The notes under the pieces: generated by a model | The model's database searches: none | What the model was told of the DNA's origin: nothing | The model's input: only the letters and a program-made list of their open reading frames with translations | Translations under genes and position numbers: made by a program | Shown here: piece by piece, positions 1-64,000 of the stretch | Layout of the letters: each line of letters begins with the position of its first letter | Position numbering within the stretch: the stretch's first letter is position 1 | NCBI GenBank assembly: GCA_002841625.1 | Contig: PHAG01000002.1 | Location: forward strand, 310,001-374,000 | Length of the DNA stretch: 64,000 nucleotides | From: Firmicutes bacterium HGW-Firmicutes-1 | Lineage (GTDB): Bacteria > Bacillota > Clostridia > Lachnospirales > Vallitaleaceae | Direction: 5' to 3'

Positions 1-329
1 ATGGAGGGCGAGTCAATACGAATATTGATGCTATTCAATGGGCAATTGAGGTTGAACAAAGAGGAGCAGGTGAAATATTATTAACCAGTATGGATTGCGA
101 TGGTACCAAGGCAGGCTACGATGTAGAGCTAACGAGAATAATTAGTGAGAGCGTTCATATTCCTGTGATTGCTTCAGGAGGAGCAGGAAATATGGAGCAC
201 TTTGCTACAGTATTAACGGAAGGCAAAGCTGATGCTGCTTTAGCAGCAAGCCTATTTCACTTTAAAGAGATTGAAATAGTTGAATTAAAGGAGTACTTGA
301 ACCAACATAACGTGCCAGTTAGATTATAA
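1..329 (+). CDS. hisF: Imidazole glycerol phosphate synthase subunit HisF (3' part only)
   Basis: The gene is cut by the left edge of the window; the reading frame is open from base 3 to the stop at 327-329. HisF is the cyclase half of the HisFH synthase that makes IGP and AICAR in cytoplasmic histidine synthesis. The visible C-terminal part of the beta/alpha barrel has the family signature: the stretch around [20 protein letters not shown], then [10 protein letters not shown] (phosphate-binding loop) and the ending VPVRL. The usual DRDGT is DCDGT here. It is followed 33 bases later by hisIE, as at the end of many his operons. Identification is firm; the N-terminal part cannot be judged. Confidence 0.95.
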
Positions 330-362
330 GATTTTAATGAACCTTAAAGGAGAAATAATAAA

Positions 363-995
363 ATGAAATTTTCAGACTTAAAGCTTAATGAACAAGGACT
401 TGTGACGGTGGTAACTCAAGATCATTATAATGGTCAAGTTTTAATGGTTGCTTATATGAATGAGGAAGCCTTTAACAAGACAATTGTAACTAAAAAAGCT
501 CATTATTATAGTAGAAGCAGAAATTCGCTATGGCTGAAGGGGGAGACCTCAGGGCATTTTCAACATGTAAAAGAACTTTATATAGATTGTGACAATGATA
601 CGTTATTAATGAAGGTTGCTCAAGAAGGCGTTGCTTGTCATACTGGCAAATCTAGCTGTTTTTATAGATTATTAGATTTTGAAACTTGTGAAATCAAAGA
701 GATAGATGATTTCAAAGCAACTGATATTTTAAAAGGTATTTATAATGTAATACTAGACAGACAGCAAAACCCAAAAGAGGGTTCTTATACGAATTATTTA
801 TTCGATAAAGGGATCGATAAGATTCTAAAAAAGGTTGGAGAGGAAACAGCAGAAGTAATCATTGGTGCTAAAAACGCTGGTAAGGAAGAAATCGTATATG
901 AAATATCTGATTTATTATATCATTTATCAGTATTAATAGTAGAAAAAGGTGCAACATGGGAAGACATATTCCAAGAATTAGAAGGTAGACGATAA
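363..995 (+). CDS. hisIE: Bifunctional phosphoribosyl-AMP cyclohydrolase / phosphoribosyl-ATP pyrophosphatase HisIE
   Basis: Cytoplasmic enzyme for steps 2 and 3 of histidine synthesis. The 210-residue length fits the HisI-HisE fusion. The HisI part (about 1-110) has [15 protein letters not shown], the metal-binding DCDND (Cys76) and the [11 protein letters not shown] zinc site (Cys92, Cys99). The HisE part (about 120-205) has the pyrophosphatase helix [15 protein letters not shown] and the following [10 protein letters not shown] good ribosome site (AAAGGAG) lies 11 bases upstream of the ATG. It is the last his gene; the next gene begins after about 155 bases with its own ribosome site. Confidence 0.95.
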
Positions 996-1150
996 GATTT
1001 CTGTTTGGGAATGAAAAATGAGTGAATAATAATGTAAAACACTGGAAAAATTAGATCTCAGATTACAATATTCTAAAATAATCCTTGTTGAAAAATGTAA
1101 GAACTAGTGGTAATATAGTATTATCAGTTTTCAAAAGGAGTGAAATATAC

Positions 1151-2914
1151 GTGAAAAAAATTAGTTCTAAAATTGTATTTTTTACGATATTTATTGTATT
1201 AATATTATCATTCGTTTTACAAGGCACTTTTTTGATAAGTCAATATTCATTGAACAAGTTTATTAGTGGTCAGAATCGAACGTTATTAGAAGATTCTTTT
1301 AATAGACTCATACAGTCAGAAGTAGAAACGGCTGTTAGTAGTATTAAGAGTATGCATGAACATGGAACTGCGAATGGTCTATCAGAAGAGGTAATTAAAG
1401 CCAATATTGTAGAATACGTTAGAAATTTTAGATATGCGGAAACGGGTTACTTTTGGATTGATGATGAGCTGGGTAATAATGTTTTATTACCACCAAAACC
1501 TGAGGTCGAAGGAACGAATCGATATGAAGCTGTTGATGAACATGGTAATTTCTTTATTAAGGATATTATCAATGCAGGACTAAATGGCGGTGGGTTTTCT
1601 GAGTACTATTTTCCAAAGCCAAATGAAGAAGAAGCTAAAAAGAAAATATCTTACTCCTTAGCATATAAACCATTTAGCTGGGTAATTGGGACCGGTAATT
1701 ATGTCGATGATATTGACCTTGTTGTTCAGAAGCAAGGGGAATTAGTAACGAAGAAGATTAATACTTCAATAATGCTATCCATTGCAATTACAGGTGTATT
1801 GATAATTGTATTTTTAATATTAGCATTTTTATATGGTAAGAAAATATCTAAACCAATCGTTGAACTAAATAAAACTATTAAGCAAGCTGCAGGAGGCGAT
1901 CTTACAGTTCAAGTAAACATTCATTCTAATGATGAAGTTGGAGAGTTATCTACGTCATTTAATATTATGATTGCCAATTTGCAAGATATTACAATGGACA
2001 TTGCAAAATTAAGTAGCAGTTTATCTCAAGGGTTTATTAAAATTGAAGGTACTGCTGATGATGTTGCGAAAGGTTCAGAAGAAATTGCAAAAACCATTCA
2101 AGATCTTGCAGAAGGTGTTTCGAATCAAGCAATGGCTACAGGTGTTGTTGACAAAAGTATTTCTAGTATTGTTGAGAATCTAAAGGTTATGAACTATAAT
2201 ATGGATGAAGCCCAAAAACAAGCGGTTATCTCCATTGATGCAATTAACAAAGGAAAAGAAACAATAGAAATACAAAAAACCAAGATGTTAATTAACAAAC
2301 AAGCAAGCGGTAAGGTGTCAGATGCCATTACTACTCTTGCGAGTGTAGCTAACGAAATTGGTAATATAGTTGATGCAATCGATTCAATTTCACATCAAAC
2401 CAATTTACTAGCTTTAAATGCTGCTATTGAAGCAGCTCGTGCAGGTGAACTAGGGAAAGGTTTCGCAGTTGTTGCAGATGAGATTCGAAAATTAGCAGAA
2501 CAAACAATGTCATCTACCAAAAAGATTAGTGAAATAATACATGAGGTTACCAATTCTGTTGATGTAGCTGTTTTAGAGATTGGACATGTTGGTAAATCAG
2601 TAATTGATCAAGAAAGTGCACTTCATGATAGCGTAATGAGCTTTGAAAATATTTCAAGTGCGGTAACTGTAATTATTGAAAAGGTAGATGCTTCAGCAGA
2701 TAAAGCAAATATTGTAAATCAAGATGCAAATAGTGCATCTAAGGAAATGAACAATATTGCCAGTATAGCAGAAACGTCTGCGGCAAGTACACAAGAGGTT
2801 GCTGCGACAACGCAAGAACAAACTGCTCAAATAGGACAAGTTAATCAATACATCAAAGACATTTCAGACCTTGTAATTAACTTAAGCAATAGTACAAAGA
2901 AATTTAAAATTTAG
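1151..2914 (+). CDS. Methyl-accepting chemotaxis protein with extracellular Cache domain
   Basis: Membrane chemoreceptor that would feed CheA/CheW. I chose the GTG at 1151 because AAAAGGAG sits 10 bases before it and the next residues ([18 protein letters not shown]) begin the first membrane helix; an in-frame TTG at 1085 has no ribosome site. Order: TM1 about 9-31, single Cache sensor about 45-185 (motif ETGYFWIDD, then [11 protein letters not shown]), TM2 about 205-228, HAMP about 230-285, and a cytoplasmic signalling coiled coil with the conserved hairpin tip [18 protein letters not shown] near residue 415. It is a lone gene closed by a terminator. The Cache fold often binds small carboxylates or amino acids; the ligand here is unknown. 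Confidence 0.93.
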
Positions 2915-2932
2915 TCAGTACATTCGTACTTT

Positions 2933-2979
2933 AAAGGAAATGAAATGGGTTGTATTAACCTTTTCATTTCCTTTTTGTT
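2933..2979 (+). terminator. Intrinsic terminator after the chemoreceptor
   Basis: AAAGGAAATGAAA (2933-2945) pairs with TTTCATTTCCTTT (2962-2974) across a 16-base loop, followed by a T-rich tail (TTGTTT). It lies 19 bases after the chemoreceptor stop codon. Confidence 0.7.
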
Positions 2980-3158
2980 TACACAAATCCTAATTCTGCA
3001 TATAGATATTCATATTGAATTCATAAATTTTTCATGTTAGTATTATTATATATTTTTGATTGTTGAGGTTTGAAATATTTCATTCAATATATGGAACTTT
3101 TTTGATTTGATATTCGTCAAAAATAACATCAAATCATTGCAAAGGAAGGGGAACAATT

Positions 3159-6100
3159 ATGAAAAAAAGAATCATTAGTATGGCTTTAATTGTAACACTT
3201 ATATTTACAGTTCTAGGAGTAGGACCATTTTCTGCAAACAACAATGTTGTAAAAGCAGAAGAATATAGAAATGGTTTTTCTCTTAAGCCTCAATTACAGG
3301 ATGTTACAGGGATAGATACAAAAACTACTTTTTTGTTTAAATCTGTTGCAGATGAATCCCTTAAGTCACTTCAGGAAGGATTGAAAGTTTATCCAGAAGT
3401 GAAATTTACGATTGCGAAAAAGGAAGAAGGGTATTTCATTATTCCATCCTCGGAGCTTGAAACCAATAAACTATATACTTTTACCTACAAAGATGCTACA
3501 TGGACTTTTCAAACAATGGCTACGTTTCGTATCTTAGGAACACTTCCAAATAACGAAGCTATTAGAGTGCCATTAGCATCAGGAATCGAATTGTATTTTA
3601 GTCACTCAAGTGCACAAGTGAAAGATTATTTTGAAATCCAACCTAGTGTACAAGGCGTCTTTGAGGAGCATGGAAGTACTGTGGTTTTTGTTCCAAAAGG
3701 TCTTAAAGAAAAAACATTGTATACGGTAACACTCAAATCGGGACTATCTTTAACAAGTTCAAATCAGAAACTTACTGAGGATTATTCTTTTACCTTTGAG
3801 ACTGCATCCAAAGAGGATGAAGCTTACAAGGAGCCAAAGGGGTATTTTAATTTTAATAGTATCATGAGCGAATATGCGTTAAATGAAGCGCCTAAAATAC
3901 CAATGAGCTATTATATTGATGGTGATTTTCTTGATACAAAAATCAAGACAACTCTATATGCATATCCATCAATAGACAACTTTATGGATGCAATTATTGA
4001 TTATAATGAATTGCCTCATTGGTCAATGTACTCTTTAGAAAATAATAAAGTAAAAACCGATGGATTAAGTAAGTCAATTTCATTTGAGCAGCCAGTAGTT
4101 CAAAATCAAAACAATCAACAATTTCTAAATATACCAGAGAAGCTACCTGCAGGTTATTATTTGGTTGATAGTACATGGGAGGACCTACACTTCCAAACAT
4201 TGATTCAGGTTACAAATCTAAGCTATTACTATTCTGACGCATCCAACAAGGGTATATTATGGATTAATGATCTTGCAACCGGTAAATCTGTACAAGGTGC
4301 TGTAGTTACTCAAAAGGGTTCCGAGAAAAAATATACAAGCAATGTAAATGGTGTTGTTGAATTGCCAACAAGTGAAGCAGAAGCAGGGTTAACCTTATAT
4401 AAAATGGGATATGGAAATCAAAGTGCCTTAGTAATGAATTATCCATATAATACATATTACTGGAATGATAGTCTAAGCCAATATTGGAAATATCTACAAA
4501 CAGATAGAAACCTATATCAACCAGATGATAAGGTAATGGTATGGGGCTTTTTGCAAAATAGATATGAAGATGAAGATCTGAAAGAAGTAACGATTGAGGT
4601 AAATTCAAGTAATTGGAGAATGTACGATATGTGGGGTAGATATGGTAATGATATACCCTATACATCAAAAAAGGTTGCAGTAAAGAATGGCTTTTATGAA
4701 GGAGATATAGAGCTTCCAAATCTAGAACCAGGCAATTATCAAATAGAGGTTAAGCTAAAGGACAAAGTTGTTTCGAGTACTTATCTTCAAGTAGAAAAAT
4801 ATATTAAGCCAGAATATAAGATAGAAGCCAATCCAGACAAAAAGGCGGTATTTGTTGGTGATAGTGTTCATTTCATAACCAAAACTAGCTTTTTTGAAGG
4901 TACACCTGTTGCTAAGCTAAATGTGAACTATAATATTTCAGGATTAGATTATAAAACAGGTGAAATGAAAACAGATACCAAAGGATTAAGCAAGATTGCT
5001 TATACACCACAATATAAAGAAGAATATCAAGGCATGAACTATATTTATTTTAATGCTTATGCCAGCTTGCCTGAATCTGGACAGATAGATACGTCCAGTG
5101 CGCTAAAGGTGTTTATGAATGACATCAACGTGAAGTTTACAACAACATTAGATAAGGATCAAGGTACAATAAATGCCGAAGTAAACAAAATTGTATTAGA
5201 TAAACTGAATGATAATATTGAAGACAATGATGAAGAATTTTTGGGTGATGCCATTTCAGCACATTTAATAAAGGGTACTGTTTATAAGAATGAGTGGAAG
5301 AAAAAAGAAATTGGAGAATACTATGATTTTATTAACAAGGTAGTTGTAAAACAATATGATTATTATACAGAGAAAGTTAAAGTGCAGGATATTACTTTAG
5401 TGACGGACAAAGTAGGAAAAGCCGTAGCAAAAGTCACCTTACCAAGTAAGGAGAATAGTTATTATACGGTTGAACTTAAAACCAATGATTTATCAGGTAA
5501 AAAGATGACCTTCGAGCAATATTATGGAGAGCATTGGATGTATAGTCCTAGTTACGAGAGATATATCTTGAAATCTGAAAAAGCAACCTTTGATCTAGGA
5601 GATACAATTGACGTTCAATTTATGAACAATGATAAGGCTTTGCCAGCTGGAAATTTCTTATATATTACAGCTCAAAATGGTATTAAAAAATATGAGGTGA
5701 AGCAGACATCAAAGTATACTACAACATTTGATGAGACCTTTATTCCTAATGCTGATCTTATAGGGGTATATTTTAACGGGAAAACATATATTCAAGGTGA
5801 ACACTTTTCACCTAGATTAGATCTTGAGAAAAACCGTATATCTTTTACAGCAGAAACAGATAAAGATTCCTATAAACCAGGTGAAATTTGCACAGTTAAA
5901 TTAAAAGCCACTATTTTCTCTAAGGCTTTAAATAAAGAAGTTGGAGCAAAGGGAGTTACTATAAATATTAGTATTGTTGATGAAGCTTTATTCCAATTAA
6001 GTGATCAAAGTATTGACACACTTGAAAGCTTATATGAATGGGTGCCAAATGGAATTAAAAATTCATATTCCTCACATAAGAATGATGGTTATAATATGAT

Positions 6101-8075
6101 TATGCCTATGATGTATGGTAGAGGAGGCTTAGAACTGGAATCAGCACAAGCAATGCCAACAACTGCAAATAGTTCTAAAGATGCTAAAGATGAAGCGCAA
6201 GTGGGAGCTGTGAGATCCGAGTTTAAAGATACCGCTTATTTTACGTCGATTCATCTTGACGAAAATGGTGTAGGTACTTTCTCATACAAGCTACCAGATA
6301 ATGTTACTTCCTGGCGGATGACTTTTGCAGGTATATCTGAAACCTTAAAGGCAGGAACGAATGTAGAAGAAGTCATTGTTACGATGCCATATTTTATCAA
6401 TACCTCACTGAGTTCAATTTATTTAGAAGGAGATAAACCTTTTGTTGGTATAACAGCTTATGGTAGTAATTTAAAGAACGGAGAAAAAATTACTTATGAG
6501 GTAAGCTGTAAAGAAAATGGTTATAAGTCAACGGTAAAGGGAACTGCCTTTGAAAGATCTAACGTCCCGCTATTTGATATGAAGGAAGGCGATTATAATC
6601 TTATTATTAAAGCAACTTCTGCATCAGGTTATACAGATGCGATTGAAAAGCAAATCAAGGTTGTGAAAACTTATCATGAAAAAGAAGTAGCCGATTTTTA
6701 TCAATTAACAGATGGATTTAAGTTAACAACAACAAATGAGGGTATGACACGTTTAACTTTTGTTGATAAAGGAAAAGGACAATTTATACCTTCACTTTAT
6801 TCCTTAGCATATAGTGGAGGAAAACGTGTAGATCAAAAGTATATAGGTTTATTAGCTAGAAACATTCTGTTAGAAACATTTGGTGAAGAAATATTGTTCA
6901 AGGAAGAAGTAGCACTTTCAGATTATCAAATGGAAGATGGGGGCTTTGGGATTTTACCATATGCCGCAAGTGATTTAGAAACAACTGTTAAATTATTACC
7001 TGTTATTAAGTCATTGATAAATGATAAAGCAGTAACATCCTATCTATACAATGCGTTGAACGATAAAAAAAATACCAATAGCAGAAAAGCAATAGCATTG
7101 TATGGGTTAGCTGTTATGAATGAACCTGTAGTAATTGAATTAGAAAAGCTAGAAAAGAATACAAACCTTAATTTAAAAGACTATATTTATTTAAGCTTAA
7201 CTTATGCTGCTCTTGGTGATCACTTTAAAGCAAATGAAATATATTCTAAACATATCGTAACAAATATTGAAAAATATGATCAAGTTGCTAGAATAAAAAC
7301 AGGTAAAACAGAAGATGAATATTTAGAATACACTGCACTTACAATGTTAATCGCATCTGCTTTAGATCTTGAAGAAAAGCAATTATTTTTTGATTATGTG
7401 AAGAGTCAGAATTCCAAGGAAGTGTTGGTGAATTCCGAGATTTTAACGTTTATAAAAAATGAAATTGGTAAAGTGAAAGAATCAAAACTTTCTGTTACCT
7501 ATTCCTATGATGGGAAATCTTATACGAAGAAGGTCGAAGATGGCTGGCCAGTAACAATTACACTACCTTCAAGTAAGTTAAAGGATTTTAAAGTAACTAA
7601 GGTAGAAGGTAGCGCTGGGTTGGTTGCAATCTACAATGCGAAGCTTTCAAAAACAACCACCAATGATAACAATATGAAAGCCAGTAGAACGTATTATAAT
7701 TACTATACGAAGGCTTCTTCAAAAGAATTTGCACAATCAGATATTGTTAAAGTGCAAATTGATTGGAGTATTGCAAAGTCTGCAATTGATGATACGTATA
7801 TTGTAACAGATTACCTTCCATCAGGTCTGAGACCAATAGAAAATGTTTGGGATATGGGATTGAAGACTGGCGATGATTATTGGTATAGGGATATTGATGG
7901 ACAAAAAGTAACTTTCTATATTAGTAAGAATTATGATAAATATGAATCATTGTATTATTATGCTAGAGTAGTAACACCAGGAAATTACAAAGCAGAAGGT
8001 GTTGTAGTTCAAGGAGTAAATGTTAAGGATAGTATTTATATTGGTGTAATGGACAATATTAAAGTAAAAGAGTAA
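3159..8075 (+). CDS. Secreted bacterial alpha-2-macroglobulin-like protein lacking the thioester cysteine
   Basis: A 1638-residue exported protein. Residues 1-34 form a Sec signal peptide ending VKAEE; there is no lipobox cysteine. Two Ig-like/Big_5-type segments (about 45-210) precede macroglobulin domains: the A2M_N segment near 445 (TDRNLYQPDDKVMVWG), the bait-region domain from about 895 (TDKDSYKPGE), the A2M core near 1025-1110 (LPDNVTSWRMTF) and a thioester-type helical domain near 1195-1410. Where thioester family members have GCxEQ, this protein has SGGKRVDQK (1219-1227), with Arg1223 aligned to the Cys, so covalent trapping of proteases should not occur. Thioester-free relatives such as E. 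coli YfaS are known. Ribosome site AAGGAAGGGG. Likely a cell-surface protease-binding or protective protein; the role is inferred. Confidence 0.88.
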   Translation: MKKRIISMALIVTLIFTVLGVGPFSANNNVVKAEEYRNGFSLKPQLQDVTGIDTKTTFLFKSVADESLKSLQEGLKVYPEVKFTIAKKEEGYFIIPSSELETNKLYTFTYKDATWTFQTMATFRILGTLPNNEAIRVPLASGIELYFSHSSAQVKDYFEIQPSVQGVFEEHGSTVVFVPKGLKEKTLYTVTLKSGLSLTSSNQKLTEDYSFTFETASKEDEAYKEPKGYFNFNSIMSEYALNEAPKIPMSYYIDGDFLDTKIKTTLYAYPSIDNFMDAIIDYNELPHWSMYSLENNKVKTDGLSKSISFEQPVVQNQNNQQFLNIPEKLPAGYYLVDSTWEDLHFQTLIQVTNLSYYYSDASNKGILWINDLATGKSVQGAVVTQKGSEKKYTSNVNGVVELPTSEAEAGLTLYKMGYGNQSALVMNYPYNTYYWNDSLSQYWKYLQTDRNLYQPDDKVMVWGFLQNRYEDEDLKEVTIEVNSSNWRMYDMWGRYGNDIPYTSKKVAVKNGFYEGDIELPNLEPGNYQIEVKLKDKVVSSTYLQVEKYIKPEYKIEANPDKKAVFVGDSVHFITKTSFFEGTPVAKLNVNYNISGLDYKTGEMKTDTKGLSKIAYTPQYKEEYQGMNYIYFNAYASLPESGQIDTSSALKVFMNDINVKFTTTLDKDQGTINAEVNKIVLDKLNDNIEDNDEEFLGDAISAHLIKGTVYKNEWKKKEIGEYYDFINKVVVKQYDYYTEKVKVQDITLVTDKVGKAVAKVTLPSKENSYYTVELKTNDLSGKKMTFEQYYGEHWMYSPSYERYILKSEKATFDLGDTIDVQFMNNDKALPAGNFLYITAQNGIKKYEVKQTSKYTTTFDETFIPNADLIGVYFNGKTYIQGEHFSPRLDLEKNRISFTAETDKDSYKPGEICTVKLKATIFSKALNKEVGAKGVTINISIVDEALFQLSDQSIDTLESLYEWVPNGIKNSYSSHKNDGYNMIMPMMYGRGGLELESAQAMPTTANSSKDAKDEAQVGAVRSEFKDTAYFTSIHLDENGVGTFSYKLPDNVTSWRMTFAGISETLKAGTNVEEVIVTMPYFINTSLSSIYLEGDKPFVGITAYGSNLKNGEKITYEVSCKENGYKSTVKGTAFERSNVPLFDMKEGDYNLIIKATSASGYTDAIEKQIKVVKTYHEKEVADFYQLTDGFKLTTTNEGMTRLTFVDKGKGQFIPSLYSLAYSGGKRVDQKYIGLLARNILLETFGEEILFKEEVALSDYQMEDGGFGILPYAASDLETTVKLLPVIKSLINDKAVTSYLYNALNDKKNTNSRKAIALYGLAVMNEPVVIELEKLEKNTNLNLKDYIYLSLTYAALGDHFKANEIYSKHIVTNIEKYDQVARIKTGKTEDEYLEYTALTMLIASALDLEEKQLFFDYVKSQNSKEVLVNSEILTFIKNEIGKVKESKLSVTYSYDGKSYTKKVEDGWPVTITLPSSKLKDFKVTKVEGSAGLVAIYNAKLSKTTTNDNNMKASRTYYNYYTKASSKEFAQSDIVKVQIDWSIAKSAIDDTYIVTDYLPSGLRPIENVWDMGLKTGDDYWYRDIDGQKVTFYISKNYDKYESLYYYARVVTPGNYKAEGVVVQGVNVKDSIYIGVMDNIKVKE

Positions 8076-8082
8076 TGAAGGA

Positions 8083-8122
8083 AGGCCCACTAGTTGGAAA
8101 TAGCTAGTGGGTCAAATTTATT
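8083..8122 (+). terminator. Terminator-like hairpin after the macroglobulin gene
   Basis: CCCACTAG (8086-8093) pairs with CTAGTGGG (8104-8111) around a 10-base loop, followed by an AT-rich tail (TCAAATTTATTT) with a weak T run. It starts right after the stop codon. Confidence 0.55.
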
Positions 8123-8216
8123 TACAAATTATGAAAAGCAGCAGATAGGTCACAATAGAATCATTGGTTCTTCTTGGCCGTTTTTCTTTTTATGTAGGCA
8201 AAGTTCTGCATATGTA

Positions 8217-8245
8217 TTGATGATTGTCTGCGTATCGTATATAAT
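8217..8245 (+). promoter_or_regulatory. Sigma-A-type promoter of the histidine kinase operon
   Basis: TTGATG (8217-8222), a 17-base spacer and a perfect TATAAT (8240-8245). Transcription would begin near 8252, just before the GGAGG ribosome site at 8267-8271. This supports translation from the ATG at 8278 rather than from upstream codons. Confidence 0.7.
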
Positions 8246-8277
8246 TGTGTAATGATCAACAAATTTGGAGGTATAAT

Positions 8278-11200
8278 ATGGAACTTAATGACAGTGAGTT
8301 ATTACGGAATGACAATTTATTACATGCATTAATGAATACCATACAAACCAACTTTGCGAACAATAATGTTGAAATATTATTTTGGGATATTAAATCAAAT
8401 CTTATTAATAACATAAATGAAAGTAATAGAATATTTAGAATTAGTCTAACTGATAAGAGCTGTGATCTTACAGAATTGATCAATCATTATATTCATGAAA
8501 ATGATAAATTAAAGGTATTAAATACCTTTGCCGAATTGAAAAGAGGCATAGAAAAAACAGCAATTCTTTTTAGGGTATTAGATGATAAGAACAATACGCT
8601 TCATATTAGAATAACTTTTGAAAAAGTTATCAATCAATTAGGAAATATGATTGGAATTCTTATCTTATCTTCTGATTGTACCAACGAACTGAAGGAAAAA
8701 AAAGAGTTTCAATATAGAAGATTAAAAAATGAACTTATATATAACATGGGTATGATGAATTTAGTTGATGTACCTGAAATAATAAATGTTTTTTTGGAAA
8801 ATGCATTGATTATCTCTGAAAGTCTAGTAGGTTATATGTACCATTATAATAAAGCTACAAATGAATTCGAATTTTTTGAATGCTCTAATCGTTTTATTCA
8901 AAAAGAAGAAGAGGCAATTAAGAATAATAAAATTCCGTTTAATAGCAACGAAATATTAGATGAGATTATTAGAGATAGGCAAATAATGATTGCCAATAAT
9001 GAAAGCGAAATGACTTTTAGGGTGAAATCCCTAAATAGATATATGGTTATTCCAATATTAGTAAAAGATATCGTTGTTGGGATACTTATTTTAGGTAACA
9101 AGGAAGACTATTATACGAACAATGATGCAAGATCTATCAAGTCTCTAATGGATGAAGTATATAGAGTTATTTTGCTTAAGGAAAATGAAATGATTGCTTC
9201 GATAAATCGGGAAAAGTTTCAATTGACCTTTGAGAAAGCTCCAGTTGGTATATGCTTTTTAACGCTCACAGGAAATTATATTAATGTGAATAATAAGTTT
9301 TGCAGAATTTTAGGTTATTCAGAAGAAGAAGCAATTCATATGAATTTTTTTGATATTACATATGAAGAAGATGTCAAGGAAAACAAAAGATTATTTAATT
9401 TGCTTATCAAGGATAAGATACGTGATTTTTCTTATGAGAAAAGATATATTAAAAAAGGTGGAGCAGTTATTTGGGTTAAAGTAACGGCAACTAAAGTACA
9501 CGAAGCAATTTCACAGGAAATATATATTATTTCTGTAGTGGAAGAAATAACGGAAAGCAAGATCAACCAACAACGATTGAAATTAAGTGAAGCAAAGCTA
9601 CGAGAGGCTGAAAAAATTTCCAAATCAGGCTATTTTGAGTATAATGTCAAGACAAATAGTGATTATTTTTCAGATGGATATTTGAGGTTATTTAGAAAAG
9701 ATAAAATCGTTGTCAATGGTAAGTTTGTTGCTAAAAAAAATAGTGCATGGAGTTTTGAAGCCTTTGTTGAAAAACTAATCAAGGAAATCAAATTAAAAAA
9801 TAAAAGGAAAACCTTTCATATCGATAATGAATTTATTACAATAGATGGACAAGTTCAATACTTGGAATTTACCATTTTACCTGAATACAATAATGCTGAG
9901 CTTTTATTGATTAGAGGCTTCATCAAGGATATTACAGCTGAAAAATTGGTTGAAGAAAAACTCAAGGAAAACGAAGTGCTTTATCAGACTGTAATCGAAA
10001 ATCTACCTTACAAATTTATCGTAAAGGATGTTAATTTAAATTATATTATTTCTAATTCAATGCTTGCAAATTCACTTAAGGTTTCAAAGGAGGAACTGAC
10101 AGGTAAAAACGATTTTGATTTTTATCCTCCAGAGTTAGCAAGGCAATATAGAGAAGATGATCTCAGAATTTTAACCTCAAAAAAATCGGAAGATTGGGAT
10201 CAAAAATACATCTATGATGGTAAGGTGTATTGGGAAAACATCATTAAAAGTGCAGTAATTGATGAAAATGACAATATTATAGCTGTGGTTGCTATGATTA
10301 AAGATATAACAGACAGAAAAGCAATAGATATTGAACTAGAAAATTACAGAAACAAGCTAGAAGAGTTAGTAGAAGAAAAAGCGAAAGAAATCACTCGGAT
10401 TGAAGAAGAGGTCAAATTGTTTTTTAGCACTACCTTAGATATGCTCTGTATTGCAGATTTTGAAGGGCATTTTACAAAAATTAGTAATATATGGTCTAAA
10501 ACATTAGGGTGGACAGATGAAGAGTTGTTTTCAAAAGCAATTATAAATATTATCCATCCAGAAGATGTAAGTAAAACAATCCTAGTTTTCAAAGAACTAA
10601 AAAACGGAAAAGATATTGTTAATTTTAATACAAGAGTATTGTGTAAGGATGGTTCATTTAAGTGGATTGACTGGAATCTAACATCAATAGTAGAACGTAA
10701 AATCATTATTGCGGCTGCAAGGGATATCACCAAACGAAAAGAAATCGAGTTAGCGCTAATTGATGCAAAACATAAGGCAGAACTTGCATACGAAGCAAAG
10801 AGCGAGTTCCTTGCAAACATTAGTCATGAAATAAGAACACCACTTAATTCAGTAATAGGGTATGCGGAACTATTGGAGAGTCACTTAGAAGATTCAGGGT
10901 TAATTAGCTACGTGAAAGGTATAAACACATCAGGAAGAATACTTCTTAGTTTGATCAATGATATATTGGATTTATCTAAATTAGAAGCAAGTAAAATGAC
11001 TTTTAAATACGATTGGGTAGATATTAGGGAGTTTATTGCAAATATTGAAAAGGTATTCACTTATAGTGCCTATGATAAAAAAATAGAGTTTAATACTGAG
11101 GTTGAATCATCCTTGCCAAATTACTTTTATATTGATGAAATTCGAATAAGACAAGTTTTAATAAATTTAATTGGGAATGGTATTAAATTTACCCATCAAG

Positions 11201-11793
11201 GTTATGTATTGCTAAAAGTAGAATTACTCAAAGTTTTTGATGTAAACAATTTGGTATTTACTGTACAAGATACAGGTATAGGTATTGTGGAAGATGAACT
11301 TGATACAATTTTTGATGCGTTTACCCAACAAAAATCTTTAGATCGCATTAAATATGGAGGAACTGGTCTAGGACTTACAATATGCAAAAAGTTAATCAAT
11401 AGCATGGACGGAGAAATTACTGTAAAAAGCAAAGTAAATGAAGGAACTACCTTTCAAGTAGTAATCAGAAACATTACTTATAAAAATTCTAATATTAATC
11501 ATGAAAGCTATGTAAATGAAAAAGAATTATTGATGGAGTTAAATAAAAATGATGAATTAAAAGCAATGCTCATTAGTCAATTAAAGAAGTCTAAAACTGC
11601 CCTAAAAATGTCTTTACTTAACCAAATGGCAAGTCAACTCATCGTTTATGGAGTCGGAAATAAAAATTCGTATATTGAAGCTTTGGGAAAAGAACTGACA
11701 TCAGCAATTAATGAAGTCAATCTTGAGAAATGTAATATTATTGTAAATGAATTAAAGGGTATATTATTAAAGGGAGGGGAAAGCCATGAATAA
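8278..11793 (+). CDS. Soluble multi-PAS/GAF sensor histidine kinase
   Basis: A 1171-residue kinase without membrane helices. GGAGG six bases before the ATG and the promoter at 8217-8245 fix this start. Order (approximate): N-terminal region of unclear fold, GAF 155-300, PAS 314-424 (KAPVGICFLTLTGNYINVNN), a divergent PAS 440-557, PAS 566-680, a coiled coil, PAS 714-820, HisKA with phospho-acceptor His850 in NISHEIRTPLNS, and HATPase_c 948-1065 with INLIGNGIKF (N box), DTGIGI and GGTGLGL. About 90 further residues follow the ATPase and are not recognised. It overlaps the next gene by 8 bases, so the REC-GGDEF protein is the obvious partner. The signal is probably cytoplasmic; the ligand is unknown. 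Confidence 0.9.
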   Translation: MELNDSELLRNDNLLHALMNTIQTNFANNNVEILFWDIKSNLINNINESNRIFRISLTDKSCDLTELINHYIHENDKLKVLNTFAELKRGIEKTAILFRVLDDKNNTLHIRITFEKVINQLGNMIGILILSSDCTNELKEKKEFQYRRLKNELIYNMGMMNLVDVPEIINVFLENALIISESLVGYMYHYNKATNEFEFFECSNRFIQKEEEAIKNNKIPFNSNEILDEIIRDRQIMIANNESEMTFRVKSLNRYMVIPILVKDIVVGILILGNKEDYYTNNDARSIKSLMDEVYRVILLKENEMIASINREKFQLTFEKAPVGICFLTLTGNYINVNNKFCRILGYSEEEAIHMNFFDITYEEDVKENKRLFNLLIKDKIRDFSYEKRYIKKGGAVIWVKVTATKVHEAISQEIYIISVVEEITESKINQQRLKLSEAKLREAEKISKSGYFEYNVKTNSDYFSDGYLRLFRKDKIVVNGKFVAKKNSAWSFEAFVEKLIKEIKLKNKRKTFHIDNEFITIDGQVQYLEFTILPEYNNAELLLIRGFIKDITAEKLVEEKLKENEVLYQTVIENLPYKFIVKDVNLNYIISNSMLANSLKVSKEELTGKNDFDFYPPELARQYREDDLRILTSKKSEDWDQKYIYDGKVYWENIIKSAVIDENDNIIAVVAMIKDITDRKAIDIELENYRNKLEELVEEKAKEITRIEEEVKLFFSTTLDMLCIADFEGHFTKISNIWSKTLGWTDEELFSKAIINIIHPEDVSKTILVFKELKNGKDIVNFNTRVLCKDGSFKWIDWNLTSIVERKIIIAAARDITKRKEIELALIDAKHKAELAYEAKSEFLANISHEIRTPLNSVIGYAELLESHLEDSGLISYVKGINTSGRILLSLINDILDLSKLEASKMTFKYDWVDIREFIANIEKVFTYSAYDKKIEFNTEVESSLPNYFYIDEIRIRQVLINLIGNGIKFTHQGYVLLKVELLKVFDVNNLVFTVQDTGIGIVEDELDTIFDAFTQQKSLDRIKYGGTGLGLTICKKLINSMDGEITVKSKVNEGTTFQVVIRNITYKNSNINHESYVNEKELLMELNKNDELKAMLISQLKKSKTALKMSLLNQMASQLIVYGVGNKNSYIEALGKELTSAINEVNLEKCNIIVNELKGILLKGGESHE

Positions 11794-12733
11794 TCCTTAT
11801 AAAATTGTAGTTCTTGATGACAACAACCAGAATTTGAAATTAATTTCCGATGTTTTAGAAGATGGAGGATATGATGTATCCTTGTGCCTTACGAGCTATC
11901 AATTGCTTGATTACTTGGAGGAAGAACTGCCAGACATTATCATTTTGGATGTAATGGTGCCAGATATGAATGGCTTTGAAGTATGTAAAAAAATTAAAGA
12001 AATTGAAAAGTTGAAGGATATCCCAATCATATTTTTATCTGCAAAAACGGAAACAGTTGACATCGTATATGGCCTGGAAATCGGAGGCGTTGACTATGTA
12101 ACTAAGCCATTTCGACCTATTGAATTAATAGCACGTATTAAAACTCATCTTGAAATAAAAACAATAAGAGATGAGCTTAAGGAAAAGAATGAGGAACTGA
12201 TTGCTTTAAATGAACAACTTGAAGAATATGCAATCAAAGACACTTTAACAAAGCTCTATAATAGAAGAATGATTTTAGCAAAATTTGATGAAGAAATGTC
12301 AAGGTGTAAGAGAAATTCAGAAATTTTCTCTATTATACTTCTAGATATTGACCATTTCAAAGATATAAATGATAATTATGGACACAATTTTGGTGATGAA
12401 GTATTAAAAGTATTTGCCAATCTGCTTACATCTTCAAAAAGACTACAGGATTTGGTTGCTAGATGGGGTGGAGAAGAATTTTTAATTATATTACCAAGTA
12501 CTGATAAAAAGGGTGCAATTATAGTAGCTGAACGTATAAGGCAACAGATATCTGGACATGAATATCAGGCAAGCAATGGTATGATTCATATTACTGCAAC
12601 TTTTGGAGTTGCAGAATTTAATAAAGAAGATAGCGCTGAAAAGATCATAAAAAAAGCAGATTTTGCTTTATATTATGGCAAAAATAACGGACGAAATCAA
12701 ATCAATGCATATGATGAAATAAATAATGAATAG
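11786..12733 (+). CDS. Response regulator with GGDEF diguanylate cyclase output
   Basis: A 315-residue REC-GGDEF protein that would turn the upstream kinase signal into c-di-GMP. The receiver domain (1-120) has the acidic pair LDDN, phospho-acceptor Asp55 in IIILDVMVPDMNG, and the Lys of VTKPF. A coiled linker (about 125-150) leads to the cyclase, whose active-site GGEEF is at 228-232. RLQD at 219-222 lies exactly five residues upstream and matches the RxxD inhibitory site, so product feedback is expected. It overlaps the kinase gene by 8 bases (translational coupling). Confidence 0.93.
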   Translation: MNNPYKIVVLDDNNQNLKLISDVLEDGGYDVSLCLTSYQLLDYLEEELPDIIILDVMVPDMNGFEVCKKIKEIEKLKDIPIIFLSAKTETVDIVYGLEIGGVDYVTKPFRPIELIARIKTHLEIKTIRDELKEKNEELIALNEQLEEYAIKDTLTKLYNRRMILAKFDEEMSRCKRNSEIFSIILLDIDHFKDINDNYGHNFGDEVLKVFANLLTSSKRLQDLVARWGGEEFLIILPSTDKKGAIIVAERIRQQISGHEYQASNGMIHITATFGVAEFNKEDSAEKIIKKADFALYYGKNNGRNQINAYDEINNE

Positions 12734-12742
12734 GAATAGATT

Positions 12743-13597
12743 ATGAAAAAAATATTTTTAAATGTGAACAATCAATTAAGATCAGGTTGGAAAATCAGCT
12801 TAGTTCTTACTACGCAAATTACTATGATTTCTGTTATATATGTAATATTAACCTTTATGCTTGGGGATGCCCCTATTTTTTTAATCATGGGTATTTTACA
12901 ATCGATTATAAATATAACTATTGTATTATTTATGTGGAAGGTATTTGATAAAAAACCTTATTCTTTTATAGGAATTACTTCGATAAAAGAAGGCTATAAA
13001 CAATTAATAATTGGAATGTTTATGGGGATTATTTCAATATCTTTTGTATTCGTAATATTACTAATGATGGGTGATATTAAACTTGAAAACAGTCTGATTG
13101 AACCTAATATTAACCCTTCAATCGTGTACTACTTCGTATTATTTATATTTGTAGGCATCAGTGAAGAGCTTTTTTCAAGAGGTTATTGTATGACTGTTTT
13201 GAAGCAAACAAATAAGAGATGGATTGTATTGCTCTTACCAGCATTTGTTTTTTCGGTTTTACATATAAACAATCCTAACATTGAATTTATAGGGCTTTTG
13301 AATATATTTTTAATTGGGCTGCTTTTTGCATATATGTTTATTCGAACATGTTCTATTTGGATGCCAATTGGATATCACATTACCTGGAATTTTTTTCAAG
13401 GAAACGTTTATGGTTTTGAAGTGAGTGGATTGGAAGTTGAAAGTATTTATAATGGTAAATTAGTAACAAGTAATTTGTTGAATGGAGGTTTATTTGGACC
13501 TGAAGGAGGATTGCTTGTTACGGGAATTATTATATTAGGATTTATTAGCGTATATATTATAACCGGTGGAGGAAGAAAGAGTGAATTTTTTTATTGA
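12743..13597 (+). CDS. CPBP family intramembrane metalloprotease
   Basis: A 284-residue multi-pass membrane protein of the CPBP/Abi (CAAX protease and bacteriocin-processing) family. The family motifs are visible: EExxxR as EELFSR (Glu141-Glu142), then FxxxH in FVFSVLH, then HxxxN in HITWN, with hydrophobic helices around them. Members act as intramembrane proteases, some in bacteriocin self-immunity or protein maturation; nothing here fixes the substrate. It starts 9 bases after the response regulator, and its 3' end overlaps the acetyltransferase gene by 17 bases, so all four genes are probably one transcript. Confidence 0.85.
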   Translation: MKKIFLNVNNQLRSGWKISLVLTTQITMISVIYVILTFMLGDAPIFLIMGILQSIINITIVLFMWKVFDKKPYSFIGITSIKEGYKQLIIGMFMGIISISFVFVILLMMGDIKLENSLIEPNINPSIVYYFVLFIFVGISEELFSRGYCMTVLKQTNKRWIVLLLPAFVFSVLHINNPNIEFIGLLNIFLIGLLFAYMFIRTCSIWMPIGYHITWNFFQGNVYGFEVSGLEVESIYNGKLVTSNLLNGGLFGPEGGLLVTGIIILGFISVYIITGGGRKSEFFY

Positions 13598-14078
13598 TCA
13601 AATGAAAGTATCAGATTGGAATCAAGCCAGTAATATTTACCTAGAAGGAATCCAAACAGGAAATGCAACCTTTCAAAATGAAGTTCCAACTTGGGAAGAG
13701 TGGGATAGAGACCATTTAATAGAATGTAGATTTGTAGCAAGATGTGACGACAACATACTTGGTTGGGTTGCTCTAAGTTCAATTAGCAACAGACCTGTTT
13801 TTAGAGGTGTGGCTGAAGATAGTATCTATATTAAAAATGAGTATAAAGGTATAGGCGTAGCTTCTGCTTTAATGCAACATATGATTATGCAATCAGAATT
13901 GCTTGGATTTTGGACTTTAGAGGCGAAAATTTTCCCTGAAAATATTGAAAGTATAAATTTACATCAAAAATTTGGGTTTAAGTCGGTAGGGATTAGAGAA
14001 AAGATAGGTCAATCCGTGCTTGGAGTTTGGAGAGATATTGTTGTTCTTGAACGTAGAAGTGAGGTAGTTGGACGATAG
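13581..14078 (+). CDS. GNAT N-acetyltransferase of the phosphinothricin/methionine-sulfoximine type
   Basis: Cytoplasmic acetyl-CoA-dependent acetyltransferase. I chose GTG 13581 because GGAGG lies 8 bases before it; a GTG at 13566 in the same frame has no ribosome site. The sequence follows the Pat/MnaT/YwnH pattern: GNATFQ early, SNRPVFRGVAEDSIYI, the acetyl-CoA loop KGIGVASALM, IFPENIES, LHQKFGFKSVGIREKIG, and a final GVWRDIVVLERRS. Such enzymes N-acetylate methionine sulfoximine, phosphinothricin or related amino-acid analogues; the true substrate here is not shown. It overlaps the CPBP gene by 17 bases. Confidence 0.87.
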   Translation: MNFFIDQMKVSDWNQASNIYLEGIQTGNATFQNEVPTWEEWDRDHLIECRFVARCDDNILGWVALSSISNRPVFRGVAEDSIYIKNEYKGIGVASALMQHMIMQSELLGFWTLEAKIFPENIESINLHQKFGFKSVGIREKIGQSVLGVWRDIVVLERRSEVVGR

Positions 14079-14109
14079 GGATAAAAGTTTGAAATAAGAC
14101 ATGAAATGA

Positions 14110-14138
14110 TTGTCTAAAGTATAACAATATGATATAAT
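14110..14138 (+). promoter_or_regulatory. Promoter of the HydS-like operon with an embedded Rex-like inverted repeat
   Basis: TTGTCT (14110-14115), a 17-base spacer and a perfect TATAAT (14133-14138). The 18 bases from 14110 to 14127 read TTGTCTAAAGTATAACAA. They keep the TTGT/ACAA ends and length of the Rex operator TTGTTAAN4TTAACAA and match it at 11 of 14 fixed positions. The match overlaps the -35 and spacer, where a repressor would act. The promoter call is solid; Rex binding is inference. Confidence 0.6.
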
Positions 14139-14144
14139 AAATTT

Positions 14145-14311
14145 TATGTATGCAAAGAATTAGACGAGAAAATCGGCTGCAAAGATCAAGCCCCTTTGTT
14201 AAGAATCTGCCGCTTTTCAAATTACCTTATGTTAATCATTGTTTTCAACTAGAAAAGTGGTTATTCTGGTTTAGCTAATTTTCTTATACCATTTACATAG
14301 GAGGTATTTGT
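14145..14311 (+). other. Untranslated leader before the HydS-like operon
   Basis: About 165 bases lie between the predicted transcription start and the first TTG codon. An imperfect stem can form between AAAATCGGCTG (from about 14168) and CTGCCGCTTTT (to about 14218), with two mismatches. I do not recognise a riboswitch class. The ribosome site AGGAGG is at 14299-14304. Confidence 0.3.
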
Positions 14312-14665
14312 TTGAAAATACAAGAGGTAATAGAATATATAGATGCAGAAATATTAGTTGGTGAAGAGCATCTTAATGAGGAAATTGAATATGGTTGGAG
14401 CTGTGATTTAATGAGTGACGTATTGGCCTTCGTTAAGAATAATGTCATTTTATTAACTGGATTAATACATCCTCAAGTAATCAGAACAGCAGAAATGTTA
14501 GATATTAAAGCAATTGCATTTGTGAGAGGGAAGATGCCAGGAGAAGAGATTTTGCGGATGGCAAAATCAAGAGATATGGTTGTTCTCGCCACAAAGCATT
14601 CATTATTTACAGTTAGCGGGATATTATATGAAAAAGGGCTAATAGGAGAGGATTGCACACGATGA
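14312..14665 (+). CDS. DRTGG-domain protein (first of two in the HydS-like operon)
   Basis: A 117-residue soluble protein that resembles stand-alone DRTGG domains, the alpha/beta module also found in some phosphotransacetylases and CBS proteins. TTG is the start, with AGGAGG 7 bases upstream. Its opening (VIEYIDAEILVGEEHL, then GWSCDLMSDVLAF) aligns with the second DRTGG gene in the same operon at 16417 (IVEKIDFKVLSGQELL, GFVGDLLSVVMG), so the two are paralogues. It shares an ATGA overlap with the following ATPase gene, implying coupled translation. The role is unknown; a ligand-binding or adaptor part of a redox-sensing module is plausible. Confidence 0.72.
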   Translation: MKIQEVIEYIDAEILVGEEHLNEEIEYGWSCDLMSDVLAFVKNNVILLTGLIHPQVIRTAEMLDIKAIAFVRGKMPGEEILRMAKSRDMVVLATKHSLFTVSGILYEKGLIGEDCTR

Positions 14666-15075
14666 AATTACACTTTGAAGTAGACGGTGGTGAATTTACT
14701 TCGGCAGGTGGTGCGTCAAGTAAATTAAAAAAAACCTTAAGACAATTAGGAATATTACCAGATGTAATTAGAAAAGTATCAATCGCTATGTATGAAGCAG
14801 AAATAAATATGGTAATTCATGCAAATGGTGGTGTTGTTGATATAGAGATTACGCCTGAAAGAATTTTTATAGTGCTTCAAGATCATGGACCAGGTATTGA
14901 TGATGTGGAGTTGGCAATGCAAGTGGGGTATTCAACCGCATCAAGAGAAGCACGAGAAATGGGCTTTGGAGCAGGGATGGGATTACCCAATATTAAAAAG
15001 AACAGTGATCACTTAAACATTACTTCTGTAATTGGCGAAGGAACAAGGGTTGAGATTGCTGTTATGTTAGGATAG
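14662..15075 (+). CDS. GHKL ATPase-fold protein, anti-sigma-factor (RsbW/SpoIIAB) type
   Basis: A 137-residue single HATPase_c domain. I start it at ATG 14662 (ATGA overlap with the previous stop, GGAGAGG about 10 bases upstream), not at TTG 14653, which sits almost on the ribosome site. Motifs: N box region AMYEAEINMVIHA, G1 DHGPGIDD, and G2 GFGAGMGLPNIKK. This resembles serine kinases of the RsbW/SpoIIAB class, which phosphorylate anti-anti-sigma partners, rather than a two-component kinase, since no HisKA is attached. Placed between a DRTGG gene and the hydrogenase-like sensor, it is a candidate signalling output. The partner is not visible in the window. Confidence 0.78.
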   Translation: MKLHFEVDGGEFTSAGGASSKLKKTLRQLGILPDVIRKVSIAMYEAEINMVIHANGGVVDIEITPERIFIVLQDHGPGIDDVELAMQVGYSTASREAREMGFGAGMGLPNIKKNSDHLNITSVIGEGTRVEIAVMLG

Positions 15076-15085
15076 GAGAACAAAA

Positions 15086-16396
15086 ATGTCGACTATTTTT
15101 CACTCAGTAACACTAAATGAAGACAAATGTATTGGATGTACGGATTGTATAAAGAGATGTCCAACGGAAGCAATCAGAGTTAGAAATTCTAAGGCTGTTA
15201 TTACAGACGAAAGATGTATTGATTGTGGGATGTGCATACGAGTATGTAGAAACAATGCAAAAAAAGCTACTACCGATTCTATCGAAAAGATACATATGTT
15301 TGAATATAAGGTTGCAATTCCAGCACCCACATTATATACACAATTTAAAAATATAGTCAATCCAAATGTTGTATTAACTGGTTTAAAACAAATTGGTTTT
15401 GATGAAGTATTTGAAGTGGCAAAGGCTGCAGAGATTATAACTGAATATACCAAAAAACTTCTTCAAAATGATATGATTAAAAAACCCATAATATCTTCTG
15501 CCTGTCCAGCAATAGTTAAGTTAATTCAAATGAGATTTCCTTCTTTGATTCCCAATATTATGCCGGTTATCTCTCCAAAGGAAGCTATGGCAAGATATGC
15601 AAAAAACTATTTAATTGGTCAAGGAATGAAAGAAGAATCAATTGGTGTATTTTTTATTTCACCATGTGCTGCAAAGGTTACGAATAGTAGAATGCCTGAA
15701 ACCATTCACAAGTCTTATGTAGATGGAGTTATTTCCTTAAAAGAAGTCTATATAAAACTCATTCCAGAACTGAAAAAAATGGGTGAGCCCGAAGCATTGT
15801 TAATGAGCTCAATGGAGGGTATTGGGTGGGCCGGTATTGGTGGAGAAGGAAAGGCAACAATGATTGAAAACCATATTGCAGTTGATGGTATTGAAAATGT
15901 AATAAAAGTACTTGAAAGAATTGAAGATGGTAAACTTGATGTAGATTTTCTAGAATGCTTAGCATGTGTCAATGGTTGCTTAGGGGGACCTCTAACAGTA
16001 GAAGATTCTTTTGTAGCAAACAATAGAATGGATAAGGTGAAAAAATACATCAAAGAAGGTGCAGAAAAGAGACCAATCCATATTTATGACGACAGTGTAA
16101 AGCTTTCATGGGATTTACCATTAAAAACGAAACAGGTTCATAAGCTAGATGAAAATATGAATAGGGCTTTAGAAAAAATCGAAAGACTTGAGATGATTTA
16201 TGAGACCCTGCCACAGATTGATTGTGGTTCATGTGGTGCTCCAACATGTAGAGCATTGGCTGAAGATATCGTTAGGGATATTGCGAATATTGAAGATTGT
16301 GTGTTTATGCTTAGAATGAAAGTTAGAAGCATGGCTGAGGATATGTTAACCTTAGCGCAGAAAATGCCGCCGTCAATCAGTAGAAAACAATTATAA
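15086..16396 (+). CDS. HydS-like putative sensory [FeFe]-hydrogenase
   Basis: A 436-residue iron-sulfur protein. The N-terminus carries two [4Fe-4S] motifs (CIGCTDCIKRCP and CIDCGMCIRVC). The H-cluster domain keeps all four cluster cysteines: Cys140 in SSACP (motif L1), Cys194 in SPCAAK (L2), Cys294 and Cys298 in CLACVNGC (L3). The cysteine before the L1 ligand, which carries protons in catalytic enzymes (TSCCP), is Ala139. The same Cys-to-Ala change is known in the putative sensory hydrogenase HydS of Thermotoga maritima. The C-terminus has a further FeS domain (CGSCGAPTC...C) and no PAS. Neighbours are two ATPase-fold and two DRTGG proteins, not electron-transfer subunits. I infer H2 or redox sensing rather than bulk H2 metabolism. 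Confidence 0.83.
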   Translation: MSTIFHSVTLNEDKCIGCTDCIKRCPTEAIRVRNSKAVITDERCIDCGMCIRVCRNNAKKATTDSIEKIHMFEYKVAIPAPTLYTQFKNIVNPNVVLTGLKQIGFDEVFEVAKAAEIITEYTKKLLQNDMIKKPIISSACPAIVKLIQMRFPSLIPNIMPVISPKEAMARYAKNYLIGQGMKEESIGVFFISPCAAKVTNSRMPETIHKSYVDGVISLKEVYIKLIPELKKMGEPEALLMSSMEGIGWAGIGGEGKATMIENHIAVDGIENVIKVLERIEDGKLDVDFLECLACVNGCLGGPLTVEDSFVANNRMDKVKKYIKEGAEKRPIHIYDDSVKLSWDLPLKTKQVHKLDENMNRALEKIERLEMIYETLPQIDCGSCGAPTCRALAEDIVRDIANIEDCVFMLRMKVRSMAEDMLTLAQKMPPSISRKQL

Positions 16397-16416
16397 AGTA
16401 TAAAGGAGAAAAAACT

Positions 16417-16752
16417 ATGGTTGTAAAAGATATTGTAGAGAAAATTGATTTCAAAGTGTTAAGTGGACAGGAATTACTTGATAACGAAATCAAGAGTGGA
16501 TTTGTTGGTGATTTATTAAGTGTTGTAATGGGAAAAGCAAAGGAAGGTTGTGCTTGGATTACAATTCAAGGACATTTGAATATAGTTGCAGTTGCATCCT
16601 TGGTTGGTGTGGCCTGCATTATTGTTTCTGAAGGCTTTGAAGTAGAGCCTGATACAATAGAAAAAGCAAACGAGGAAGAAATTCCTATCTTATCAACTAC
16701 GATGTCATCCTATCAAGTAGCAGTACAATTAACGAAGTTAGGAATTGCATAG
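16417..16752 (+). CDS. DRTGG-domain protein (second copy)
   Basis: A 111-residue soluble protein related to the DRTGG protein at 14312: same length class, same VxKIDFKVLSGQELL-like opening, the GDLLSVVMG segment, then an alpha/beta region (WITIQGHLNIVAVAS). Ribosome site AAAGGAG 7 bases before ATG. It lies 20 bases after the hydrogenase-like gene and 28 bases before a second ATPase gene, so the operon reads DRTGG-ATPase-hydrogenase-DRTGG-ATPase. The function is not known; two paralogues flanking the sensor suggest distinct partners. Confidence 0.7.
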   Translation: MVVKDIVEKIDFKVLSGQELLDNEIKSGFVGDLLSVVMGKAKEGCAWITIQGHLNIVAVASLVGVACIIVSEGFEVEPDTIEKANEEEIPILSTTMSSYQVAVQLTKLGIA

Positions 16753-16780
16753 GAAATAAGGAAGGCTAGGTAAAGTTACA

Positions 16781-17338
16781 ATGAAAGAATTATCAATGCA
16801 TATTTTGGATATTGCACAAAATAGTGTAAGAGCCAAAGCAAAGAATATTGACATCACGGTTAAAGAATTGATAAAGGCTAATGTTTTTGAATTCTCTATT
16901 ACAGATGATGGAACTGGAATCCCAGATGAAATCTTTAAGACTATAAAAGATCCATTTACTACTTCTCGAACATCTAGAAAGGTTGGCTTAGGCATTCCTT
17001 TTTTGAATGATACGTGTGTATTATGTGGAGGTCTGTTAGACATTCAAACTCAGTTAGGAGAAGGTACTTTGCTTAGAGCGACTATGTCCTATGATCATAT
17101 AGATCGTCCACCTCTTGGTGATATTGCATCAACCATTGTTGGACTTGTAACATCAAATGAAGATATTAACATACACTATAGTCATTTCTTTAACGATAAT
17201 GTGTTTGATTTTGAAACAAAAGAAATAAAAGACATTATTGGCGACTTACCCTTGGCAGATATTTCCATTTATCAATGGATGAAAGAGTTTGTTAAAGAAA
17301 ACATACAAGAAATAAAAGAAATGAACAATATGGAGTAA
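16781..17338 (+). CDS. GHKL ATPase-domain protein (histidine-kinase-like, no HisKA)
   Basis: A 185-residue protein with an HATPase_c domain in about 1-110: N box HILDIAQNSVRAKA, G1 DDGTGIP, and a glycine loop KVGLGIPFLN. No phospho-acceptor helix is attached. The last 75 residues (from about DIASTIVGLVTS) are not recognised; the tail is acidic and helical. Last gene of the HydS-like operon. In other Clostridia such ATPases accompany hydrogenase-like sensors. They may phosphorylate a partner or act as an energy-dependent switch, but no substrate is evident. Confidence 0.75.
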   Translation: MKELSMHILDIAQNSVRAKAKNIDITVKELIKANVFEFSITDDGTGIPDEIFKTIKDPFTTSRTSRKVGLGIPFLNDTCVLCGGLLDIQTQLGEGTLLRATMSYDHIDRPPLGDIASTIVGLVTSNEDINIHYSHFFNDNVFDFETKEIKDIIGDLPLADISIYQWMKEFVKENIQEIKEMNNME

Positions 17339-17490
17339 AACTTCGTTTATGTAACTTGAAATTGATATAATATTAACAAAAAACGATATTTGACATATTA
17401 GAACCGGTAAAAATGCAAGCATATTCTATTTTTACTGCATAAAAAAGTGCATAAAGTGTAAAAAAGTTCCAATATATGAATTATTATAAG

Positions 17491-17508
17491 TTGTTAATTT
17501 TATAACAA
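17491..17508 (+). promoter_or_regulatory. Rex (NADH/NAD+ repressor) operator candidate before rnf
   Basis: The 18 bases TTGTTAATTTTATAACAA match the Rex consensus TTGTTAAN4TTAACAA at 13 of 14 fixed positions. The site ends 3 bases before the -35 of the rnf promoter. Rex is the usual redox repressor of fermentation and NAD-linked genes in Clostridia, and Rnf exchanges electrons between ferredoxin and NAD+. The match is seen directly; binding is inference. Confidence 0.65.
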
Positions 17509-17510
17509 GT

Positions 17511-17526
17511 ATTGTGCAAGCACAAT
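17511..17526 (+). promoter_or_regulatory. Perfect palindrome on the rnf -35 box
   Basis: ATTGTGC-AA-GCACAAT: two 7-base arms around 2 bases. It covers the whole -35 hexamer (TTGTGC, 17512-17517) and part of the spacer, an ideal place for a dimeric repressor. I do not recognise the regulator. Confidence 0.5.
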
Positions 17527-17540
17527 ATGTGTAGTATAAT
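17512..17540 (+). promoter_or_regulatory. Sigma-A-type promoter of rnfCDGEAB
   Basis: TTGTGC (17512-17517), 17 bases, TATAAT (17535-17540). Start predicted near 17547, giving a leader of about 50 bases to the rnfC ATG. The rest of the 258-base gap before rnfC is AT-rich; another TATAAT at 17366-17371 has no credible -35. Confidence 0.7.
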
Positions 17541-17596
17541 ACTAAAGGATTTAGTCATTTTATGACGTAATATCAAATTGATTGGGGGTCTAGTTA

Positions 17597-18919
17597 ATGA
17601 GCGCATTAACTTTTAAAAGAGGCATTCACCCGAATGAGTCCAAACATTTAACGGAACACAAACAAATAAATACCATATTACCAACTGGTGACCTTGTTTT
17701 TCCAATGGTTCAACACATTGGAGCACCATGTAAACCAATAGTTGCAAAAGGTGATTACGTTTTTGTAGGCCAAAAGATTGGAGAAGCTCAAGGGTTCATT
17801 TCTTCACCGATACATAGTAGTGTTTCAGGTATTGTTAAAAATGTAACGGATGTATTACATCCAAATGGATTTAAAATTGCAGCAGTAATCATTGAAAATG
17901 ACGAAAAGTATGCAATGCTTGAATCTATTGTGCAGAGAACGGATATTAATAGCCTATCAAAAGAAGAAATTATTGAAATTGTAAAAGAAGCAGGAATTGT
18001 AGGTATGGGCGGTGCAGGATTCCCGACTCATGTTAAACTATCTCCACCACCAACTAAAAATATTGAGTACATCATCATCAATGGTGCAGAATGCGAACCA
18101 TTTCTAACATCTGACCATAGAATCATGTTGGAAGAGACTGAAAGAATTGTTTTAGGTTTGAAAATTGTTTTATCAATATTTCCTAATGCCAAAGGATATA
18201 TAGGTATTGAAGACAATAAACCAGATGCTATTAAAGTACTACAAGAAGCAACAAAGAATATTTCTAATATTGAAGTTGCAGTAGTGAAATCAAAGTATCC
18301 TCAAGGTGCTGAAAAACAACTTATATACTCTATAACGAAACGTATTGTTCCCGCGGGAGGATTACCAGCAGATGTAGGATGTATTGTTAACAATATTGAC
18401 ACGATAGTGGCAATACAAAAAGCGATCTATGAAGGATTGCCATTAATTAGAAGAATTGTAACTGTTTCAGGAGGGGCTATAAAAAATCCTCAAAATTTCC
18501 AGGTTAAGTTAGGTGTTTCTTATAGAGAACTCATTGAAGCAGCAGGCGGATTTACTGAAACTCCGGCTAAGGTTATTTCTGGAGGTCCTATGATGGGATT
18601 TGCAATGTATTCCTTGGATGTACCTGTTGTGAAAGGAACTTCTTCTATTTTATGTCTTACTAAAGATGAAATTGGAACAGATGAAGAGCAAAATTGCATC
18701 AGATGTGGAAAGTGTGTTATGCACTGCCCAATGAGTCTAATGCCAATGGAGCTTAATAAATATGCATTAGCGAATGAAGTTGACAAAGTCGAAATATATA
18801 GAGGCATGGATTGTATTGAATGTGGTGCCTGTTCTTATGTTTGTCCTTCAAAGCGTCATTTATTACAATCTATTAGAACAGCTAAAAAAACAATATTAGT
18901 AAATAGAAAAAACAGCTAA
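17597..18919 (+). CDS. rnfC: Rnf complex subunit RnfC (NAD-binding, [4Fe-4S])
   Basis: Membrane-associated subunit of the ferredoxin:NAD+ oxidoreductase that couples electron flow to ion export. At 440 residues it has the clostridial size. An N-terminal biotinyl-like fold (about 30-110, IGAPCKPIVAKGDYVFVGQK) is followed by the flavoprotein-51K-like NADH/FMN domain with the glycine loop GIVGMGGAGFPTHVK and ECEPFLTSD. An SLBB segment comes next, and near the C-terminus two [4Fe-4S] motifs, CIRCGKCVMHCP and CIECGACSYVCP. First gene of a six-gene operon with its own promoter and a GGGGG ribosome site 8 bases upstream. Confidence 0.95.
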   Translation: MSALTFKRGIHPNESKHLTEHKQINTILPTGDLVFPMVQHIGAPCKPIVAKGDYVFVGQKIGEAQGFISSPIHSSVSGIVKNVTDVLHPNGFKIAAVIIENDEKYAMLESIVQRTDINSLSKEEIIEIVKEAGIVGMGGAGFPTHVKLSPPPTKNIEYIIINGAECEPFLTSDHRIMLEETERIVLGLKIVLSIFPNAKGYIGIEDNKPDAIKVLQEATKNISNIEVAVVKSKYPQGAEKQLIYSITKRIVPAGGLPADVGCIVNNIDTIVAIQKAIYEGLPLIRRIVTVSGGAIKNPQNFQVKLGVSYRELIEAAGGFTETPAKVISGGPMMGFAMYSLDVPVVKGTSSILCLTKDEIGTDEEQNCIRCGKCVMHCPMSLMPMELNKYALANEVDKVEIYRGMDCIECGACSYVCPSKRHLLQSIRTAKKTILVNRKNS

Positions 18920-18932
18920 GGAGGAATTTAAC

Positions 18933-19877
18933 GTGTCTGATTTATTCGTTGTATCTTCGTCACCGCATATACGTGCAAAGGAAAATGTGTCAACAGTTAT
19001 GAGAGATGTAGTCATTGCACTGTTGCCAGCAACATTCTTTGGCGTTTATAATTTTGGGATAAGAGCATTGATTATAGTAGTATTATGTATAGCAAGCTCA
19101 GTTGCAGCAGAAGCGCTATATCAAATGCTAACGAATCAAAAGATAACTACTGGTGATTATAGTGCGATTATTACTGGTTTATTACTTGGATTAAACCTAC
19201 CTCATACAGTACCATATTTTATCCCTGTTTTAGGTAGTGTATTCGCAATTATTATTGTTAAGCAATTGTTTGGTGGTCTTGGTCAGAATTTTATGAATCC
19301 AGCATTGGCAGCAAGAGCATTTTTATTAATTTCTTTTGCCGGCATTATGACCAAATGGCAGCTTGATGGGGTAAGTACTGCGACACCTCTTGCAATATTT
19401 AAAGCAGAATCAGCAATGGGTTTTAACGCACCAGAGTTGATGGATTTATTTATTGGTCGTATCGGTGGATGTATTGGTGAAACCTCTGCGATTGCATTAA
19501 TTTTAGGTGGCTTATATTTATTGTTTAGAAAAGTGATTGACTGGAGAATTCCAGGTACATATTTATTAACAGTAGCAATTATGGCCGTTGCCCTTGGTGG
19601 AAAAGGCTTTGATATTAACACAATAGCCTACCATTTGTTTTCTGGTGGTTTATTATTAGGTGCTTTCTTTATGGCAACTGATTATTCTTCTTCCCCGATG
19701 ACAAATATCGGTAAAATCATTATGGGTATTGGGTGTGGAATTTTAACAATTCTCATTAGATTATATGGGGGTTATCCAGAAGGTGTTTCTTTTGCTATCT
19801 TAATCATGAACTTATTTGTACCTCTTATTGATCGTTACACAATTCCAAAATCCTTTGGGGAGGTGGCAAAAAAATGA
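18933..19877 (+). CDS. rnfD: Rnf complex subunit RnfD (membrane, covalent FMN)
   Basis: Integral membrane subunit, 314 residues, with about 8-9 hydrophobic helices. GTG start with AAGGAGG. The FMN-attachment motif is seen as DGVSTATPL, with Thr151 the expected covalent site; the fold is shared with NqrB. It helps pass electrons through the membrane and probably forms part of the ion path. It starts 13 bases after rnfC and overlaps rnfG by 4 bases (ATGA). Confidence 0.95.
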   Translation: MSDLFVVSSSPHIRAKENVSTVMRDVVIALLPATFFGVYNFGIRALIIVVLCIASSVAAEALYQMLTNQKITTGDYSAIITGLLLGLNLPHTVPYFIPVLGSVFAIIIVKQLFGGLGQNFMNPALAARAFLLISFAGIMTKWQLDGVSTATPLAIFKAESAMGFNAPELMDLFIGRIGGCIGETSAIALILGGLYLLFRKVIDWRIPGTYLLTVAIMAVALGGKGFDINTIAYHLFSGGLLLGAFFMATDYSSSPMTNIGKIIMGIGCGILTILIRLYGGYPEGVSFAILIMNLFVPLIDRYTIPKSFGEVAKK

Positions 19878-20446
19878 AAGAACTAATAAAGAATGCATTA
19901 ATATTATTTGCAATTACCTTAGTGGGAACAATTTTGCTTGCCATTTCTTATCAGGTAACAGAAGAACCAATTAAGCTACAAAAAGCAAAGCAAACGGCAG
20001 CTGCTAATGAAACAGTAATGCCAGGTGCAGATTTTGAGCCATTGGTAGATTTAGACCTTACAAAGCATGAAAAAATCGATTCAATATTTGCTGCTAAAAA
20101 TGCTGATGAGATTGTTGGTTATACGTTTAAGTTGATTACAGATGAAGGATATAATTCTGGTTTAGAAATCATAGTTGGAATTAGTTTAGAAGGTAGCGTA
20201 ACTGGAGTTGACATCGTAAAGAGTTCAGAAACACCAGGTCTTGGTGCTAAGGCAGATGATCCAGAGTTTAAAGGTAAATTTACGGATAAACCACTTTCAG
20301 AACTAACAGTTGTAAAAGGTAGTGCAGCTAATGAAAATGAAATTGAATCCATTAGCGGTGCAACGATTACTTCAAGAGCAGTAGCTAATGCTGTGAATGA
20401 AGCAATTAACTATTATAATAATGAATTGTCAAAGGGGGGCAACTAA
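19874..20446 (+). CDS. rnfG: Rnf complex subunit RnfG (extracytoplasmic, covalent FMN)
   Basis: A 190-residue protein with one N-terminal membrane anchor (about 5-27) and an outer FMN-binding domain. SGATITS places the phosphoester-linked FMN on Thr164. ETPGLGAKADDPEFKGKF is the usual conserved segment before it. It overlaps rnfD by 4 bases and abuts rnfE with no gap, which suggests coupled translation within the complex. Confidence 0.95.
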   Translation: MKELIKNALILFAITLVGTILLAISYQVTEEPIKLQKAKQTAAANETVMPGADFEPLVDLDLTKHEKIDSIFAAKNADEIVGYTFKLITDEGYNSGLEIIVGISLEGSVTGVDIVKSSETPGLGAKADDPEFKGKFTDKPLSELTVVKGSAANENEIESISGATITSRAVANAVNEAINYYNNELSKGGN

Positions 20447-21052
20447 ATGAGCGGGTTAATAAACAGATTAAAAAATGGTCTTGTTACTGAGAACCCTACC
20501 TTTGTTCAAGTATTAGGTATGTGCCCAACCTTAGCAGTAACAACTTCTGCTATTAACGGTTTAGGTATGGGACTTGCAACTACAGCTGTTCTTATGGGTT
20601 CTAACTTAGTAATATCAATGCTAAGAAATATAATACCATCAAAGGTGAGAATACCAGCGTTTATAGTTGTTATTGCAGTATTTGTAACAATTACAGATAT
20701 GCTATTACAAGCGTTTGTACCTTCCTTATATTCAGCTCTTGGTATTTTTATCCCTTTAATCGTTGTAAATTGTGTTGTGCTTGGTAGAGCAGAAGCTTAT
20801 GCATCAAAAAATGGTCTATTAAATTCCCTTTGGGATGGTTTGGGTAATGGACTAGGATTTACCTTTTCATTAGGTGTAATTGGTATTATTAGAGAAATTT
20901 TTGGTTCAGGTGCAGCATTTGGAAAAAATATTATGCCAAGTTTTTATGAACCAGTAACTATATTAGTTCTTGCACCAGGTGCATTTATTGTATTAGGGTT
21001 GGTGTTTGCGCTATTTAACTTTGTAAATTCAAAAAAAACGAATAAAGCATAG
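20447..21052 (+). CDS. rnfE: Rnf complex subunit RnfE (membrane)
   Basis: Six-helix membrane protein of 201 residues, paired pseudo-symmetrically with RnfA. The N-terminal ENPTFVQVLGMCPTLAVT carries the cysteine that, with that of RnfA, holds the intramembrane iron-sulfur centre in the RnfA/RnfE (NqrD/E) family; IVVNCVVLGRAEAYA is the second family motif. The ribosome site GGGGGG lies within the end of rnfG, directly upstream. Confidence 0.94.
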   Translation: MSGLINRLKNGLVTENPTFVQVLGMCPTLAVTTSAINGLGMGLATTAVLMGSNLVISMLRNIIPSKVRIPAFIVVIAVFVTITDMLLQAFVPSLYSALGIFIPLIVVNCVVLGRAEAYASKNGLLNSLWDGLGNGLGFTFSLGVIGIIREIFGSGAAFGKNIMPSFYEPVTILVLAPGAFIVLGLVFALFNFVNSKKTNKA

Positions 21053-21067
21053 AGGAGGGACAAAAAA

Positions 21068-21640
21068 ATGGATTTATTATTATTGTTTATTGGTGCCATT
21101 ATTGTAAATAACGTTGTATTATCACGATTTTTAGGAATTTGTCCTTTTCTTGGTGTTTCTAAGAAAGTGGAGACAGCTGTTGGTATGGGTCTTGCTGTTA
21201 CATTTGTTATCACACTAGCATCTTTAATATCTTATATTGTTTATGAGTTCTTGCTAGTAAACTTGCACTTGGAATATTTATCTACAATTACTTTTATATT
21301 GGTTATAGCTGCATTAGTACAATTTGTAGAAATGGTTATTCAAAAAACAAGTCCGTCACTATACCAAGCACTAGGCGTATATTTGCCTTTGATCACAACA
21401 AACTGTGCAGTACTTGGGGTAGCAGTTATTAATATGACTAGTAAATACTCTTTATTTGCAAGTGTTATTAACGGTTTAGGAACTTCAATTGGCTTTACAT
21501 TAGCAATTATTCTAATGGCAGGCATAAGAGAAAGAATAGAATATAACAATGTACCAAAGCCTTTCAAAGGCTATCCTATTGTGTTAATCACAGCAAGCTT
21601 AATGGCAATTGCATTCTTAGGCTTCACTGGATTAATCTAA
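21068..21640 (+). CDS. rnfA: Rnf complex subunit RnfA (membrane)
   Basis: Six-helix membrane protein of 190 residues. NNVVLSRFLGICPFLGVSKK contains the cluster-ligand Cys; LPLITTNCAVLGVAV is the second conserved segment with a further Cys. Pairs with RnfE to bridge electrons across the membrane. AGAGGAGGG lies upstream of the ATG, 15 bases after rnfE. Confidence 0.95.
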   Translation: MDLLLLFIGAIIVNNVVLSRFLGICPFLGVSKKVETAVGMGLAVTFVITLASLISYIVYEFLLVNLHLEYLSTITFILVIAALVQFVEMVIQKTSPSLYQALGVYLPLITTNCAVLGVAVINMTSKYSLFASVINGLGTSIGFTLAIILMAGIRERIEYNNVPKPFKGYPIVLITASLMAIAFLGFTGLI

Positions 21641-21660
21641 AAAGAATGGAGGGTTAAGTC

Positions 21661-22455
21661 GTGGATTATATAAATATCCTTTATGCTGCAGCAGCACTTG
21701 GTGGCCTTGCTTTACTTTTTGGTGTTGGACTTGGGTTTGCAGCAATAAAATTTGCTGTTGAAGTAGATCCTTTAGTACCAGTAGTTAGAGAATTATTACC
21801 AGGAGCTAATTGTGGAGGTTGTGGTTTTGCTGGATGTGATGCATTTGCAAATGCGCTAGTAAGCGGTGCAGCTAGACCAAACGGATGTCCTGTAAATAAT
21901 AGTGACAATGCATCAAAAATTGCAATTGCATTAGGTCAAGTTGCAGTAGTAGGCGAAAAAACAAGTGCTTTTGTAAAATGTAATGGTACTTGTGATTTAG
22001 CGAGTGAAAAATATGAATACTATGGAATTAAAGATTGTCAAGCTGCTACGTATCTACAAGGTACAGGTTCAAAAGGCTGCGAATATGGTTGTTTAGGACT
22101 TGGAAGCTGTTTTAATGTCTGTATGTTCGATGCGATTACTATTGAAAATGGTATTGCAATCATTGATGAGGACAAATGTGTTTCATGTGGTTTATGTGTT
22201 AATGCTTGTCCAAAGAATATTATTGAGATTGTTAAAGTTTCTGGTCATACTAGAGTAAAATGTAATTCTAAAGATAAAGGCAAAGAAGTGAAAGCAAATT
22301 GTAGTGTTGGATGTATAGGCTGTGGTATTTGTGTTAAACAATGTGAAAGTGACGCAATCCACGTGAATGATTCCTTAGCAAAAATTGATTATGATAAATG
22401 TATCAATTGTGGTAAATGTGTAGCTAAATGTCCTACAAAGGCAATCATTAGCTAA
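21661..22455 (+). CDS. rnfB: Rnf complex subunit RnfB (ferredoxin-accepting iron-sulfur protein)
   Basis: A 264-residue subunit that receives electrons from reduced ferredoxin. N-terminal membrane anchor (about 4-28), then the Fe4S domain CGGCGFAGCDAFANAL...CP, then several cysteine clusters: CLGLGSCFNVC, CVSCGLCVNACP, CIGCGICVKQC and CINCGKCVAKCP. The polyferredoxin count fits clostridial RnfB. GTG start with GGAGGG. Last gene of the operon and followed by a strong terminator. Confidence 0.95.
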   Translation: MDYINILYAAAALGGLALLFGVGLGFAAIKFAVEVDPLVPVVRELLPGANCGGCGFAGCDAFANALVSGAARPNGCPVNNSDNASKIAIALGQVAVVGEKTSAFVKCNGTCDLASEKYEYYGIKDCQAATYLQGTGSKGCEYGCLGLGSCFNVCMFDAITIENGIAIIDEDKCVSCGLCVNACPKNIIEIVKVSGHTRVKCNSKDKGKEVKANCSVGCIGCGICVKQCESDAIHVNDSLAKIDYDKCINCGKCVAKCPTKAIIS

Positions 22456-22472
22456 TCAAATAATTATGATAG

Positions 22473-22507
22473 GACGTAACTGATTTGATTCAGTTACGTC
22501 TTTTGTT
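22473..22507 (+). terminator. Intrinsic terminator of the rnf operon
   Basis: Perfect 11-base stem GACGTAACTGA (22473-22483) / TCAGTTACGTC (22490-22500), a 6-base loop, then TTTTGTT. Confidence 0.9.
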
Positions 22508-22615
22508 ATTTAGAAGGGTAGCAAAAAAACTATTTGGTTTTTGTATACAAAGTAATTTGGTTATGATAAAATTATCCTTGAGATAAATTTTTATTGCAAG
22601 GAAGGATGATGAAAA

Positions 22616-22885
22616 ATGGCTTATAGCAGAGGTGGCGTGAAGAACGGATGGTCGCTATTTTTTTTGATTTTAGCAGGTATCGTTTTAGGGGGATTTTTAG
22701 GTAGCCTTGCAGTCGATGTACCATTTTTAAACTGGCTTAATTTTGGTTATACTTTTGGTATGAATGATCCGGTTGCAATGGATTTAAAAGTAGTATTTCT
22801 TCAATTTCAAATTTCTTTTGATATATCTATTGCGAGCTTATTAGGAATCGGTGTTGCGATTTTTGTATATAAAAAAGTATTGTAA
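22616..22885 (+). CDS. DUF4321 small membrane protein
   Basis: An 89-residue protein with two hydrophobic segments (about 12-35 and 66-87) and a short loop containing VPFLNWLNFGYTFGM. This matches the DUF4321 family, small proteins of unknown function often found just before maf-radC-mreB in Clostridia, as here. Ribosome site AAGGAAGGA. The link to cell-envelope or shape genes is by position only. Confidence 0.75.
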   Translation: MAYSRGGVKNGWSLFFLILAGIVLGGFLGSLAVDVPFLNWLNFGYTFGMNDPVAMDLKVVFLQFQISFDISIASLLGIGVAIFVYKKVL

Positions 22886-22908
22886 ATCTAAAGGATAAAA
22901 AGGGACTT

Positions 22909-23505
22909 ATGATAAATATTGTTTTGGCATCTGCTTCACCAAGAAGAAGCGAAATTTTAGAAAAACTAAATATTCCATTTCAAAAAAGAGTGAGCTTAAT
23001 TGATGAGGCAAAATATTTTAACGATGATCCAAGAGAGCTAGTAAAAACCCTATCCTTGGAGAAAGCAAAAAGTGTTATCATTGAAGCAAATGAAGATAAA
23101 ATCATTATTGGTGCTGATACAGTAGTTGTTTATGATAATAAGGTACTCGGAAAACCACATAACGATCAGGATGCTTTATGTTATTTGAAACAACTTTCAG
23201 GGAAAATGCATTTTGTGTATACTGGGATAACAATGCTTCATCCATTATACAATAAGGTCTATATTGACTATTGCGAAACAATGGTTTTTATGAGAGACTA
23301 TAACGAACATGAAATGAATGCCTATATTAAAACAAAAGAACCAATTGATAAAGCTGGTGCCTATGCGATTCAAGGTTATGGGGCTACGCTCGTTGATAAA
23401 ATAGATGGTGATTATTATAATGTTGTAGGTTTGCCTATCTCAAAATTAATCGAAGGATTTTTCCATCTAGGTGTTGATTACTTTAATTCGTTTCATAATG
23501 ATTAA
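22909..23505 (+). CDS. maf: Maf family nucleoside triphosphate pyrophosphatase (dTTP/UTP type)
   Basis: A 198-residue cytoplasmic house-cleaning enzyme that hydrolyses dTTP, UTP or modified nucleotides to monophosphates and PPi. Signature SASPRRSEIL at residues 8-17; IIGADTVVVYDNKVLGKP carries the metal-binding Asp; DKAGAYAIQGYGA is the third conserved block. Overproduction affects septation in Bacillus, and it sits beside shape genes here as in many Firmicutes. Confidence 0.92.
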   Translation: MINIVLASASPRRSEILEKLNIPFQKRVSLIDEAKYFNDDPRELVKTLSLEKAKSVIIEANEDKIIIGADTVVVYDNKVLGKPHNDQDALCYLKQLSGKMHFVYTGITMLHPLYNKVYIDYCETMVFMRDYNEHEMNAYIKTKEPIDKAGAYAIQGYGATLVDKIDGDYYNVVGLPISKLIEGFFHLGVDYFNSFHND

Positions 23506-23589
23506 TAGACTATATAACATTTGCTGGGGAGTAGGTGTTAATAGATAAATGAATGCTAGACATTCAATAATTACAATGGGGGAGAAAAA

Positions 23590-24282
23590 ATGAATAATGT
23601 TAGGCTAACAGTTAAGGAATTGCCTACAGATGAACGACCTTATGAAAAACTTGAGAAGTATGGGGCTTCTGTTTTATCAGATGCTGAGCTTCTTGCAATT
23701 ATCATAAAAAGTGGTTCAAGAAGGGAGCGTTCCATTGACGTGGCACAAAAAGTATTAAAGCTAAATACAAGGGGTTTAGCTGGAATTCATCAATTATCAC
23801 TTAAAGAATTGGAGACAATTCCTGGGATTGGTAGAGTAAAAGCAATACAAATCAAATCAATTGCAGAGTTATCAACGCGTATTTCTAAGAACAGTGCAAT
23901 ACAAAAGCTTCAAATAAGTTCACCAGGCTCGGTTGCGAATATTTACATGGAAGAAATGCGACATCTACAACAAGAGCATTTGAAAATTGTTCTATTGGAT
24001 ACTAAAAACAACATTATTAGTGATCATACTATTTCCATTGGAACAGTGAATGCATCATTAGTAAATCCACGAGAAGTATTTATACATGCTCTAAAAAATT
24101 TAGCTGTTCATATCATAATTTTACATAATCACCCCAGTGGTGATCCAACGCCGAGTAAGGAAGATATATCTATAACAAAAAGAATTACAGAAGCAAGTGA
24201 AATTATTGGCATAAAATTATTAGATCATATTATAATAGGAGACGGTAAATATATAAGTTTAAGAGAAAAAGGTATATGTTAA
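23590..24282 (+). CDS. radC: RadC-family JAMM-domain protein
   Basis: A 230-residue protein with a helix-hairpin-helix region (about 55-75, LETIPGIGRVKAIQIKSIAELS) and a C-terminal JAB1/MPN+ metalloprotease-like domain with the metal motif LHNHPSGDPTPSKED. Start RPYEKLEKYGASVLSDAELLAIII is typical. Despite the historical name, a role in DNA repair is not established. It lies in the conserved maf-radC-mreB order. Ribosome site GGGGGAG. Confidence 0.92.
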   Translation: MNNVRLTVKELPTDERPYEKLEKYGASVLSDAELLAIIIKSGSRRERSIDVAQKVLKLNTRGLAGIHQLSLKELETIPGIGRVKAIQIKSIAELSTRISKNSAIQKLQISSPGSVANIYMEEMRHLQQEHLKIVLLDTKNNIISDHTISIGTVNASLVNPREVFIHALKNLAVHIIILHNHPSGDPTPSKEDISITKRITEASEIIGIKLLDHIIIGDGKYISLREKGIC

Positions 24283-24337
24283 CAAAAACTAATCATTGCT
24301 ACTGCCTAAGTTGAGATGTACGTGATATGAGTATCCT

Positions 24338-24367
24338 TTGCTTTTTTGGTAATAATAGTTTTATACT
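24338..24367 (+). promoter_or_regulatory. Possible promoter before mreB
   Basis: TTGCTT (24338-24343), 18 bases, TATACT (24362-24367). It lies 28 bases before the mreB start, so the leader would be very short. Moderate match only. Confidence 0.35.
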
Positions 24368-24394
24368 CAAAAGAGCTTTTCAAAGGAGAAAGAT

Positions 24395-25411
24395 ATGATT
24401 TTCAAAAGAGATTTTGGCTTTGATTTAGGCACAACATACATGCACATTTGTCAAAAAGATAAAGGTGTTATACTAAATGAACCAGAAGCTATTGCCATTG
24501 ATTTGATTTCAAAAAATGTAATTGCTGTTGGAGATATGGCATTCGATATGTATGAAAAAGCTCCTAAATCGATAAAAATAAATATGCCTGTAAAATATGG
24601 TGTTATTGCAGATTTTGATAATATGTTAAGCTTATTAGATTATCAATGTAAGAATTTGAAAATAGACAAAGGTAGTAGACCTACAGCACTTGTATGCGTT
24701 CCATATCATATTTCAGAGGTAGAAAGAAGAGCCTTATATGATTTGTTTACCAAGTCTAGACCAAGATTCAAAAGTGTTTTTATGCTTGAAAAACCACTTG
24801 CAGCTGGTATTGGCTGTGGAATAGATGTTATGGAACCCGTAGGAAATATGATCGTAGATATCGGTGGAGGTACGACCGAGATTTCGGTAATATCTTTAGG
24901 TGGTGTTGTTAATAGCGAGTTGATAAAAGTCGGCGGAGAAAGATTTGACAATAATATTAGGAACTTAGTGAAAAGAAACCACAATGTTTTAATAGGTTTA
25001 AGAACTGCTGAAAGAATTAAGATAGAGATTGGCAATGCAATAGGTAATGATATTAGCCAATCTATTGAGGTAGTTGGTAGAGATATTGTAAGTGGATTAC
25101 CAAAAACTGTTGAAATAACGAGTAACGAAGTACATGAGGCAATGAAGGAAGAGATTAATTCAATTATCGATGCCATTAAACTAATTCTAGAAAAAACTCC
25201 TCCAGAGCTTTCAGCAGATATATTATCCTCAGGAATTCACGTAACAGGTGGTACCGCAAGCATTAAAAACCTTGATAGGTTAATCAGTAAGGAAACGAAC
25301 CTTGAGGTGTTTATAAATGATAATCCTGCAAAGTGTGTTATCAATGGCGTATGCAATATATTGAACAATTATAATAAACATAAAAATATACTTTTTACAC
25401 TTAAAGAATAG
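24395..25411 (+). CDS. mreB: Rod-shape actin homologue MreB
   Basis: A 338-residue bacterial actin that guides lateral cell-wall synthesis under the membrane. Phosphate-1 loop FGFDLGTTYMHI, phosphate-2 loop IVDIGGGTTEISVISLGG, and adenosine motif VTGGTASIKNLDRLI are intact. Compared with canonical MreB the opening is DLGTTYMHI rather than DLGTANTLV, so it is somewhat divergent and could be an Mbl/MreBH-type paralogue. Directly followed by mreC, mreD and the elongation transpeptidase. Ribosome site AAAGGAG. Confidence 0.9.
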   Translation: MIFKRDFGFDLGTTYMHICQKDKGVILNEPEAIAIDLISKNVIAVGDMAFDMYEKAPKSIKINMPVKYGVIADFDNMLSLLDYQCKNLKIDKGSRPTALVCVPYHISEVERRALYDLFTKSRPRFKSVFMLEKPLAAGIGCGIDVMEPVGNMIVDIGGGTTEISVISLGGVVNSELIKVGGERFDNNIRNLVKRNHNVLIGLRTAERIKIEIGNAIGNDISQSIEVVGRDIVSGLPKTVEITSNEVHEAMKEEINSIIDAIKLILEKTPPELSADILSSGIHVTGGTASIKNLDRLISKETNLEVFINDNPAKCVINGVCNILNNYNKHKNILFTLKE

Positions 25412-25442
25412 TATTCGAACCTGTTTATTTAGGGAGGCATCC

Positions 25443-26294
25443 ATGAAAAGAAGAAGAAAGTTACCTGCGAAAAATATAATGATTGGAATTACAATAATAT
25501 GTATTATAGCAATTTTATTTACGTGGAAAAGCAGGTCAAGTATTACACCATTTGAAAAATCAATATCCTTTGTAATAATTCCAATACAAAATGGAGTAAA
25601 TGTTATTGGTGATTGGTTTGGAGAAAAGGTGCAGTTTGTTAAAGATATCAATGATTTAGAAAAGATAAATGAAACATTACAGACTGAACTTAATCAATTG
25701 GAATATGATAATAAAATTTTGCAAATGGATAAAACTGAACTTGAAAGATTAAGAGAGATATATACATTAGATAAAAGATATGCCGATTATCCTAAAATTG
25801 GTGCTCAGGTTATCGGAAAAGACCCAAGCAATTGGTACAAAACTTTTATGATCAACAAGGGTGAGAAAGATGGGCTTAAAGTCAACATGGTCGTATTAGC
25901 AGGGGATGGATTGGTTGGACATATTACTGAGGTAGGGCCTAATTACGCAAAGGTTCAATCAATCATTAATGATACCTGTAATGTTAGCGCAAAAATCATG
26001 AGAACGTCTGATTTATGTATCGTAAAGGGCGATCAAACACTCGTTAACGCAGATGCGTTATGTCGAGTGGACTACATTGAGGATCGAGCTAATATAGTCA
26101 TTGGTGACGAAATTGTTACTTCCCATTTAGGTTCTATTTATCCACCAGGAATTCTTATAGGCACAATCCAGGAAATTGATAGTGATTCACCAAAGATGAC
26201 AAGAACTGCTACTTTACAACCAGCTGTTGATTTCAAACATTTAGAAGAGGTTTTAGTTGTAAATCAAGTATGGGATGATGGTTTAACAGAATAA
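25443..26294 (+). CDS. mreC: Rod-shape protein MreC
   Basis: A 283-residue protein with one N-terminal membrane helix (about 12-28), an extracytoplasmic coiled coil (about 65-105) and a beta-rich domain with the family segments VIGKDPSNWYKTFMINKG and GDGLVGHITEVG. It scaffolds PBP2/RodA outside the membrane. GGGAGG ribosome site; part of mreBCD. Confidence 0.93.
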   Translation: MKRRRKLPAKNIMIGITIICIIAILFTWKSRSSITPFEKSISFVIIPIQNGVNVIGDWFGEKVQFVKDINDLEKINETLQTELNQLEYDNKILQMDKTELERLREIYTLDKRYADYPKIGAQVIGKDPSNWYKTFMINKGEKDGLKVNMVVLAGDGLVGHITEVGPNYAKVQSIINDTCNVSAKIMRTSDLCIVKGDQTLVNADALCRVDYIEDRANIVIGDEIVTSHLGSIYPPGILIGTIQEIDSDSPKMTRTATLQPAVDFKHLEEVLVVNQVWDDGLTE

Positions 26295-26328
26295 AACAAA
26301 AGTACATTGAAAGAGTAGGAATGAAGAA

Positions 26329-26850
26329 ATGGTTAGAGTAATAGCAGTTATTGCAATTATTATTTTTAATATTGTTTTTCAATCAACCATAGTTCAAAAC
26401 TTTGCTATTGGTGGTATTACAATAAATTTATTAATTATGACAGTTGTTTCTTTTTCTTTGATGAGAGGAAAGCTGGAAGGTGCCATTATTGGTTTTTTTA
26501 TTGGACTGATGCAGGATGTTTTTTTTGGTAGTGTAATTGGGTTTTATGCATTATTATATATGTATTTTGGATTTTTTAGTGGGTATCTTAACAAAGCACT
26601 TTATAGAGACAATTTATTAATACCAATACTCGCTATTTCTGTAAGTGATTTGATCTTAAATCTGTTTATTTACATAATGACATATCTTTTTAGAGGTAGA
26701 ACAGATTTTCCATATTATTTTACCAATATCATATTACCAGAACTAGTATATACGACTTTAGTAGCAGTATTTGTATATAAGTTTTATATGTTTGTGAATG
26801 AAAAACTTGATTCAGTGGAAAAAAGAAGGGAGAACAAGGATAAGGTATGA
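26329..26850 (+). CDS. mreD: Rod-shape membrane protein MreD
   Basis: A 173-residue hydrophobic protein with about five membrane helices, typical of MreD in size and in its GFFIGLMQDVFFGSVIGFYAL segment. It overlaps the PBP2 gene by 4 bases (ATGA), so translation is coupled to the enzyme it works with. Confidence 0.9.
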   Translation: MVRVIAVIAIIIFNIVFQSTIVQNFAIGGITINLLIMTVVSFSLMRGKLEGAIIGFFIGLMQDVFFGSVIGFYALLYMYFGFFSGYLNKALYRDNLLIPILAISVSDLILNLFIYIMTYLFRGRTDFPYYFTNIILPELVYTTLVAVFVYKFYMFVNEKLDSVEKRRENKDKV

Positions 26851-29606
26851 AACCATTTTTAAAAGCCCTACGTAAAATACTAACTCATAGATTGTTCTTG
26901 CTTAGTGTTATTATACTCTGTATGTTCATTCTTCTGTTTAATAGAATTTTTGAACTTCAAATTGTTCAAGGTGAAATGCTTGAAAACGAATTCAGTTTAA
27001 GTATACTTAAAGAAAGAAAGTTAGAGGGACAGCGTGGAAACATTTATGATCGATATGGATTTCCTTTGGCTGAGAATATAATTGCTTACAATGTGTTATT
27101 GGATGGAAGTATACGTGTTGATAATATGAATCAAATGATTTTTGAACTTTGCCAAATTATTCAACATAGTGGTAATGAAATTGTGAGTGAACTTCCTATT
27201 ACAATAAATGAAGATGGAACTTTTGTTTATACGCAGACAGAGTCTCAAATACTTAAATTTAAAAAGAATATTTTTGTTGGAAACACCTCAGCAGCATTAA
27301 CTTCTACAGAAAAAAACATGATGGCAAATGATATGTTTAAATACCTTAGAGATGAGCTTTTTGAAATTCCAGCAGATATATATACAGATGAAGATGTTTT
27401 ATCAATTTTAAATATTAGATATCCCTTGTGGTTGAATCGGTATACACAATATCAACTTGAAACAGTGGCGATTGACATTAATGACGAAACGCTTGCTAGA
27501 ATAGAAGAAAATATATGGAAATTCCCAGGTGTATCAATTGTAGAAGATCCACTTCGTGTTTATAATGAAGCAAAATATTTTGCTCATATCATTGGATATA
27601 CTGGTACAATAGATGCCACTACTTATGAAGACCTTAAATCACTTGGATATAGTGCGAACGATACCGTTGGTAAAATTGGCATTGAACAAGAGATGGAGGT
27701 TTATCTTAAAGGTAAGAATGGTATCCAAAGAGTTGAGGTTGATAACTTTGGAAGAACGATGAATATATTAGAAACCATAGAGCCAGCAGCGGGTAAAAAT
27801 GTCTATCTTACGATAGATAGAGATTTACAAATGGAGTGTTATAATCTTTTAGAACAAAAACTTGCCTATTTACTTCAAAGTACGTTGAGTATGAATGGTT
27901 ATTCAGGTAAAGATAAAGATGATAAAGTTACTTTAATGAGAGATGTTTTTAGCTCGTTATTTTCGAATAACATTTATTCTATTCAAAAAATTGAAGAATC
28001 AACTGAGGGTGAAAGACAGAGAAGGGTATATAATACATTTTTAACTGCTTATAATGGATTGAAAAATAATATCACAGCCTCATTAAGTGATAACTTAACA
28101 TATCCTACCAAGGAAGATATGAATTATTATACATTTATACTTACAAAGTTAAAAGAAGAGGGTTACCTCTTGGATGGTTATAAGGAATCACCATTATATT
28201 CGAAATTTATGAAAAGTGAAGTATCTTTTAAACAGCTCTTAGAAGAATACGTTACCAATAAATTACTCACGATAGAAAGCTTGGGTATTAAGGATGAACC
28301 TCCCTTTGAAGTTATAAAAGGGATTATATTAAATGAGCACGTTAATTATGTCACCTTCAAAAGAGCAATTTATACTGGTCTCGCAAAAAAAGAGCGTTTT
28401 TCCTATACAGATTTATGTGTAGCACTGGTTGAACAAGGGATTGTAACGACTTCTGAAGATCAACTGAGGAGTTTGAAAAATGGATCGTTAGGTAGCATGG
28501 CATTTATTAAAGATATGATAACTAAGCTCGAATTAACGCCTCAACAACTAGCCCTTGATCCGTGTTCGGGATCTGTTGTTGTAACGGATGTAAATACAGG
28601 TGAGGTGTTAGCAATGGTTAGCTACCCGAGCTATGATAATAATCGTTTGGTTAATAATTTTGATTATGAATATTATTTGAGTTTACTTAATGATCACTCT
28701 AAGCCACTGTTTCCCATGGCAACACAAGGAAAAACTGCTCCAGGATCTACCTATAAAATGGTAGCTGCAATGGCTGCACTTGAAGAAGGAGCTATTGGAG
28801 TTAACGAACATTTTTCTTGTCAAGGTTTATATCAAAAGATAACACCTCATGCAAAGTGCTGGATTTATGATTTGGGAGGGACGCATGGTTCACTAACCGT
28901 ATCAGGTGCATTGGAAGTATCGTGTAATTATTTTTTCTATGATATGGGATATAGATTATCTAAGGATTCAGATAATTCGTATTTAGATATTAGAGGTGTC
29001 AATGCTCTCAATGAATATGCCACATTACTAGGACTGGGTACTAAAACAGGAATTGAGATTGGTGATTCTGATCCAACTTTACCCGTACAAGATGCTGTAC
29101 GTTCTTCTATTGGTCAAACAGCAAACACATATACACCTGTTCAGTTAGCAAGATATGTTTCAACCTTGGCAAACGGTGGTACTAGCTATGAACTAAATGT
29201 TATTGATAAAATTCTCGAAAACAATGGGGCACTATTTTTTGATAAAACGCCAGCTGTTACTTGGAAAAATGATTTCGAGCAAACAAACATCAAAACGATT
29301 CAAGAAGGTATGTATTTAGTTACATCAGGTTCAAGAGGTACTGCAAGAACAATCTTCTCGGGTTTTCCAATTCCTGTAGCTGGCAAAACCGGTACTGCTC
29401 AACAATCGATAACACGACCAGACCATGGGATATTCGTAGGGTATGCACCTTATACGAAACCTGAAATTGGGGTTTCAGTTGTTATTCCTTTTGGTTATGG
29501 TTCTACCGTACCAACAATAGTAGGTAAAGACGTTATCGGAGCATATTATCAAATTGGTGAAGAAAAAATAGATGACGAAGCCTCATTCGACCATATTTTA
29601 GATTAA
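26847..29606 (+). CDS. mrdA: Penicillin-binding protein 2 (elongation transpeptidase) with a large insertion
   Basis: Class B PBP that crosslinks peptidoglycan in lateral growth together with RodA. N-terminal membrane helix (about 15-36), dimerisation/pedestal region beginning RGNIYDRYGFPLAEN, then the transpeptidase domain with SxxK as GSTYK, SxN as SCN and KTG as GKTGTA. At 919 residues it is well above the usual 600-700. Most of the excess lies between ITIDRDLQMECYNLLEQKL and the block CSGSVVVTDVNTGEVLAMV, roughly residues 345-570, as an insertion at the start of the catalytic domain. Similar inserts are known in some Clostridia. Last gene of the mre cluster. Confidence 0.92.
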   Translation: MKPFLKALRKILTHRLFLLSVIILCMFILLFNRIFELQIVQGEMLENEFSLSILKERKLEGQRGNIYDRYGFPLAENIIAYNVLLDGSIRVDNMNQMIFELCQIIQHSGNEIVSELPITINEDGTFVYTQTESQILKFKKNIFVGNTSAALTSTEKNMMANDMFKYLRDELFEIPADIYTDEDVLSILNIRYPLWLNRYTQYQLETVAIDINDETLARIEENIWKFPGVSIVEDPLRVYNEAKYFAHIIGYTGTIDATTYEDLKSLGYSANDTVGKIGIEQEMEVYLKGKNGIQRVEVDNFGRTMNILETIEPAAGKNVYLTIDRDLQMECYNLLEQKLAYLLQSTLSMNGYSGKDKDDKVTLMRDVFSSLFSNNIYSIQKIEESTEGERQRRVYNTFLTAYNGLKNNITASLSDNLTYPTKEDMNYYTFILTKLKEEGYLLDGYKESPLYSKFMKSEVSFKQLLEEYVTNKLLTIESLGIKDEPPFEVIKGIILNEHVNYVTFKRAIYTGLAKKERFSYTDLCVALVEQGIVTTSEDQLRSLKNGSLGSMAFIKDMITKLELTPQQLALDPCSGSVVVTDVNTGEVLAMVSYPSYDNNRLVNNFDYEYYLSLLNDHSKPLFPMATQGKTAPGSTYKMVAAMAALEEGAIGVNEHFSCQGLYQKITPHAKCWIYDLGGTHGSLTVSGALEVSCNYFFYDMGYRLSKDSDNSYLDIRGVNALNEYATLLGLGTKTGIEIGDSDPTLPVQDAVRSSIGQTANTYTPVQLARYVSTLANGGTSYELNVIDKILENNGALFFDKTPAVTWKNDFEQTNIKTIQEGMYLVTSGSRGTARTIFSGFPIPVAGKTGTAQQSITRPDHGIFVGYAPYTKPEIGVSVVIPFGYGSTVPTIVGKDVIGAYYQIGEEKIDDEASFDHILD

Positions 29607-29675
29607 TATATGATATTTAGCTAGATATTTATGAATACTTTATGCTATAATAATACATGTATTGTTTCTCCATTA

Positions 29676-29823
29676 TTTAACCGAATGGAAGAAGTTCCCC
29701 ACTTCTTAAGTGGAGGAACTAATTCCAACATCGGTGGGGGTGTGGGCTCCAACCGATGTGCAAGCGAAGCTTGCATTCGGTTACGAAACCGTAGCGAAGG
29801 CGGAGGTTTTGCAACATTGAATT
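29676..29823 (+). repeat. Multi-hairpin interspersed repeat, copy 1
   Basis: An element of about 148 bases between PBP2 and minC. ACCGAATG (29680-29687) and CATTCGGT (29774-29781) are complementary and enclose three hairpins. These are GTTCCCCACTT/AAGTGGaGGAAC (29694-29719, 11 pairs and one bulged A), ACATCGGT/ACCGATGT (29728-29735 / 29752-29759, with inner G-C pairs), and GCAAGC-GAA-GCTTGC (29760-29774). A fourth region, GAAACC...GGTTTT (about 29785-29810), follows. A diverged inverted copy lies at 51036-51150. The resemblance to structured ends of IS200/IS605-type elements or to a mobile non-coding RNA is inference; it is not coding. Confidence 0.7.
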
Positions 29824-29844
29824 GAATAAAAAGAAGGTACTTAT

Positions 29845-30687
29845 ATGAAAGATGCAATATTAATAAAAGGGAATAAGTATGGATTAACCATTATCATAAA
29901 TGATATGTTTGATATTCGTACAATACAGGAAGCGTTGTATAAAAAACTCAATGATTCTAGAAAGTTTTTCGGATCATCTAAGGTTTCCTTATCGTTTGAA
30001 GGAAAAGCCCTTACAGCTGAAGAACAGAAAACCTTGATTGAAATTGTGCAAAATGCTTCTGACTTAGATATAATATGTATAATGGATTCAACACAAGATA
30101 TTTCCCCTGTGGTTGAAAAAGAGCAGACAACCAACCTTCAGGAAATGGAAAACACAAATAAACATAGTAATGAAAATGAAAGTAGTAATAAACATAGTAA
30201 TGAAATGGAAAGCACAAATAGCAAGAAAAATAAATATGAAATTGAAGTCAAAAGTAGTAAAAGACCTGTAAGTAAAAGTAGTAAGAATAGCAATGATTCT
30301 AGTGTAATGGAAGTGATTCCCGAGAGTGCGGCAATTTTCCACAAAGGTACGCTAAGATCAGGTCAAGAAATTATTGCTAACTCAAGCATTATTATTATGG
30401 GTAATGTACACAACGGTGCATCAGTATCAGCAAAAGGTAATGTAATCGTTATTGGAAAATTAAATGGTTGTGTTCATGCAGGAAAGGATGGTAATGAAAC
30501 CTCCTTTGTTGTTGCATTAAATATGAGTCCAACACAACTACGGATAGCTGATGTATTTGGCCGTTCACCTGATAAGAAAAGTAAAATTATTAGTATTCCA
30601 CAAATAGCTTACGTTGAAGATGAACGTATTATTATTGAAAATATAAACAGGAATATTTACGAAAATTTAAATTTTATTAATAATTAA
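29845..30687 (+). CDS. minC: Septum-site-determining protein MinC
   Basis: FtsZ-polymer inhibitor that blocks polar division. N-terminal domain about 1-85 (KDAILIKGNKYGLTIIIND), a low-complexity linker about 95-150 rich in Asn/Ser/Lys with a decapeptide repeat, and the C-terminal beta-helix domain (about 165-245, HKGTLRSGQEIIANSSII and GNVHNGASVSAKGNVIVIG) that binds MinD. At 280 residues it is longer than the usual 210-240 because of the linker. First of minCDE. Ribosome site AGAAGG. Confidence 0.9.
   Translation: MKDAILIKGNKYGLTIIINDMFDIRTIQEALYKKLNDSRKFFGSSKVSLSFEGKALTAEEQKTLIEIVQNASDLDIICIMDSTQDISPVVEKEQTTNLQEMENTNKHSNENESSNKHSNEMESTNSKKNKYEIEVKSSKRPVSKSSKNSNDSSVMEVIPESAAIFHKGTLRSGQEIIANSSIIIMGNVHNGASVSAKGNVIVIGKLNGCVHAGKDGNETSFVVALNMSPTQLRIADVFGRSPDKKSKIISIPQIAYVEDERIIIENINRNIYENLNFINN
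30157..30216 (+). repeat. Short tandem repeat inside minC
   Basis: The 19 bases AATAAACATAGTAATGAAA occur at 30157-30175 and again at 30187-30205, a 30-base period encoding NKHSNExESx twice. It lengthens the disordered linker between the two MinC domains without shifting frame. Confidence 0.7.
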
Positions 30688-30704
30688 GAAAAGGGGAAAC
30701 ATCC

Positions 30705-31502
30705 ATGAGCGAAGTAATTGTTATTACATCTGGTAAAGGTGGCGTAGGTAAAACAACTACCAGTGCTAATATTGGTACTGGCCTTGCTATGTTAGATAAA
30801 AAAGTTGTTTTATTAGATGCAGATATTGGCCTAAGAAATTTAGACGTAGTTATGGGACTAGAAAACAGAATCGTATACAATGTTATTGATGTAATTGAAG
30901 GAAATTGCAGATTAAAGCAAGCATTAATTAAAGACAAGAAATACCCTAATTTGTTTCTCCTTCCTGCAGCTCAAACAAGGGACAAAGATGCTGTTACCCC
31001 AGAGCAAATGAAGAAATTGTGTGAACATTTGAAAGAGGAATTTGATTTTGTAATTATTGATTGTCCAGCAGGTATTGAGCAAGGGTTCAAAAATGCAATT
31101 GCAGGTGCAGATAAGGCAATCGTTGTTACAACACCAGAAGTATCGGCTATTAGAGATGCTGATAGAATCATTGGTCTATTAGAGGCAAATGATCTTCATC
31201 ATTCTAGATTAATTGTCAATAGAATCCGTGTAGATATGGTAAAACGTGGAGATATGATGACTGTTGATGATGTAATAGAAATATTGGCAATAGACTTAAT
31301 AGGTACTATACCAGACGATGAAAACATCGTAATCTCTACAAATAACGGCGATCCAATCGTGAATAACACTACTTGTCCTTCAGGAAGAGCATATATGAAT
31401 ATTAGCAGAAGGATACTTGGAGAAGAGGTTCCATTTATGGAATTTCACAGTGATAAAGGCCTATTTGGAAAATTAAAGAGTATTATGGGTTTTAATAACT
31501 AA
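30705..31502 (+). CDS. minD: Septum-site-determining ATPase MinD
   Basis: A 265-residue ParA-type ATPase that recruits MinC to the membrane. Deviant Walker A GKGGVGKTTTSANIG (residues 10-24), switch region DADIGLRNLDVVMGLE, and Walker B IDCPAGIEQGF are present. The C-terminus (LFGKLKSIMGF) is an amphipathic membrane-targeting helix. Ribosome site AAAAGGGG; 17 bases after minC. Confidence 0.96.
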   Translation: MSEVIVITSGKGGVGKTTTSANIGTGLAMLDKKVVLLDADIGLRNLDVVMGLENRIVYNVIDVIEGNCRLKQALIKDKKYPNLFLLPAAQTRDKDAVTPEQMKKLCEHLKEEFDFVIIDCPAGIEQGFKNAIAGADKAIVVTTPEVSAIRDADRIIGLLEANDLHHSRLIVNRIRVDMVKRGDMMTVDDVIEILAIDLIGTIPDDENIVISTNNGDPIVNNTTCPSGRAYMNISRRILGEEVPFMEFHSDKGLFGKLKSIMGFNN

Positions 31503-31517
31503 AAAGGGGGGAGTCCA

Positions 31518-31793
31518 GTGGGTATTTTCAGTAAGAAAACATCTAAAACTGTAGCAAAGGATAGACTTAAACTTGTATTAATCCATGATCGTGCAAATTG
31601 CTCGTCAGAAATATTAGAAATGATTAAGACGGATATCCTTCATGTGATAAATAAGTATATGGAAGTTGAAGAACAAGGCTTAGAAGTAAGGATTGGAACG
31701 ACAAAATCAGACAGAAACAATACACAAGTACCAGTCTTATACGCCAATATTCCAATTAGAAATATGAGAAGCTCTGGTATAAAACAATATTAG
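31518..31793 (+). CDS. minE: Cell division topological specificity factor MinE
   Basis: A 91-residue protein that stimulates MinD and drives pole-to-pole oscillation. N-terminal membrane-active part, anti-MinCD helix KDRLKLVLIHDRANCSSEIL, and C-terminal dimerisation strands. Its presence indicates an oscillating Min system rather than the DivIVA/MinJ type, although a DivIVA homologue is also encoded at 40355. GTG start with GGGGGG upstream. Confidence 0.93.
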   Translation: MGIFSKKTSKTVAKDRLKLVLIHDRANCSSEILEMIKTDILHVINKYMEVEEQGLEVRIGTTKSDRNNTQVPVLYANIPIRNMRSSGIKQY

Positions 31794-31805
31794 AAAGAGG
31801 TCTAT

Positions 31806-32933
31806 ATGTTTCGTGAATATGATTTTAGAAGATTAGATATATTCTTTATCGTGCTAATTATTGCTTTAACAATTATTGGCGTTATTGCTATAAAAAGTGC
31901 AACTATGTCAAATATCCACGACGGAACAGATATATTTGTTAAAAAGCAAATAATTGGATTGGTTTCTGGTTTTGTGATAATGATTATTGTGGCTTTAATA
32001 GACTACCGCTTTATTAGTAAGTTTTATTGGCCAATTTATATTTTAAATATCGTACTTTTGGTTTCAGTTATCTTTTTTGGTAGAACTGTAAATAATGCTA
32101 CAAGATGGATTAGTATTGGTGGTTTTAATCTTCAACCATCGGAGTTTTGCAAAATATTTCTTATTATTTTTTTAGCGAAACTGATTGATAAAAACAAAGA
32201 AAGAATCAATAAGCCAATATTTTTGGTTTTTATGATTGGACTAATCAGTTTACCAATGTATTTGATTTATAAGCAACCAAACTTATCTACAAGTTTGGTT
32301 ATCATTGCAATCTTTGGCGTAATTCTATTTATATCAGGATTAAGCTATAAATATATAATTGGAACAATTGCTATTCTTATTCCTTGCTTTATTATTGGAT
32401 TTTGGTATATACAACAACCGAACCAGATCCTATTAGAAGATTATCAAGTGAAGCGAATAATGACAGCAGTATATCCTGAAAAAGCTGAAACCTCAGACAA
32501 ATTTCAGACCAACAATTCAATTCAAGCAATTGGATCAGGTAAGCTATTTGGCAAAGGACTTTATCAAGGCAAATTAAATCAATATAATTATTTGCCTGAA
32601 CCTCAAACAGATTTCATATATTCTATTGTTGGTGAAGAATTTGGCTTTGTTGGGTGTAGTACGATTCTAACACTATTACTGGTTTTAATTATGAGGTGTT
32701 TATGGATTGCAAAGGATACAAAAGACCTATCAGCAACTATAATGGTTATTGGCTTTGTTACCATTATTTCGTTTCAAACTTTTATTAATGTTGGAGTAGT
32801 AACTGGTATTCTTCCTAATACGGGAATTCCCTTGCCATTTATTAGTTATGGAATTAGTTCTCTATGGTCAAATATGATAGGTGCGGGATTAGTTCTTAAC
32901 ATAAGTATGCAACGAAAAGCTATATATTATTAG
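31806..32933 (+). CDS. rodA: RodA peptidoglycan glycosyltransferase (SEDS family)
   Basis: A 375-residue, about ten-helix membrane polymerase that works with PBP2 in side-wall growth. SEDS motifs include RWISIGGFNLQPSEFCKI, the glycosyltransferase loop DFIYSIVGEEFGFVG and the ending TGIPLPFISYGISSL. Its position in the min cluster rather than beside PBP2 is common in Clostridia and argues for RodA rather than FtsW. Ribosome site AGAGG. Confidence 0.9.
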   Translation: MFREYDFRRLDIFFIVLIIALTIIGVIAIKSATMSNIHDGTDIFVKKQIIGLVSGFVIMIIVALIDYRFISKFYWPIYILNIVLLVSVIFFGRTVNNATRWISIGGFNLQPSEFCKIFLIIFLAKLIDKNKERINKPIFLVFMIGLISLPMYLIYKQPNLSTSLVIIAIFGVILFISGLSYKYIIGTIAILIPCFIIGFWYIQQPNQILLEDYQVKRIMTAVYPEKAETSDKFQTNNSIQAIGSGKLFGKGLYQGKLNQYNYLPEPQTDFIYSIVGEEFGFVGCSTILTLLLVLIMRCLWIAKDTKDLSATIMVIGFVTIISFQTFINVGVVTGILPNTGIPLPFISYGISSLWSNMIGAGLVLNISMQRKAIYY

Positions 32934-32951
32934 AATGAAAGGGGTTTTAGG

Positions 32952-33347
32952 ATGAACATCGGATTGGTAGCCCATGATAATAAAAAGAAGCTCATGCAAA
33001 ATTTATGTATTGCCTACAGAAATATTTTGAGCAAACATGAATTATTTGCTACTGGTACAACGGGTAGATTGATTGAAGAAGTAACCAACCTTTCTATTCA
33101 TAAATATTTAGCTGGACATTTGGGAGGTCAACAACAATTAGGCTCACAAATAGCGCATAATCAAATAGATGTTGTGATTTTTTTAAGAGATCCGTTATCT
33201 CAGAAACAACATGAACCAGATCCAGCTTCCGTTATACGTTTATGCGACATTCACAATATTCCAATTGCAACTAATTTGGCTACTGCTGAACTACTTATTA
33301 AAGCATTAGAAAGAGGAGATTTAGATTGGAGAAATGTTCTAAAATAG
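32952..33347 (+). CDS. mgsA: Methylglyoxal synthase
   Basis: A 131-residue cytoplasmic enzyme that converts dihydroxyacetone phosphate to methylglyoxal and phosphate, a bypass used when phosphate is scarce. Conserved segments: LVAHDNKK at the start, FATGTTGRLIEE, GHLGGQQQLGSQIA, and IFLRDPLSQKQHEPD containing the catalytic Asp and a substrate-binding His. Last gene of the min-rodA operon, followed by a terminator. Confidence 0.94.
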   Translation: MNIGLVAHDNKKKLMQNLCIAYRNILSKHELFATGTTGRLIEEVTNLSIHKYLAGHLGGQQQLGSQIAHNQIDVVIFLRDPLSQKQHEPDPASVIRLCDIHNIPIATNLATAELLIKALERGDLDWRNVLK

Positions 33348-33398
33348 TGAGATAGAAACTAAACTATAATCAGGAAGGTTTGTTAATTGATAACAACA

Positions 33399-33430
33399 AA
33401 GCCATTATCCAATAGGATAATGGCTTATTA
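33399..33430 (+). terminator. Terminator after mgsA
   Basis: Perfect 12-base stem AAGCCATTATCC (33399-33410) / GGATAATGGCTT (33415-33426) with loop AATA, then ATTAAT. The T run is weak on the plus strand, so it may serve as a bidirectional stop between convergent genes. Confidence 0.7.
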
Positions 33431-33528
33431 ATGTGCAATAACATAAACAAAAAGCTTTAAAAAATGTAAAACACTACAAGAATACGATTAATACGTTGTT
33501 TTGATTTTTCTTATTCTGGCCGATTTTC

Positions 33529-33945
33529 TTATGCTACAATGAATTCTTTCATAAAATCAGGCAATAAATTCGTGTCACAATTAACGCTGAAAATAAATCT
33601 AACATCAAACTTATCTGAAAGAGTTTTTAACTTATCAATTAACTCATATGACGAATGAATGTCATTCACATGAGCTAAACGTAATAAGCCATCTGCATAA
33701 ATTTCCGAAATATCATTGTCTTCAGAGAGTATACCGCACATGAAACCAAAAAACTCTTTGTAGTCAGTGATTGGATATTCAGAAATATTGGTATAACGGA
33801 TTTGATGCTTTAAATGAAGCATATGACTGCTATCACCATCTAGATAAACAATATGCCCATCTGTTAAATTAACTGCTTCATTTGCCATCTTTATTAAGCT
33901 TTTTGTTTTCCCTTCCCCAGTATCACCTGCAACTAAACGTATCAT
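33529..33945 (-). CDS. Small P-loop protein of unknown function
   Basis: A 138-residue protein. The N-terminus VAGDTGEGKTKSL (about residues 5-17) is a Walker-A-like loop, and IVYLDGDS follows, but the protein is too short for a complete known NTPase class. The C-terminal FIFSVNCDT stretch resembles a core beta strand. It has a strong ribosome site (AAGGAGGAG before ATG). Similar short clostridial proteins are sometimes labelled PilT-like; I see no twitching-motility context. It is convergent with mgsA and co-oriented with the DUF378 gene. Confidence 0.65.
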   Translation of the reverse strand: MIRLVAGDTGEGKTKSLIKMANEAVNLTDGHIVYLDGDSSHMLHLKHQIRYTNISEYPITDYKEFFGFMCGILSEDNDISEIYADGLLRLAHVNDIHSSYELIDKLKTLSDKFDVRFIFSVNCDTNLLPDFMKEFIVA

Positions 33946-34094
33946 AGTAATCTCCTCCTTATAGAATGGTAATTAAAAACAAATTAATGTACATAGAGTA
34001 TATATTCCATAAGAAATTAATTTATCCTTTTTATAAATTGAAAATTAATTTCTTATTTCCTAGAAAAAGCTGATTGTCTTCACGAAACGAAACA

Positions 34095-34132
34095 TAGAAA
34101 AAAACGTTATTCTATTATATTTAGAATAACGT
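34095..34132 (-). terminator. Terminator of the DUF378 gene
   Basis: On the minus strand an 11-base perfect stem (ACGTTATTCTA 34104-34114 / TAGAATAACGT 34122-34132) is followed by a run of seven or more T. It lies just after the stop codon of the 34140-34349 gene. Confidence 0.85.
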
Positions 34133-34139
34133 CATAAAA

Positions 34140-34349
34140 TTATACTTCGTTTCTAATTCTATTGAAAAATGTCAATCCATATAGTGCTGCTAAGCCGACA
34201 AGAGCATAAACAATACGGCTACCAGCAGTATCCATTCCGCCAAAAATTGCAGCAACTAAATCAAATCTAAAGAACCCAATTAATCCCCAGTTGATAGCAC
34301 CTATTATTATTAAGGTTAATGCAATTATGTCAACAGGTTTTGTATTCAT
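34140..34349 (-). CDS. DUF378 small membrane protein
   Basis: A 69-residue protein with two membrane helices (about 8-27 and 43-61). The segment LTLIIIGAINWGLIGFFRFD followed by the conserved Gly-Gly and RIVYALVGLAALYGL is the DUF378 signature. Function unknown. Ribosome site AAGGAGGA; single-gene unit with its own terminator. Divergent from the peptidase gene at 34516. Confidence 0.85.
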   Translation of the reverse strand: MNTKPVDIIALTLIIIGAINWGLIGFFRFDLVAAIFGGMDTAGSRIVYALVGLAALYGLTFFNRIRNEV

Positions 34350-34463
34350 GAAAATCCTCCTTAAACAATTAGATTATAATTATCTATTAAATTCATAAAC
34401 ATAGTCTATGCATTTTTTGAATAAATACAATGCTAAATTATGGAAATGAAATTTAAGGATTAT

Positions 34464-34492
34464 TAGACAAGGATACTGTAATAAAATATATT
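34464..34492 (+). promoter_or_regulatory. Promoter of the LysM-M14 peptidase gene
   Basis: TAGACA (34464-34469), 17 bases, TATATT (34487-34492), one mismatch in each box. Predicted start near 34499, just ahead of AAGAGG and the ATG at 34516. Confidence 0.5.
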
Positions 34493-34515
34493 ATAACAAT
34501 ACTAAGAGGTCAAGA

Positions 34516-35595
34516 ATGAAAGAAGATGCAAATCGTTTTTATACAACCCATAAAATTATTGAAGGTGAAACGTTAAATGATATCGTAAAAGAATACGATT
34601 CAACAGTTACAAGTGTTCTTACAGCAAATCAACTTATAAATCCATTTATGCTTGAAAAAAATTCAACTATTGTTGTACCAATACAGAGAGAAGTTGTTAT
34701 GACGCAAACTTCCTATGATTACGTGCGATATAAGAATGACTTAATGCACTTAAAAGCGCTTTATCCATTTCTTGAGGTTGAAACAATAGGCTTAAGTGTT
34801 GATGGAAGAGATATTTACAGTATAACCTTCGGAGAAGGAAAAAATACTGTCATGTTCAATGGAGCTCATCATGGAAATGAATGGATTACATCACTATTAT
34901 TAATGAAATGGTTAGAGAATATTTGCTATGCATTCTCTTTAAAAGGAAGCATTCGAGGATATTCGATTCGAGATTTATTTGACGAAACTAGAATTGTTCT
35001 TATCCCAATGGTAAATCCTGATGGAGTAGAAATCGTTGTGAATGGATTAAATAATATTGGAAATAATGCACAAAAAATAATGAGAATGAATGGTGGGCGT
35101 GATGATTTTAATTTATGGAAAGCAAATGCCAATGGAGTAGACTTAAATAGAAATTATCCTGCCGGATGGCGTGAATACAAAAAAATCGAACGACAATTAA
35201 ATATTTATTCACCAGGTCCTAGTAAATATGCAGGAATGAAACCACTTTCAGAGCCAGAAGCAAGATGTATGGCGAATTTCACAATGCGTATGGAGCCAAG
35301 ATTAACCTTGTCTTTTCATTCCCAGGGTGAAGTAATATATTGGCAGTATTTAGGAAGAGGTGCTGCAGATAGTTTATATATTGGTAAAGAACTATCAAAA
35401 GCATGTGGTTATAAACTTGAATATGAAGATTGGTTTGAAGCTTTTGCAGGCTATAAGGATTGGTTTATACATCACTTTTCAAAGCCTGGGTTTACCATTG
35501 AGGTTGGTTTAGGTGTTAATCCGCTTCATGTAGATCAATTTGATTCAATATATGAAAGAACCGAAGAACTAATGCTCCTTGCCTCAATAATCTAG
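34516..35595 (+). CDS. LysM-containing M14 zinc carboxypeptidase (gamma-D-Glu-diamino acid endopeptidase-like)
   Basis: A 359-residue peptidase. A LysM module (about 10-55, HKIIEGETLNDIVKEYDST) should bind peptidoglycan and precedes an M14 domain with the first zinc motif GAHHGNEW (HxxE), NPDGVE and RNYPAGW substrate segments, the third zinc ligand in LSFHSQGEVIYW, and the catalytic Glu in FTIEVGLG. Relatives cut gamma-D-Glu-meso-DAP bonds in wall peptides. No signal peptide is visible, so it may act on recycled muropeptides in the cytoplasm or, as with sporulation enzymes, in a special compartment. Confidence 0.85.
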   Translation: MKEDANRFYTTHKIIEGETLNDIVKEYDSTVTSVLTANQLINPFMLEKNSTIVVPIQREVVMTQTSYDYVRYKNDLMHLKALYPFLEVETIGLSVDGRDIYSITFGEGKNTVMFNGAHHGNEWITSLLLMKWLENICYAFSLKGSIRGYSIRDLFDETRIVLIPMVNPDGVEIVVNGLNNIGNNAQKIMRMNGGRDDFNLWKANANGVDLNRNYPAGWREYKKIERQLNIYSPGPSKYAGMKPLSEPEARCMANFTMRMEPRLTLSFHSQGEVIYWQYLGRGAADSLYIGKELSKACGYKLEYEDWFEAFAGYKDWFIHHFSKPGFTIEVGLGVNPLHVDQFDSIYERTEELMLLASII

Positions 35596-35674
35596 ATTCA
35601 TCTAGTATTCAATGAGCAAATATGATAATATAATATTGATTACAATATACATACAATTAGAAAGTTGGGAAGAA

Positions 35675-36619
35675 ATGAACGAAGAGGATTTGTACTATAA
35701 ATATTCTTACTATTTAAAGCAGAAGTATGGTGAGAAAGTATATAAATTACCAGTAAATTTAAACATCTCTTGCCCAAATAGAGATGGAACTGTAGGAACG
35801 AAAGGTTGCTATTTTTGTAGTGACAAAGGTACGGGGTTTGAAATGCTTCATTATGAAAAATCAGTTAGAGAACAATTGATTGAAAATAGAAACTATATTG
35901 GTAAAAGATATGGTGCAAATAAATTTATAGCATATTTTCAAAATTATACAAACACATATATGCCACTAGATGAGTTCAAACTGTATATGGAACAAGCATG
36001 TATGGATGATGTTGTAGAAATAGATGTTTCTACTAGACCAGATTGTATTTCAAGAGAGTATTTAGATGTTCTACAAGATATATACCATAAAACAAATACC
36101 AACATTACAATTGAGCTTGGTCTTCAAACTACAAATGATGAAAGCTTAATTAAAATTAATCGAGGTCATAATGTCCAAGATTTTATTGATGCAGTGAATG
36201 TGATTAAGGAATATCCCTTTGACATATGCGTTCATCTTATATTAAATTTACCTTGGGATGAGGATCAAGATGCTATTAATAGTGCAATCCTAATGAATCA
36301 ACTAGCCATTAACCAGGTCAAGCTACATGCGCTATATATTGCAAAAGGTTCAGTTTTTGAGAGGATGTATGCGGAGAAGAATCTTGAGATTTGTTCAAAG
36401 GATGAATATATAAGTCGAGTCATTCTTTTTCTTGAAAATCTCGATTCATCAGTGGCTATTCAGAGGTTGATTGGACGAGCCCCCAAAGAAGAAACAGCAT
36501 TTTGCAATTGGGATATAAGTTGGTGGAAGATTAGAGATGAAATTGATCACAAGATGAAGGAAATGAATACGTATCAAGGTAAAAAGAAGGTAACCTATGA
36601 AAAAAGAAAACGGGAATAG
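35675..36619 (+). CDS. Radical SAM protein, TIGR01212/YhcC family
   Basis: A 314-residue radical SAM protein. I start it at ATG 35675 because family members begin a few residues before the LKxxFGEKVYKLP-type segment (here LKQKYGEKVYKLP); an ATG at 35612 would add 21 unrelated residues without a ribosome site. The cluster cysteines are in CPNRDGTVGTKGCYFC (C-x12-C-x2-C spacing). TIELGLQTTND and HLILNLPWDED follow the YhcC pattern. The family has been linked to tRNA/rRNA or sulfur chemistry, but its substrate is uncertain. It overlaps the next gene by 23 bases. Confidence 0.85.
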   Translation: MNEEDLYYKYSYYLKQKYGEKVYKLPVNLNISCPNRDGTVGTKGCYFCSDKGTGFEMLHYEKSVREQLIENRNYIGKRYGANKFIAYFQNYTNTYMPLDEFKLYMEQACMDDVVEIDVSTRPDCISREYLDVLQDIYHKTNTNITIELGLQTTNDESLIKINRGHNVQDFIDAVNVIKEYPFDICVHLILNLPWDEDQDAINSAILMNQLAINQVKLHALYIAKGSVFERMYAEKNLEICSKDEYISRVILFLENLDSSVAIQRLIGRAPKEETAFCNWDISWWKIRDEIDHKMKEMNTYQGKKKVTYEKRKRE

Positions 36620-38087
36620 ATATATTGAAAAAGAAAAAAAGGCAATTAAAGAAAAGAAAACAATGAATAAAGCAAATAAACATATCAATTTAGGATTAAT
36701 TGTCTATTTTTTGATATTTGCATATTTGGTTTTTTGTGTTCTTAATTTTTCTTTTTCAGAAAAAACAAACTATACAATGGCAGAACCAGGCTCCATAATT
36801 GAGTCAGAGCTTTTTTCAGGAATCATTATTAAGGATGAAACAATTGTGAGTAGTAAGACGGAAGGTGCTGCTAACTATTTTGTACCAGAAGGTGAAAAAG
36901 TTAAGAAGGGTACTTTAATTAGTTGCGTTGATAATAATGGAGAAATTACAGCAGCCATTAATGCAAAGTTGCAAGAGGCAAAAACATTACAATTAAGTGA
37001 TGTGAATTTTTCTTTAAATAATTATAAATATCTTCAGGATAAATTGAAAAATTATGTTCTATATAAGCATTCAAGGCCTTTTGAATATACATATTCTGCG
37101 AAAGCGGATATTGAAAGAGCTGTACTTGATGCTTCAAACACAGTACTCCTACAAGATGATCAAATATTAAGGAAAATATTAAGCAATTCAGTTGCACAGG
37201 ATGAAAATATTCATTATGCTACAAAAAGTGGAGTAGTGTCCTATCAATTTGATGGTTTTGAAGGTATGAAAATAGAATCTTTTACTCCTGAAAGCTTGGA
37301 TCAAGCGATTTCTTCAAAGAATGAAGATAATACTATTGTAGATGCACTTGGCGCTTTATCAATTACAAAGGATGCACCTTTGTTTAAAATTGTTAGTAAT
37401 TACAAGTGGTATTTAGCAGCCGAAATCAATGATATTTGCGAAAAATATTTAGAGGATGAAAGTCATGCAACTATATATATTAATTTTAATGATATGAAAA
37501 TGCAGGGTAAGATACATGAAATCATTAATAAAGATACCAAAACTTATATTGTTTTGGAATTTGATAGATACTTAAACGAGTATCTGGATGATCGTTTTTT
37601 AGACTTCTCAATCATTTATTCGAATTCTGAAGGAATTAAAATTCCATCCTCAGCTATAACAAATAAGGATTTTCTGAAAATTCCATTAGAGGCCTTGGTG
37701 AATTCAAATCAGCGATATGAAGTGAAGAAAAAAATTGTAGGTGATGATATTGTTGGTGGCGAATCCTTAGAAGGTGTTACAATTCCTATCTATAAAATTA
37801 GTGAGAGAGATGCTTACATTCCCAAATCAGATAAGTTAAAGGTTGGCGACGAAATAGTTTATGTTCTCGAAGATGGTAAAAACGTAGAATATAAAATTAC
37901 AGAAATGCTACCAATCGAAGGTGTTTATGTAATCAATAAAGGATATGCTGCTTTTAAATTCATTGAAGTTATTTCCTATACACAGGATTATAAAATTGTA
38001 AAAGATACAACTGGATTTGGCGTTAATCAATACGACAGAATTGCAACAGATGCAAGTATACTTAAAGAAAATCAAATAATCAATTAG
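36597..38087 (+). CDS. HlyD-like membrane-anchored adaptor protein
   Basis: A 496-residue protein: a basic N-terminus, one membrane helix (about 33-52), then an extracytoplasmic part with two lipoyl/barrel-type segments (about 75-120, IIKDETIVSSKTEGAANYFV and GEKVKKGTLIS; and a second beta-barrel after about 265) separated by a helical hairpin. This matches clostridial HlyD-family periplasmic adaptor annotations. No ABC transporter lies next to it. Instead it precedes yggS-sepF-yggT-ylmH-divIVA, a position that suggests a division or envelope role. Translation probably begins inside the end of the radical SAM gene. Confidence 0.7.
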   Translation: MKKENGNRYIEKEKKAIKEKKTMNKANKHINLGLIVYFLIFAYLVFCVLNFSFSEKTNYTMAEPGSIIESELFSGIIIKDETIVSSKTEGAANYFVPEGEKVKKGTLISCVDNNGEITAAINAKLQEAKTLQLSDVNFSLNNYKYLQDKLKNYVLYKHSRPFEYTYSAKADIERAVLDASNTVLLQDDQILRKILSNSVAQDENIHYATKSGVVSYQFDGFEGMKIESFTPESLDQAISSKNEDNTIVDALGALSITKDAPLFKIVSNYKWYLAAEINDICEKYLEDESHATIYINFNDMKMQGKIHEIINKDTKTYIVLEFDRYLNEYLDDRFLDFSIIYSNSEGIKIPSSAITNKDFLKIPLEALVNSNQRYEVKKKIVGDDIVGGESLEGVTIPIYKISERDAYIPKSDKLKVGDEIVYVLEDGKNVEYKITEMLPIEGVYVINKGYAAFKFIEVISYTQDYKIVKDTTGFGVNQYDRIATDASILKENQIIN

Positions 38088-38098
38088 GAGAAAAGTAG

Positions 38099-38785
38099 AT
38101 GCCAATTAACACTAATATTGATCGTATTTATAAAGAAATAGTTGAAGCATGTCATAATTCAGGTAGAAGACAAGAAGACATTACGTTAATAGCAGTCACA
38201 AAAACAAAACCAATAGAAGATATGAAACAAGCTCAAAATTACGGGATAATACATGTTGGTGAGAATAAAGTTCAAGAAATCGTAAATAAGTATCCTTATT
38301 TCAAGGAAAATTTTACATGGCATATGATTGGTCACCTACAAACCAATAAGGTTAAATCAATCATTGATAAAGTTGAACTCATTCATTCAGTTGACAGCAT
38401 TAGATTAGCACAGCAAATCAATCTTGAAGCATCAAAAATGGATAAAGTACAGAATATTCTGGTTCAGGTTAATATCGCTGAAGAAGAATCTAAGTTTGGA
38501 GTAAGCAAAGAGGTAATCGAAACTTTTATTAGGGAAATAGCTTTATTACCAAATATTTGTATTAAAGGGCTAATGACAGTTGCACCTTATGTGGAAGATT
38601 CTGAAGAAAATAGACCTATTTTTAGGGAAATGTTTCAAGTTTTTGTTGACATAAATAGTAAAAACATTGATAATGTTACTATGGATGTGCTATCAATGGG
38701 GATGACGAATGACTTCGTGGTTGCAATTGAAGAAGGCTCTACAATGGTACGTATTGGAACTGCAATTTTTGGCGAAAGATATTAA
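38099..38785 (+). CDS. yggS: YggS/PLPBP family pyridoxal-phosphate homeostasis protein
   Basis: A 228-residue TIM-barrel PLP-binding protein that controls free vitamin B6 and amino-acid pools, with no known catalysis. VAVTKTKP (PLP Lys), GENKVQE, WHMIGHLQTNK, HSVDS, KGLMTVAP and MGMTNDF are the ordered family motifs; the usual SMGMSxD is SMGMTND. Ribosome site AGGAG. First gene of the conserved yggS-sepF-yggT-ylmH-divIVA run. Confidence 0.92.
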   Translation: MPINTNIDRIYKEIVEACHNSGRRQEDITLIAVTKTKPIEDMKQAQNYGIIHVGENKVQEIVNKYPYFKENFTWHMIGHLQTNKVKSIIDKVELIHSVDSIRLAQQINLEASKMDKVQNILVQVNIAEEESKFGVSKEVIETFIREIALLPNICIKGLMTVAPYVEDSEENRPIFREMFQVFVDINSKNIDNVTMDVLSMGMTNDFVVAIEEGSTMVRIGTAIFGERY

Positions 38786-38805
38786 ATTAGGAAGGGATGA
38801 AAAAA

Positions 38806-39294
38806 ATGGCTAAATTTTTTGATAAAATGTTAGATATCATGAATTTAAATGACTATGATGATGACGATGATGAATTAGAAAATGATGATGATTTAGATGA
38901 GTATGGAAGCTTAGCAGAAAAGCGTCCTTTTAAGAGCTATTCTGGCGGGAAGAACTATGAAAGTACTAGTACAGTAAGTAAGGTTGTCAATTTCCAAGCA
39001 AGTGTTCAAATGGAGGTTGTAGTTATTCAACCTTTGGCTTACGATGAAGCTCAAATAATCTGTGATCATATAAAAAGTAAAAGACCTGTAGTACTTAACT
39101 TAGAAAAAATGGAAAAAAATGTTGCGCAACGTATTATGGATTTTGTGAGTGGTTCTTGCTATACGCTTAATGGTAATTTGCAAAGAATTACAAATAATAT
39201 TTTCATTATTGCACCTGAAAATGTTGATATTGCAGGTGACTTTAGAGAAGAACTTAAATCAAATGGCATCATTTTACCATGGAAAAACGAATAA
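38806..39294 (+). CDS. sepF: Cell division protein SepF
   Basis: A 162-residue FtsZ-associated protein that bundles protofilaments and anchors the Z ring. I use ATG 38806, 9 bases after AGGAAGGG; an ATG at 38797 abuts that site. N-terminal amphipathic membrane helix (AKFFDKMLDIMNL), a very acidic linker (DDDDDELENDDDLDE), then the SepF domain with VVNLEKME-type strand (VVLNLEKMEKNVAQRIMDF) and GSCYTLNGNLQRI. Confidence 0.93.
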   Translation: MAKFFDKMLDIMNLNDYDDDDDELENDDDLDEYGSLAEKRPFKSYSGGKNYESTSTVSKVVNFQASVQMEVVVIQPLAYDEAQIICDHIKSKRPVVLNLEKMEKNVAQRIMDFVSGSCYTLNGNLQRITNNIFIIAPENVDIAGDFREELKSNGIILPWKNE

Positions 39295-39309
39295 CTTAGG
39301 AGGCTTTTC

Positions 39310-39570
39310 ATGGATCTTTTTTTATTAGCAATAGATAAATTTCTTTATATTTTAGAAGTACTTATTTTAGTTCGAGTGGTTGTTTCTTGGTTACCAATAG
39401 CAAGAGATAATCCATTTATAGAATTTTTATATACTGTAACAGAACCGATACTTGCTCCAATTAGAATAATGATTAATAAATCAATATTTGGAGGTAAAGG
39501 GCAAGTATTTGATTTATCTCCTCTAATTGCTTATTTTATATTACAATTGTTACACACATATTTAAAATAG
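39310..39570 (+). CDS. yggT: YggT family membrane protein
   Basis: An 86-residue protein with two membrane helices and the motif VRVVVSWLP...NPFIEFLYTVTEPILAPIR of the YggT (YlmG) family. In Gram-positives it lies between sepF and ylmH as here and is linked to division-site or membrane-protein organisation; the mechanism is unclear. Ribosome site TAGGAGG. Confidence 0.9.
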   Translation: MDLFLLAIDKFLYILEVLILVRVVVSWLPIARDNPFIEFLYTVTEPILAPIRIMINKSIFGGKGQVFDLSPLIAYFILQLLHTYLK

Positions 39571-39581
39571 GAATGATGATC

Positions 39582-40343
39582 GTGGACACAAGTAGCAATG
39601 AAAACCTGTTTTTAAGGAAATTAAATGATAAAGCTGAGCAAGCATATTATAACAATTTTCCAACTTATACGCATTTTTTAGATTTACATGAGCAAGGCCT
39701 TTTTAAAAGTCATATGAAGGAATTCCACAATGTTAACAATATTATGTTTGGTGGAAATGATTCCTGTGAACGGAAAATAATCATGTTTTTTCCAAGAGAT
39801 TATCAAGAAGATCAAATTTATTTTCCGATAGCAATACTCCAAATAATAAACAATAGTGCTTCAGATAAACTTAATCACAGAGATTATCTTGGAGCGCTAA
39901 TGAATTTAGGCATAGAAAGATATAAACTTGGTGATATCATTTGTGATGAACATTCAGCATATGTGTTTTGTATAGATGCACTTTCAGATTATATTATTGA
40001 ACAATTGATAATGATTAAAAGGACAACCGTAACAATTAATAAAATTAACATGAGTGAAGTGACGCAAATAGGACCTCGTTTTGATGTTATTAAAGGTACA
40101 GTATCCTCGTTAAGATTAGATAGTATCCTAAAAATTGGGTTTTCATTATCAAGAGGTAATGCAACAATATTAATTCAAGGTGGTAAAGCCTTTATTAATA
40201 ACAAGCTTTATGAGAAAAATTCGTCAAAGGTAGAGGAAGGCGATGTCATTTCATTAAGGGGCTTTGGTAAATTGAAGATTAATACTATAGGGGATTATAC
40301 AAAAAAAGGTCGTATCTTTATTGAGCTATTAAAATACAAATAG
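39582..40343 (+). CDS. ylmH: YlmH S4-domain RNA-binding protein
   Basis: A 253-residue protein with a C-terminal S4 domain (about 180-250, SSLRLDSILKIGFSLSRGNA, IQGGKAFINNKLYEKNSSKVEEGDVISLRGFGK). I prefer GTG 39582, 9 bases after AGGA; two ATG codons at 39573 and 39576 sit directly on that site. YlmH homologues bind stalled 50S subunits carrying peptidyl-tRNA in Bacillus, with a rescue role. Located in the sepF-yggT-ylmH-divIVA string. Confidence 0.88.
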   Translation: MDTSSNENLFLRKLNDKAEQAYYNNFPTYTHFLDLHEQGLFKSHMKEFHNVNNIMFGGNDSCERKIIMFFPRDYQEDQIYFPIAILQIINNSASDKLNHRDYLGALMNLGIERYKLGDIICDEHSAYVFCIDALSDYIIEQLIMIKRTTVTINKINMSEVTQIGPRFDVIKGTVSSLRLDSILKIGFSLSRGNATILIQGGKAFINNKLYEKNSSKVEEGDVISLRGFGKLKINTIGDYTKKGRIFIELLKYK

Positions 40344-40354
40344 GGAGGTTTACT

Positions 40355-40987
40355 ATGTTAACACCATTAGATATTGAATCAAAGGTTTTTACTAAGTCAT
40401 TTCAGGGGTACAATACTACAGAGGTAAAAACATTTATTAAAGAAATTTTAACACATTATGAGAAATTTTATAAAGAAAACATAGAGTTGAAAGATAAATT
40501 AAATACTTTGCAAGAAGCGGTTCAGTATTATAAGAATATTGAAACTACATTACAAAATACATTAATCTTAGCTGAAAGAACTGCAGAAGAAACAAAGACT
40601 GGGGCAAGACAAAGAGCGAACCAAATAGAAAAAGAAGCTCAACTAAAAGCAGATGTTATGGTTAATGATGCAAAGAACGAAATTATTTCAATTAATAAAA
40701 TAAAGGAAGAATTGATTCGTAACTTCGATCATTCTAAAATACAAATTAGGCAATATTTAAAAACTCAACTTGAAATAACTGAAAGAAGTGATATGGATTT
40801 TACCTTTAATACATCAACTTTTGATATGTTATTTAGAACGAATAAAAATATGAGTGAAGCTCGTATAGAAACTCCTCTAGAGGTTCTAGTAGAAGCACAA
40901 TTAGAAGCAGCACCTGTTCTAGAGAAAGAATCAGTAAATACGAATTCCTCAAGAACACCAATACCCCCTTTTAATGAAAACAACTAA
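40355..40987 (+). CDS. divIVA: DivIVA-domain cell division protein
   Basis: A 210-residue coiled-coil protein. The N-terminal DivIVA domain (LTPLDIESKVFTKSFQGYNTTEVKTFI) binds curved membranes; residues about 30-140 form the coiled coil; the tail is Ala/Glu rich and ends in a Pro-rich segment. It marks cell poles or septa and recruits partners. Its coexistence with MinE upstream is typical of Clostridia. An imperfect hairpin at about 41020-41050 follows but has no convincing T run. Confidence 0.9.
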   Translation: MLTPLDIESKVFTKSFQGYNTTEVKTFIKEILTHYEKFYKENIELKDKLNTLQEAVQYYKNIETTLQNTLILAERTAEETKTGARQRANQIEKEAQLKADVMVNDAKNEIISINKIKEELIRNFDHSKIQIRQYLKTQLEITERSDMDFTFNTSTFDMLFRTNKNMSEARIETPLEVLVEAQLEAAPVLEKESVNTNSSRTPIPPFNENN

Positions 40988-41070
40988 AAGATAAGTTAAA
41001 AGGAAACCAAAAATTTACGATAAGGTGCTGGTATTGTTACAGCCCTTATTTCTTAAGTAAGGTGAAAAAA

Positions 41071-42156
41071 ATGAACCAATTAACAGTGAATACTAAAAAT
41101 AAAAACTATGAAATCATATTTAACAACAATTTTGAAGGTCTATTACATGAGATTAAAAAGCTAAATATTACAATCAGTAAAATCGCAATTATAACGGATG
41201 ATCATGTTGGACCGTTATATTATGATCAAGTAAAGGAATGCTTAAGGACACTGTATCCTGAGATTTATTGCTTTACTTTTTTGCATGGAGAAAAAAGCAA
41301 GAATTTAAATACAATTTCTGATATTTATGCTTTCATGATAGAGCAAAAGCTTGATAGAAAATCTCTTGTAATCGCATTAGGTGGAGGGGTTGTTGGTGAC
41401 ATGGCTGGCTTTGCTGCTGCAACTTATATGAGAGGTATTAAATTTATACAAGTTCCAACCACTTTATTATCACAGGTTGATAGTAGTGTTGGAGGTAAAA
41501 CCGGAGTTGATTTCAATGGATATAAAAATATTGTTGGTGCTTTTTACCAACCTGAACTAGTATATATCAATACACGTACCTTGAAGTCATTACCAAAGAA
41601 TGAATTTTGCTCTGGAATGGGAGAGGTAATTAAGCACGGACTTATATTAGACCAGAATTATTATAATGAAATTGAAAAAAACAGAGATCATATATTGAAT
41701 TTAGATCATGATATATTACAAACACTCATTTATAACTCTTGTAAAATCAAAAGTCAAATTGTATCAGAAGATGAAAAGGAAGAGGGGTGTAGAGCTCTTC
41801 TGAATTTTGGACATACAGTGGGACATGCAATTGAAAGGTTGAAAAACTTCGAACTTTTACACGGAGAATGTATTTCTATTGGATTTGTTGCTGCTCTTCA
41901 TATCAGTGAACAATTAGGTCATATCACTGAAGTAACTATAAATAGAGTTATAGACTTACTAAAAGCGTTTGAATTACCTACTGCAGTAGTAGGTCTAGAG
42001 CCAATAGATATCTATAATGAAATGTTTCATGATAAAAAAACCTCAAGCAACCAGTTGAATTTTGTTTTATTAACTGAAATTGGTAAATCATATATTAATA
42101 ATTCGGTTGAAGAAGAGGTTGTTATGAAGGCAATACAAAAAATCATTTTAAAATAA
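41071..42156 (+). CDS. aroB: 3-dehydroquinate synthase
   Basis: A 361-residue NAD- and metal-dependent enzyme of the shikimate pathway, converting DAHP to 3-dehydroquinate. I choose ATG 41071 (AAGGTG 7 bases before) over GTG 41062. Key segments: GEKSKNLNTI, the NAD loop ALGGGVVGDMAGFAAATYMRG, PTTLLSQVDSSVGGKTGVD, GMGEVIKHG, and the metal-binding NFGHTVGHAIE and HGECISIGF. It opens a short set with lspA, rluD and pyrR. Confidence 0.95.
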   Translation: MNQLTVNTKNKNYEIIFNNNFEGLLHEIKKLNITISKIAIITDDHVGPLYYDQVKECLRTLYPEIYCFTFLHGEKSKNLNTISDIYAFMIEQKLDRKSLVIALGGGVVGDMAGFAAATYMRGIKFIQVPTTLLSQVDSSVGGKTGVDFNGYKNIVGAFYQPELVYINTRTLKSLPKNEFCSGMGEVIKHGLILDQNYYNEIEKNRDHILNLDHDILQTLIYNSCKIKSQIVSEDEKEEGCRALLNFGHTVGHAIERLKNFELLHGECISIGFVAALHISEQLGHITEVTINRVIDLLKAFELPTAVVGLEPIDIYNEMFHDKKTSSNQLNFVLLTEIGKSYINNSVEEEVVMKAIQKIILK

Positions 42157-42173
42157 CTACAGGCGGTATGTAT

Positions 42174-42665
42174 ATGTGGATAGAAATAGTAGCAATAGTC
42201 CTCTTGATAGGGTTAGATCAATTAGTAAAATACTTTACGGTACTAAACTTACAAGGAAATAGTCCTTATGTAATTATTGAAGGGGTATTCCAATTAACCT
42301 ATGTTGAAAATAGAGGTGCAGCCTTTGGTATGCTTCAAAACCAAAGAGCATTTTTCTTGATTTTTACATTAATCGTTATAGGACTAATTCTAGCTTATTA
42401 TATAAAAGTTCCAAAAACAAAAAGATATAATCCACTTAGAATAACTGTTATTGTTTTCTTTGCAGGAGCTATAGGAAATTGGATTGATAGATTTCGGTTA
42501 TCGTATGTAGTTGATACCTTTCATTTTAGTTTGATAGACTTTCCTGTATTTAACGTTGCAGATTCTTATGTAGTAGTATCAACTTTTGTTTTTGCATATC
42601 TAATGTTGTTTTATTATAAAGAACAAGAATTTGATTTCATTAAATCAAGATTGAAAAAGGAATAA
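42174..42665 (+). CDS. lspA: Lipoprotein signal peptidase (signal peptidase II)
   Basis: A 163-residue membrane aspartyl peptidase that removes the signal peptide of prolipoproteins. I use ATG 42174, 7 bases after AGGCGG; ATG 42168 almost touches that site. Four membrane helices; catalytic motifs YVENRGAAFGML, GAIGNWIDR and VDTFHF...FNVADSYVVV with both active-site Asp residues. Confidence 0.94.
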   Translation: MWIEIVAIVLLIGLDQLVKYFTVLNLQGNSPYVIIEGVFQLTYVENRGAAFGMLQNQRAFFLIFTLIVIGLILAYYIKVPKTKRYNPLRITVIVFFAGAIGNWIDRFRLSYVVDTFHFSLIDFPVFNVADSYVVVSTFVFAYLMLFYYKEQEFDFIKSRLKKE

Positions 42666-42666
42666 T

Positions 42667-43590
42667 ATGAAAACTCTTAAATTAACGGTAGACGAAAATG
42701 CAGTAAATGCACGCATTGATAAATATCTTTCAGAACAACTAACTGAATATACAAGATCTTATTTACAAAAGTTGATTACAGATGAAGCTGTACAAGTAAA
42801 TGAGAAGATTGTGAAAGCAAACTATAAACTAAGATTAAATGATGAAATCACTCTAAGTATTCCTGATTTGGTACCCTTAGATGTTACTGCTCAAGATATG
42901 GATTTAAATATTGTTTATGAAGATAGCGACTTACTTATTATTAACAAGCCTCAAGATATGGTTGTTCATCCAGCCCCTGGACATGCAGAGGATACCGTAG
43001 TCAATGCAGTTCTTTATCATTGCAAAGATGAGCTGTCTGGAATCAATGGAGTATCTCGACCTGGTATCGTTCATAGAATAGATAAAAATACATCTGGATT
43101 ACTGGTCATATGCAAAAATGATAAAGCACATGTTCATATTGCAGAGCAATTAAAAGACCATACGATCACAAGAAAATACGAAGCCATAGTCTATAGTAAT
43201 ATGAAAGAAGATGAGGGCACAATAAATGCTCCAATTGGAAGACATACGGGTAATAGACAATTAATGGCTATTAATTATAAAAATGGAAAAACAGCTACTA
43301 CCCATTATCGCGTTATTGAAAGATTAAAAAACCAATTTACCCATGTTGAGTTAACATTAGAAACAGGAAGAACTCATCAAATTCGTGTTCATATGGCAAG
43401 TATTCATCATCCCTTATTGGGCGATGATATTTACGGCCCTAAAAATAAAAAGACTCCAGTTAAGCTAGTAGGACAAGTATTACATGCGAAAACGTTAGGA
43501 TTTATACACCCATCAACCCAAGCCTATGTGGAATTTACTTCTGATTTACCAGATTATTTTATTGAATTATTAAATAAACTGAGAAATTAA
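42667..43590 (+). CDS. rluD: RluD-family 23S rRNA pseudouridine synthase
   Basis: A 307-residue RNA-modifying enzyme. An S4 domain (about 15-75, RIDKYLSEQLTEYTRSYLQK) is followed by the RluA-type catalytic domain with GIVHRIDKNTSGLLVICKN, whose Asp is the nucleophile, and GRTHQIRVHMA. It begins 1 base after the lspA stop codon, so the genes are coupled. Which uridine it modifies is not evident. Confidence 0.9.
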   Translation: MKTLKLTVDENAVNARIDKYLSEQLTEYTRSYLQKLITDEAVQVNEKIVKANYKLRLNDEITLSIPDLVPLDVTAQDMDLNIVYEDSDLLIINKPQDMVVHPAPGHAEDTVVNAVLYHCKDELSGINGVSRPGIVHRIDKNTSGLLVICKNDKAHVHIAEQLKDHTITRKYEAIVYSNMKEDEGTINAPIGRHTGNRQLMAINYKNGKTATTHYRVIERLKNQFTHVELTLETGRTHQIRVHMASIHHPLLGDDIYGPKNKKTPVKLVGQVLHAKTLGFIHPSTQAYVEFTSDLPDYFIELLNKLRN

Positions 43591-43611
43591 AAGTTTAAAA
43601 GGTGAACAAAC

Positions 43612-44133
43612 ATGAAGATATTAATGGATGATAAAGCAATAAATCGAGCAATTACACGTATTGCACATGAAATTATTGAAAACAATAAAGGTGTTCATGA
43701 TTTAGTTATATTAGGTATCAAAACTAGAGGCGTTCCTCTTGCGAAGAGCATTGTTAAGAAAATCAAAATGATTGAAAATGCAGATGTTCCCTTTGGAGTT
43801 TTAGATATTACTTTTTATCGGGATGACTTAAATCACAAATCAATTCATCCTATATTAAATAATAAATTAAACATTGATGTAAAAAATAAAACAGTGATTC
43901 TAGTGGATGATGTTGTATATACTGGAAGAACCTGTCGAGCTGCTTTAGACGCGGTTATGACTGCTGGAAGAGCAAAAAAAGTACAATTTGTTGCGTTAGT
44001 TGATAGAGGACATAGAGAGTTACCACTTACTCCTGATTATGTAGGTAAAAATGTACCTACTTCAAAGGATGAAGTAGTACACGTAAGATTGGTGGAGACT
44101 GATGGTGAAGACATCGTAGTAATCACTAATTAA
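43612..44133 (+). CDS. pyrR: PyrR bifunctional pyr operon regulator / uracil phosphoribosyltransferase
   Basis: A 173-residue protein that binds pyr mRNA in response to UMP and can make UMP from uracil and PRPP. The PRPP motif [17 protein letters not shown] and FYRDDLN are intact. It is followed after 127 bases by pyrB with its own promoter. A clear ARUCCNGNGAGGYU anti-antiterminator with terminator is not present in that gap; only a weak hairpin on the pyrB ribosome site is seen. Confidence 0.93.
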
Positions 44134-44178
44134 TACATATCTTGCCAACTTTTATTAAGTTATATTTTGTATGTCCGA

Positions 44179-44206
44179 TTGTATTTTAACTTGATTGTGA
44201 TATAAT
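44179..44206 (+). promoter_or_regulatory. Extended -10 promoter of pyrB
   Basis: TTGTAT (44179-44184), 16 bases, TATAAT (44201-44206) preceded by TGA, an extended -10 (TGn). Start near 44213, leader of about 48 bases. Confidence 0.65.
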
Positions 44207-44237
44207 AAAAGGTGGATTTTAATTCCAATTTTTAACC

Positions 44238-44254
44238 GACCTAAGAGAGGTGTC
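44238..44254 (+). promoter_or_regulatory. Weak hairpin over the pyrB ribosome site
   Basis: GACCT (44238-44242) can pair with AGGTGTC (44248-44254) with one bulged T. The GAGAGG ribosome site (44245-44250) lies in the loop and 3' arm. The core GAGAGGT matches part of the PyrR-binding consensus GNGAGGY, but the 5' half (ARUCC) is missing. Translational control by PyrR is possible but unproven. Confidence 0.3.
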
Positions 44255-44260
44255 TGAACT

Positions 44261-45202
44261 ATGGTATTCAACAATAAACATTTTTTAGATTTAAAATCAT
44301 TAAGTGAACAAGAAATTCATTATATTCTAAATACAGCGCAACAAATGAAATATACCCTTACATCAAGTAAGGCAGCAGCTGTTGCACCACATTTAAAAGG
44401 TAAGACGGTAGCAACTTTATTTCATCAAGAAAGTTCAAGAAGTAAATTATCTTACGAGCTTGCAGCATATAATTTAAGTGCAAAGGTTATCAATTTAACA
44501 ACCTCAAGACAATTTAAGAGTGGTGAATCCCTTAAAGATATTGGAAGAACTGTCGATCAAATGGGAGCAGATTTCATTGTTCTTAGACATCCAGTCGCAG
44601 GTGGTCCTCATTATTTAGCAAAGTTTGTAGATGCTTCCGTAATTAATGCAGGAGATGGACTCAACGAAAATCCAAGTCAAGCATTGATCGATTTGCTTAC
44701 AATACTTGAAATGAAGAAGATCTTCAAGGGCTTAAAGGTTGTTATGATTGGAGATATAGAGCATAATAGAGTTGCTAAGAGCAATATTTGGGGGTTAACT
44801 AAGCTTGGTGCAAGGGTTTCTATAGCTGCGCCACCTACGTTAATACCATCTAGAATTGAAGAGCTAGGGGTAGAGGTATATAATTCTATATCCGAGGCTA
44901 TCATCGATGCAGATGTCATTATGACTATGAAAATTCAAAGTGAAAGACAAGAGAGGAACCTATTGCCTTCTCTTAATGAATATAAAAAATTGTATAAATT
45001 AGATGTAAATAGGCTAGAGTATGCAAAGGATGATGTAATTGTTATGCATCCAGGTCCAATAAACAGAGGTATAGAGATTTCATCAAAGGTAATTGATGGA
45101 GATTGCTCACTAATTGATAGACAGCAAATAAATGGTGTTGCAGTTAGAATGGCATTGTTTCATTTACTATCAAAGAAAGGTGGGGTATCCTATAATGATT
45201 AA
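44261..45202 (+). CDS. pyrB: Aspartate carbamoyltransferase-like protein with altered active-site motifs
   Basis: A 313-residue protein with the whole ATCase fold and Bacillus-type ending (MHPGPINRGIEI, then NGVAVRMAL). Several catalytic positions differ from the family. STRTR in the carbamoyl-phosphate loop is SSRSK (58-62) preceded by Glu instead of Pro; the HPTQ His is Asn137 (ENPSQ); the Arg of LRIQxER is Lys224 (MKIQSER). The 80s loop (FKSGESLKD) and the HNRVAKSN Arg are kept. It should either be a divergent ATCase for pyrimidine synthesis or a related carbamoyltransferase-like protein. It overlaps the dihydroorotase-like gene by 8 bases; that gene is equally unusual. Confidence 0.8.
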   Translation: MVFNNKHFLDLKSLSEQEIHYILNTAQQMKYTLTSSKAAAVAPHLKGKTVATLFHQESSRSKLSYELAAYNLSAKVINLTTSRQFKSGESLKDIGRTVDQMGADFIVLRHPVAGGPHYLAKFVDASVINAGDGLNENPSQALIDLLTILEMKKIFKGLKVVMIGDIEHNRVAKSNIWGLTKLGARVSIAAPPTLIPSRIEELGVEVYNSISEAIIDADVIMTMKIQSERQERNLLPSLNEYKKLYKLDVNRLEYAKDDVIVMHPGPINRGIEISSKVIDGDCSLIDRQQINGVAVRMALFHLLSKKGGVSYND

Positions 45203-46538
45203 TACATTGCTAATAAAAAATGGCACAATATTTACCCATGATAAAACCATTTATAATATGGATTTATTGATTGAAGACGATAAAATTGCAGCAATTGAAG
45301 CAAATATAATACCTGGTGATAACTGGCCAGTGATTGATGCAACTGGATTATATATTATTCCAGGACTTGTAGATATGCACTGTGATGTATGTGAGCCAGG
45401 CTATGATTTTAAAGAAGACTATGAATCAGCTGGAGAAAGTGCAATTAACGGTGGATTTACAACAATTACCAATAATCCGAATTCTGATCCAGTAATAGAT
45501 AATAAGGCTATTGTTGAATATGTTTTAACGAAATCCAAGAAGGAATGCCCAGTAAATGTATATCCATATGGTTCACTTACAAAGGGATGTAATGGGAATG
45601 AAATCGCCGAAATTGGTGAAATGCAAATAGCTGGTATTGTTGCTGCTTCAGATGGAGATATTCCAATACAGAATTCAGCATTAATGAAAACAATATTAAA
45701 TTATTGTAGTATGTTTGATATGCCGATCATTATCCATAGTGAAGATACAACGCTATCCAATAATCATGGTGTGAATGATGGCTTAATATCTACGCAATTA
45801 GGGCTTATCGGTGCCCCAGAAGTTGCAGAAACAGTTGCACTTTCAAGAAATCTACTGCTTGCTGAAGCGTATAATATTCATATACACGTAGCGCATGTGT
45901 CTACCAAAAGATCTTTAGACTTAATCAGAAGTGCGAAGAGAAATGGGATTAAAATTACGGCAGAAACATCACCACAATATTTTTCTATGGATGAATCATC
46001 TCTATTAGATTTTAATTCGTTTGCAAAAGTGAATCCTCCATTAAGAACTAAGGAAGATGTTCAAGCAATGATCAAAGGTATTGGGGATGGCACAATTGAT
46101 GTTATTAGTTCTGATCATAAGCCTGATACGATTGATTCAAAGGATGTAGAATTTGAATTGGCATCTTTCGGAATTTCCTCCTTTGAAACTGCTTTTTCAT
46201 TAGCATATACAAAATTAGTGGAAACGAAAGTAATTAATATGGAGCAACTGGTTCATAAGATGTCTTATAAACCAGCACAAATACTTGGGATCAGTAAGGG
46301 TAGGTTATGCTTAGATAGTATAGCAGATTTAACAATATTTGATCCTAATGCATCATTTTTAGTTGAAGCAAGAAACTTTAAATCAAAAGCTAATTATTCG
46401 CCTTTTGATGGAATGATTCTAAAGGGTCTAATTAAATATACAATAGTTGGTGGAAAGAAATTCAATGCAAATACAGATACAATTGTTTTTCCCCCTGCCG
46501 ATTATGATACGAATGAATTTGAAGGAAATAATGAGTAA
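45195..46538 (+). CDS. pyrC: Dihydroorotase-like amidohydrolase with altered metal ligands
   Basis: A 447-residue class I dihydroorotase-like protein. I start at ATG 45195, inside the end of pyrB with GGTGGGG upstream; an upstream GTG at 45132 lies deep in pyrB. The first metal motif HxHxREPG is HCDVCEPG (His62, Asp64, Cys66). The substrate segment TPHH is SPQY (Gln261-Tyr262). DHAPH is DHKPD (307-311). The later His of HSED and HVAHVS and Asp307 are kept, as are GGFTT and PNSDPVID. It may be a non-catalytic partner of the upstream ATCase-like protein, as in pseudo-DHOase assemblies, or a hydrolase of changed specificity. The pyrC symbol reflects family and operon place, not proven activity. 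Confidence 0.75.
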   Translation: MINTLLIKNGTIFTHDKTIYNMDLLIEDDKIAAIEANIIPGDNWPVIDATGLYIIPGLVDMHCDVCEPGYDFKEDYESAGESAINGGFTTITNNPNSDPVIDNKAIVEYVLTKSKKECPVNVYPYGSLTKGCNGNEIAEIGEMQIAGIVAASDGDIPIQNSALMKTILNYCSMFDMPIIIHSEDTTLSNNHGVNDGLISTQLGLIGAPEVAETVALSRNLLLAEAYNIHIHVAHVSTKRSLDLIRSAKRNGIKITAETSPQYFSMDESSLLDFNSFAKVNPPLRTKEDVQAMIKGIGDGTIDVISSDHKPDTIDSKDVEFELASFGISSFETAFSLAYTKLVETKVINMEQLVHKMSYKPAQILGISKGRLCLDSIADLTIFDPNASFLVEARNFKSKANYSPFDGMILKGLIKYTIVGGKKFNANTDTIVFPPADYDTNEFEGNNE

Positions 46539-46741
46539 TCATATAAATTAGAAAACTGAAACGGCATAGGTTACATAATAAAGTTATTGTTAACAATATC
46601 CGTGTTGTTACTTTTAGATTGAATTAACGTAACAAATTGAATGAAATGCTATTGGTCATTAGGACAATATGCTGCAAATAAAATACGAAGGAGTGAGGTA
46701 TTTTGTTTTTAAAAAAATTCAAAAAGATTACGGAGGACTGT

Positions 46742-47362
46742 ATGTTGGGTGAGGTATGTAAGAGCAAAAGATTAAAAGGAAAGGCAGTATTTGGAATTCT
46801 AGTAGGTACAGTTCTTGGTTTGGTTTTCGGTCTTTTATTTGCACCTAAGCCAGGAAAAGAAACACGAAAAGAGATTCTTGGAAAAGTAACAGACGACCTA
46901 AGTAGTAAAACTACTGTTATTAAAGACAAAGTTATAGAAAAAGCTGAAAATGCACAAGAAGAATTTAATGAATTGGTTGAGAAAGTAGAGAAGGTTCAAG
47001 AAGAAATCATTGAAATAACTGAAGAGCTAAAAGAGAAGGTTAAAGAAAAGGTAAAAGATAAAGTTAAATCAAAAAAAGAGAAAAAAAGTATTAATATACA
47101 TATTGATGAACAAGAAGAAAGTAAAGAAGCAGAAGCAGTAATGGAGAATAATAATATTGGAAAAGCAGAAGAAAAAACAGAGAATATTAATATTGCAGAA
47201 GAAAATTTGGATATTCAATTAGAAAGTATCATGACTAGTGACTCTGCAGAAGTTTTAGAAGAAAATTTTGTTATTAAACCAAAAAGAACTAGAAAAAAGA
47301 AGACAGATGCTGCCAAAATAGTTATTGAAGATAGTGAAAATTTGAATGAGGGTATTGATTAA
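46742..47362 (+). CDS. YtxH-domain protein with long coiled coil and acidic tail
   Basis: A single membrane helix (about 12-30, GKAVFGILVGTVLGLVFGLLFAPKPGKETRKE) is the YtxH pattern, known from general-stress proteins of Firmicutes. A highly charged Lys/Glu coiled coil (about 45-115) and a low-complexity acidic tail follow, ending in a basic patch (KPKRTRKKK). Two starts are possible: TTG 46703 (GGAGTGAGG upstream) and ATG 46742 (GGAGG 5 bases upstream); I report the ATG. A 12-base palindrome ATTGTTAACAAT lies upstream at 46586-46597. Function unknown; envelope stress is the family association. Confidence 0.7.
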   Translation: MLGEVCKSKRLKGKAVFGILVGTVLGLVFGLLFAPKPGKETRKEILGKVTDDLSSKTTVIKDKVIEKAENAQEEFNELVEKVEKVQEEIIEITEELKEKVKEKVKDKVKSKKEKKSINIHIDEQEESKEAEAVMENNNIGKAEEKTENINIAEENLDIQLESIMTSDSAEVLEENFVIKPKRTRKKKTDAAKIVIEDSENLNEGID

Positions 47363-47382
47363 GAGCTTTAAGGAATATATTT

Positions 47383-47426
47383 AACAGCTATCATGCAAAT
47401 TATTTTGCTTCGATAGCTGTTTTTGT
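47383..47426 (+). terminator. Terminator after the YtxH gene
   Basis: AACAGCTATC (47383-47392) / GATAGCTGTT (47412-47421) with an inner GCAAA...TTTGC pairing, then TTTTG. Confidence 0.85.
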
Positions 47427-47525
47427 TGGTTGTTGCTAACTTACTAGTAAGGTATGTTCTACAGATGAACAGAAAATGAAGCAGATAGGGATGCAAGAGA
47501 TTTAGCTAAGAACAGCCTATTTTAT

Positions 47526-47554
47526 TTGTGTTAAGTACTCTCATATGCTACAAT
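47526..47554 (+). promoter_or_regulatory. Promoter of the GGDEF/HD-GYP gene
   Basis: TTGTGT (47526-47531), 17 bases, TACAAT (47549-47554) preceded by TGC (extended -10). Start near 47561, leader about 68 bases. Confidence 0.6.
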
Positions 47555-47628
47555 AATAACTATTAAACAATAATAATTAATAAGAAATTTAAACTACATA
47601 AATTGACATATACTAGGAGGTGTTCTTG

Positions 47629-49908
47629 ATGAGAAAGAAAAGCAATTTCATTGTTTTGCTGATCATGCTTATTTTGTTCTGTTCGTATCAGATAAATGGT
47701 AAAGAAGAAACAAGAACCATTCAAGTCGTTATGGATGATAATTATCCGCCATATTCCTTTAGAAATGGGAATGGAGAATTACAAGGAATCGCCATTGATC
47801 AATGGACACTTTTTGAAAATAAAACTGGTATTAAAGTTGAAATTACTGCAATGGAATGGAGTTTAGCTTTCGAGAGTATGGCTAAAGGGGAATATGATGT
47901 AATCGATACAATCTCATATAATGAAGAGAGAGAAGCTTTTCTAGATTATACAACAGCGTATGCGACCATTGAGGTACCCATCTTTTTTCACGAGAATATC
48001 GCAGGTATTACTGATATCGAATCTTTAAAAGGATTTACAGTGGCTGCCAAAAAAGGTGATAACAGCATTTATATGCTAAATAGAAACGGAATAAATAATA
48101 TTCAAGTTTATCATTCAGCAGAAGAAGTTGTTACAGCTGCTAGGGATAAAGAAATTGTAATATTTGTTTTAGGCAAGCCTCCAGCATTATACTATCTATA
48201 TAAAATGGGTATTGAAGAGGATTTTAACTACTCTACATCATTGTATACTAGTCAATTTCATCGAGCAGTGAAAGAGGGAAATACAACTTTGCTAAACGAT
48301 TTAAATGCTGGGTTTTCTAAAATTTCTAAAGCAGAATACGAAAATATTGATAATAAGTGGATGGGTACAGCCAATTCATCTGTAAATAATTCTAAAGTTT
48401 TTAAAACATTTATGATATTTATTGCTATAACTTCTAGCATTACTTTTTTACTCTTATTTTGGAATAGAACACTTCATTCAAAAGTTGTTGAAAAAACTAT
48501 GGAGCTTTCTAATACAATTGAAGAGCTTAAAAAAAGTGAAGCGCGTGGTAAAGCCCTATTAGAAGCTATACCAGACACCTTTTTTCTTTTCGATAGTGAA
48601 GGTAAAATTATGGATTATCACACTTTACAAGTTGAAAGCCTCTACGTACCACCTGAAGCATTTTTAAATAAGTACTTGCATGAAATTTTCTCATCAGAAT
48701 ATTCAGATGGTTTTATAGCGGCAATTAGAGAGGCAATCAGCACAAATCAAACTACGACTATTGAATATGAATTGCTCATTCAAGATGTTATGCGTCAATA
48801 TGAAGCTCGGTTTGTATCCTGTGATCAAGAGCGAGTGGTTGCAATCGTCAGAGATATTACAGATCGTAAGAAAGCTGAGGAAAAGCTTATTGATATTGGT
48901 ATTCACGATGCATTAACAGGTGTGTATAATCGTTATTACTTTGAACAGGAACTATCAAGAATCAAAAATAGCTCGCTAAACAACCTTTACGTTGGTATGT
49001 TTGATTTAGATGGACTTAAGCTTATAAATGATACCATGGGTCATGAACAAGGAGATACTTATTTAATTGCTACAACTGAAATTATTAGCAAATCATTTCC
49101 TGATACTAGCGTTATTTCAAGAATTGGAGGAGATGAGTTCTGTATATTGCTTTCCAATATATCAGAAGACGATATTAGCCAATATCTTAAAAATTTGTCT
49201 GAGGAAATTGATAAATATAACCTTGTGGAACGTATTATCCCAATTAGTATTTCTCATGGTTATGTCTTTAATAAAAAGAGCTCAATGGACATCTTAGAAA
49301 TGGTCATGCAGGCAGATAATCGTATGTACCGTCAAAAATTACATAGACGTCAAAGCATGAAAAGCGAAGTGGTTCAGACCATGAAAAATATGTTAGAAGC
49401 ACGAGATTTTATTACTGAAGGACATGCAAGTCGAATGGAAATATTGGCGGTACAACTAGCAACAGCAATAGGTATTCCTGAGAAAGATCTTGCAGATATT
49501 AAATTACTGGCACAATTTCATGATATAGGAAAAGTTGGTATTCCAGATCATATCCTATTCAAACCAGATAGATTGACTGAGGAAGAATTTGAAATCATGA
49601 AACGTCATACAGAAATAGGCCACCGTATTGCAGAGTCCTCGATAGACTTATTACCAATAGCGGAGTTTGTTTTGAAGCATCACGAATATTGGAATGGCCG
49701 TGGTTATCCTTTTGGTATTGAAGGTATAGAAATCCCTATTGAGTGCAGAATATTGTCAATAGTTGATGCCTTTGATGCTATGACGAATGATAGACCTTAT
49801 CGCAAAGCGTTACCCAAAGAGGTTGCCATTGAAGAGCTTAAGCGTTGTTCAGGAACTCAATTTGATCCTACACTTGTTGAAGAATTTATTCGAATAATTT
49901 CTTCTTAG
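47629..49908 (+). CDS. Solute-binding/PAS/GGDEF/HD-GYP fusion protein (c-di-GMP metabolism)
   Basis: A 759-residue membrane sensor enzyme. I choose ATG 47629, 8 bases after AGGAGG; GTG 47620 overlaps that site. Order: signal helix (about 6-25), periplasmic type-3 solute-binding domain (about 30-250, VVMDDNYPPYSFRNGNGELQ), membrane helix (about 262-282), PAS (about 305-415), GGDEF domain with intact SRIGGDEF but no RxxD inhibitory site, and HD-GYP phosphodiesterase with HDIGKVGIPD and HHEYWNGRGYP. Both synthesis and breakdown motifs look active. Ligand binding outside, probably an amino acid, may tip the balance. It is a single gene between two clear regulatory regions. Confidence 0.92.
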   Translation: MRKKSNFIVLLIMLILFCSYQINGKEETRTIQVVMDDNYPPYSFRNGNGELQGIAIDQWTLFENKTGIKVEITAMEWSLAFESMAKGEYDVIDTISYNEEREAFLDYTTAYATIEVPIFFHENIAGITDIESLKGFTVAAKKGDNSIYMLNRNGINNIQVYHSAEEVVTAARDKEIVIFVLGKPPALYYLYKMGIEEDFNYSTSLYTSQFHRAVKEGNTTLLNDLNAGFSKISKAEYENIDNKWMGTANSSVNNSKVFKTFMIFIAITSSITFLLLFWNRTLHSKVVEKTMELSNTIEELKKSEARGKALLEAIPDTFFLFDSEGKIMDYHTLQVESLYVPPEAFLNKYLHEIFSSEYSDGFIAAIREAISTNQTTTIEYELLIQDVMRQYEARFVSCDQERVVAIVRDITDRKKAEEKLIDIGIHDALTGVYNRYYFEQELSRIKNSSLNNLYVGMFDLDGLKLINDTMGHEQGDTYLIATTEIISKSFPDTSVISRIGGDEFCILLSNISEDDISQYLKNLSEEIDKYNLVERIIPISISHGYVFNKKSSMDILEMVMQADNRMYRQKLHRRQSMKSEVVQTMKNMLEARDFITEGHASRMEILAVQLATAIGIPEKDLADIKLLAQFHDIGKVGIPDHILFKPDRLTEEEFEIMKRHTEIGHRIAESSIDLLPIAEFVLKHHEYWNGRGYPFGIEGIEIPIECRILSIVDAFDAMTNDRPYRKALPKEVAIEELKRCSGTQFDPTLVEEFIRIISS

Positions 49909-49955
49909 GTTAGTAGGTTTATAACATAATTCTATTTATTTGGAGGAGCACTTTC

Positions 49956-50282
49956 ATGAGTGAAATAAAACAAAATACTGAGCTTGCATTGGATATAGTA
50001 ATGAGTGATAGAACAAAAAACAGATCCCAAAAGCAAAAAGAAGCCTTGATCAATAGGCTAAGTAGGGTGGAGGGACAAATAAGAGGAATCAAAGGAATGA
50101 TAGAAAAAGATGTATATTGCGATGACGTTTTACATCAAATATCAGCCGCCCAAGCTGCTTTAAAATCTGTAAGTAAGCTTGTACTTCATAGTCATATGAA
50201 GAGCTGTGTTATTGAAAGAATCCAATCAGGAGATAATGAAGTCATCGATGAGTTATTAGACACAATTGGTAAAATGCTTTAG
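49956..50282 (+). CDS. CsoR/FrmR-family metal-sensitive repressor
   Basis: A 108-residue all-helical DNA-binding protein. The family signature RLSRVEGQIRGIKGMIE is followed by Cys in VYCDDVL and by HSHMKSCV, giving the Cys/HxxxC ligand set of CsoR-type copper sensors. No copper ATPase or chaperone gene lies nearby, so its target is elsewhere or it senses another thiophile. The N-terminal 25 residues before the conserved domain are longer than usual. Ribosome site TTGGAGGAG. Confidence 0.88.
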   Translation: MSEIKQNTELALDIVMSDRTKNRSQKQKEALINRLSRVEGQIRGIKGMIEKDVYCDDVLHQISAAQAALKSVSKLVLHSHMKSCVIERIQSGDNEVIDELLDTIGKML

Positions 50283-50324
50283 TAACAGAAAGTATCAAAT
50301 TGGTCTTATTATTAGGGAGAATAG

Positions 50325-50816
50325 ATGAAAGAAATAGGCAAATTAATCAGTGAAATGATCCAATATTATTCAGGAGATGTTAAGCGGATAAGTCATTTTT
50401 TAAAGGTATATGCTTTGGCAAAAGCAATAGGGGAAAGTGAAGAATTAGATAGCGTAAAACAAGAAATACTAGAAGTAGCAGCTGTTGTTCATGATATTGG
50501 AATCAAAATTAGTGAAATAAAATATAATTCTAGCGCAGGACATTATCAAGAAGTTGAAGGACCTATAGTAGCCATGGAATTATTAAAAAAATTAGAATAT
50601 AGTGAGGAATTGATTTCTAGAGTGTGTTTTTTAATTGCAAATCATCATACTTATAATGACATAAAAGAGAGCGATCATCAAATACTTGTAGAGGCCGATT
50701 TCTTAGTTAATATTGGAGAAGAGGGAATTTCGGTAGAAGGGATTAAGAAAATTCAGGAGAAAATATTTAAGACGTATACTGGATTGAAGTACTTAAGTAA
50801 TATGCATATGTCATAA
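50325..50816 (+). CDS. HD-domain phosphohydrolase-like protein
   Basis: A 163-residue single HD domain protein: HFLKVYALAKAIG, then VVHDIGIK (metal His-Asp) and ANHHTYND in the later helices. It resembles small HD hydrolases of nucleotide or phosphate metabolism; the substrate is unknown. Ribosome site AGGGAGA; 42 bases after csoR, so probably one transcript, closed by the long hairpin at 50921. Confidence 0.8.
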   Translation: MKEIGKLISEMIQYYSGDVKRISHFLKVYALAKAIGESEELDSVKQEILEVAAVVHDIGIKISEIKYNSSAGHYQEVEGPIVAMELLKKLEYSEELISRVCFLIANHHTYNDIKESDHQILVEADFLVNIGEEGISVEGIKKIQEKIFKTYTGLKYLSNMHMS

Positions 50817-50920
50817 TAATTTAATGTTTGGGTAGGTGTTTAATAAATTTAATGAACTTAATATGGCATTATCTCAGACAGTCGACAAAAGCGTTTTTTC
50901 TGATAAGTGTATTGATTATT

Positions 50921-50994
50921 GGCAGTAAGTGTTCATTTTTCTGGTCTTACCCTTCGGCTGGTCAGGCGAAAAATGAACACTTACTGCCTTTTGT
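50921..50994 (+). terminator. Long perfect hairpin with T tail
   Basis: A 21-base perfect stem (50921-50941 with 50968-50988; arms begin GGCAGTAAGTGTTCATTTTT and end ACACTTACTGCC) encloses a 26-base apical part that contains a C-TTCG-G tetraloop. TTTTGT follows. It is far longer than the other terminators in the window. It ends transcripts from the HD gene and could also derive from a mobile element or encode a processed RNA. Confidence 0.75.
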
Positions 50995-51035
50995 ATTTAT
51001 TTTGAAGAAAAAATGCTTTTATCTCTGTTTTGTTA

Positions 51036-51150
51036 ATTGACAATTAAGTCAATGTTACAAAACCTACGCATTTGCTAGGGTTTCGTAATCGAAGGTAAAC
51101 TTCGCTTGCACATCAGTGGGGCGACTAATTCCATTCGGTTAAATTGTCAA
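51036..51150 (-). repeat. Multi-hairpin interspersed repeat, copy 2 (inverted, with terminal inverted repeats)
   Basis: On the minus strand this reads like the element at 29676-29823: TTAACCGAATGGAA, then GATGTGCAAGCGAAG, then TTACGAAACC, then GTAGGTTTTGTAACATTGA. The large GTTCC hairpin and part of the ACATCGGT hairpin are missing. The arms AAACC/GGTTT and TTAC/GTAA still pair, with CTA/TAG covariation inside. The copy is bounded by TTGACAATT (51036-51044) and AATTGTCAA (51142-51150), perfect 9-base inverted ends. It lies between the HD gene and the 3' end of gdh. Confidence 0.65.
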
Positions 51151-51159
51151 CAACCTGAG

Positions 51160-51189
51160 GAAATGCCCTTTATATAGCATTTCTTTTTT
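51160..51189 (+). terminator. Intrinsic terminator on the plus strand before gdh 3' end
   Basis: GAAATGC (51160-51166) / GCATTTC (51177-51183) followed by six T (51184-51189). The T run is on the plus strand, so it would stop transcripts entering gdh from the left. Confidence 0.7.
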
Positions 51190-51219
51190 GGTATTTTTAT
51201 ATTGATGATAGTTTCTATT

Positions 51220-52482
51220 TTATAACCAACCTCTTAATCTTAAAGGTTTTGCTAAACGTTGGATTGCAATCATATAAGCTGCCTTACGCATATCTGTTCC
51301 TTTTTCTACGCTTAGTTCATAAATACTCTTGAAGGCTTCAACCATTTTTCGCTCTTGTTTATCTTGAATTTCATCAAAAGTCCAGTAGTAATGATAAAGA
51401 TTTTGAACCCACTCAAGGTAGGAAACCGTTACACCGCCTGCATTTGCAAGAATATCAGGGACGATATAGATGCCTTTCTCAAGAAGATATTTTTCAGCTT
51501 CAGGAGTTGTTGGACCATTGGCACCTTCAACAATAATATTTGCTTTTATTAATTTTACATTTTGGCTGGTAATGGCATTTTCTAAAGCACAAGGTGCAAA
51601 AAGATCACATTCTTGCTCAAAAGCAGCTTCACGTGGTAACTCGATGCAACCATCATTTTGGTAACCTTCTAGGGATGTGTTAAGGGCTGTATAATTCATG
51701 GCATGTATCACATCAATGCCGTGTTCATTTTTTATACAGCAGGTGCTATCAGATATAGCTACAATTTTAGCTCCTAAATTTTGCATGTATTTAGCTGCAT
51801 AGCTACCAACATTACCGAAACCTTGAACAACAACTTTTAAGTCTGAAAAGTCTAGGTTCTTAACCTTGGCAGCTTCTCTTGCCATAAGTGCAACTCCATA
51901 ACCAGTCGCTTCTTTACGTCCGAGACAACCTCCAAGCTCTATGGGCTTCCCAGTAAAAACAGCTAGTAAGGTTTGTCCAACACCTCGTAATTGAGAATAT
52001 TCATCTACCATCCACGCCATGATTTGACCATCCGTGCCAACATCAGGTGCTGGTATATCGCGCTTTTCTCCAATGATCGGGGTAATGGCCTTAGCATAAC
52101 CTCTCGAAAGGTTTTCTAATTCTCTATTTGACAATAGTTTTGGATCAACAACTACGCCACCTTTAGCACCACCATAGGGGAGACCAACAATAAGACACTT
52201 GAAAGTCATCCAGGTTGCCAAAGCCTTAACTTCATCTTTAGTAACAGCGGGATGAAACCTGATTCCACCTTTTGTAGGGCCAGGAGCATCATTGTGTTGA
52301 ACTCGGTATCCTACAAACATTTTGGTTGTACCATCGTCCATTTTTACAGGAATTGAAACTTCTAGAACTCTCTCTGGTTCTGAAAGTAAGTAATACAGCT
52401 CATCACTTTCTCCAAGAGCATCACAACCTTGTCGAATCTGTTTTTGTACAATCTCAAATGGGTTTAAAGTTTTTTCAAGCAT
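51220..52482 (-). CDS. gdhA: Glutamate dehydrogenase (hexameric, NAD-type)
   Basis: A 420-residue cytoplasmic enzyme interconverting glutamate and 2-oxoglutarate plus ammonia. I start at the ATG whose first base is 52482; GGAGG lies 8 bases before it, and the upstream TTG in frame overlaps that site. Motifs: GPTKGGIRFHP (substrate Lys region), GGAKGGVVVDP (catalytic Lys), PAPDVGTDGQIMAW, the NAD fold VVQGFGNVGSYAA and VEGANGPTTPEA. It is a single-gene unit on the minus strand. Confidence 0.95.
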   Translation of the reverse strand: MLEKTLNPFEIVQKQIRQGCDALGESDELYYLLSEPERVLEVSIPVKMDDGTTKMFVGYRVQHNDAPGPTKGGIRFHPAVTKDEVKALATWMTFKCLIVGLPYGGAKGGVVVDPKLLSNRELENLSRGYAKAITPIIGEKRDIPAPDVGTDGQIMAWMVDEYSQLRGVGQTLLAVFTGKPIELGGCLGRKEATGYGVALMAREAAKVKNLDFSDLKVVVQGFGNVGSYAAKYMQNLGAKIVAISDSTCCIKNEHGIDVIHAMNYTALNTSLEGYQNDGCIELPREAAFEQECDLFAPCALENAITSQNVKLIKANIIVEGANGPTTPEAEKYLLEKGIYIVPDILANAGGVTVSYLEWVQNLYHYYWTFDEIQDKQERKMVEAFKSIYELSVEKGTDMRKAAYMIAIQRLAKPLRLRGWL

Positions 52483-52944
52483 AATTCTAGCCTCCAATAG
52501 TATCGATCTAGGTATATATTTTCATGGTAACACTTTCTACTATAATTGTAAATACTTTACAAACCTTATAAAAAATTTAAGAATAATATGTTAATATTGC
52601 CCTATTGATAACTTGATAAACGAATAAGTAGAATATAGATAGTGTTACCATTTATACAGAATTAAAACTAAAGGTAGCATCATTAACTGCACAGCAGAGA
52701 AATATTAATATTAATTTATACAAGTATATATGATATACTAGAGCTGTAAAGAGATATGATTTTAAATAAAACATGATAAACTGTATTGTTTTATTTCCAT
52801 ACGTTATTAAGCAAGTTGGTTTGAAAAAACTTTATAAGTGATAAAAAAGAATTAGTGTATAGATTAATTAGTACGGAAAAACAACGTTAATATGACATTT
52901 CTCAATAGGAAATTATGATGAATAACTTTGGAGGATGATCAAAA
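52483..52944. other. AT-rich divergent intergenic region
   Basis: About 460 bases between the divergent gdh and metallo-hydrolase genes with no ORF. The 11-mer ATGGTAACACT (52524-52534) is repeated in inverted form as AGTGTTACCAT (52641-52651), about 105 bases apart. CTACT and AGTAG also lie near the outer repeat on each side. No promoter with good spacing was identified. Confidence 0.4.
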
Positions 52945-53787
52945 GTGAAATTTACAATAATAGGAAGTGGAGGCTGTGTTGCATTGCCTAAACCGCTATG
53001 TATGTGTGCTGTTTGTATAGAGGCAAGAGAAAAAGGAAAGCCCTACTCAAGATTTGGATGTAGTTTATTTTTAGAAGATTTAAATTTATTGGTTGATACA
53101 CCGGAAGATGTTGTACATGCACTCAATTTTGCAAATGTCATGCAAGTTGATACTGTACTATTTAGTCATATGGATCCTGATCATACACTTGGCATGAGAG
53201 TTTTTGAACATATGCGTATTAATTGGTTTGGAATTTCTGAAGGACAGGAATGCGATAATCCAATTAATGTGTTTGCAATGGAACATGTTATGTCAGATAT
53301 CAATTCCATACGGTCTATAAGAGGAGGGTATTTAGATTATTATGAAAGTGTTAGAAATTTAATAAAAAGAAATGTAGTGAAAAATACACTTAATCTAGGT
53401 AACATAAAGATAACCTTCATTAAAGCAGATTCGGCTACCGTTTTTGTATTTGAGCAGGGCGAAAGCAAAGTTATACATGCTCCATGTGACATTAAACCAT
53501 TTCCAGCAGATGACATATTTAACAATGCAGATGTTTTGGTTATTGGTAGTACCTTTGTTGGAGAAATACTTAAGGATGGATACATCTTAAAAGAAGGTAA
53601 TCCTATACGAGAAGAATTGTTTAGTATGAATGAAATCGAAAGTTTAAAGAACCAATATAACATCAACAAAGTTATAATTACCCATATTGAAGAAGATTGG
53701 GGTAAATCATATGATGATTACGTTGAACTGCAGAATCACTATAACGAAATTTATTTTGCTTATGATGGAATGGCTTTTGAATTATAA
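52945..53787 (+). CDS. MBL-fold metallo-hydrolase (PhnP/PqqB-like)
   Basis: A 280-residue protein starting MKFTIIGSGGCVALPKPLC, with an N-terminal Cys cluster (CMCAVCIEAREKG) like the structural zinc site of PhnP (CxCxVCxxAR). The metal motif HxHxDH appears as HMDPDH (near residues 75-80), so the second His is Asp; later VIHAPCDI and IITHIEEDW carry candidate ligands. Relatives hydrolyse cyclic phosphodiesters or lactones. The changed motif makes the activity uncertain. Ribosome site TTGGAGGA. Confidence 0.78.
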   Translation: MKFTIIGSGGCVALPKPLCMCAVCIEAREKGKPYSRFGCSLFLEDLNLLVDTPEDVVHALNFANVMQVDTVLFSHMDPDHTLGMRVFEHMRINWFGISEGQECDNPINVFAMEHVMSDINSIRSIRGGYLDYYESVRNLIKRNVVKNTLNLGNIKITFIKADSATVFVFEQGESKVIHAPCDIKPFPADDIFNNADVLVIGSTFVGEILKDGYILKEGNPIREELFSMNEIESLKNQYNINKVIITHIEEDWGKSYDDYVELQNHYNEIYFAYDGMAFEL

Positions 53788-53861
53788 AAAACACTTATAT
53801 AAATTATTTAAATTAGAGACTGGAGTAGAATTATAAATCTATAGATTTGGGAGTGTATTTT

Positions 53862-54515
53862 ATGAACCTAAATATTTATGAAATAAAAGATAATTGCAGA
53901 AAAAACCTAAGTAAATACACAATAAAGGCCTTTTCCAATATACCCAAAATCGAAAATCCATTCATATTAGACTTGGGATGTGGAACTGGTGTACCAACAA
54001 TAGCTTTAACTGAAATAAGCAACGGTTATGTCTATGCTGTTGACTCGGATAATTCATGTTTATTATGGTTAAGAGAAAAAATCATTGCATTAGACTATTC
54101 AGATAGAATTAAAGTAATTCATGCATCTGTTATTGATTCCACTTTATTTTTCCGAAAATTTGATATAATCTTGGCAGAGGGCTTACTAAATGTAATTGGT
54201 TTTGAAAAGGGCTTGGATACTATGATGACATACCTAAAACCAAACGGATATTTAATAATTCATGATGAACTATTTAATAAAATTGAAAAACAAGCTATTT
54301 TTAAAAAACATAATTTAGAATTACTAAATTCATTTGTATTAGATGAAAATGTGTGGTGGAATGATTACTACAGCTGCTTAGAAAAATCCATTAATAATAA
54401 AAATAATGATTCATTATTTGAACAAGAAATCAATGAAATATCTGAGTTTAAAATGAATTCAAAGAAATTTACTTCAATTTATTATATTCTACAAAGCAAG
54501 AGCAAATATTACTAG
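53862..54515 (+). CDS. Class I SAM-dependent methyltransferase
   Basis: A 217-residue Rossmann-fold methyltransferase. I start at ATG 53862, 8 bases after GGGAG; TTG 53847 overlaps it. Motif I is ILDLGCGTGVPTIALTE, motif II VYAVDSDNSC, and motif III ILAEGLLNVIGF; the later part resembles small-molecule methyltransferases (UbiE/Trm-like), but the acceptor is unknown. Followed 12 bases later by a DUF2971 gene, so they are probably co-transcribed. Confidence 0.82.
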   Translation: MNLNIYEIKDNCRKNLSKYTIKAFSNIPKIENPFILDLGCGTGVPTIALTEISNGYVYAVDSDNSCLLWLREKIIALDYSDRIKVIHASVIDSTLFFRKFDIILAEGLLNVIGFEKGLDTMMTYLKPNGYLIIHDELFNKIEKQAIFKKHNLELLNSFVLDENVWWNDYYSCLEKSINNKNNDSLFEQEINEISEFKMNSKKFTSIYYILQSKSKYY

Positions 54516-54527
54516 GAGGAGGACAAA

Positions 54528-55379
54528 ATGAGAGAAAACATTTCAAGATTTGATGAAATAAGCACAGCAGAACAATTAATCAATTACTTAAAAAGCAGCA
54601 GAAGACTTGAAAATAGTTCTTATTTATATCATTATACAAAACTTGAGAATGCCTTACTAATTATTAAAAATAGACGATGGCATTTATCATCTGCGCTACA
54701 TATGAATGATTTGCTTGAGTACAAAAATGGAGATCCAGCAAGATGGAAGAATATCTTTAGTGTTAGTTATATGGGCGAAAATAGGGAAAGCATAGGTATG
54801 TGGAGTATGTATAGTCAGCCCTGGGAGAACGGTGTGAAAATAGCGATCCCTAAAAGTGTCATGCTAAAATGGGTGAAAGGGATAAGGAAAGCATATGAAG
54901 TTGATGCTAGAACACAGAAGGAAAATGGGCGAGTGATTCTACTTAAGGAGGGCCAAATTTTTTGTTCTGCGGTGGCATATTGCAATACAGATAGTCGTGA
55001 ACTAAATACAGAGGAGGAATTGACAACATGGAGTACAGTCCATAACAAAATTCTAAAAAATGTTGCTAACATTCCTGAATTGACTGGTTATGTAAAAAAT
55101 GAAGCCTGGTCATATGAAAAAGAAATACGCCTCCGAGTAGAGTTTGAAAATTCAAATGGTTTTTCCAAGATTGCAGTTGAAATTCCAGAAGAAGTGATCG
55201 ACTCAATAATCATTACAGCGGGCCCTTTATTTGAAGGAAATTTAAAGGACAAAATTCAGGAAACAATACAAAGAAATATTGCAGTAGATAATAGTTTGTT
55301 TGCAAATCGATTTAAGATGAAGACAATATGTGAGAGTTGTGATTACAAAATTGCTTCGCTCCAATATCTATGTATTTAA
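54528..55379 (+). CDS. DUF2971 protein
   Basis: A 283-residue soluble protein. YLYHYTKLENALLIIKNRRW, then LSSALHMNDLLEY and the later FSVSYMGENRESIGMWSMY follow the DUF2971 pattern. That fold has ADP-ribosyltransferase-like features in the literature, but no activity is established. DUF2971 genes are common in accessory and defence-rich regions. Strong GGAGGAGG ribosome site. It is the last gene before the cassette-like region. Confidence 0.75.
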   Translation: MRENISRFDEISTAEQLINYLKSSRRLENSSYLYHYTKLENALLIIKNRRWHLSSALHMNDLLEYKNGDPARWKNIFSVSYMGENRESIGMWSMYSQPWENGVKIAIPKSVMLKWVKGIRKAYEVDARTQKENGRVILLKEGQIFCSAVAYCNTDSRELNTEEELTTWSTVHNKILKNVANIPELTGYVKNEAWSYEKEIRLRVEFENSNGFSKIAVEIPEEVIDSIIITAGPLFEGNLKDKIQETIQRNIAVDNSLFANRFKMKTICESCDYKIASLQYLCI

Positions 55380-55767
55380 ACTTAACCCATAAGCTATATT
55401 AGTGCTTCGGGGGATTTATATCCTTGTGATTTTGTTGCTATGAACTTTGGTAATGTTACTTAATACAAGTGTACGTTAATTATGGAAGGATATGAATTCA
55501 GTAATAGGCATCCCTAAAATAGGATGTTTGGCACTACAGGTGAATAGAAATGTTTATAAGTTAGCAGAAGGGAATTTATCTTTAGAGAAAACTCTTTCTG
55601 AACAAATTTGTTTGAGAAATAAATCAAAAAGGTTCCCACAATATTATAGATCATTGCATTGATTTGTTTGATTTTAAAATTGATTGTGCAAAACGTAAAC
55701 TTTTTATTTGTTCTATTACGTTCGTGATAATTGCGTATGTTATCCAATATATTAATGTAATTTTTAT
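55380..55767. other. Intergenic stretch before the cassette-like region
   Basis: About 390 bases without a convincing gene. A 56-codon plus-strand ORF (55492-55662, starting MNSVIGIPKIG) has GGAAGGA only 1-2 bases before its ATG and no known domain. A 77-codon minus-strand ORF (55514-55747) has no ribosome site and low-complexity content. Neither is supported. No integrase-like sequence is present. Confidence 0.4.
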
Positions 55768-55776
55768 GGTATAATG
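55768..55776 (+). promoter_or_regulatory. Extended -10 promoter ahead of the cassette-like array
   Basis: TGG-TATAAT (TATAAT at 55771-55776) with no recognisable -35 at 17 bases, the pattern of an extended -10 promoter. Thirty-five bases downstream lies GTTAAGC (55812-55818), a core-site-like heptamer. The layout recalls the Pc promoter and first insertion site of an integron. Confidence 0.5.
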
Positions 55777-55880
55777 GAGGTGTTTACGACACGAGTGCCA
55801 CAAATATAATAGTTAAGCGAAATAATCAATTAGGCTTTTATAAATTTACTTATAATAACGTATTAAATGTGGAGGAAAAA

Positions 55881-58316
55881 ATGAAAAAAACTAGATCAAT
55901 TTTAACTTGCATTATTTTTTTGCTAAATATAACGATACTACCACTTAACTATGCTAATGCCGATTCTAATATTAGCATAAATACTTTAGTAAAAATGAAA
56001 AGTATTTCAGGGGGGTTATCATTTTCTGCATCGATAGGTGAAGATGGAACAGTTTGGACATGGGGTGATAATTATGATGGTCAGCTTGGTGATGGGACAT
56101 ACTTATCAAGAAGTACACCTACCATGATTGACGGTTTATCCGGATTTAGTTCTGTATGTTGTGGTGCTAATCATGCACTGGCTCTTAAGAGCGATGGAAC
56201 GGTTTGGGCTTGGGGTGCGAATATGAATTATCAACTTGGCAATGGTAAAAGTTTTAAAAGGAATACTCCACTTCAAGTAAATGGAATGAATAATGTAATT
56301 GCATTGTCAGCTGGGCATAATCATTCAGTAGCATTAAAAAGCGACGGAACTGTTTGGACATGGGGAAGAAATTGTGATGGTCAGTTAGGGAGGATTACTC
56401 AGGAAGAATATACTGCTACCCCTGGAGTAATAAATGAATTATCAGGTATTACATCAATTGCTGCAATGGATGACCTTACTGTAGCCCTAAAAAATGATGG
56501 CACAGTATGGTATTGTGGTCATACAGATATATATCAGGAAAAAATAACTATTGCTGAAGGACTAGAAAATATTGTTGCAATAGCTGCTTTGTCAAATTCC
56601 ATTGTAGCTTTAAAAAATGATGGAACAATATATATGTTTAAGTCTAATACTAGGGGTAATTTCATAAAAAAAATAGAAAATATTTCAGGAGTTAAATCTA
56701 TAGTCAGTGGACAAAATCAAATAGCCGCATTGAAAAATGATGGTTCACTTTGGTTAATTGGACAGCCATATTTAGTTAATGGTTATGTAACTGGACAAGG
56801 GTCGGATTTTACTAATGCTCAAATGTTAGATGATATTTCAGATATAAAAACAATTGCGTCTGGTTATAATCATATACTCATACTTAAAAATGATGGAACT
56901 GTATGGGGAGTAGGCAATAATACAAATGGGCAACTTGGAAATGGAATAGCTATCAAAAGAAATATTCCTATTAAAATACCAAATTTAAATAAAATAGAAA
57001 GTATAAGTACCTCTGATTATCAAAGTATGGGAATTAGCACAGATGGGACAATAAATATTTGGGGAGAACTTAACCATGATATTAATTCTGATGCATATTC
57101 TAGTGCACCTATAGAAATACAAGATTTAGATAATATTGTTGAAGCAAGTGGTAATAGCTGTGCTTATGCAGCTCTTAAAAACGATGGAACTGTTTGGTGT
57201 TGGGGAACGAATTTTGGTGAGGTGCCGAGTAAAGTAGATAATTTATCTGACATTGTAGACATTTGCCAAGGGGAATATTTATTAGATTTTTATGCAATAA
57301 AAAAGGATGGAACAGTTTATGATTTTGGAATAAATTCAGACGGATTATTTGCTAAGAAATTCAAAGGTATTGCAGATGTTATTCAAATTTCTAAAGGCAA
57401 TTATTATTCTTCAAATGTATATATACTTAAAAAAGGTGGTACAGTATGGGCATTTAATTACAATAATTTAGATAGTAGTAGTTCGGATATTTGTGTTACC
57501 CCAGAAAAAATACAGGGTTTATCTAATATTACTCAAATATCTTCTTTAGATAATATATCGCTAGCACTAAAGAAAGATGGTACAGTTTTAACTTGGCAGT
57601 TGGATGAAGACAATAATATGAACTCTCCTAAGCTTGTAAATGGGATCTCAAATATAATTGCCATATCAGGTAATTCAAAGGCATTAAAGAGTGATGGAAC
57701 TGTATGGACTTGGGGATCAAATACTTATGGACAGCTTGGGGATGGAACGTATGTTGATAGTAATGTGCCAAAAAAAAATTCTTCCTTAAAAAATATTACT
57801 CAAATATCATCAAGTAAATTTCATACTTTGGCACTAGATAAAGATGGTAAAATATGGTCTTGGGGGCTAAACCAATATGGAGAATTAGGGGATGGGTCTA
57901 ATTTGTGTGAAGTTACACCTGTTCAAGCCATGACCTATAGTAAGTCGGATAGTAAGATCCCAAATCTAATTAAGGTAACAGTAAATGGAAAACCTGTTTT
58001 ATTTGATGTGCTACCAAAAATAGTTAATAATTATACTTTTGTACCAGCGCGACCTATTTTTGAAGTTCTTGGTGCTACACTAACGTGGGATAATACTACG
58101 AAAGTAATTACTGCAATTAAGGATGAACATATTATTATACTTAAAGTTGGAAGTAATGAAGCTATTGTTGATGGTGTAACAATACTGATTGATGATGCTG
58201 TTTTATATTGTGGTGGAAGAGTTATGGTACCTGTGAGATTTATATCTGAAAGCTTTGAAGCTGATGTAAATTGGAACCCATATAATCAAACAATTATAAT
58301 CACATCTAGTAATTAA
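55881..58316 (+). CDS. Secreted RCC1-repeat protein with copper-amine-oxidase-N stalk domain
   Basis: An 811-residue exported protein. ATG 55881 follows GGAGG by 5 bases; GTG 55869 overlaps that site. Signal peptide about 1-30. About 14 RCC1-type repeats, each with DGTVWxWGxNxxGQLG or a worn form, occupy about 35-690; this would fit two seven-bladed propellers. The last 115 residues are the copper amine oxidase N-terminal-like domain (VTVNGKPVLFDVLPKIVNN, FVPARPIFEVLGATLTWD, MVPVRFISESF), common on clostridial surface proteins. Propellers of this kind bind proteins or glycans. It is followed by the first attC-like palindrome and may itself be a cassette. Confidence 0.88.
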   Translation: MKKTRSILTCIIFLLNITILPLNYANADSNISINTLVKMKSISGGLSFSASIGEDGTVWTWGDNYDGQLGDGTYLSRSTPTMIDGLSGFSSVCCGANHALALKSDGTVWAWGANMNYQLGNGKSFKRNTPLQVNGMNNVIALSAGHNHSVALKSDGTVWTWGRNCDGQLGRITQEEYTATPGVINELSGITSIAAMDDLTVALKNDGTVWYCGHTDIYQEKITIAEGLENIVAIAALSNSIVALKNDGTIYMFKSNTRGNFIKKIENISGVKSIVSGQNQIAALKNDGSLWLIGQPYLVNGYVTGQGSDFTNAQMLDDISDIKTIASGYNHILILKNDGTVWGVGNNTNGQLGNGIAIKRNIPIKIPNLNKIESISTSDYQSMGISTDGTINIWGELNHDINSDAYSSAPIEIQDLDNIVEASGNSCAYAALKNDGTVWCWGTNFGEVPSKVDNLSDIVDICQGEYLLDFYAIKKDGTVYDFGINSDGLFAKKFKGIADVIQISKGNYYSSNVYILKKGGTVWAFNYNNLDSSSSDICVTPEKIQGLSNITQISSLDNISLALKKDGTVLTWQLDEDNNMNSPKLVNGISNIIAISGNSKALKSDGTVWTWGSNTYGQLGDGTYVDSNVPKKNSSLKNITQISSSKFHTLALDKDGKIWSWGLNQYGELGDGSNLCEVTPVQAMTYSKSDSKIPNLIKVTVNGKPVLFDVLPKIVNNYTFVPARPIFEVLGATLTWDNTTKVITAIKDEHIIILKVGSNEAIVDGVTILIDDAVLYCGGRVMVPVRFISESFEADVNWNPYNQTIIITSSN

Positions 58317-58365
58317 CTTTAATTTATGAATGGCATTATAATTTATAATAGTTTTCATTGATTAC

Positions 58366-58446
58366 TTCGCTTAACAGTGTGTTCCCGACATGACGGAAAA
58401 TCGGAAGCATGTCAAGTCGGGAACACGTGGAACGTTTTGTGACAGA
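58366..58446 (+). repeat. attC-like site A (after the RCC1 gene)
   Basis: TTCGCTTAAC (R' box GCTTAAC at 58369-58375) opens a strong imperfect palindrome: GTGTTCCCGAC (58379-58389) pairs perfectly with GTCGGGAACAC (58416-58426), continued by TGAC/GTCA with one mismatch. The closing core would be GTTTTGT (58434-58440), followed by GACAGAAAT like the other sites (GCGAAATAT, CTGAAATAA). R'' is worn, but the position and flanks agree with sites C-E. Confidence 0.55.
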
Positions 58447-58493
58447 AATTCCCTTTGTAACAAAAGCAAAAAAATTGGAGGAGAGAAATAAAT

Positions 58494-59225
58494 ATGCAAA
58501 AAAGCATCAAAGAAGTAATAGAAAGCAAAGATTTTACATTAATGGGTATCGAATTAAGAAAGTGTGTACTAATGGGTGATTTGAAACATCTTAAATTACT
58601 TCATGAAGCAGGAGCAGATGTAAATTATTATACTAAAGATAAGATTTTTACTACTGATACTACTGCTTTACATATAGCTGCAAATGCGAGTTATATGGAA
58701 ATAGTAAAATATTTATTAGATAATGGATCTGATGCTAAGATAATTGATGGATTAGGTAATAGGGCATATCACTATGCAAAGGCGAATAATGATATTGCTA
58801 TTATGAAGTTAATAAAAGAAAAAGATGATAAGCTTTTTTATGAAGAAGATTATTGTGTAAATAAACTTAGAAAGTATAATCTTCCAGAAGAGACAATTGA
58901 ATTTTTGGGAAGTAATAATAGAAAAATTGATTTGGAAAAATCAACTTTTACTGATTATATTCTGTTTTGTTCTGTACAGGATGTCAGGATTTTTGAGTGG
59001 AATGATATAATTTTTGTAGATTTATTATTTCGAGTTGAAAATTATACAGAGATTGGAGTAATATCGTGGATTCCAGAAAAGGAAAGTTTCGGTTGTATAG
59101 ATTTAGAGCATAACGAATTTGGTTTAATGAAAGGAATGAGTTGGCAAGATATTATCTGCGACATAGATAATATTATTGACAAATCATTGTCCTGGGAGTT
59201 TAGCAATAATACTAATATTTTTTAA
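58494..59225 (+). CDS. Ankyrin-repeat protein (cassette-borne)
   Basis: A 243-residue soluble protein. About residues 20-115 hold two to three ankyrin repeats (LHEAGADVNYYTKD, TALHIAANASYMEIVKYLLDNGSDAK, GNRAYHYAKANNDIAIMKLI). The C-terminal 125 residues (from about KLRKYNLPEETIEFL to the end, with FEWNDIIFVDLLFR and FGCIDLEHNEFGLM) resemble SMI1/KNR4-like or immunity-type folds but are not firmly assigned. GGAGGAGAG lies upstream. It sits between attC-like sites A and B. Ankyrin and SMI1-like proteins are frequent in toxin-immunity settings; this is context only. Confidence 0.75.
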   Translation: MQKSIKEVIESKDFTLMGIELRKCVLMGDLKHLKLLHEAGADVNYYTKDKIFTTDTTALHIAANASYMEIVKYLLDNGSDAKIIDGLGNRAYHYAKANNDIAIMKLIKEKDDKLFYEEDYCVNKLRKYNLPEETIEFLGSNNRKIDLEKSTFTDYILFCSVQDVRIFEWNDIIFVDLLFRVENYTEIGVISWIPEKESFGCIDLEHNEFGLMKGMSWQDIICDIDNIIDKSLSWEFSNNTNIF

Positions 59226-59250
59226 TTGTAGGATGCTGGCGGGAATTTCC

Positions 59251-59290
59251 GTCACATAACAATATGTTGCCAACATTCAATTTACTGCAG
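59251..59290 (+). repeat. attC-like site B, left half only
   Basis: CATAACAATATG and AACATTCA (59255-59278) match site E (CATAACAATATG...AACATTCA) almost base for base. The right half (GCTGATGAA...GTTAT) is absent; the sequence runs into the GGAGG and ATG of a short ORF. I read it as a truncated site that fused two cassettes. Confidence 0.55.
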
Positions 59291-59300
59291 TGGAGGTTTT

Positions 59301-59438
59301 ATGTATAAAGATAAAAAGGAAATAGTAAGAAATTTTAATGAACTTGAACTTACAGAGTTTGGCGACTTTAGAACAGATGACGATAGAGAGAGGAACAATA
59401 TTTTTTCTAATAATGCAAAGTTATTGTTAAATTTTTAG
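59301..59438 (+). CDS. Short ORF (45 residues) in the cassette array
   Basis: MYKDKKEIVRNFNELELTEF begins 7 bases after GGAGG; the stop is at 59436-59438. The peptide is charged and has no known domain. It may be the N-terminal stub of a longer gene cut when the adjacent attC-like site B lost its right half, or a genuine small cassette gene. Located directly before attC-like site C. Confidence 0.4.
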   Translation: MYKDKKEIVRNFNELELTEFGDFRTDDDRERNNIFSNNAKLLLNF

Positions 59439-59452
59439 GCTTCCAATGGAAC

Positions 59453-59553
59453 ATCGCCTAACAGGTTGTTGCAAACATTCATCAGCATAAAATTGGATGA
59501 GGTTGTTAGGGAATGGGCTGATGAACATCGTAAACACGCGAGCGTTATGCGAA
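59453..59553 (+). repeat. attC-like site C
   Basis: TCGCCTAAC (R' core GCCTAAC, 59456-59462) pairs with GTTATGCGA (R'' core GTTATGC, 59544-59550) at 8 of 9 positions. Inner arms TTCATCAGC and GCTGATGAA are perfect complements. Length about 97 bases, inside the normal 57-141 base range of attC. It has the best R'/R'' pair in the array. Confidence 0.7.
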
Positions 59554-59594
59554 ATATGATACTAGATTATAAAAAAACAAAAGGAGAAACATAA

Positions 59595-60761
59595 ATGAAA
59601 AGTATATTTAAGAGTTTTAGTTTGCTAGTTTTTGGTGGATTACTATTAGCTACAATATTTTTCACAACAACAAACGTTTATGCGACAAACTTATATGGGG
59701 ATTATGCAGAAAAGCTGAAAGAAATTGGAGTTTTTAAAGGAACAAGTACGGGTTTTGAATTAGATAGAGAGCCAACAAGAATTGAAGCAGCAATAATGTT
59801 TGTGCGATTAATTGGTGCAGAGCAAGAGGCTCTAGATAAGAAATACAAGCATCCATTTATTGACGTACCTAAGTGGGCAGATGAATATATAGGATATTTA
59901 TATCATGAGAAACTTACCAAGGGCACTAGTACCACAACTTATGGTTCAGACGATATTATTTCAGCTAGAGGGTATATAACTTTTATTTTAAGAGCATTAG
60001 GGTACAGTGACGCGGCTGGAGATTTTACATGGAACCAATCTTTAGAGTTTGCAAAAAGTCAATCACTTATTATCGAATCAGATTTTAATGAATTTGCTAC
60101 ATCCATATTTTATAGGGATCAATTAGCTAAGATGAGTTATTTGGCATTAAAGATGCCAATAAAAGGTGATAAGACTAGCTTAGTTGAAAAGTTGGTAAGT
60201 TTGGGAGCAATTGACAAAGAAATAGCAACTAAGATTGGATTATTAACACTAAATTCTGCCGATGAGCAGGATAGACCAAATCCTACGCCAAATTATTCGG
60301 ATTGGGATGCCAGTGTACAAATATATATTAAAGAAATGGGATCGTTTGTTGGAACTGCAATCAAAGCAAATGGAATTAATGATTTTTTGATAAAAAGTAA
60401 GAACAGTACTGATTTTACGATTATTGGATTTAATAGTATAAGTTTGAATGAGGCATTAGATAGCGAGGGTAATGTCTTAGCATATGTAGCAACTGAATAT
60501 GTTGTTAAAGAAGACAGTTTAGTCAGACTGAATGGTTTAGTGAAAGAAGGCGCTGCATCTTACTTGGATCTAATGAAGGAACTTAGTCTAGGTGATTTTA
60601 TCACAAAGGATTATGGAACAAAAGAAGCACCAGATAAGACCAAATTTAAACAGTTAAGACAAGTTCATAGTTACAATATAATTGTACTGGATAATAGTGG
60701 TAAAAAAATACCATTACAATTATTTCTTGAAGTAATACAAGATGCAGCAGATTTAAGTTAA
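59595..60761 (+). CDS. Exported SLH-domain protein (cassette-borne)
   Basis: A 388-residue protein: signal peptide (about 1-30, ending VYATN), then about three S-layer-homology repeats over 35-205 (DYAEKLKEIGVFKGTSTGFE, PTRIEAAIMFVRLIGAE, HPFIDVPKWADEYIGYLYHE, ISARGYITFILRALGYSD). SLH domains bind pyruvylated wall polymers. The C-terminal 170 residues are unassigned. Ribosome site AAGGAGA. It fills the interval between attC-like sites C and D exactly. Confidence 0.82.
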   Translation: MKSIFKSFSLLVFGGLLLATIFFTTTNVYATNLYGDYAEKLKEIGVFKGTSTGFELDREPTRIEAAIMFVRLIGAEQEALDKKYKHPFIDVPKWADEYIGYLYHEKLTKGTSTTTYGSDDIISARGYITFILRALGYSDAAGDFTWNQSLEFAKSQSLIIESDFNEFATSIFYRDQLAKMSYLALKMPIKGDKTSLVEKLVSLGAIDKEIATKIGLLTLNSADEQDRPNPTPNYSDWDASVQIYIKEMGSFVGTAIKANGINDFLIKSKNSTDFTIIGFNSISLNEALDSEGNVLAYVATEYVVKEDSLVRLNGLVKEGAASYLDLMKELSLGDFITKDYGTKEAPDKTKFKQLRQVHSYNIIVLDNSGKKIPLQLFLEVIQDAADLS

Positions 60762-60783
60762 AAGTGAAATTTCCGTATTATAC

Positions 60784-60884
60784 TTCGCATAACAAGTAGT
60801 TGTCAACATTTATCTGCATTAAGTGTGGGGCATTGGAGCTTGTTGAGCTGATAAACGGCGGCAACTACGATGACGTTATCTGAA
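60784..60884 (+). repeat. attC-like site D
   Basis: TTCGCATAAC (R' core GCATAAC, 60787-60793) against GTTATCTGAA (R'' core GTTATCT, 60875-60881). Inner arms GTAGTTG / CAACTAC are perfect complements, and TTTATC / GATAAA pair further in. About 95 bases long. Same upstream TTTCCG...ATACTTCGC flank as sites B and E. Confidence 0.68.
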
Positions 60885-60947
60885 ATAAAAAGCTGTGATT
60901 ATTGCTAAGTTTATATTTTTAGAAGGTTTAAGAGGAGGGGGTAGAGT

Positions 60948-61439
60948 ATGGCACATATTTTTAGGAGCGAGGACATGAAGTTTGAATTGAAGAAGGCACC
61001 AATACCGGAGTATGCATGGCACATGAGTCCTAAGTTATCAGAGATTGCTCAATCTAAGCATCTGCATTTTGATATGAGACAACTTGATCCAGGTAAGTAT
61101 TCTTATCCTTATCACTTTCATAGGAATGCAGAAGAAGTATTTGTGATTGTTAGTGGTAAAGCTATGTTGAGAACACCAGAAAGTTATGTAGAATTAGTTG
61201 CAGGAGATATGATTTTTTTTGAGATTGGTCCGGCAGGTGCACATCAACTATATAATCACTCACAAGAAAAGTGTCTATATATAGATATCGGGACAGAAGC
61301 AGGGATAGATATATGCGAATACCCAGATTCGGGTAAGGTTAATATACTGCCTGCTCAAGAGATTTATGAGACTAAAGATAAAGTTGATTATTTCAAAGGC
61401 GAGGCTAATGTAAAGGGAAAATGGCCAACGGAATGGTAG
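60948..61439 (+). CDS. Cupin-domain protein (cassette-borne)
   Basis: A 163-residue single-cupin protein. Motif 1 spans YPYHFHRNAEEVFVIVSGKA with His-x-His and Glu metal ligands; motif 2 is GPAGAHQLYNHS. Relatives include small cupins often annotated as mannose-6-phosphate isomerase-like; the substrate is unknown. AGGAGGGGG ribosome site. It lies between sites D and E, followed by a broken gene fragment. Confidence 0.85.
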   Translation: MAHIFRSEDMKFELKKAPIPEYAWHMSPKLSEIAQSKHLHFDMRQLDPGKYSYPYHFHRNAEEVFVIVSGKAMLRTPESYVELVAGDMIFFEIGPAGAHQLYNHSQEKCLYIDIGTEAGIDICEYPDSGKVNILPAQEIYETKDKVDYFKGEANVKGKWPTEW

Positions 61440-61440
61440 T

Positions 61441-61598
61441 GAAAAGAATATTTACCCTGTCAAATTTATGGTTGAGAATGGTGTCACTGTCAGAGCTGCA
61501 CTAGGAAACTATAAATTTCTTACAGATGAAGAAAAGCTAAAGCCGAGGCACTATTAGATGAATTTTCAGGAGGTTGTGAATATCAGGTGAGGAAGTAA
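61441..61598 (+). pseudogene. Frameshifted gene fragment after the cupin gene
   Basis: One frame reads YPVKFMVENGVTVRAALGNY...TDEEK to a stop at 61557; another frame continues as AKAEALLDEFSGGCEYQVRK to a stop at 61598. Joined by one frameshift near 61535, they make a plausible C-terminal coding fragment with no start or ribosome site. I do not recognise the family. Confidence 0.35.
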
Positions 61599-61684
61599 TT
61601 TGAGTACTGGTGGTAAAAACGTAATGATATCAGAAGTTACCAATAGTATAGGTTGTTAGTTAGCATATGACATCCGATTAATAC

Positions 61685-61785
61685 ATCGCATAACAATATG
61701 ATCACAACATTCATCAGCATATAAGGTTAATAAGTTTCTAGTGAAGGAGCTGATGAACGTAGTGAACACGAGAGCGTTATATGAC
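61685..61785 (+). repeat. attC-like site E (last in the array)
   Basis: TCGCATAAC (R' core GCATAAC, 61688-61694) against GTTATATGA (R'' core GTTATAT, 61776-61782). Inner arms TTCATCAGC / GCTGATGAA are perfect complements; TCAC / GTGA pairs near the R boxes. About 95 bases. No further site is seen downstream. Confidence 0.68.
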
Positions 61786-61855
61786 ATTGGTATATTCATG
61801 ATCGGGTATTCTTATTAGGTATTTTAATTAATTTTTCGGTTAATAGAAGAATTTT

Positions 61856-61924
61856 ATGAGGATAATTAAATTTAAGATTTTAGTAATTACTGTGTTGCTA
61901 TATTTGTTACTTACAAACTTATAA
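61856..61924 (+). CDS. Possible 22-residue hydrophobic peptide
   Basis: MRIIKFKILVITVLLYLLL is a basic start followed by one membrane helix, 16 bases before the next small membrane gene. The ribosome site is weak (AGAAG). It could be a leader peptide or a non-translated stretch; weak support. Confidence 0.25.
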   Translation: MRIIKFKILVITVLLYLLLTNL

Positions 61925-61940
61925 TAAGGAGATAAAAATA

Positions 61941-62165
61941 ATGAGTAATTTAAAAATTGACGGATTTAATTCAGGAATTATATTTCAAGGAGCATTACAT
62001 ATTGTAATCTTATTGATTTATTTGTTTTTTATAGGAATATCGATATATTGTTTGGTTTTATTTGTTAAATTGGCAAGGAGAGGAATACTAGCACTTGATA
62101 TTTATATTTTACAAAACAAACAAAAAGAATCTCAAGAAGAAAATAATAATAAACTGCGAGATTAA
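61941..62165 (+). CDS. Small single-span membrane protein
   Basis: A 74-residue protein: short polar N-terminus (SNLKIDGFNSG), a long hydrophobic stretch (about 12-44), then a charged tail rich in Lys, Gln and Glu. ATAAGGAG lies before the ATG. No family recognised. It is the first gene after attC-like site E, so it may be a displaced cassette or resident DNA. Confidence 0.6.
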   Translation: MSNLKIDGFNSGIIFQGALHIVILLIYLFFIGISIYCLVLFVKLARRGILALDIYILQNKQKESQEENNNKLRD

Positions 62166-62722
62166 AGAACATATTTTAGTGTGCTTTTATATAGAAAGTA
62201 TGATTTTATTAATATCGGATTTTAAATCATAAATTTTATAAAGCCTAATTTATTTAAAGTAAGGGAGATAAGTCATAAGACGAACTAATAATGTCATTGA
62301 GGCTATTAGAAAAGGGAAAAATATATGAAGATTTAAAAGTTGTTTGCAATATTGATAGTATTAATAACTATAAGTGGATGTAGTGGTGGAGCTCTATCGG
62401 AGTGTGAGATAGAAAAACTTGAAAGAATATAATAAAAAATTTGTGTGAAATTTAGTCAAATTATAAAATATAATTCGAGTATTGTGATAATCGGTTGGCG
62501 ATTTTTGTTGATTGTATTATAAAAGATGATATAATTATTTTATGATATTATTAATGAGAGGAACTGTCATTATACGATGATATTAGGAGGTAAATGAGTG
62601 TAAGTACAGTTATGGTGACAGTAAATAAGGGCCATGCAGATAAAATTATTTGAAGGAAAAGAACTTATGTTATGCATAAGAAAATGTTAGTAATAATTCT
62701 AAAGAGGGAGAAAAGATGATTT
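62166..62722. other. Gene-poor AT-rich stretch with a lipoprotein remnant
   Basis: About 560 bases with no complete gene apart from the broken lipoprotein-like fragment described separately. GTTATGC near 62671 has no partner arm and is not an attC. No clear promoter for the downstream TPM gene was found. Confidence 0.4.
62325..62432 (+). pseudogene. Broken small lipoprotein gene
   Basis: ATG AAG ATT is followed at once by TAA (62334-62336), but the same frame continues as KLFAILIVLITISGCSGGA, a typical lipoprotein signal with lipobox ITISGC, ending at 62432. A start lost to a stop codon, or a restart at TTG 62340 without a ribosome site, would explain it. Remnant most likely. Confidence 0.4.
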
Positions 62723-63712
62723 ATGGGTAGAGCAGGTGGAGCAGGTGGTGGAGGTGGCCGCGCTGGCGGCGGTCATTCATTTGGTGGAGGGCGTTCTGGA
62801 GGAGGAAGAAGTTCATTCAGTAGTGGAAGAAATAGTTCATCAAGCGGGTCAAGTGGAAGCCGTTTAGGGAGCTCAGTTGGACGTAAACTAAGGGGAAGCA
62901 ATTCATCTGGTGGGTTTTTTGGTTCGACTAGGCGGTCAAGAGTAAATAATGTAAATGATAATAGTACATATGATAATCGAAGATTTTATAATAATGGTTG
63001 TGCAACAACAGGATGTGGATGTCTTTCAATAATATTTGCTATAATTATGGCAATATGTACATTAGGATTTGTTATGATTTTAACCTTTGTAAAAAGTGAA
63101 AATGTAACCACATCAACGATAGAAAGAGAACCATTACCAAAGGGTTCAGTGAATGAAACAGAATATTATACAGATAATTTGGGATGGATAGGTAACAAAA
63201 CAGAATTAGAAAAAGGAATGAAAAATTTTTATATAGCAACTGGAGTACAGCCTTATTTATATATTACTGATAATGTATACGGAGAACATATCACTGATGT
63301 TAATGAGTTAGCAGCGTTTGCAGAGTCATTATATCAAGAGTTGTTTACCGATGAGGCTCATATACTGTTAGTCTTTTATGAATATAATGGTGACTATGCT
63401 GATTATTATTTAAGTGGTTCTCAAGCAAAAACTGTTATTGACAGAGAAGCAGGTGATATATTATTAGACTATATTGATAAATATTATTATAATGATAATA
63501 TGACAGATGATGAGTTCTTTAGCACTGTTTTTGATAAAACGGCTTCAAGAATAATGACAGTAGAAAAATTACAATGGCCTATACTTTGGTCAATACTGGT
63601 TATATTAATTATTGTACTGGTCTTAATTATTTTCATAAAAATTCGTGCAACACAAAAAATTAAAAAAGCTGAACAAGATGCCAGGATATTAGAAACTCCA
63701 TTAGAACAATAG
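62723..63712 (+). CDS. TPM-domain membrane protein with Gly/Ser-rich N-terminus
   Basis: A 329-residue protein. Residues 1-75 are almost only Gly, Ser and Arg (AGGAGGGGGRAGGGHSFGGG...), with base use much richer in G than the neighbours. Two membrane helices (about 98-125 and 290-315) flank an outer domain (about 150-275) that follows the TPM pattern (GNKTELEKGMKNFYIATGVQ, ILLVFYEYNGDYADYYLSG). TPM domains are linked to membrane-protein quality control or acid phosphatase activity. ATG 62723 follows GAGGGAG by 12 bases. Closed by a terminator. Confidence 0.75.
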   Translation: MGRAGGAGGGGGRAGGGHSFGGGRSGGGRSSFSSGRNSSSSGSSGSRLGSSVGRKLRGSNSSGGFFGSTRRSRVNNVNDNSTYDNRRFYNNGCATTGCGCLSIIFAIIMAICTLGFVMILTFVKSENVTTSTIEREPLPKGSVNETEYYTDNLGWIGNKTELEKGMKNFYIATGVQPYLYITDNVYGEHITDVNELAAFAESLYQELFTDEAHILLVFYEYNGDYADYYLSGSQAKTVIDREAGDILLDYIDKYYYNDNMTDDEFFSTVFDKTASRIMTVEKLQWPILWSILVILIIVLVLIIFIKIRATQKIKKAEQDARILETPLEQ

Positions 63713-63720
63713 CAGGAAAT

Positions 63721-63752
63721 AAAAGCCTGTAGATAATCTGCAGGCTTTTTAA
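63721..63752 (+). terminator. Intrinsic terminator after the TPM gene
   Basis: AAAAGCCTGTAGA (63721-63733) pairs with TCTGCAGGCTTTT (63737-63749, one G-T pair), followed by further T. Confidence 0.85.
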
Positions 63753-63940
63753 GACATTTTTTTTGGTAGGGTTGTTTACAATTTTTCATTTAATAAATCT
63801 AATAAGTATTTTCTACTGAGTTTGGGGTATTAATGCTAATGCCTTTAACTAACAAGGTTTTTGGCTGGCAGCTTGTGTTGAGTAAAGTAAACAATAAGTT
63901 CATCACCTAATTGATATGAAATTGAATATGGAAAACAACA

Positions 63941-63980
63941 AAAGAGATGAAGTGCACACCGTGCAATTCATCTCTTTTTC
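63941..63980. terminator. Bidirectional-type terminator at the right edge
   Basis: AAAGAGATGAA (63941-63951) / TTCATCTCTTT (63967-63977) with inner TGCAC...GTGCA pairing and a T run on the plus strand (TTTTTC). A weaker T-rich tail exists on the minus strand. No gene was found between 63753 and 63940; the gene it serves may lie right of the window on the minus strand. Confidence 0.7.
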
Positions 63981-64000
63981 TACTTTTATTATACTACAAA

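Follow-up and report, generated by a model that had tools for sequence, protein, structure and literature searches.

A structured intergenic block between a PBP2-type gene and minC is very probably a non-autonomous, PATE-like transposable element

Results and discussion

What is the strongly folded, apparently non-coding block that lies between two genes of cell shape and division in Firmicutes bacterium HGW-Firmicutes-1 (genome G000 below)? The window, by which we mean the whole stretch of 64,000 nucleotides that was analysed, contains it at positions 29676-29823. A preliminary description of the sequence had proposed that it might be a mobile non-coding RNA, an end of an IS200/IS605-type element, an omega-RNA-like relic or a transcript-processing element. 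The analysis below argues that it is very probably a non-autonomous transposable element, a miniature (MITE) of the palindrome-associated (PATE) kind, that transposes as a single DNA strand, with chemistry of the IS200/IS605 type.

Position and predicted fold of the window block

The upstream gene (26847..29606, plus strand) encodes a penicillin-binding protein of the PBP2/MrdA type, with Pfam Transpeptidase and PBP_dimer domains and a best NCBIfam match, pbp2_mrdA, that is slightly under its cut-off. The downstream gene is minC (29845..30687, plus strand; MinC_C, TIGR01222), which is followed by minD (30705-31502; TIGR01968). These profiles agree with the placement of the block between PBP2 and minC, and the element has no open reading frame, as had been supposed. 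An Rfam search of the window gave no family at its gathering score.

The fold of the block is far from chance. As RNA, its minimum free energy is -70.3 kcal/mol (z -8.0), which none of 200 shuffled sequences equalled, and as single-stranded DNA it is -38.3 kcal/mol (z -8.1), with a structure identical to that of the RNA. The outer AACCGAATG/CATTCGGTT pairing, the three inner hairpins and the fourth stem of the preliminary description are all found in this fold. The block begins with the pentamer TTTAA (29676..29680, plus strand), which is the 5' flank of the inserted element and stands almost universally to the left of its copies. The mobile unit itself, delimited by two empty sites and the alignment of copies, is here the long form of 141 nt, CCGAATGG...CATTGAA (29681..29821, plus strand). 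The outer stem (29679..29782, plus strand) has its arms at 29679-29687 (AACCGAATG) and 29774-29782 (CATTCGGTT), and thus pairs the AA of the target and the start of the element with an internal GGTTA. It encloses hairpin A (29687..29727), hairpin B (29728..29759) and hairpin C (29760..29774; GCAAGC GAA GCTTGC), all on the plus strand, and A and B are the ones that are shortened or missing in short forms. Beyond it lie the terminal hairpin D (29784..29811, plus strand), with a conserved loop TAGCGAA.GCGGA and a covarying stem, and the right end (29817..29821, plus strand), which reads TTGAA in the window copy and TTGAC in most others.

Copies, sub-families and covariation

The element has at least 45 blastn matches in G000. 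About 20 copies are long forms (around 146 nt) and about 20 are short forms (around 75 nt), in which hairpins C and D and the outer stem are all that remains. Additional internal hairpins can be present (L016, L041, L042 and, further, L257; L042 being a locus of G001), and the element overall ranges from about 75 to 195 nt. The G000 copies start with TTTAAC and finish with TTGAC or a near variant. They are diverged and probably immobile.

A second sub-family is found in Firmicutes bacterium HGW-Firmicutes-7 (G001), a member of the same genus. In it the outer stem AACCGAATG/CATTCGGTT has become AACCTAACG/CGTTAGGTT, with a compensatory change of GAAT to TAAC, and hairpin D has changed from AACC/GGTT to GCTC/GGGC; a tandem G/A mismatch is present in hairpin D of the G001 and Blautia types. 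Across the alignment of copies, 95% of outer-stem cells are paired. Using the structure drawn by hand for the long forms, two-sided changes were found at 14 pairs among 20 long copies, and the covariation was matched in none of 500 shuffles; RNAalifold, applied to an alignment that included short forms, did not recover the structure. Further copies and covariation, which the preliminary description had set as its own test, are both seen.

The window holds a second, internally shortened copy on the minus strand, at about 51048..51138, with its target TTTAA at 51139-51143. The diverged inverted copy that had been reported thus exists. Its supposed compensatory changes were not confirmed: hairpins A and B are mostly lost, and the outer stem (AACCGAA against TTCGATT) carries a C/A mismatch. 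Covariation proper appears between sub-families only. It is worth adding that this copy adjoins a second repeat family of about 170 bp, mostly self-complementary (AAACAGAGATAAAAGCATTTTTT..., window 50871-51047, minus strand), which recurs at some five more places in the fetched G000 loci and also in G001 (L096).

Two further arrangements were observed. In G001 (L042 / L078, contig C23) about three element units form a tandem array with junctions TTTGC|TCCTAACG, and we infer that such arrays (L042) fit a second insertion re-using the same TTTAA. Downstream of one G000 copy (L002; contig C2, 252235-252340), a remnant of a G001-type right end lies beside a copy of the G000 type; this site, occupied in both genomes, holds old and new insertions.

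Empty sites and recent movement

Evidence for mobility comes from two sites that are filled in one genome and empty in a related one, the comparison being between related genomes and not between states of one strain before and after insertion. In the first (L170, G124), a copy has split an IS1182-like transposase gene. An intact gene of 97% identity in G032 reads GAAGAACAGTTATTCAA|TGAAATAAATG, and the interrupted one reads TTATTTAA|CCGACG...CCTTGAC|TGAAATAAATG. In the second, a copy in Blautia schinkii splits AAAAGATTTAA|ACAATATATTC, to read TTTAA|CCGAATC...GATTGAC|ACAATATATTC, and two other Blautia genomes have AAAAGATTTAA|ATAATATATTC uninterrupted. The two sites show that the element inserts exactly 3' of TTYAA, without target duplication, and that its right end is TTGAC. 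Target duplications, for which the flanks were to be checked, are thus absent at both. The 5' end, TTTAACCG, and the 3' end, CATTGAC, are not inverted terminal repeats, and hairpins A and D lie near the ends.

B. schinkii has seven copies at unrelated sites that differ by 0-1 mismatches over 163 nt, which indicates recent movement. Orthologous sites in G001 are often empty as well, their flanks being too diverged to define junctions at the level of the base. In about ten copies the TTTAA supplies the upstream gene with its in-frame stop codon; because TTTAA often occurs in genes as an xTT-TAA stop codon, many copies lie exactly at gene ends.

Replication strand and gene orientation

Of the 141 copies counted in four Blautia genomes, 128 are on the strand that the replichore predicts (p = 6e-25, with the origin taken from dnaA, lengths rounded for three of the genomes and partial copies included). 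The predicted strand corresponds to the lagging-strand template, and several of the 13 exceptions are near the presumed terminus. The same rule can be seen on contig C10 of G000, where the strand switches across dnaA (L013 minus; L019 and L022 plus). Together with the empty sites, the TTTAA target and the TTGAC right end, this bias supports the earlier suggestions of a mobile element and of an IS200/IS605 type.

There is also a bias with respect to genes, the copies being in the sense of the upstream gene in 45 of 53 cases here and 56 of 70 elsewhere. Among the Blautia copies that are antisense to their upstream gene, six agree with replication and three with neither; where the two strands conflict, the score is six for replication and none for the gene. 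The bias in gene orientation is therefore probably secondary to the replication strand. Replication-strand targeting, rather than RNA function, can yield both the gene-sense bias and the insertions at xTT-TAA stop codons.

This bears on the best of the rival explanations, namely that the block is a functional structured RNA (a 3' UTR, an intercistronic element or a trans-acting sRNA) retained because of what it does to transcripts, its spread being a by-product. The strong, covarying fold and the upstream gene on the same strand both speak for it, as do a weak likeness to the Rfam family Clostridiales-1, listed as an sRNA, and the location of the window copy within the likely 5' UTR of minC, with a promoter-like site upstream. 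A cis effect of the window copy on minC is possible. However, stem changes among resident G000 copies have a ratio of G-U to A-C of 22:14 (p 0.24), which is not a significant excess and gives no clear sign of selection at the RNA level after insertion. In addition, the conflicts of strand go to replication, orthologous G001 sites are often empty, and inner hairpins are gained and lost among copies. We consider a structured RNA improbable as the primary explanation, and the earlier idea of a transcript-processing element finds no backing in either the substitution ratio or the orientation of the copies.

Distribution

A covariance-model search of relatives, as the preliminary description had advised, covered 295 genomes of the order and gave matches in 36 of them. 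In a set of 60 genomes from the genus Blautia, 27 match. Named carriers are Blautia (schinkii, wexlerae and massiliensis), Anaerocolumna, Lachnoclostridium phytofermentans, Eubacterium ramulus, Fusicatenibacter, Anaerobium and uncultured Clostridia. In other genomes the architecture is retained, with a changed sequence and covarying stems. The plasmids and phages searched gave no match.

Matches to the right end alone were considered as candidate autonomous elements and turned out to be short or decayed copies. A larger insertion sequence was suggested by copies near contig ends (L177-L181); three G286 contigs also have the upstream sequence in common, and the candidate was rejected since elsewhere the copies stand alone. 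Weak Rfam matches to RsaJ and others on loci of G000, G001 and G032 are far under their cut-offs and were taken as chance.

Candidate mobilising enzymes and a possible mechanism

A search of tnpA loci and of the named stretches found no autonomous parent with the ends of the element, which speaks against the favoured reading. Only the right pentamer TTGAC is common to the element and an IS200 (G145/G195). As a separate observation, IS200 elements of these two genomes (L209 in G195, L212 in G145) lie directly after terminators, with a right end GGTGGTCTTGAC whose pentamer is that of the element.

Full-length TnpA is present in all 10 Blautia genomes examined that have copies and in none of the 6 that lack them. 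This co-occurrence (p about 1e-4, worked out by hand on related genomes in a chosen set) is only suggestive. B. schinkii, which has the freshest copies, has an IS605-type TnpA and no RAYT. Several carriers of diverged copies have no Y1 gene, and in G000 the only one is RAYT-like; both points weigh against the favoured reading, although the latter is consistent with the G000 copies being old and stranded.

That RAYT-like gene raises the alternative of a repeat of the REP/REPIN kind that the genome's one RAYT mobilises. Such a gene is indeed present in both G000 and G001. However, it has no flanking element, for which reason it was rejected as the mobiliser; B. schinkii has TnpA only, and the size and right end of the element are not those of REPs. 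We regard this explanation as very unlikely. The gene itself (L031 1465-2223; G000 contig C6, 161720) shares homology with G001 over the gene alone (1382-2245) and has GTGCCTGTCCCCTTTAC at its end, and so is probably mobile in its own right. An omega-RNA or TnpB-guide relic of IS605 or IS607 origin, an idea related to the earlier proposal, would fit the IS605-like insertion and the structured right end, and we discount it almost entirely because G000, G001 and most carriers lack TnpB, which is clear in B. schinkii only.

For the favoured reading, a transposable element moving as single strands, the following scheme can be proposed. While the template of the lagging strand is exposed as a single strand, the element would fold in such a way that its two ends, TTTAA^C on the left and TTGAC^ on the right, are brought next to each other where the outer stem and hairpin D have their base. 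The internal GGTTA pairs the target AA into the outer stem, and could instead pair with the foot of hairpin D. The element would then be excised by a Y1 HUH transposase acting in trans, and the excised circle would be pasted 3' of another TTTAA on the lagging-strand template. In the IS200/IS605 family, TnpA works on the template of the lagging strand, where it recognises subterminal hairpins and selects its cleavage sites by means of guide tetranucleotides (PMC6006769). The element bears the outward marks of this process. A different HUH enzyme could produce similar insertions.

More tentatively, and with rather less than even confidence, we suggest that the copies represent a widespread family of transposase-free, single-strand DNA parasites in Lachnospirales. 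One multi-branched fold might bring both cleavage sites together, with GGTTA as the partner first of the left target (TAACC) and then of the right foot, and a resident TnpA or an unrecognised HUH enzyme might drive the family in trans. In this proposal the Clostridiales-1 'sRNA' would be a branch of the family and not an sRNA.

Comparison with known systems

RF01699 (Clostridiales-1) was described as a candidate RNA found in Clostridiales and in the human gut (PMC2864571). Its four matches with E below 1 all fall on element copies, on the same strand and through hairpin D, with scores of 34.6 (E 3.5e-4), 28.4, 26.5 and 22.0 bits; the sub-family of the window itself is not matched by the model. 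With a best score of 34.6 bits against a gathering cut-off of 48, the element is not a member of RF01699. The two share the hairpin D motif UGAG...GUAGC...GCGGA...CGAA and an occurrence in human-gut Clostridiales, whereas in the Rfam model a different stem closes the motif and the terminal TTGAC boundary is missing. A distant relationship is nevertheless likely, and a published 'candidate sRNA' family may relate to the end of a transposable element.

Like REPs and REPINs with their RAYTs, the element is a repeated hairpin structure near gene ends with ties to Y1 enzymes; it is much longer, with a target and a strand rule, and has no flanking RAYT. BOX elements of pneumococcus have a variable number of inner hairpins inside one outer stem, and thus resemble it in their modularity, their sequence being unrelated.

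The likeness to IS200/IS605 elements such as IS608 and ISDra2 lies in the short fixed target, insertion 3' of that target, a defined right end, hairpins near the ends and use of the lagging-strand template. The element differs in lacking tnpA and tnpB, its length of about 75-195 nt leaving no room for a TnpA gene, and in its target TTTAA and right end TTGAC; an IS605 of Blautia uses TTTAT/TTAT and TCAA.

What defines the PATEs of Haloquadratum is that they have no inverted terminal repeats, carry palindromes near their ends, leave no target duplication and encode no transposase (PMC3119063). The element shares all four traits, and a target of 4-6 nt (here TTYAA). It differs in its bacterial host, in ends that are joined by a long-range stem within a multi-branched fold, and in that no IS605 parent of matching ends was found. 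An unexplained structured intergenic block thus becomes a mobile element whose target, ends and strand rule are defined and which is present in common human-gut Blautia, and it offers a small natural substrate for testing Y1 transposase recognition in trans.
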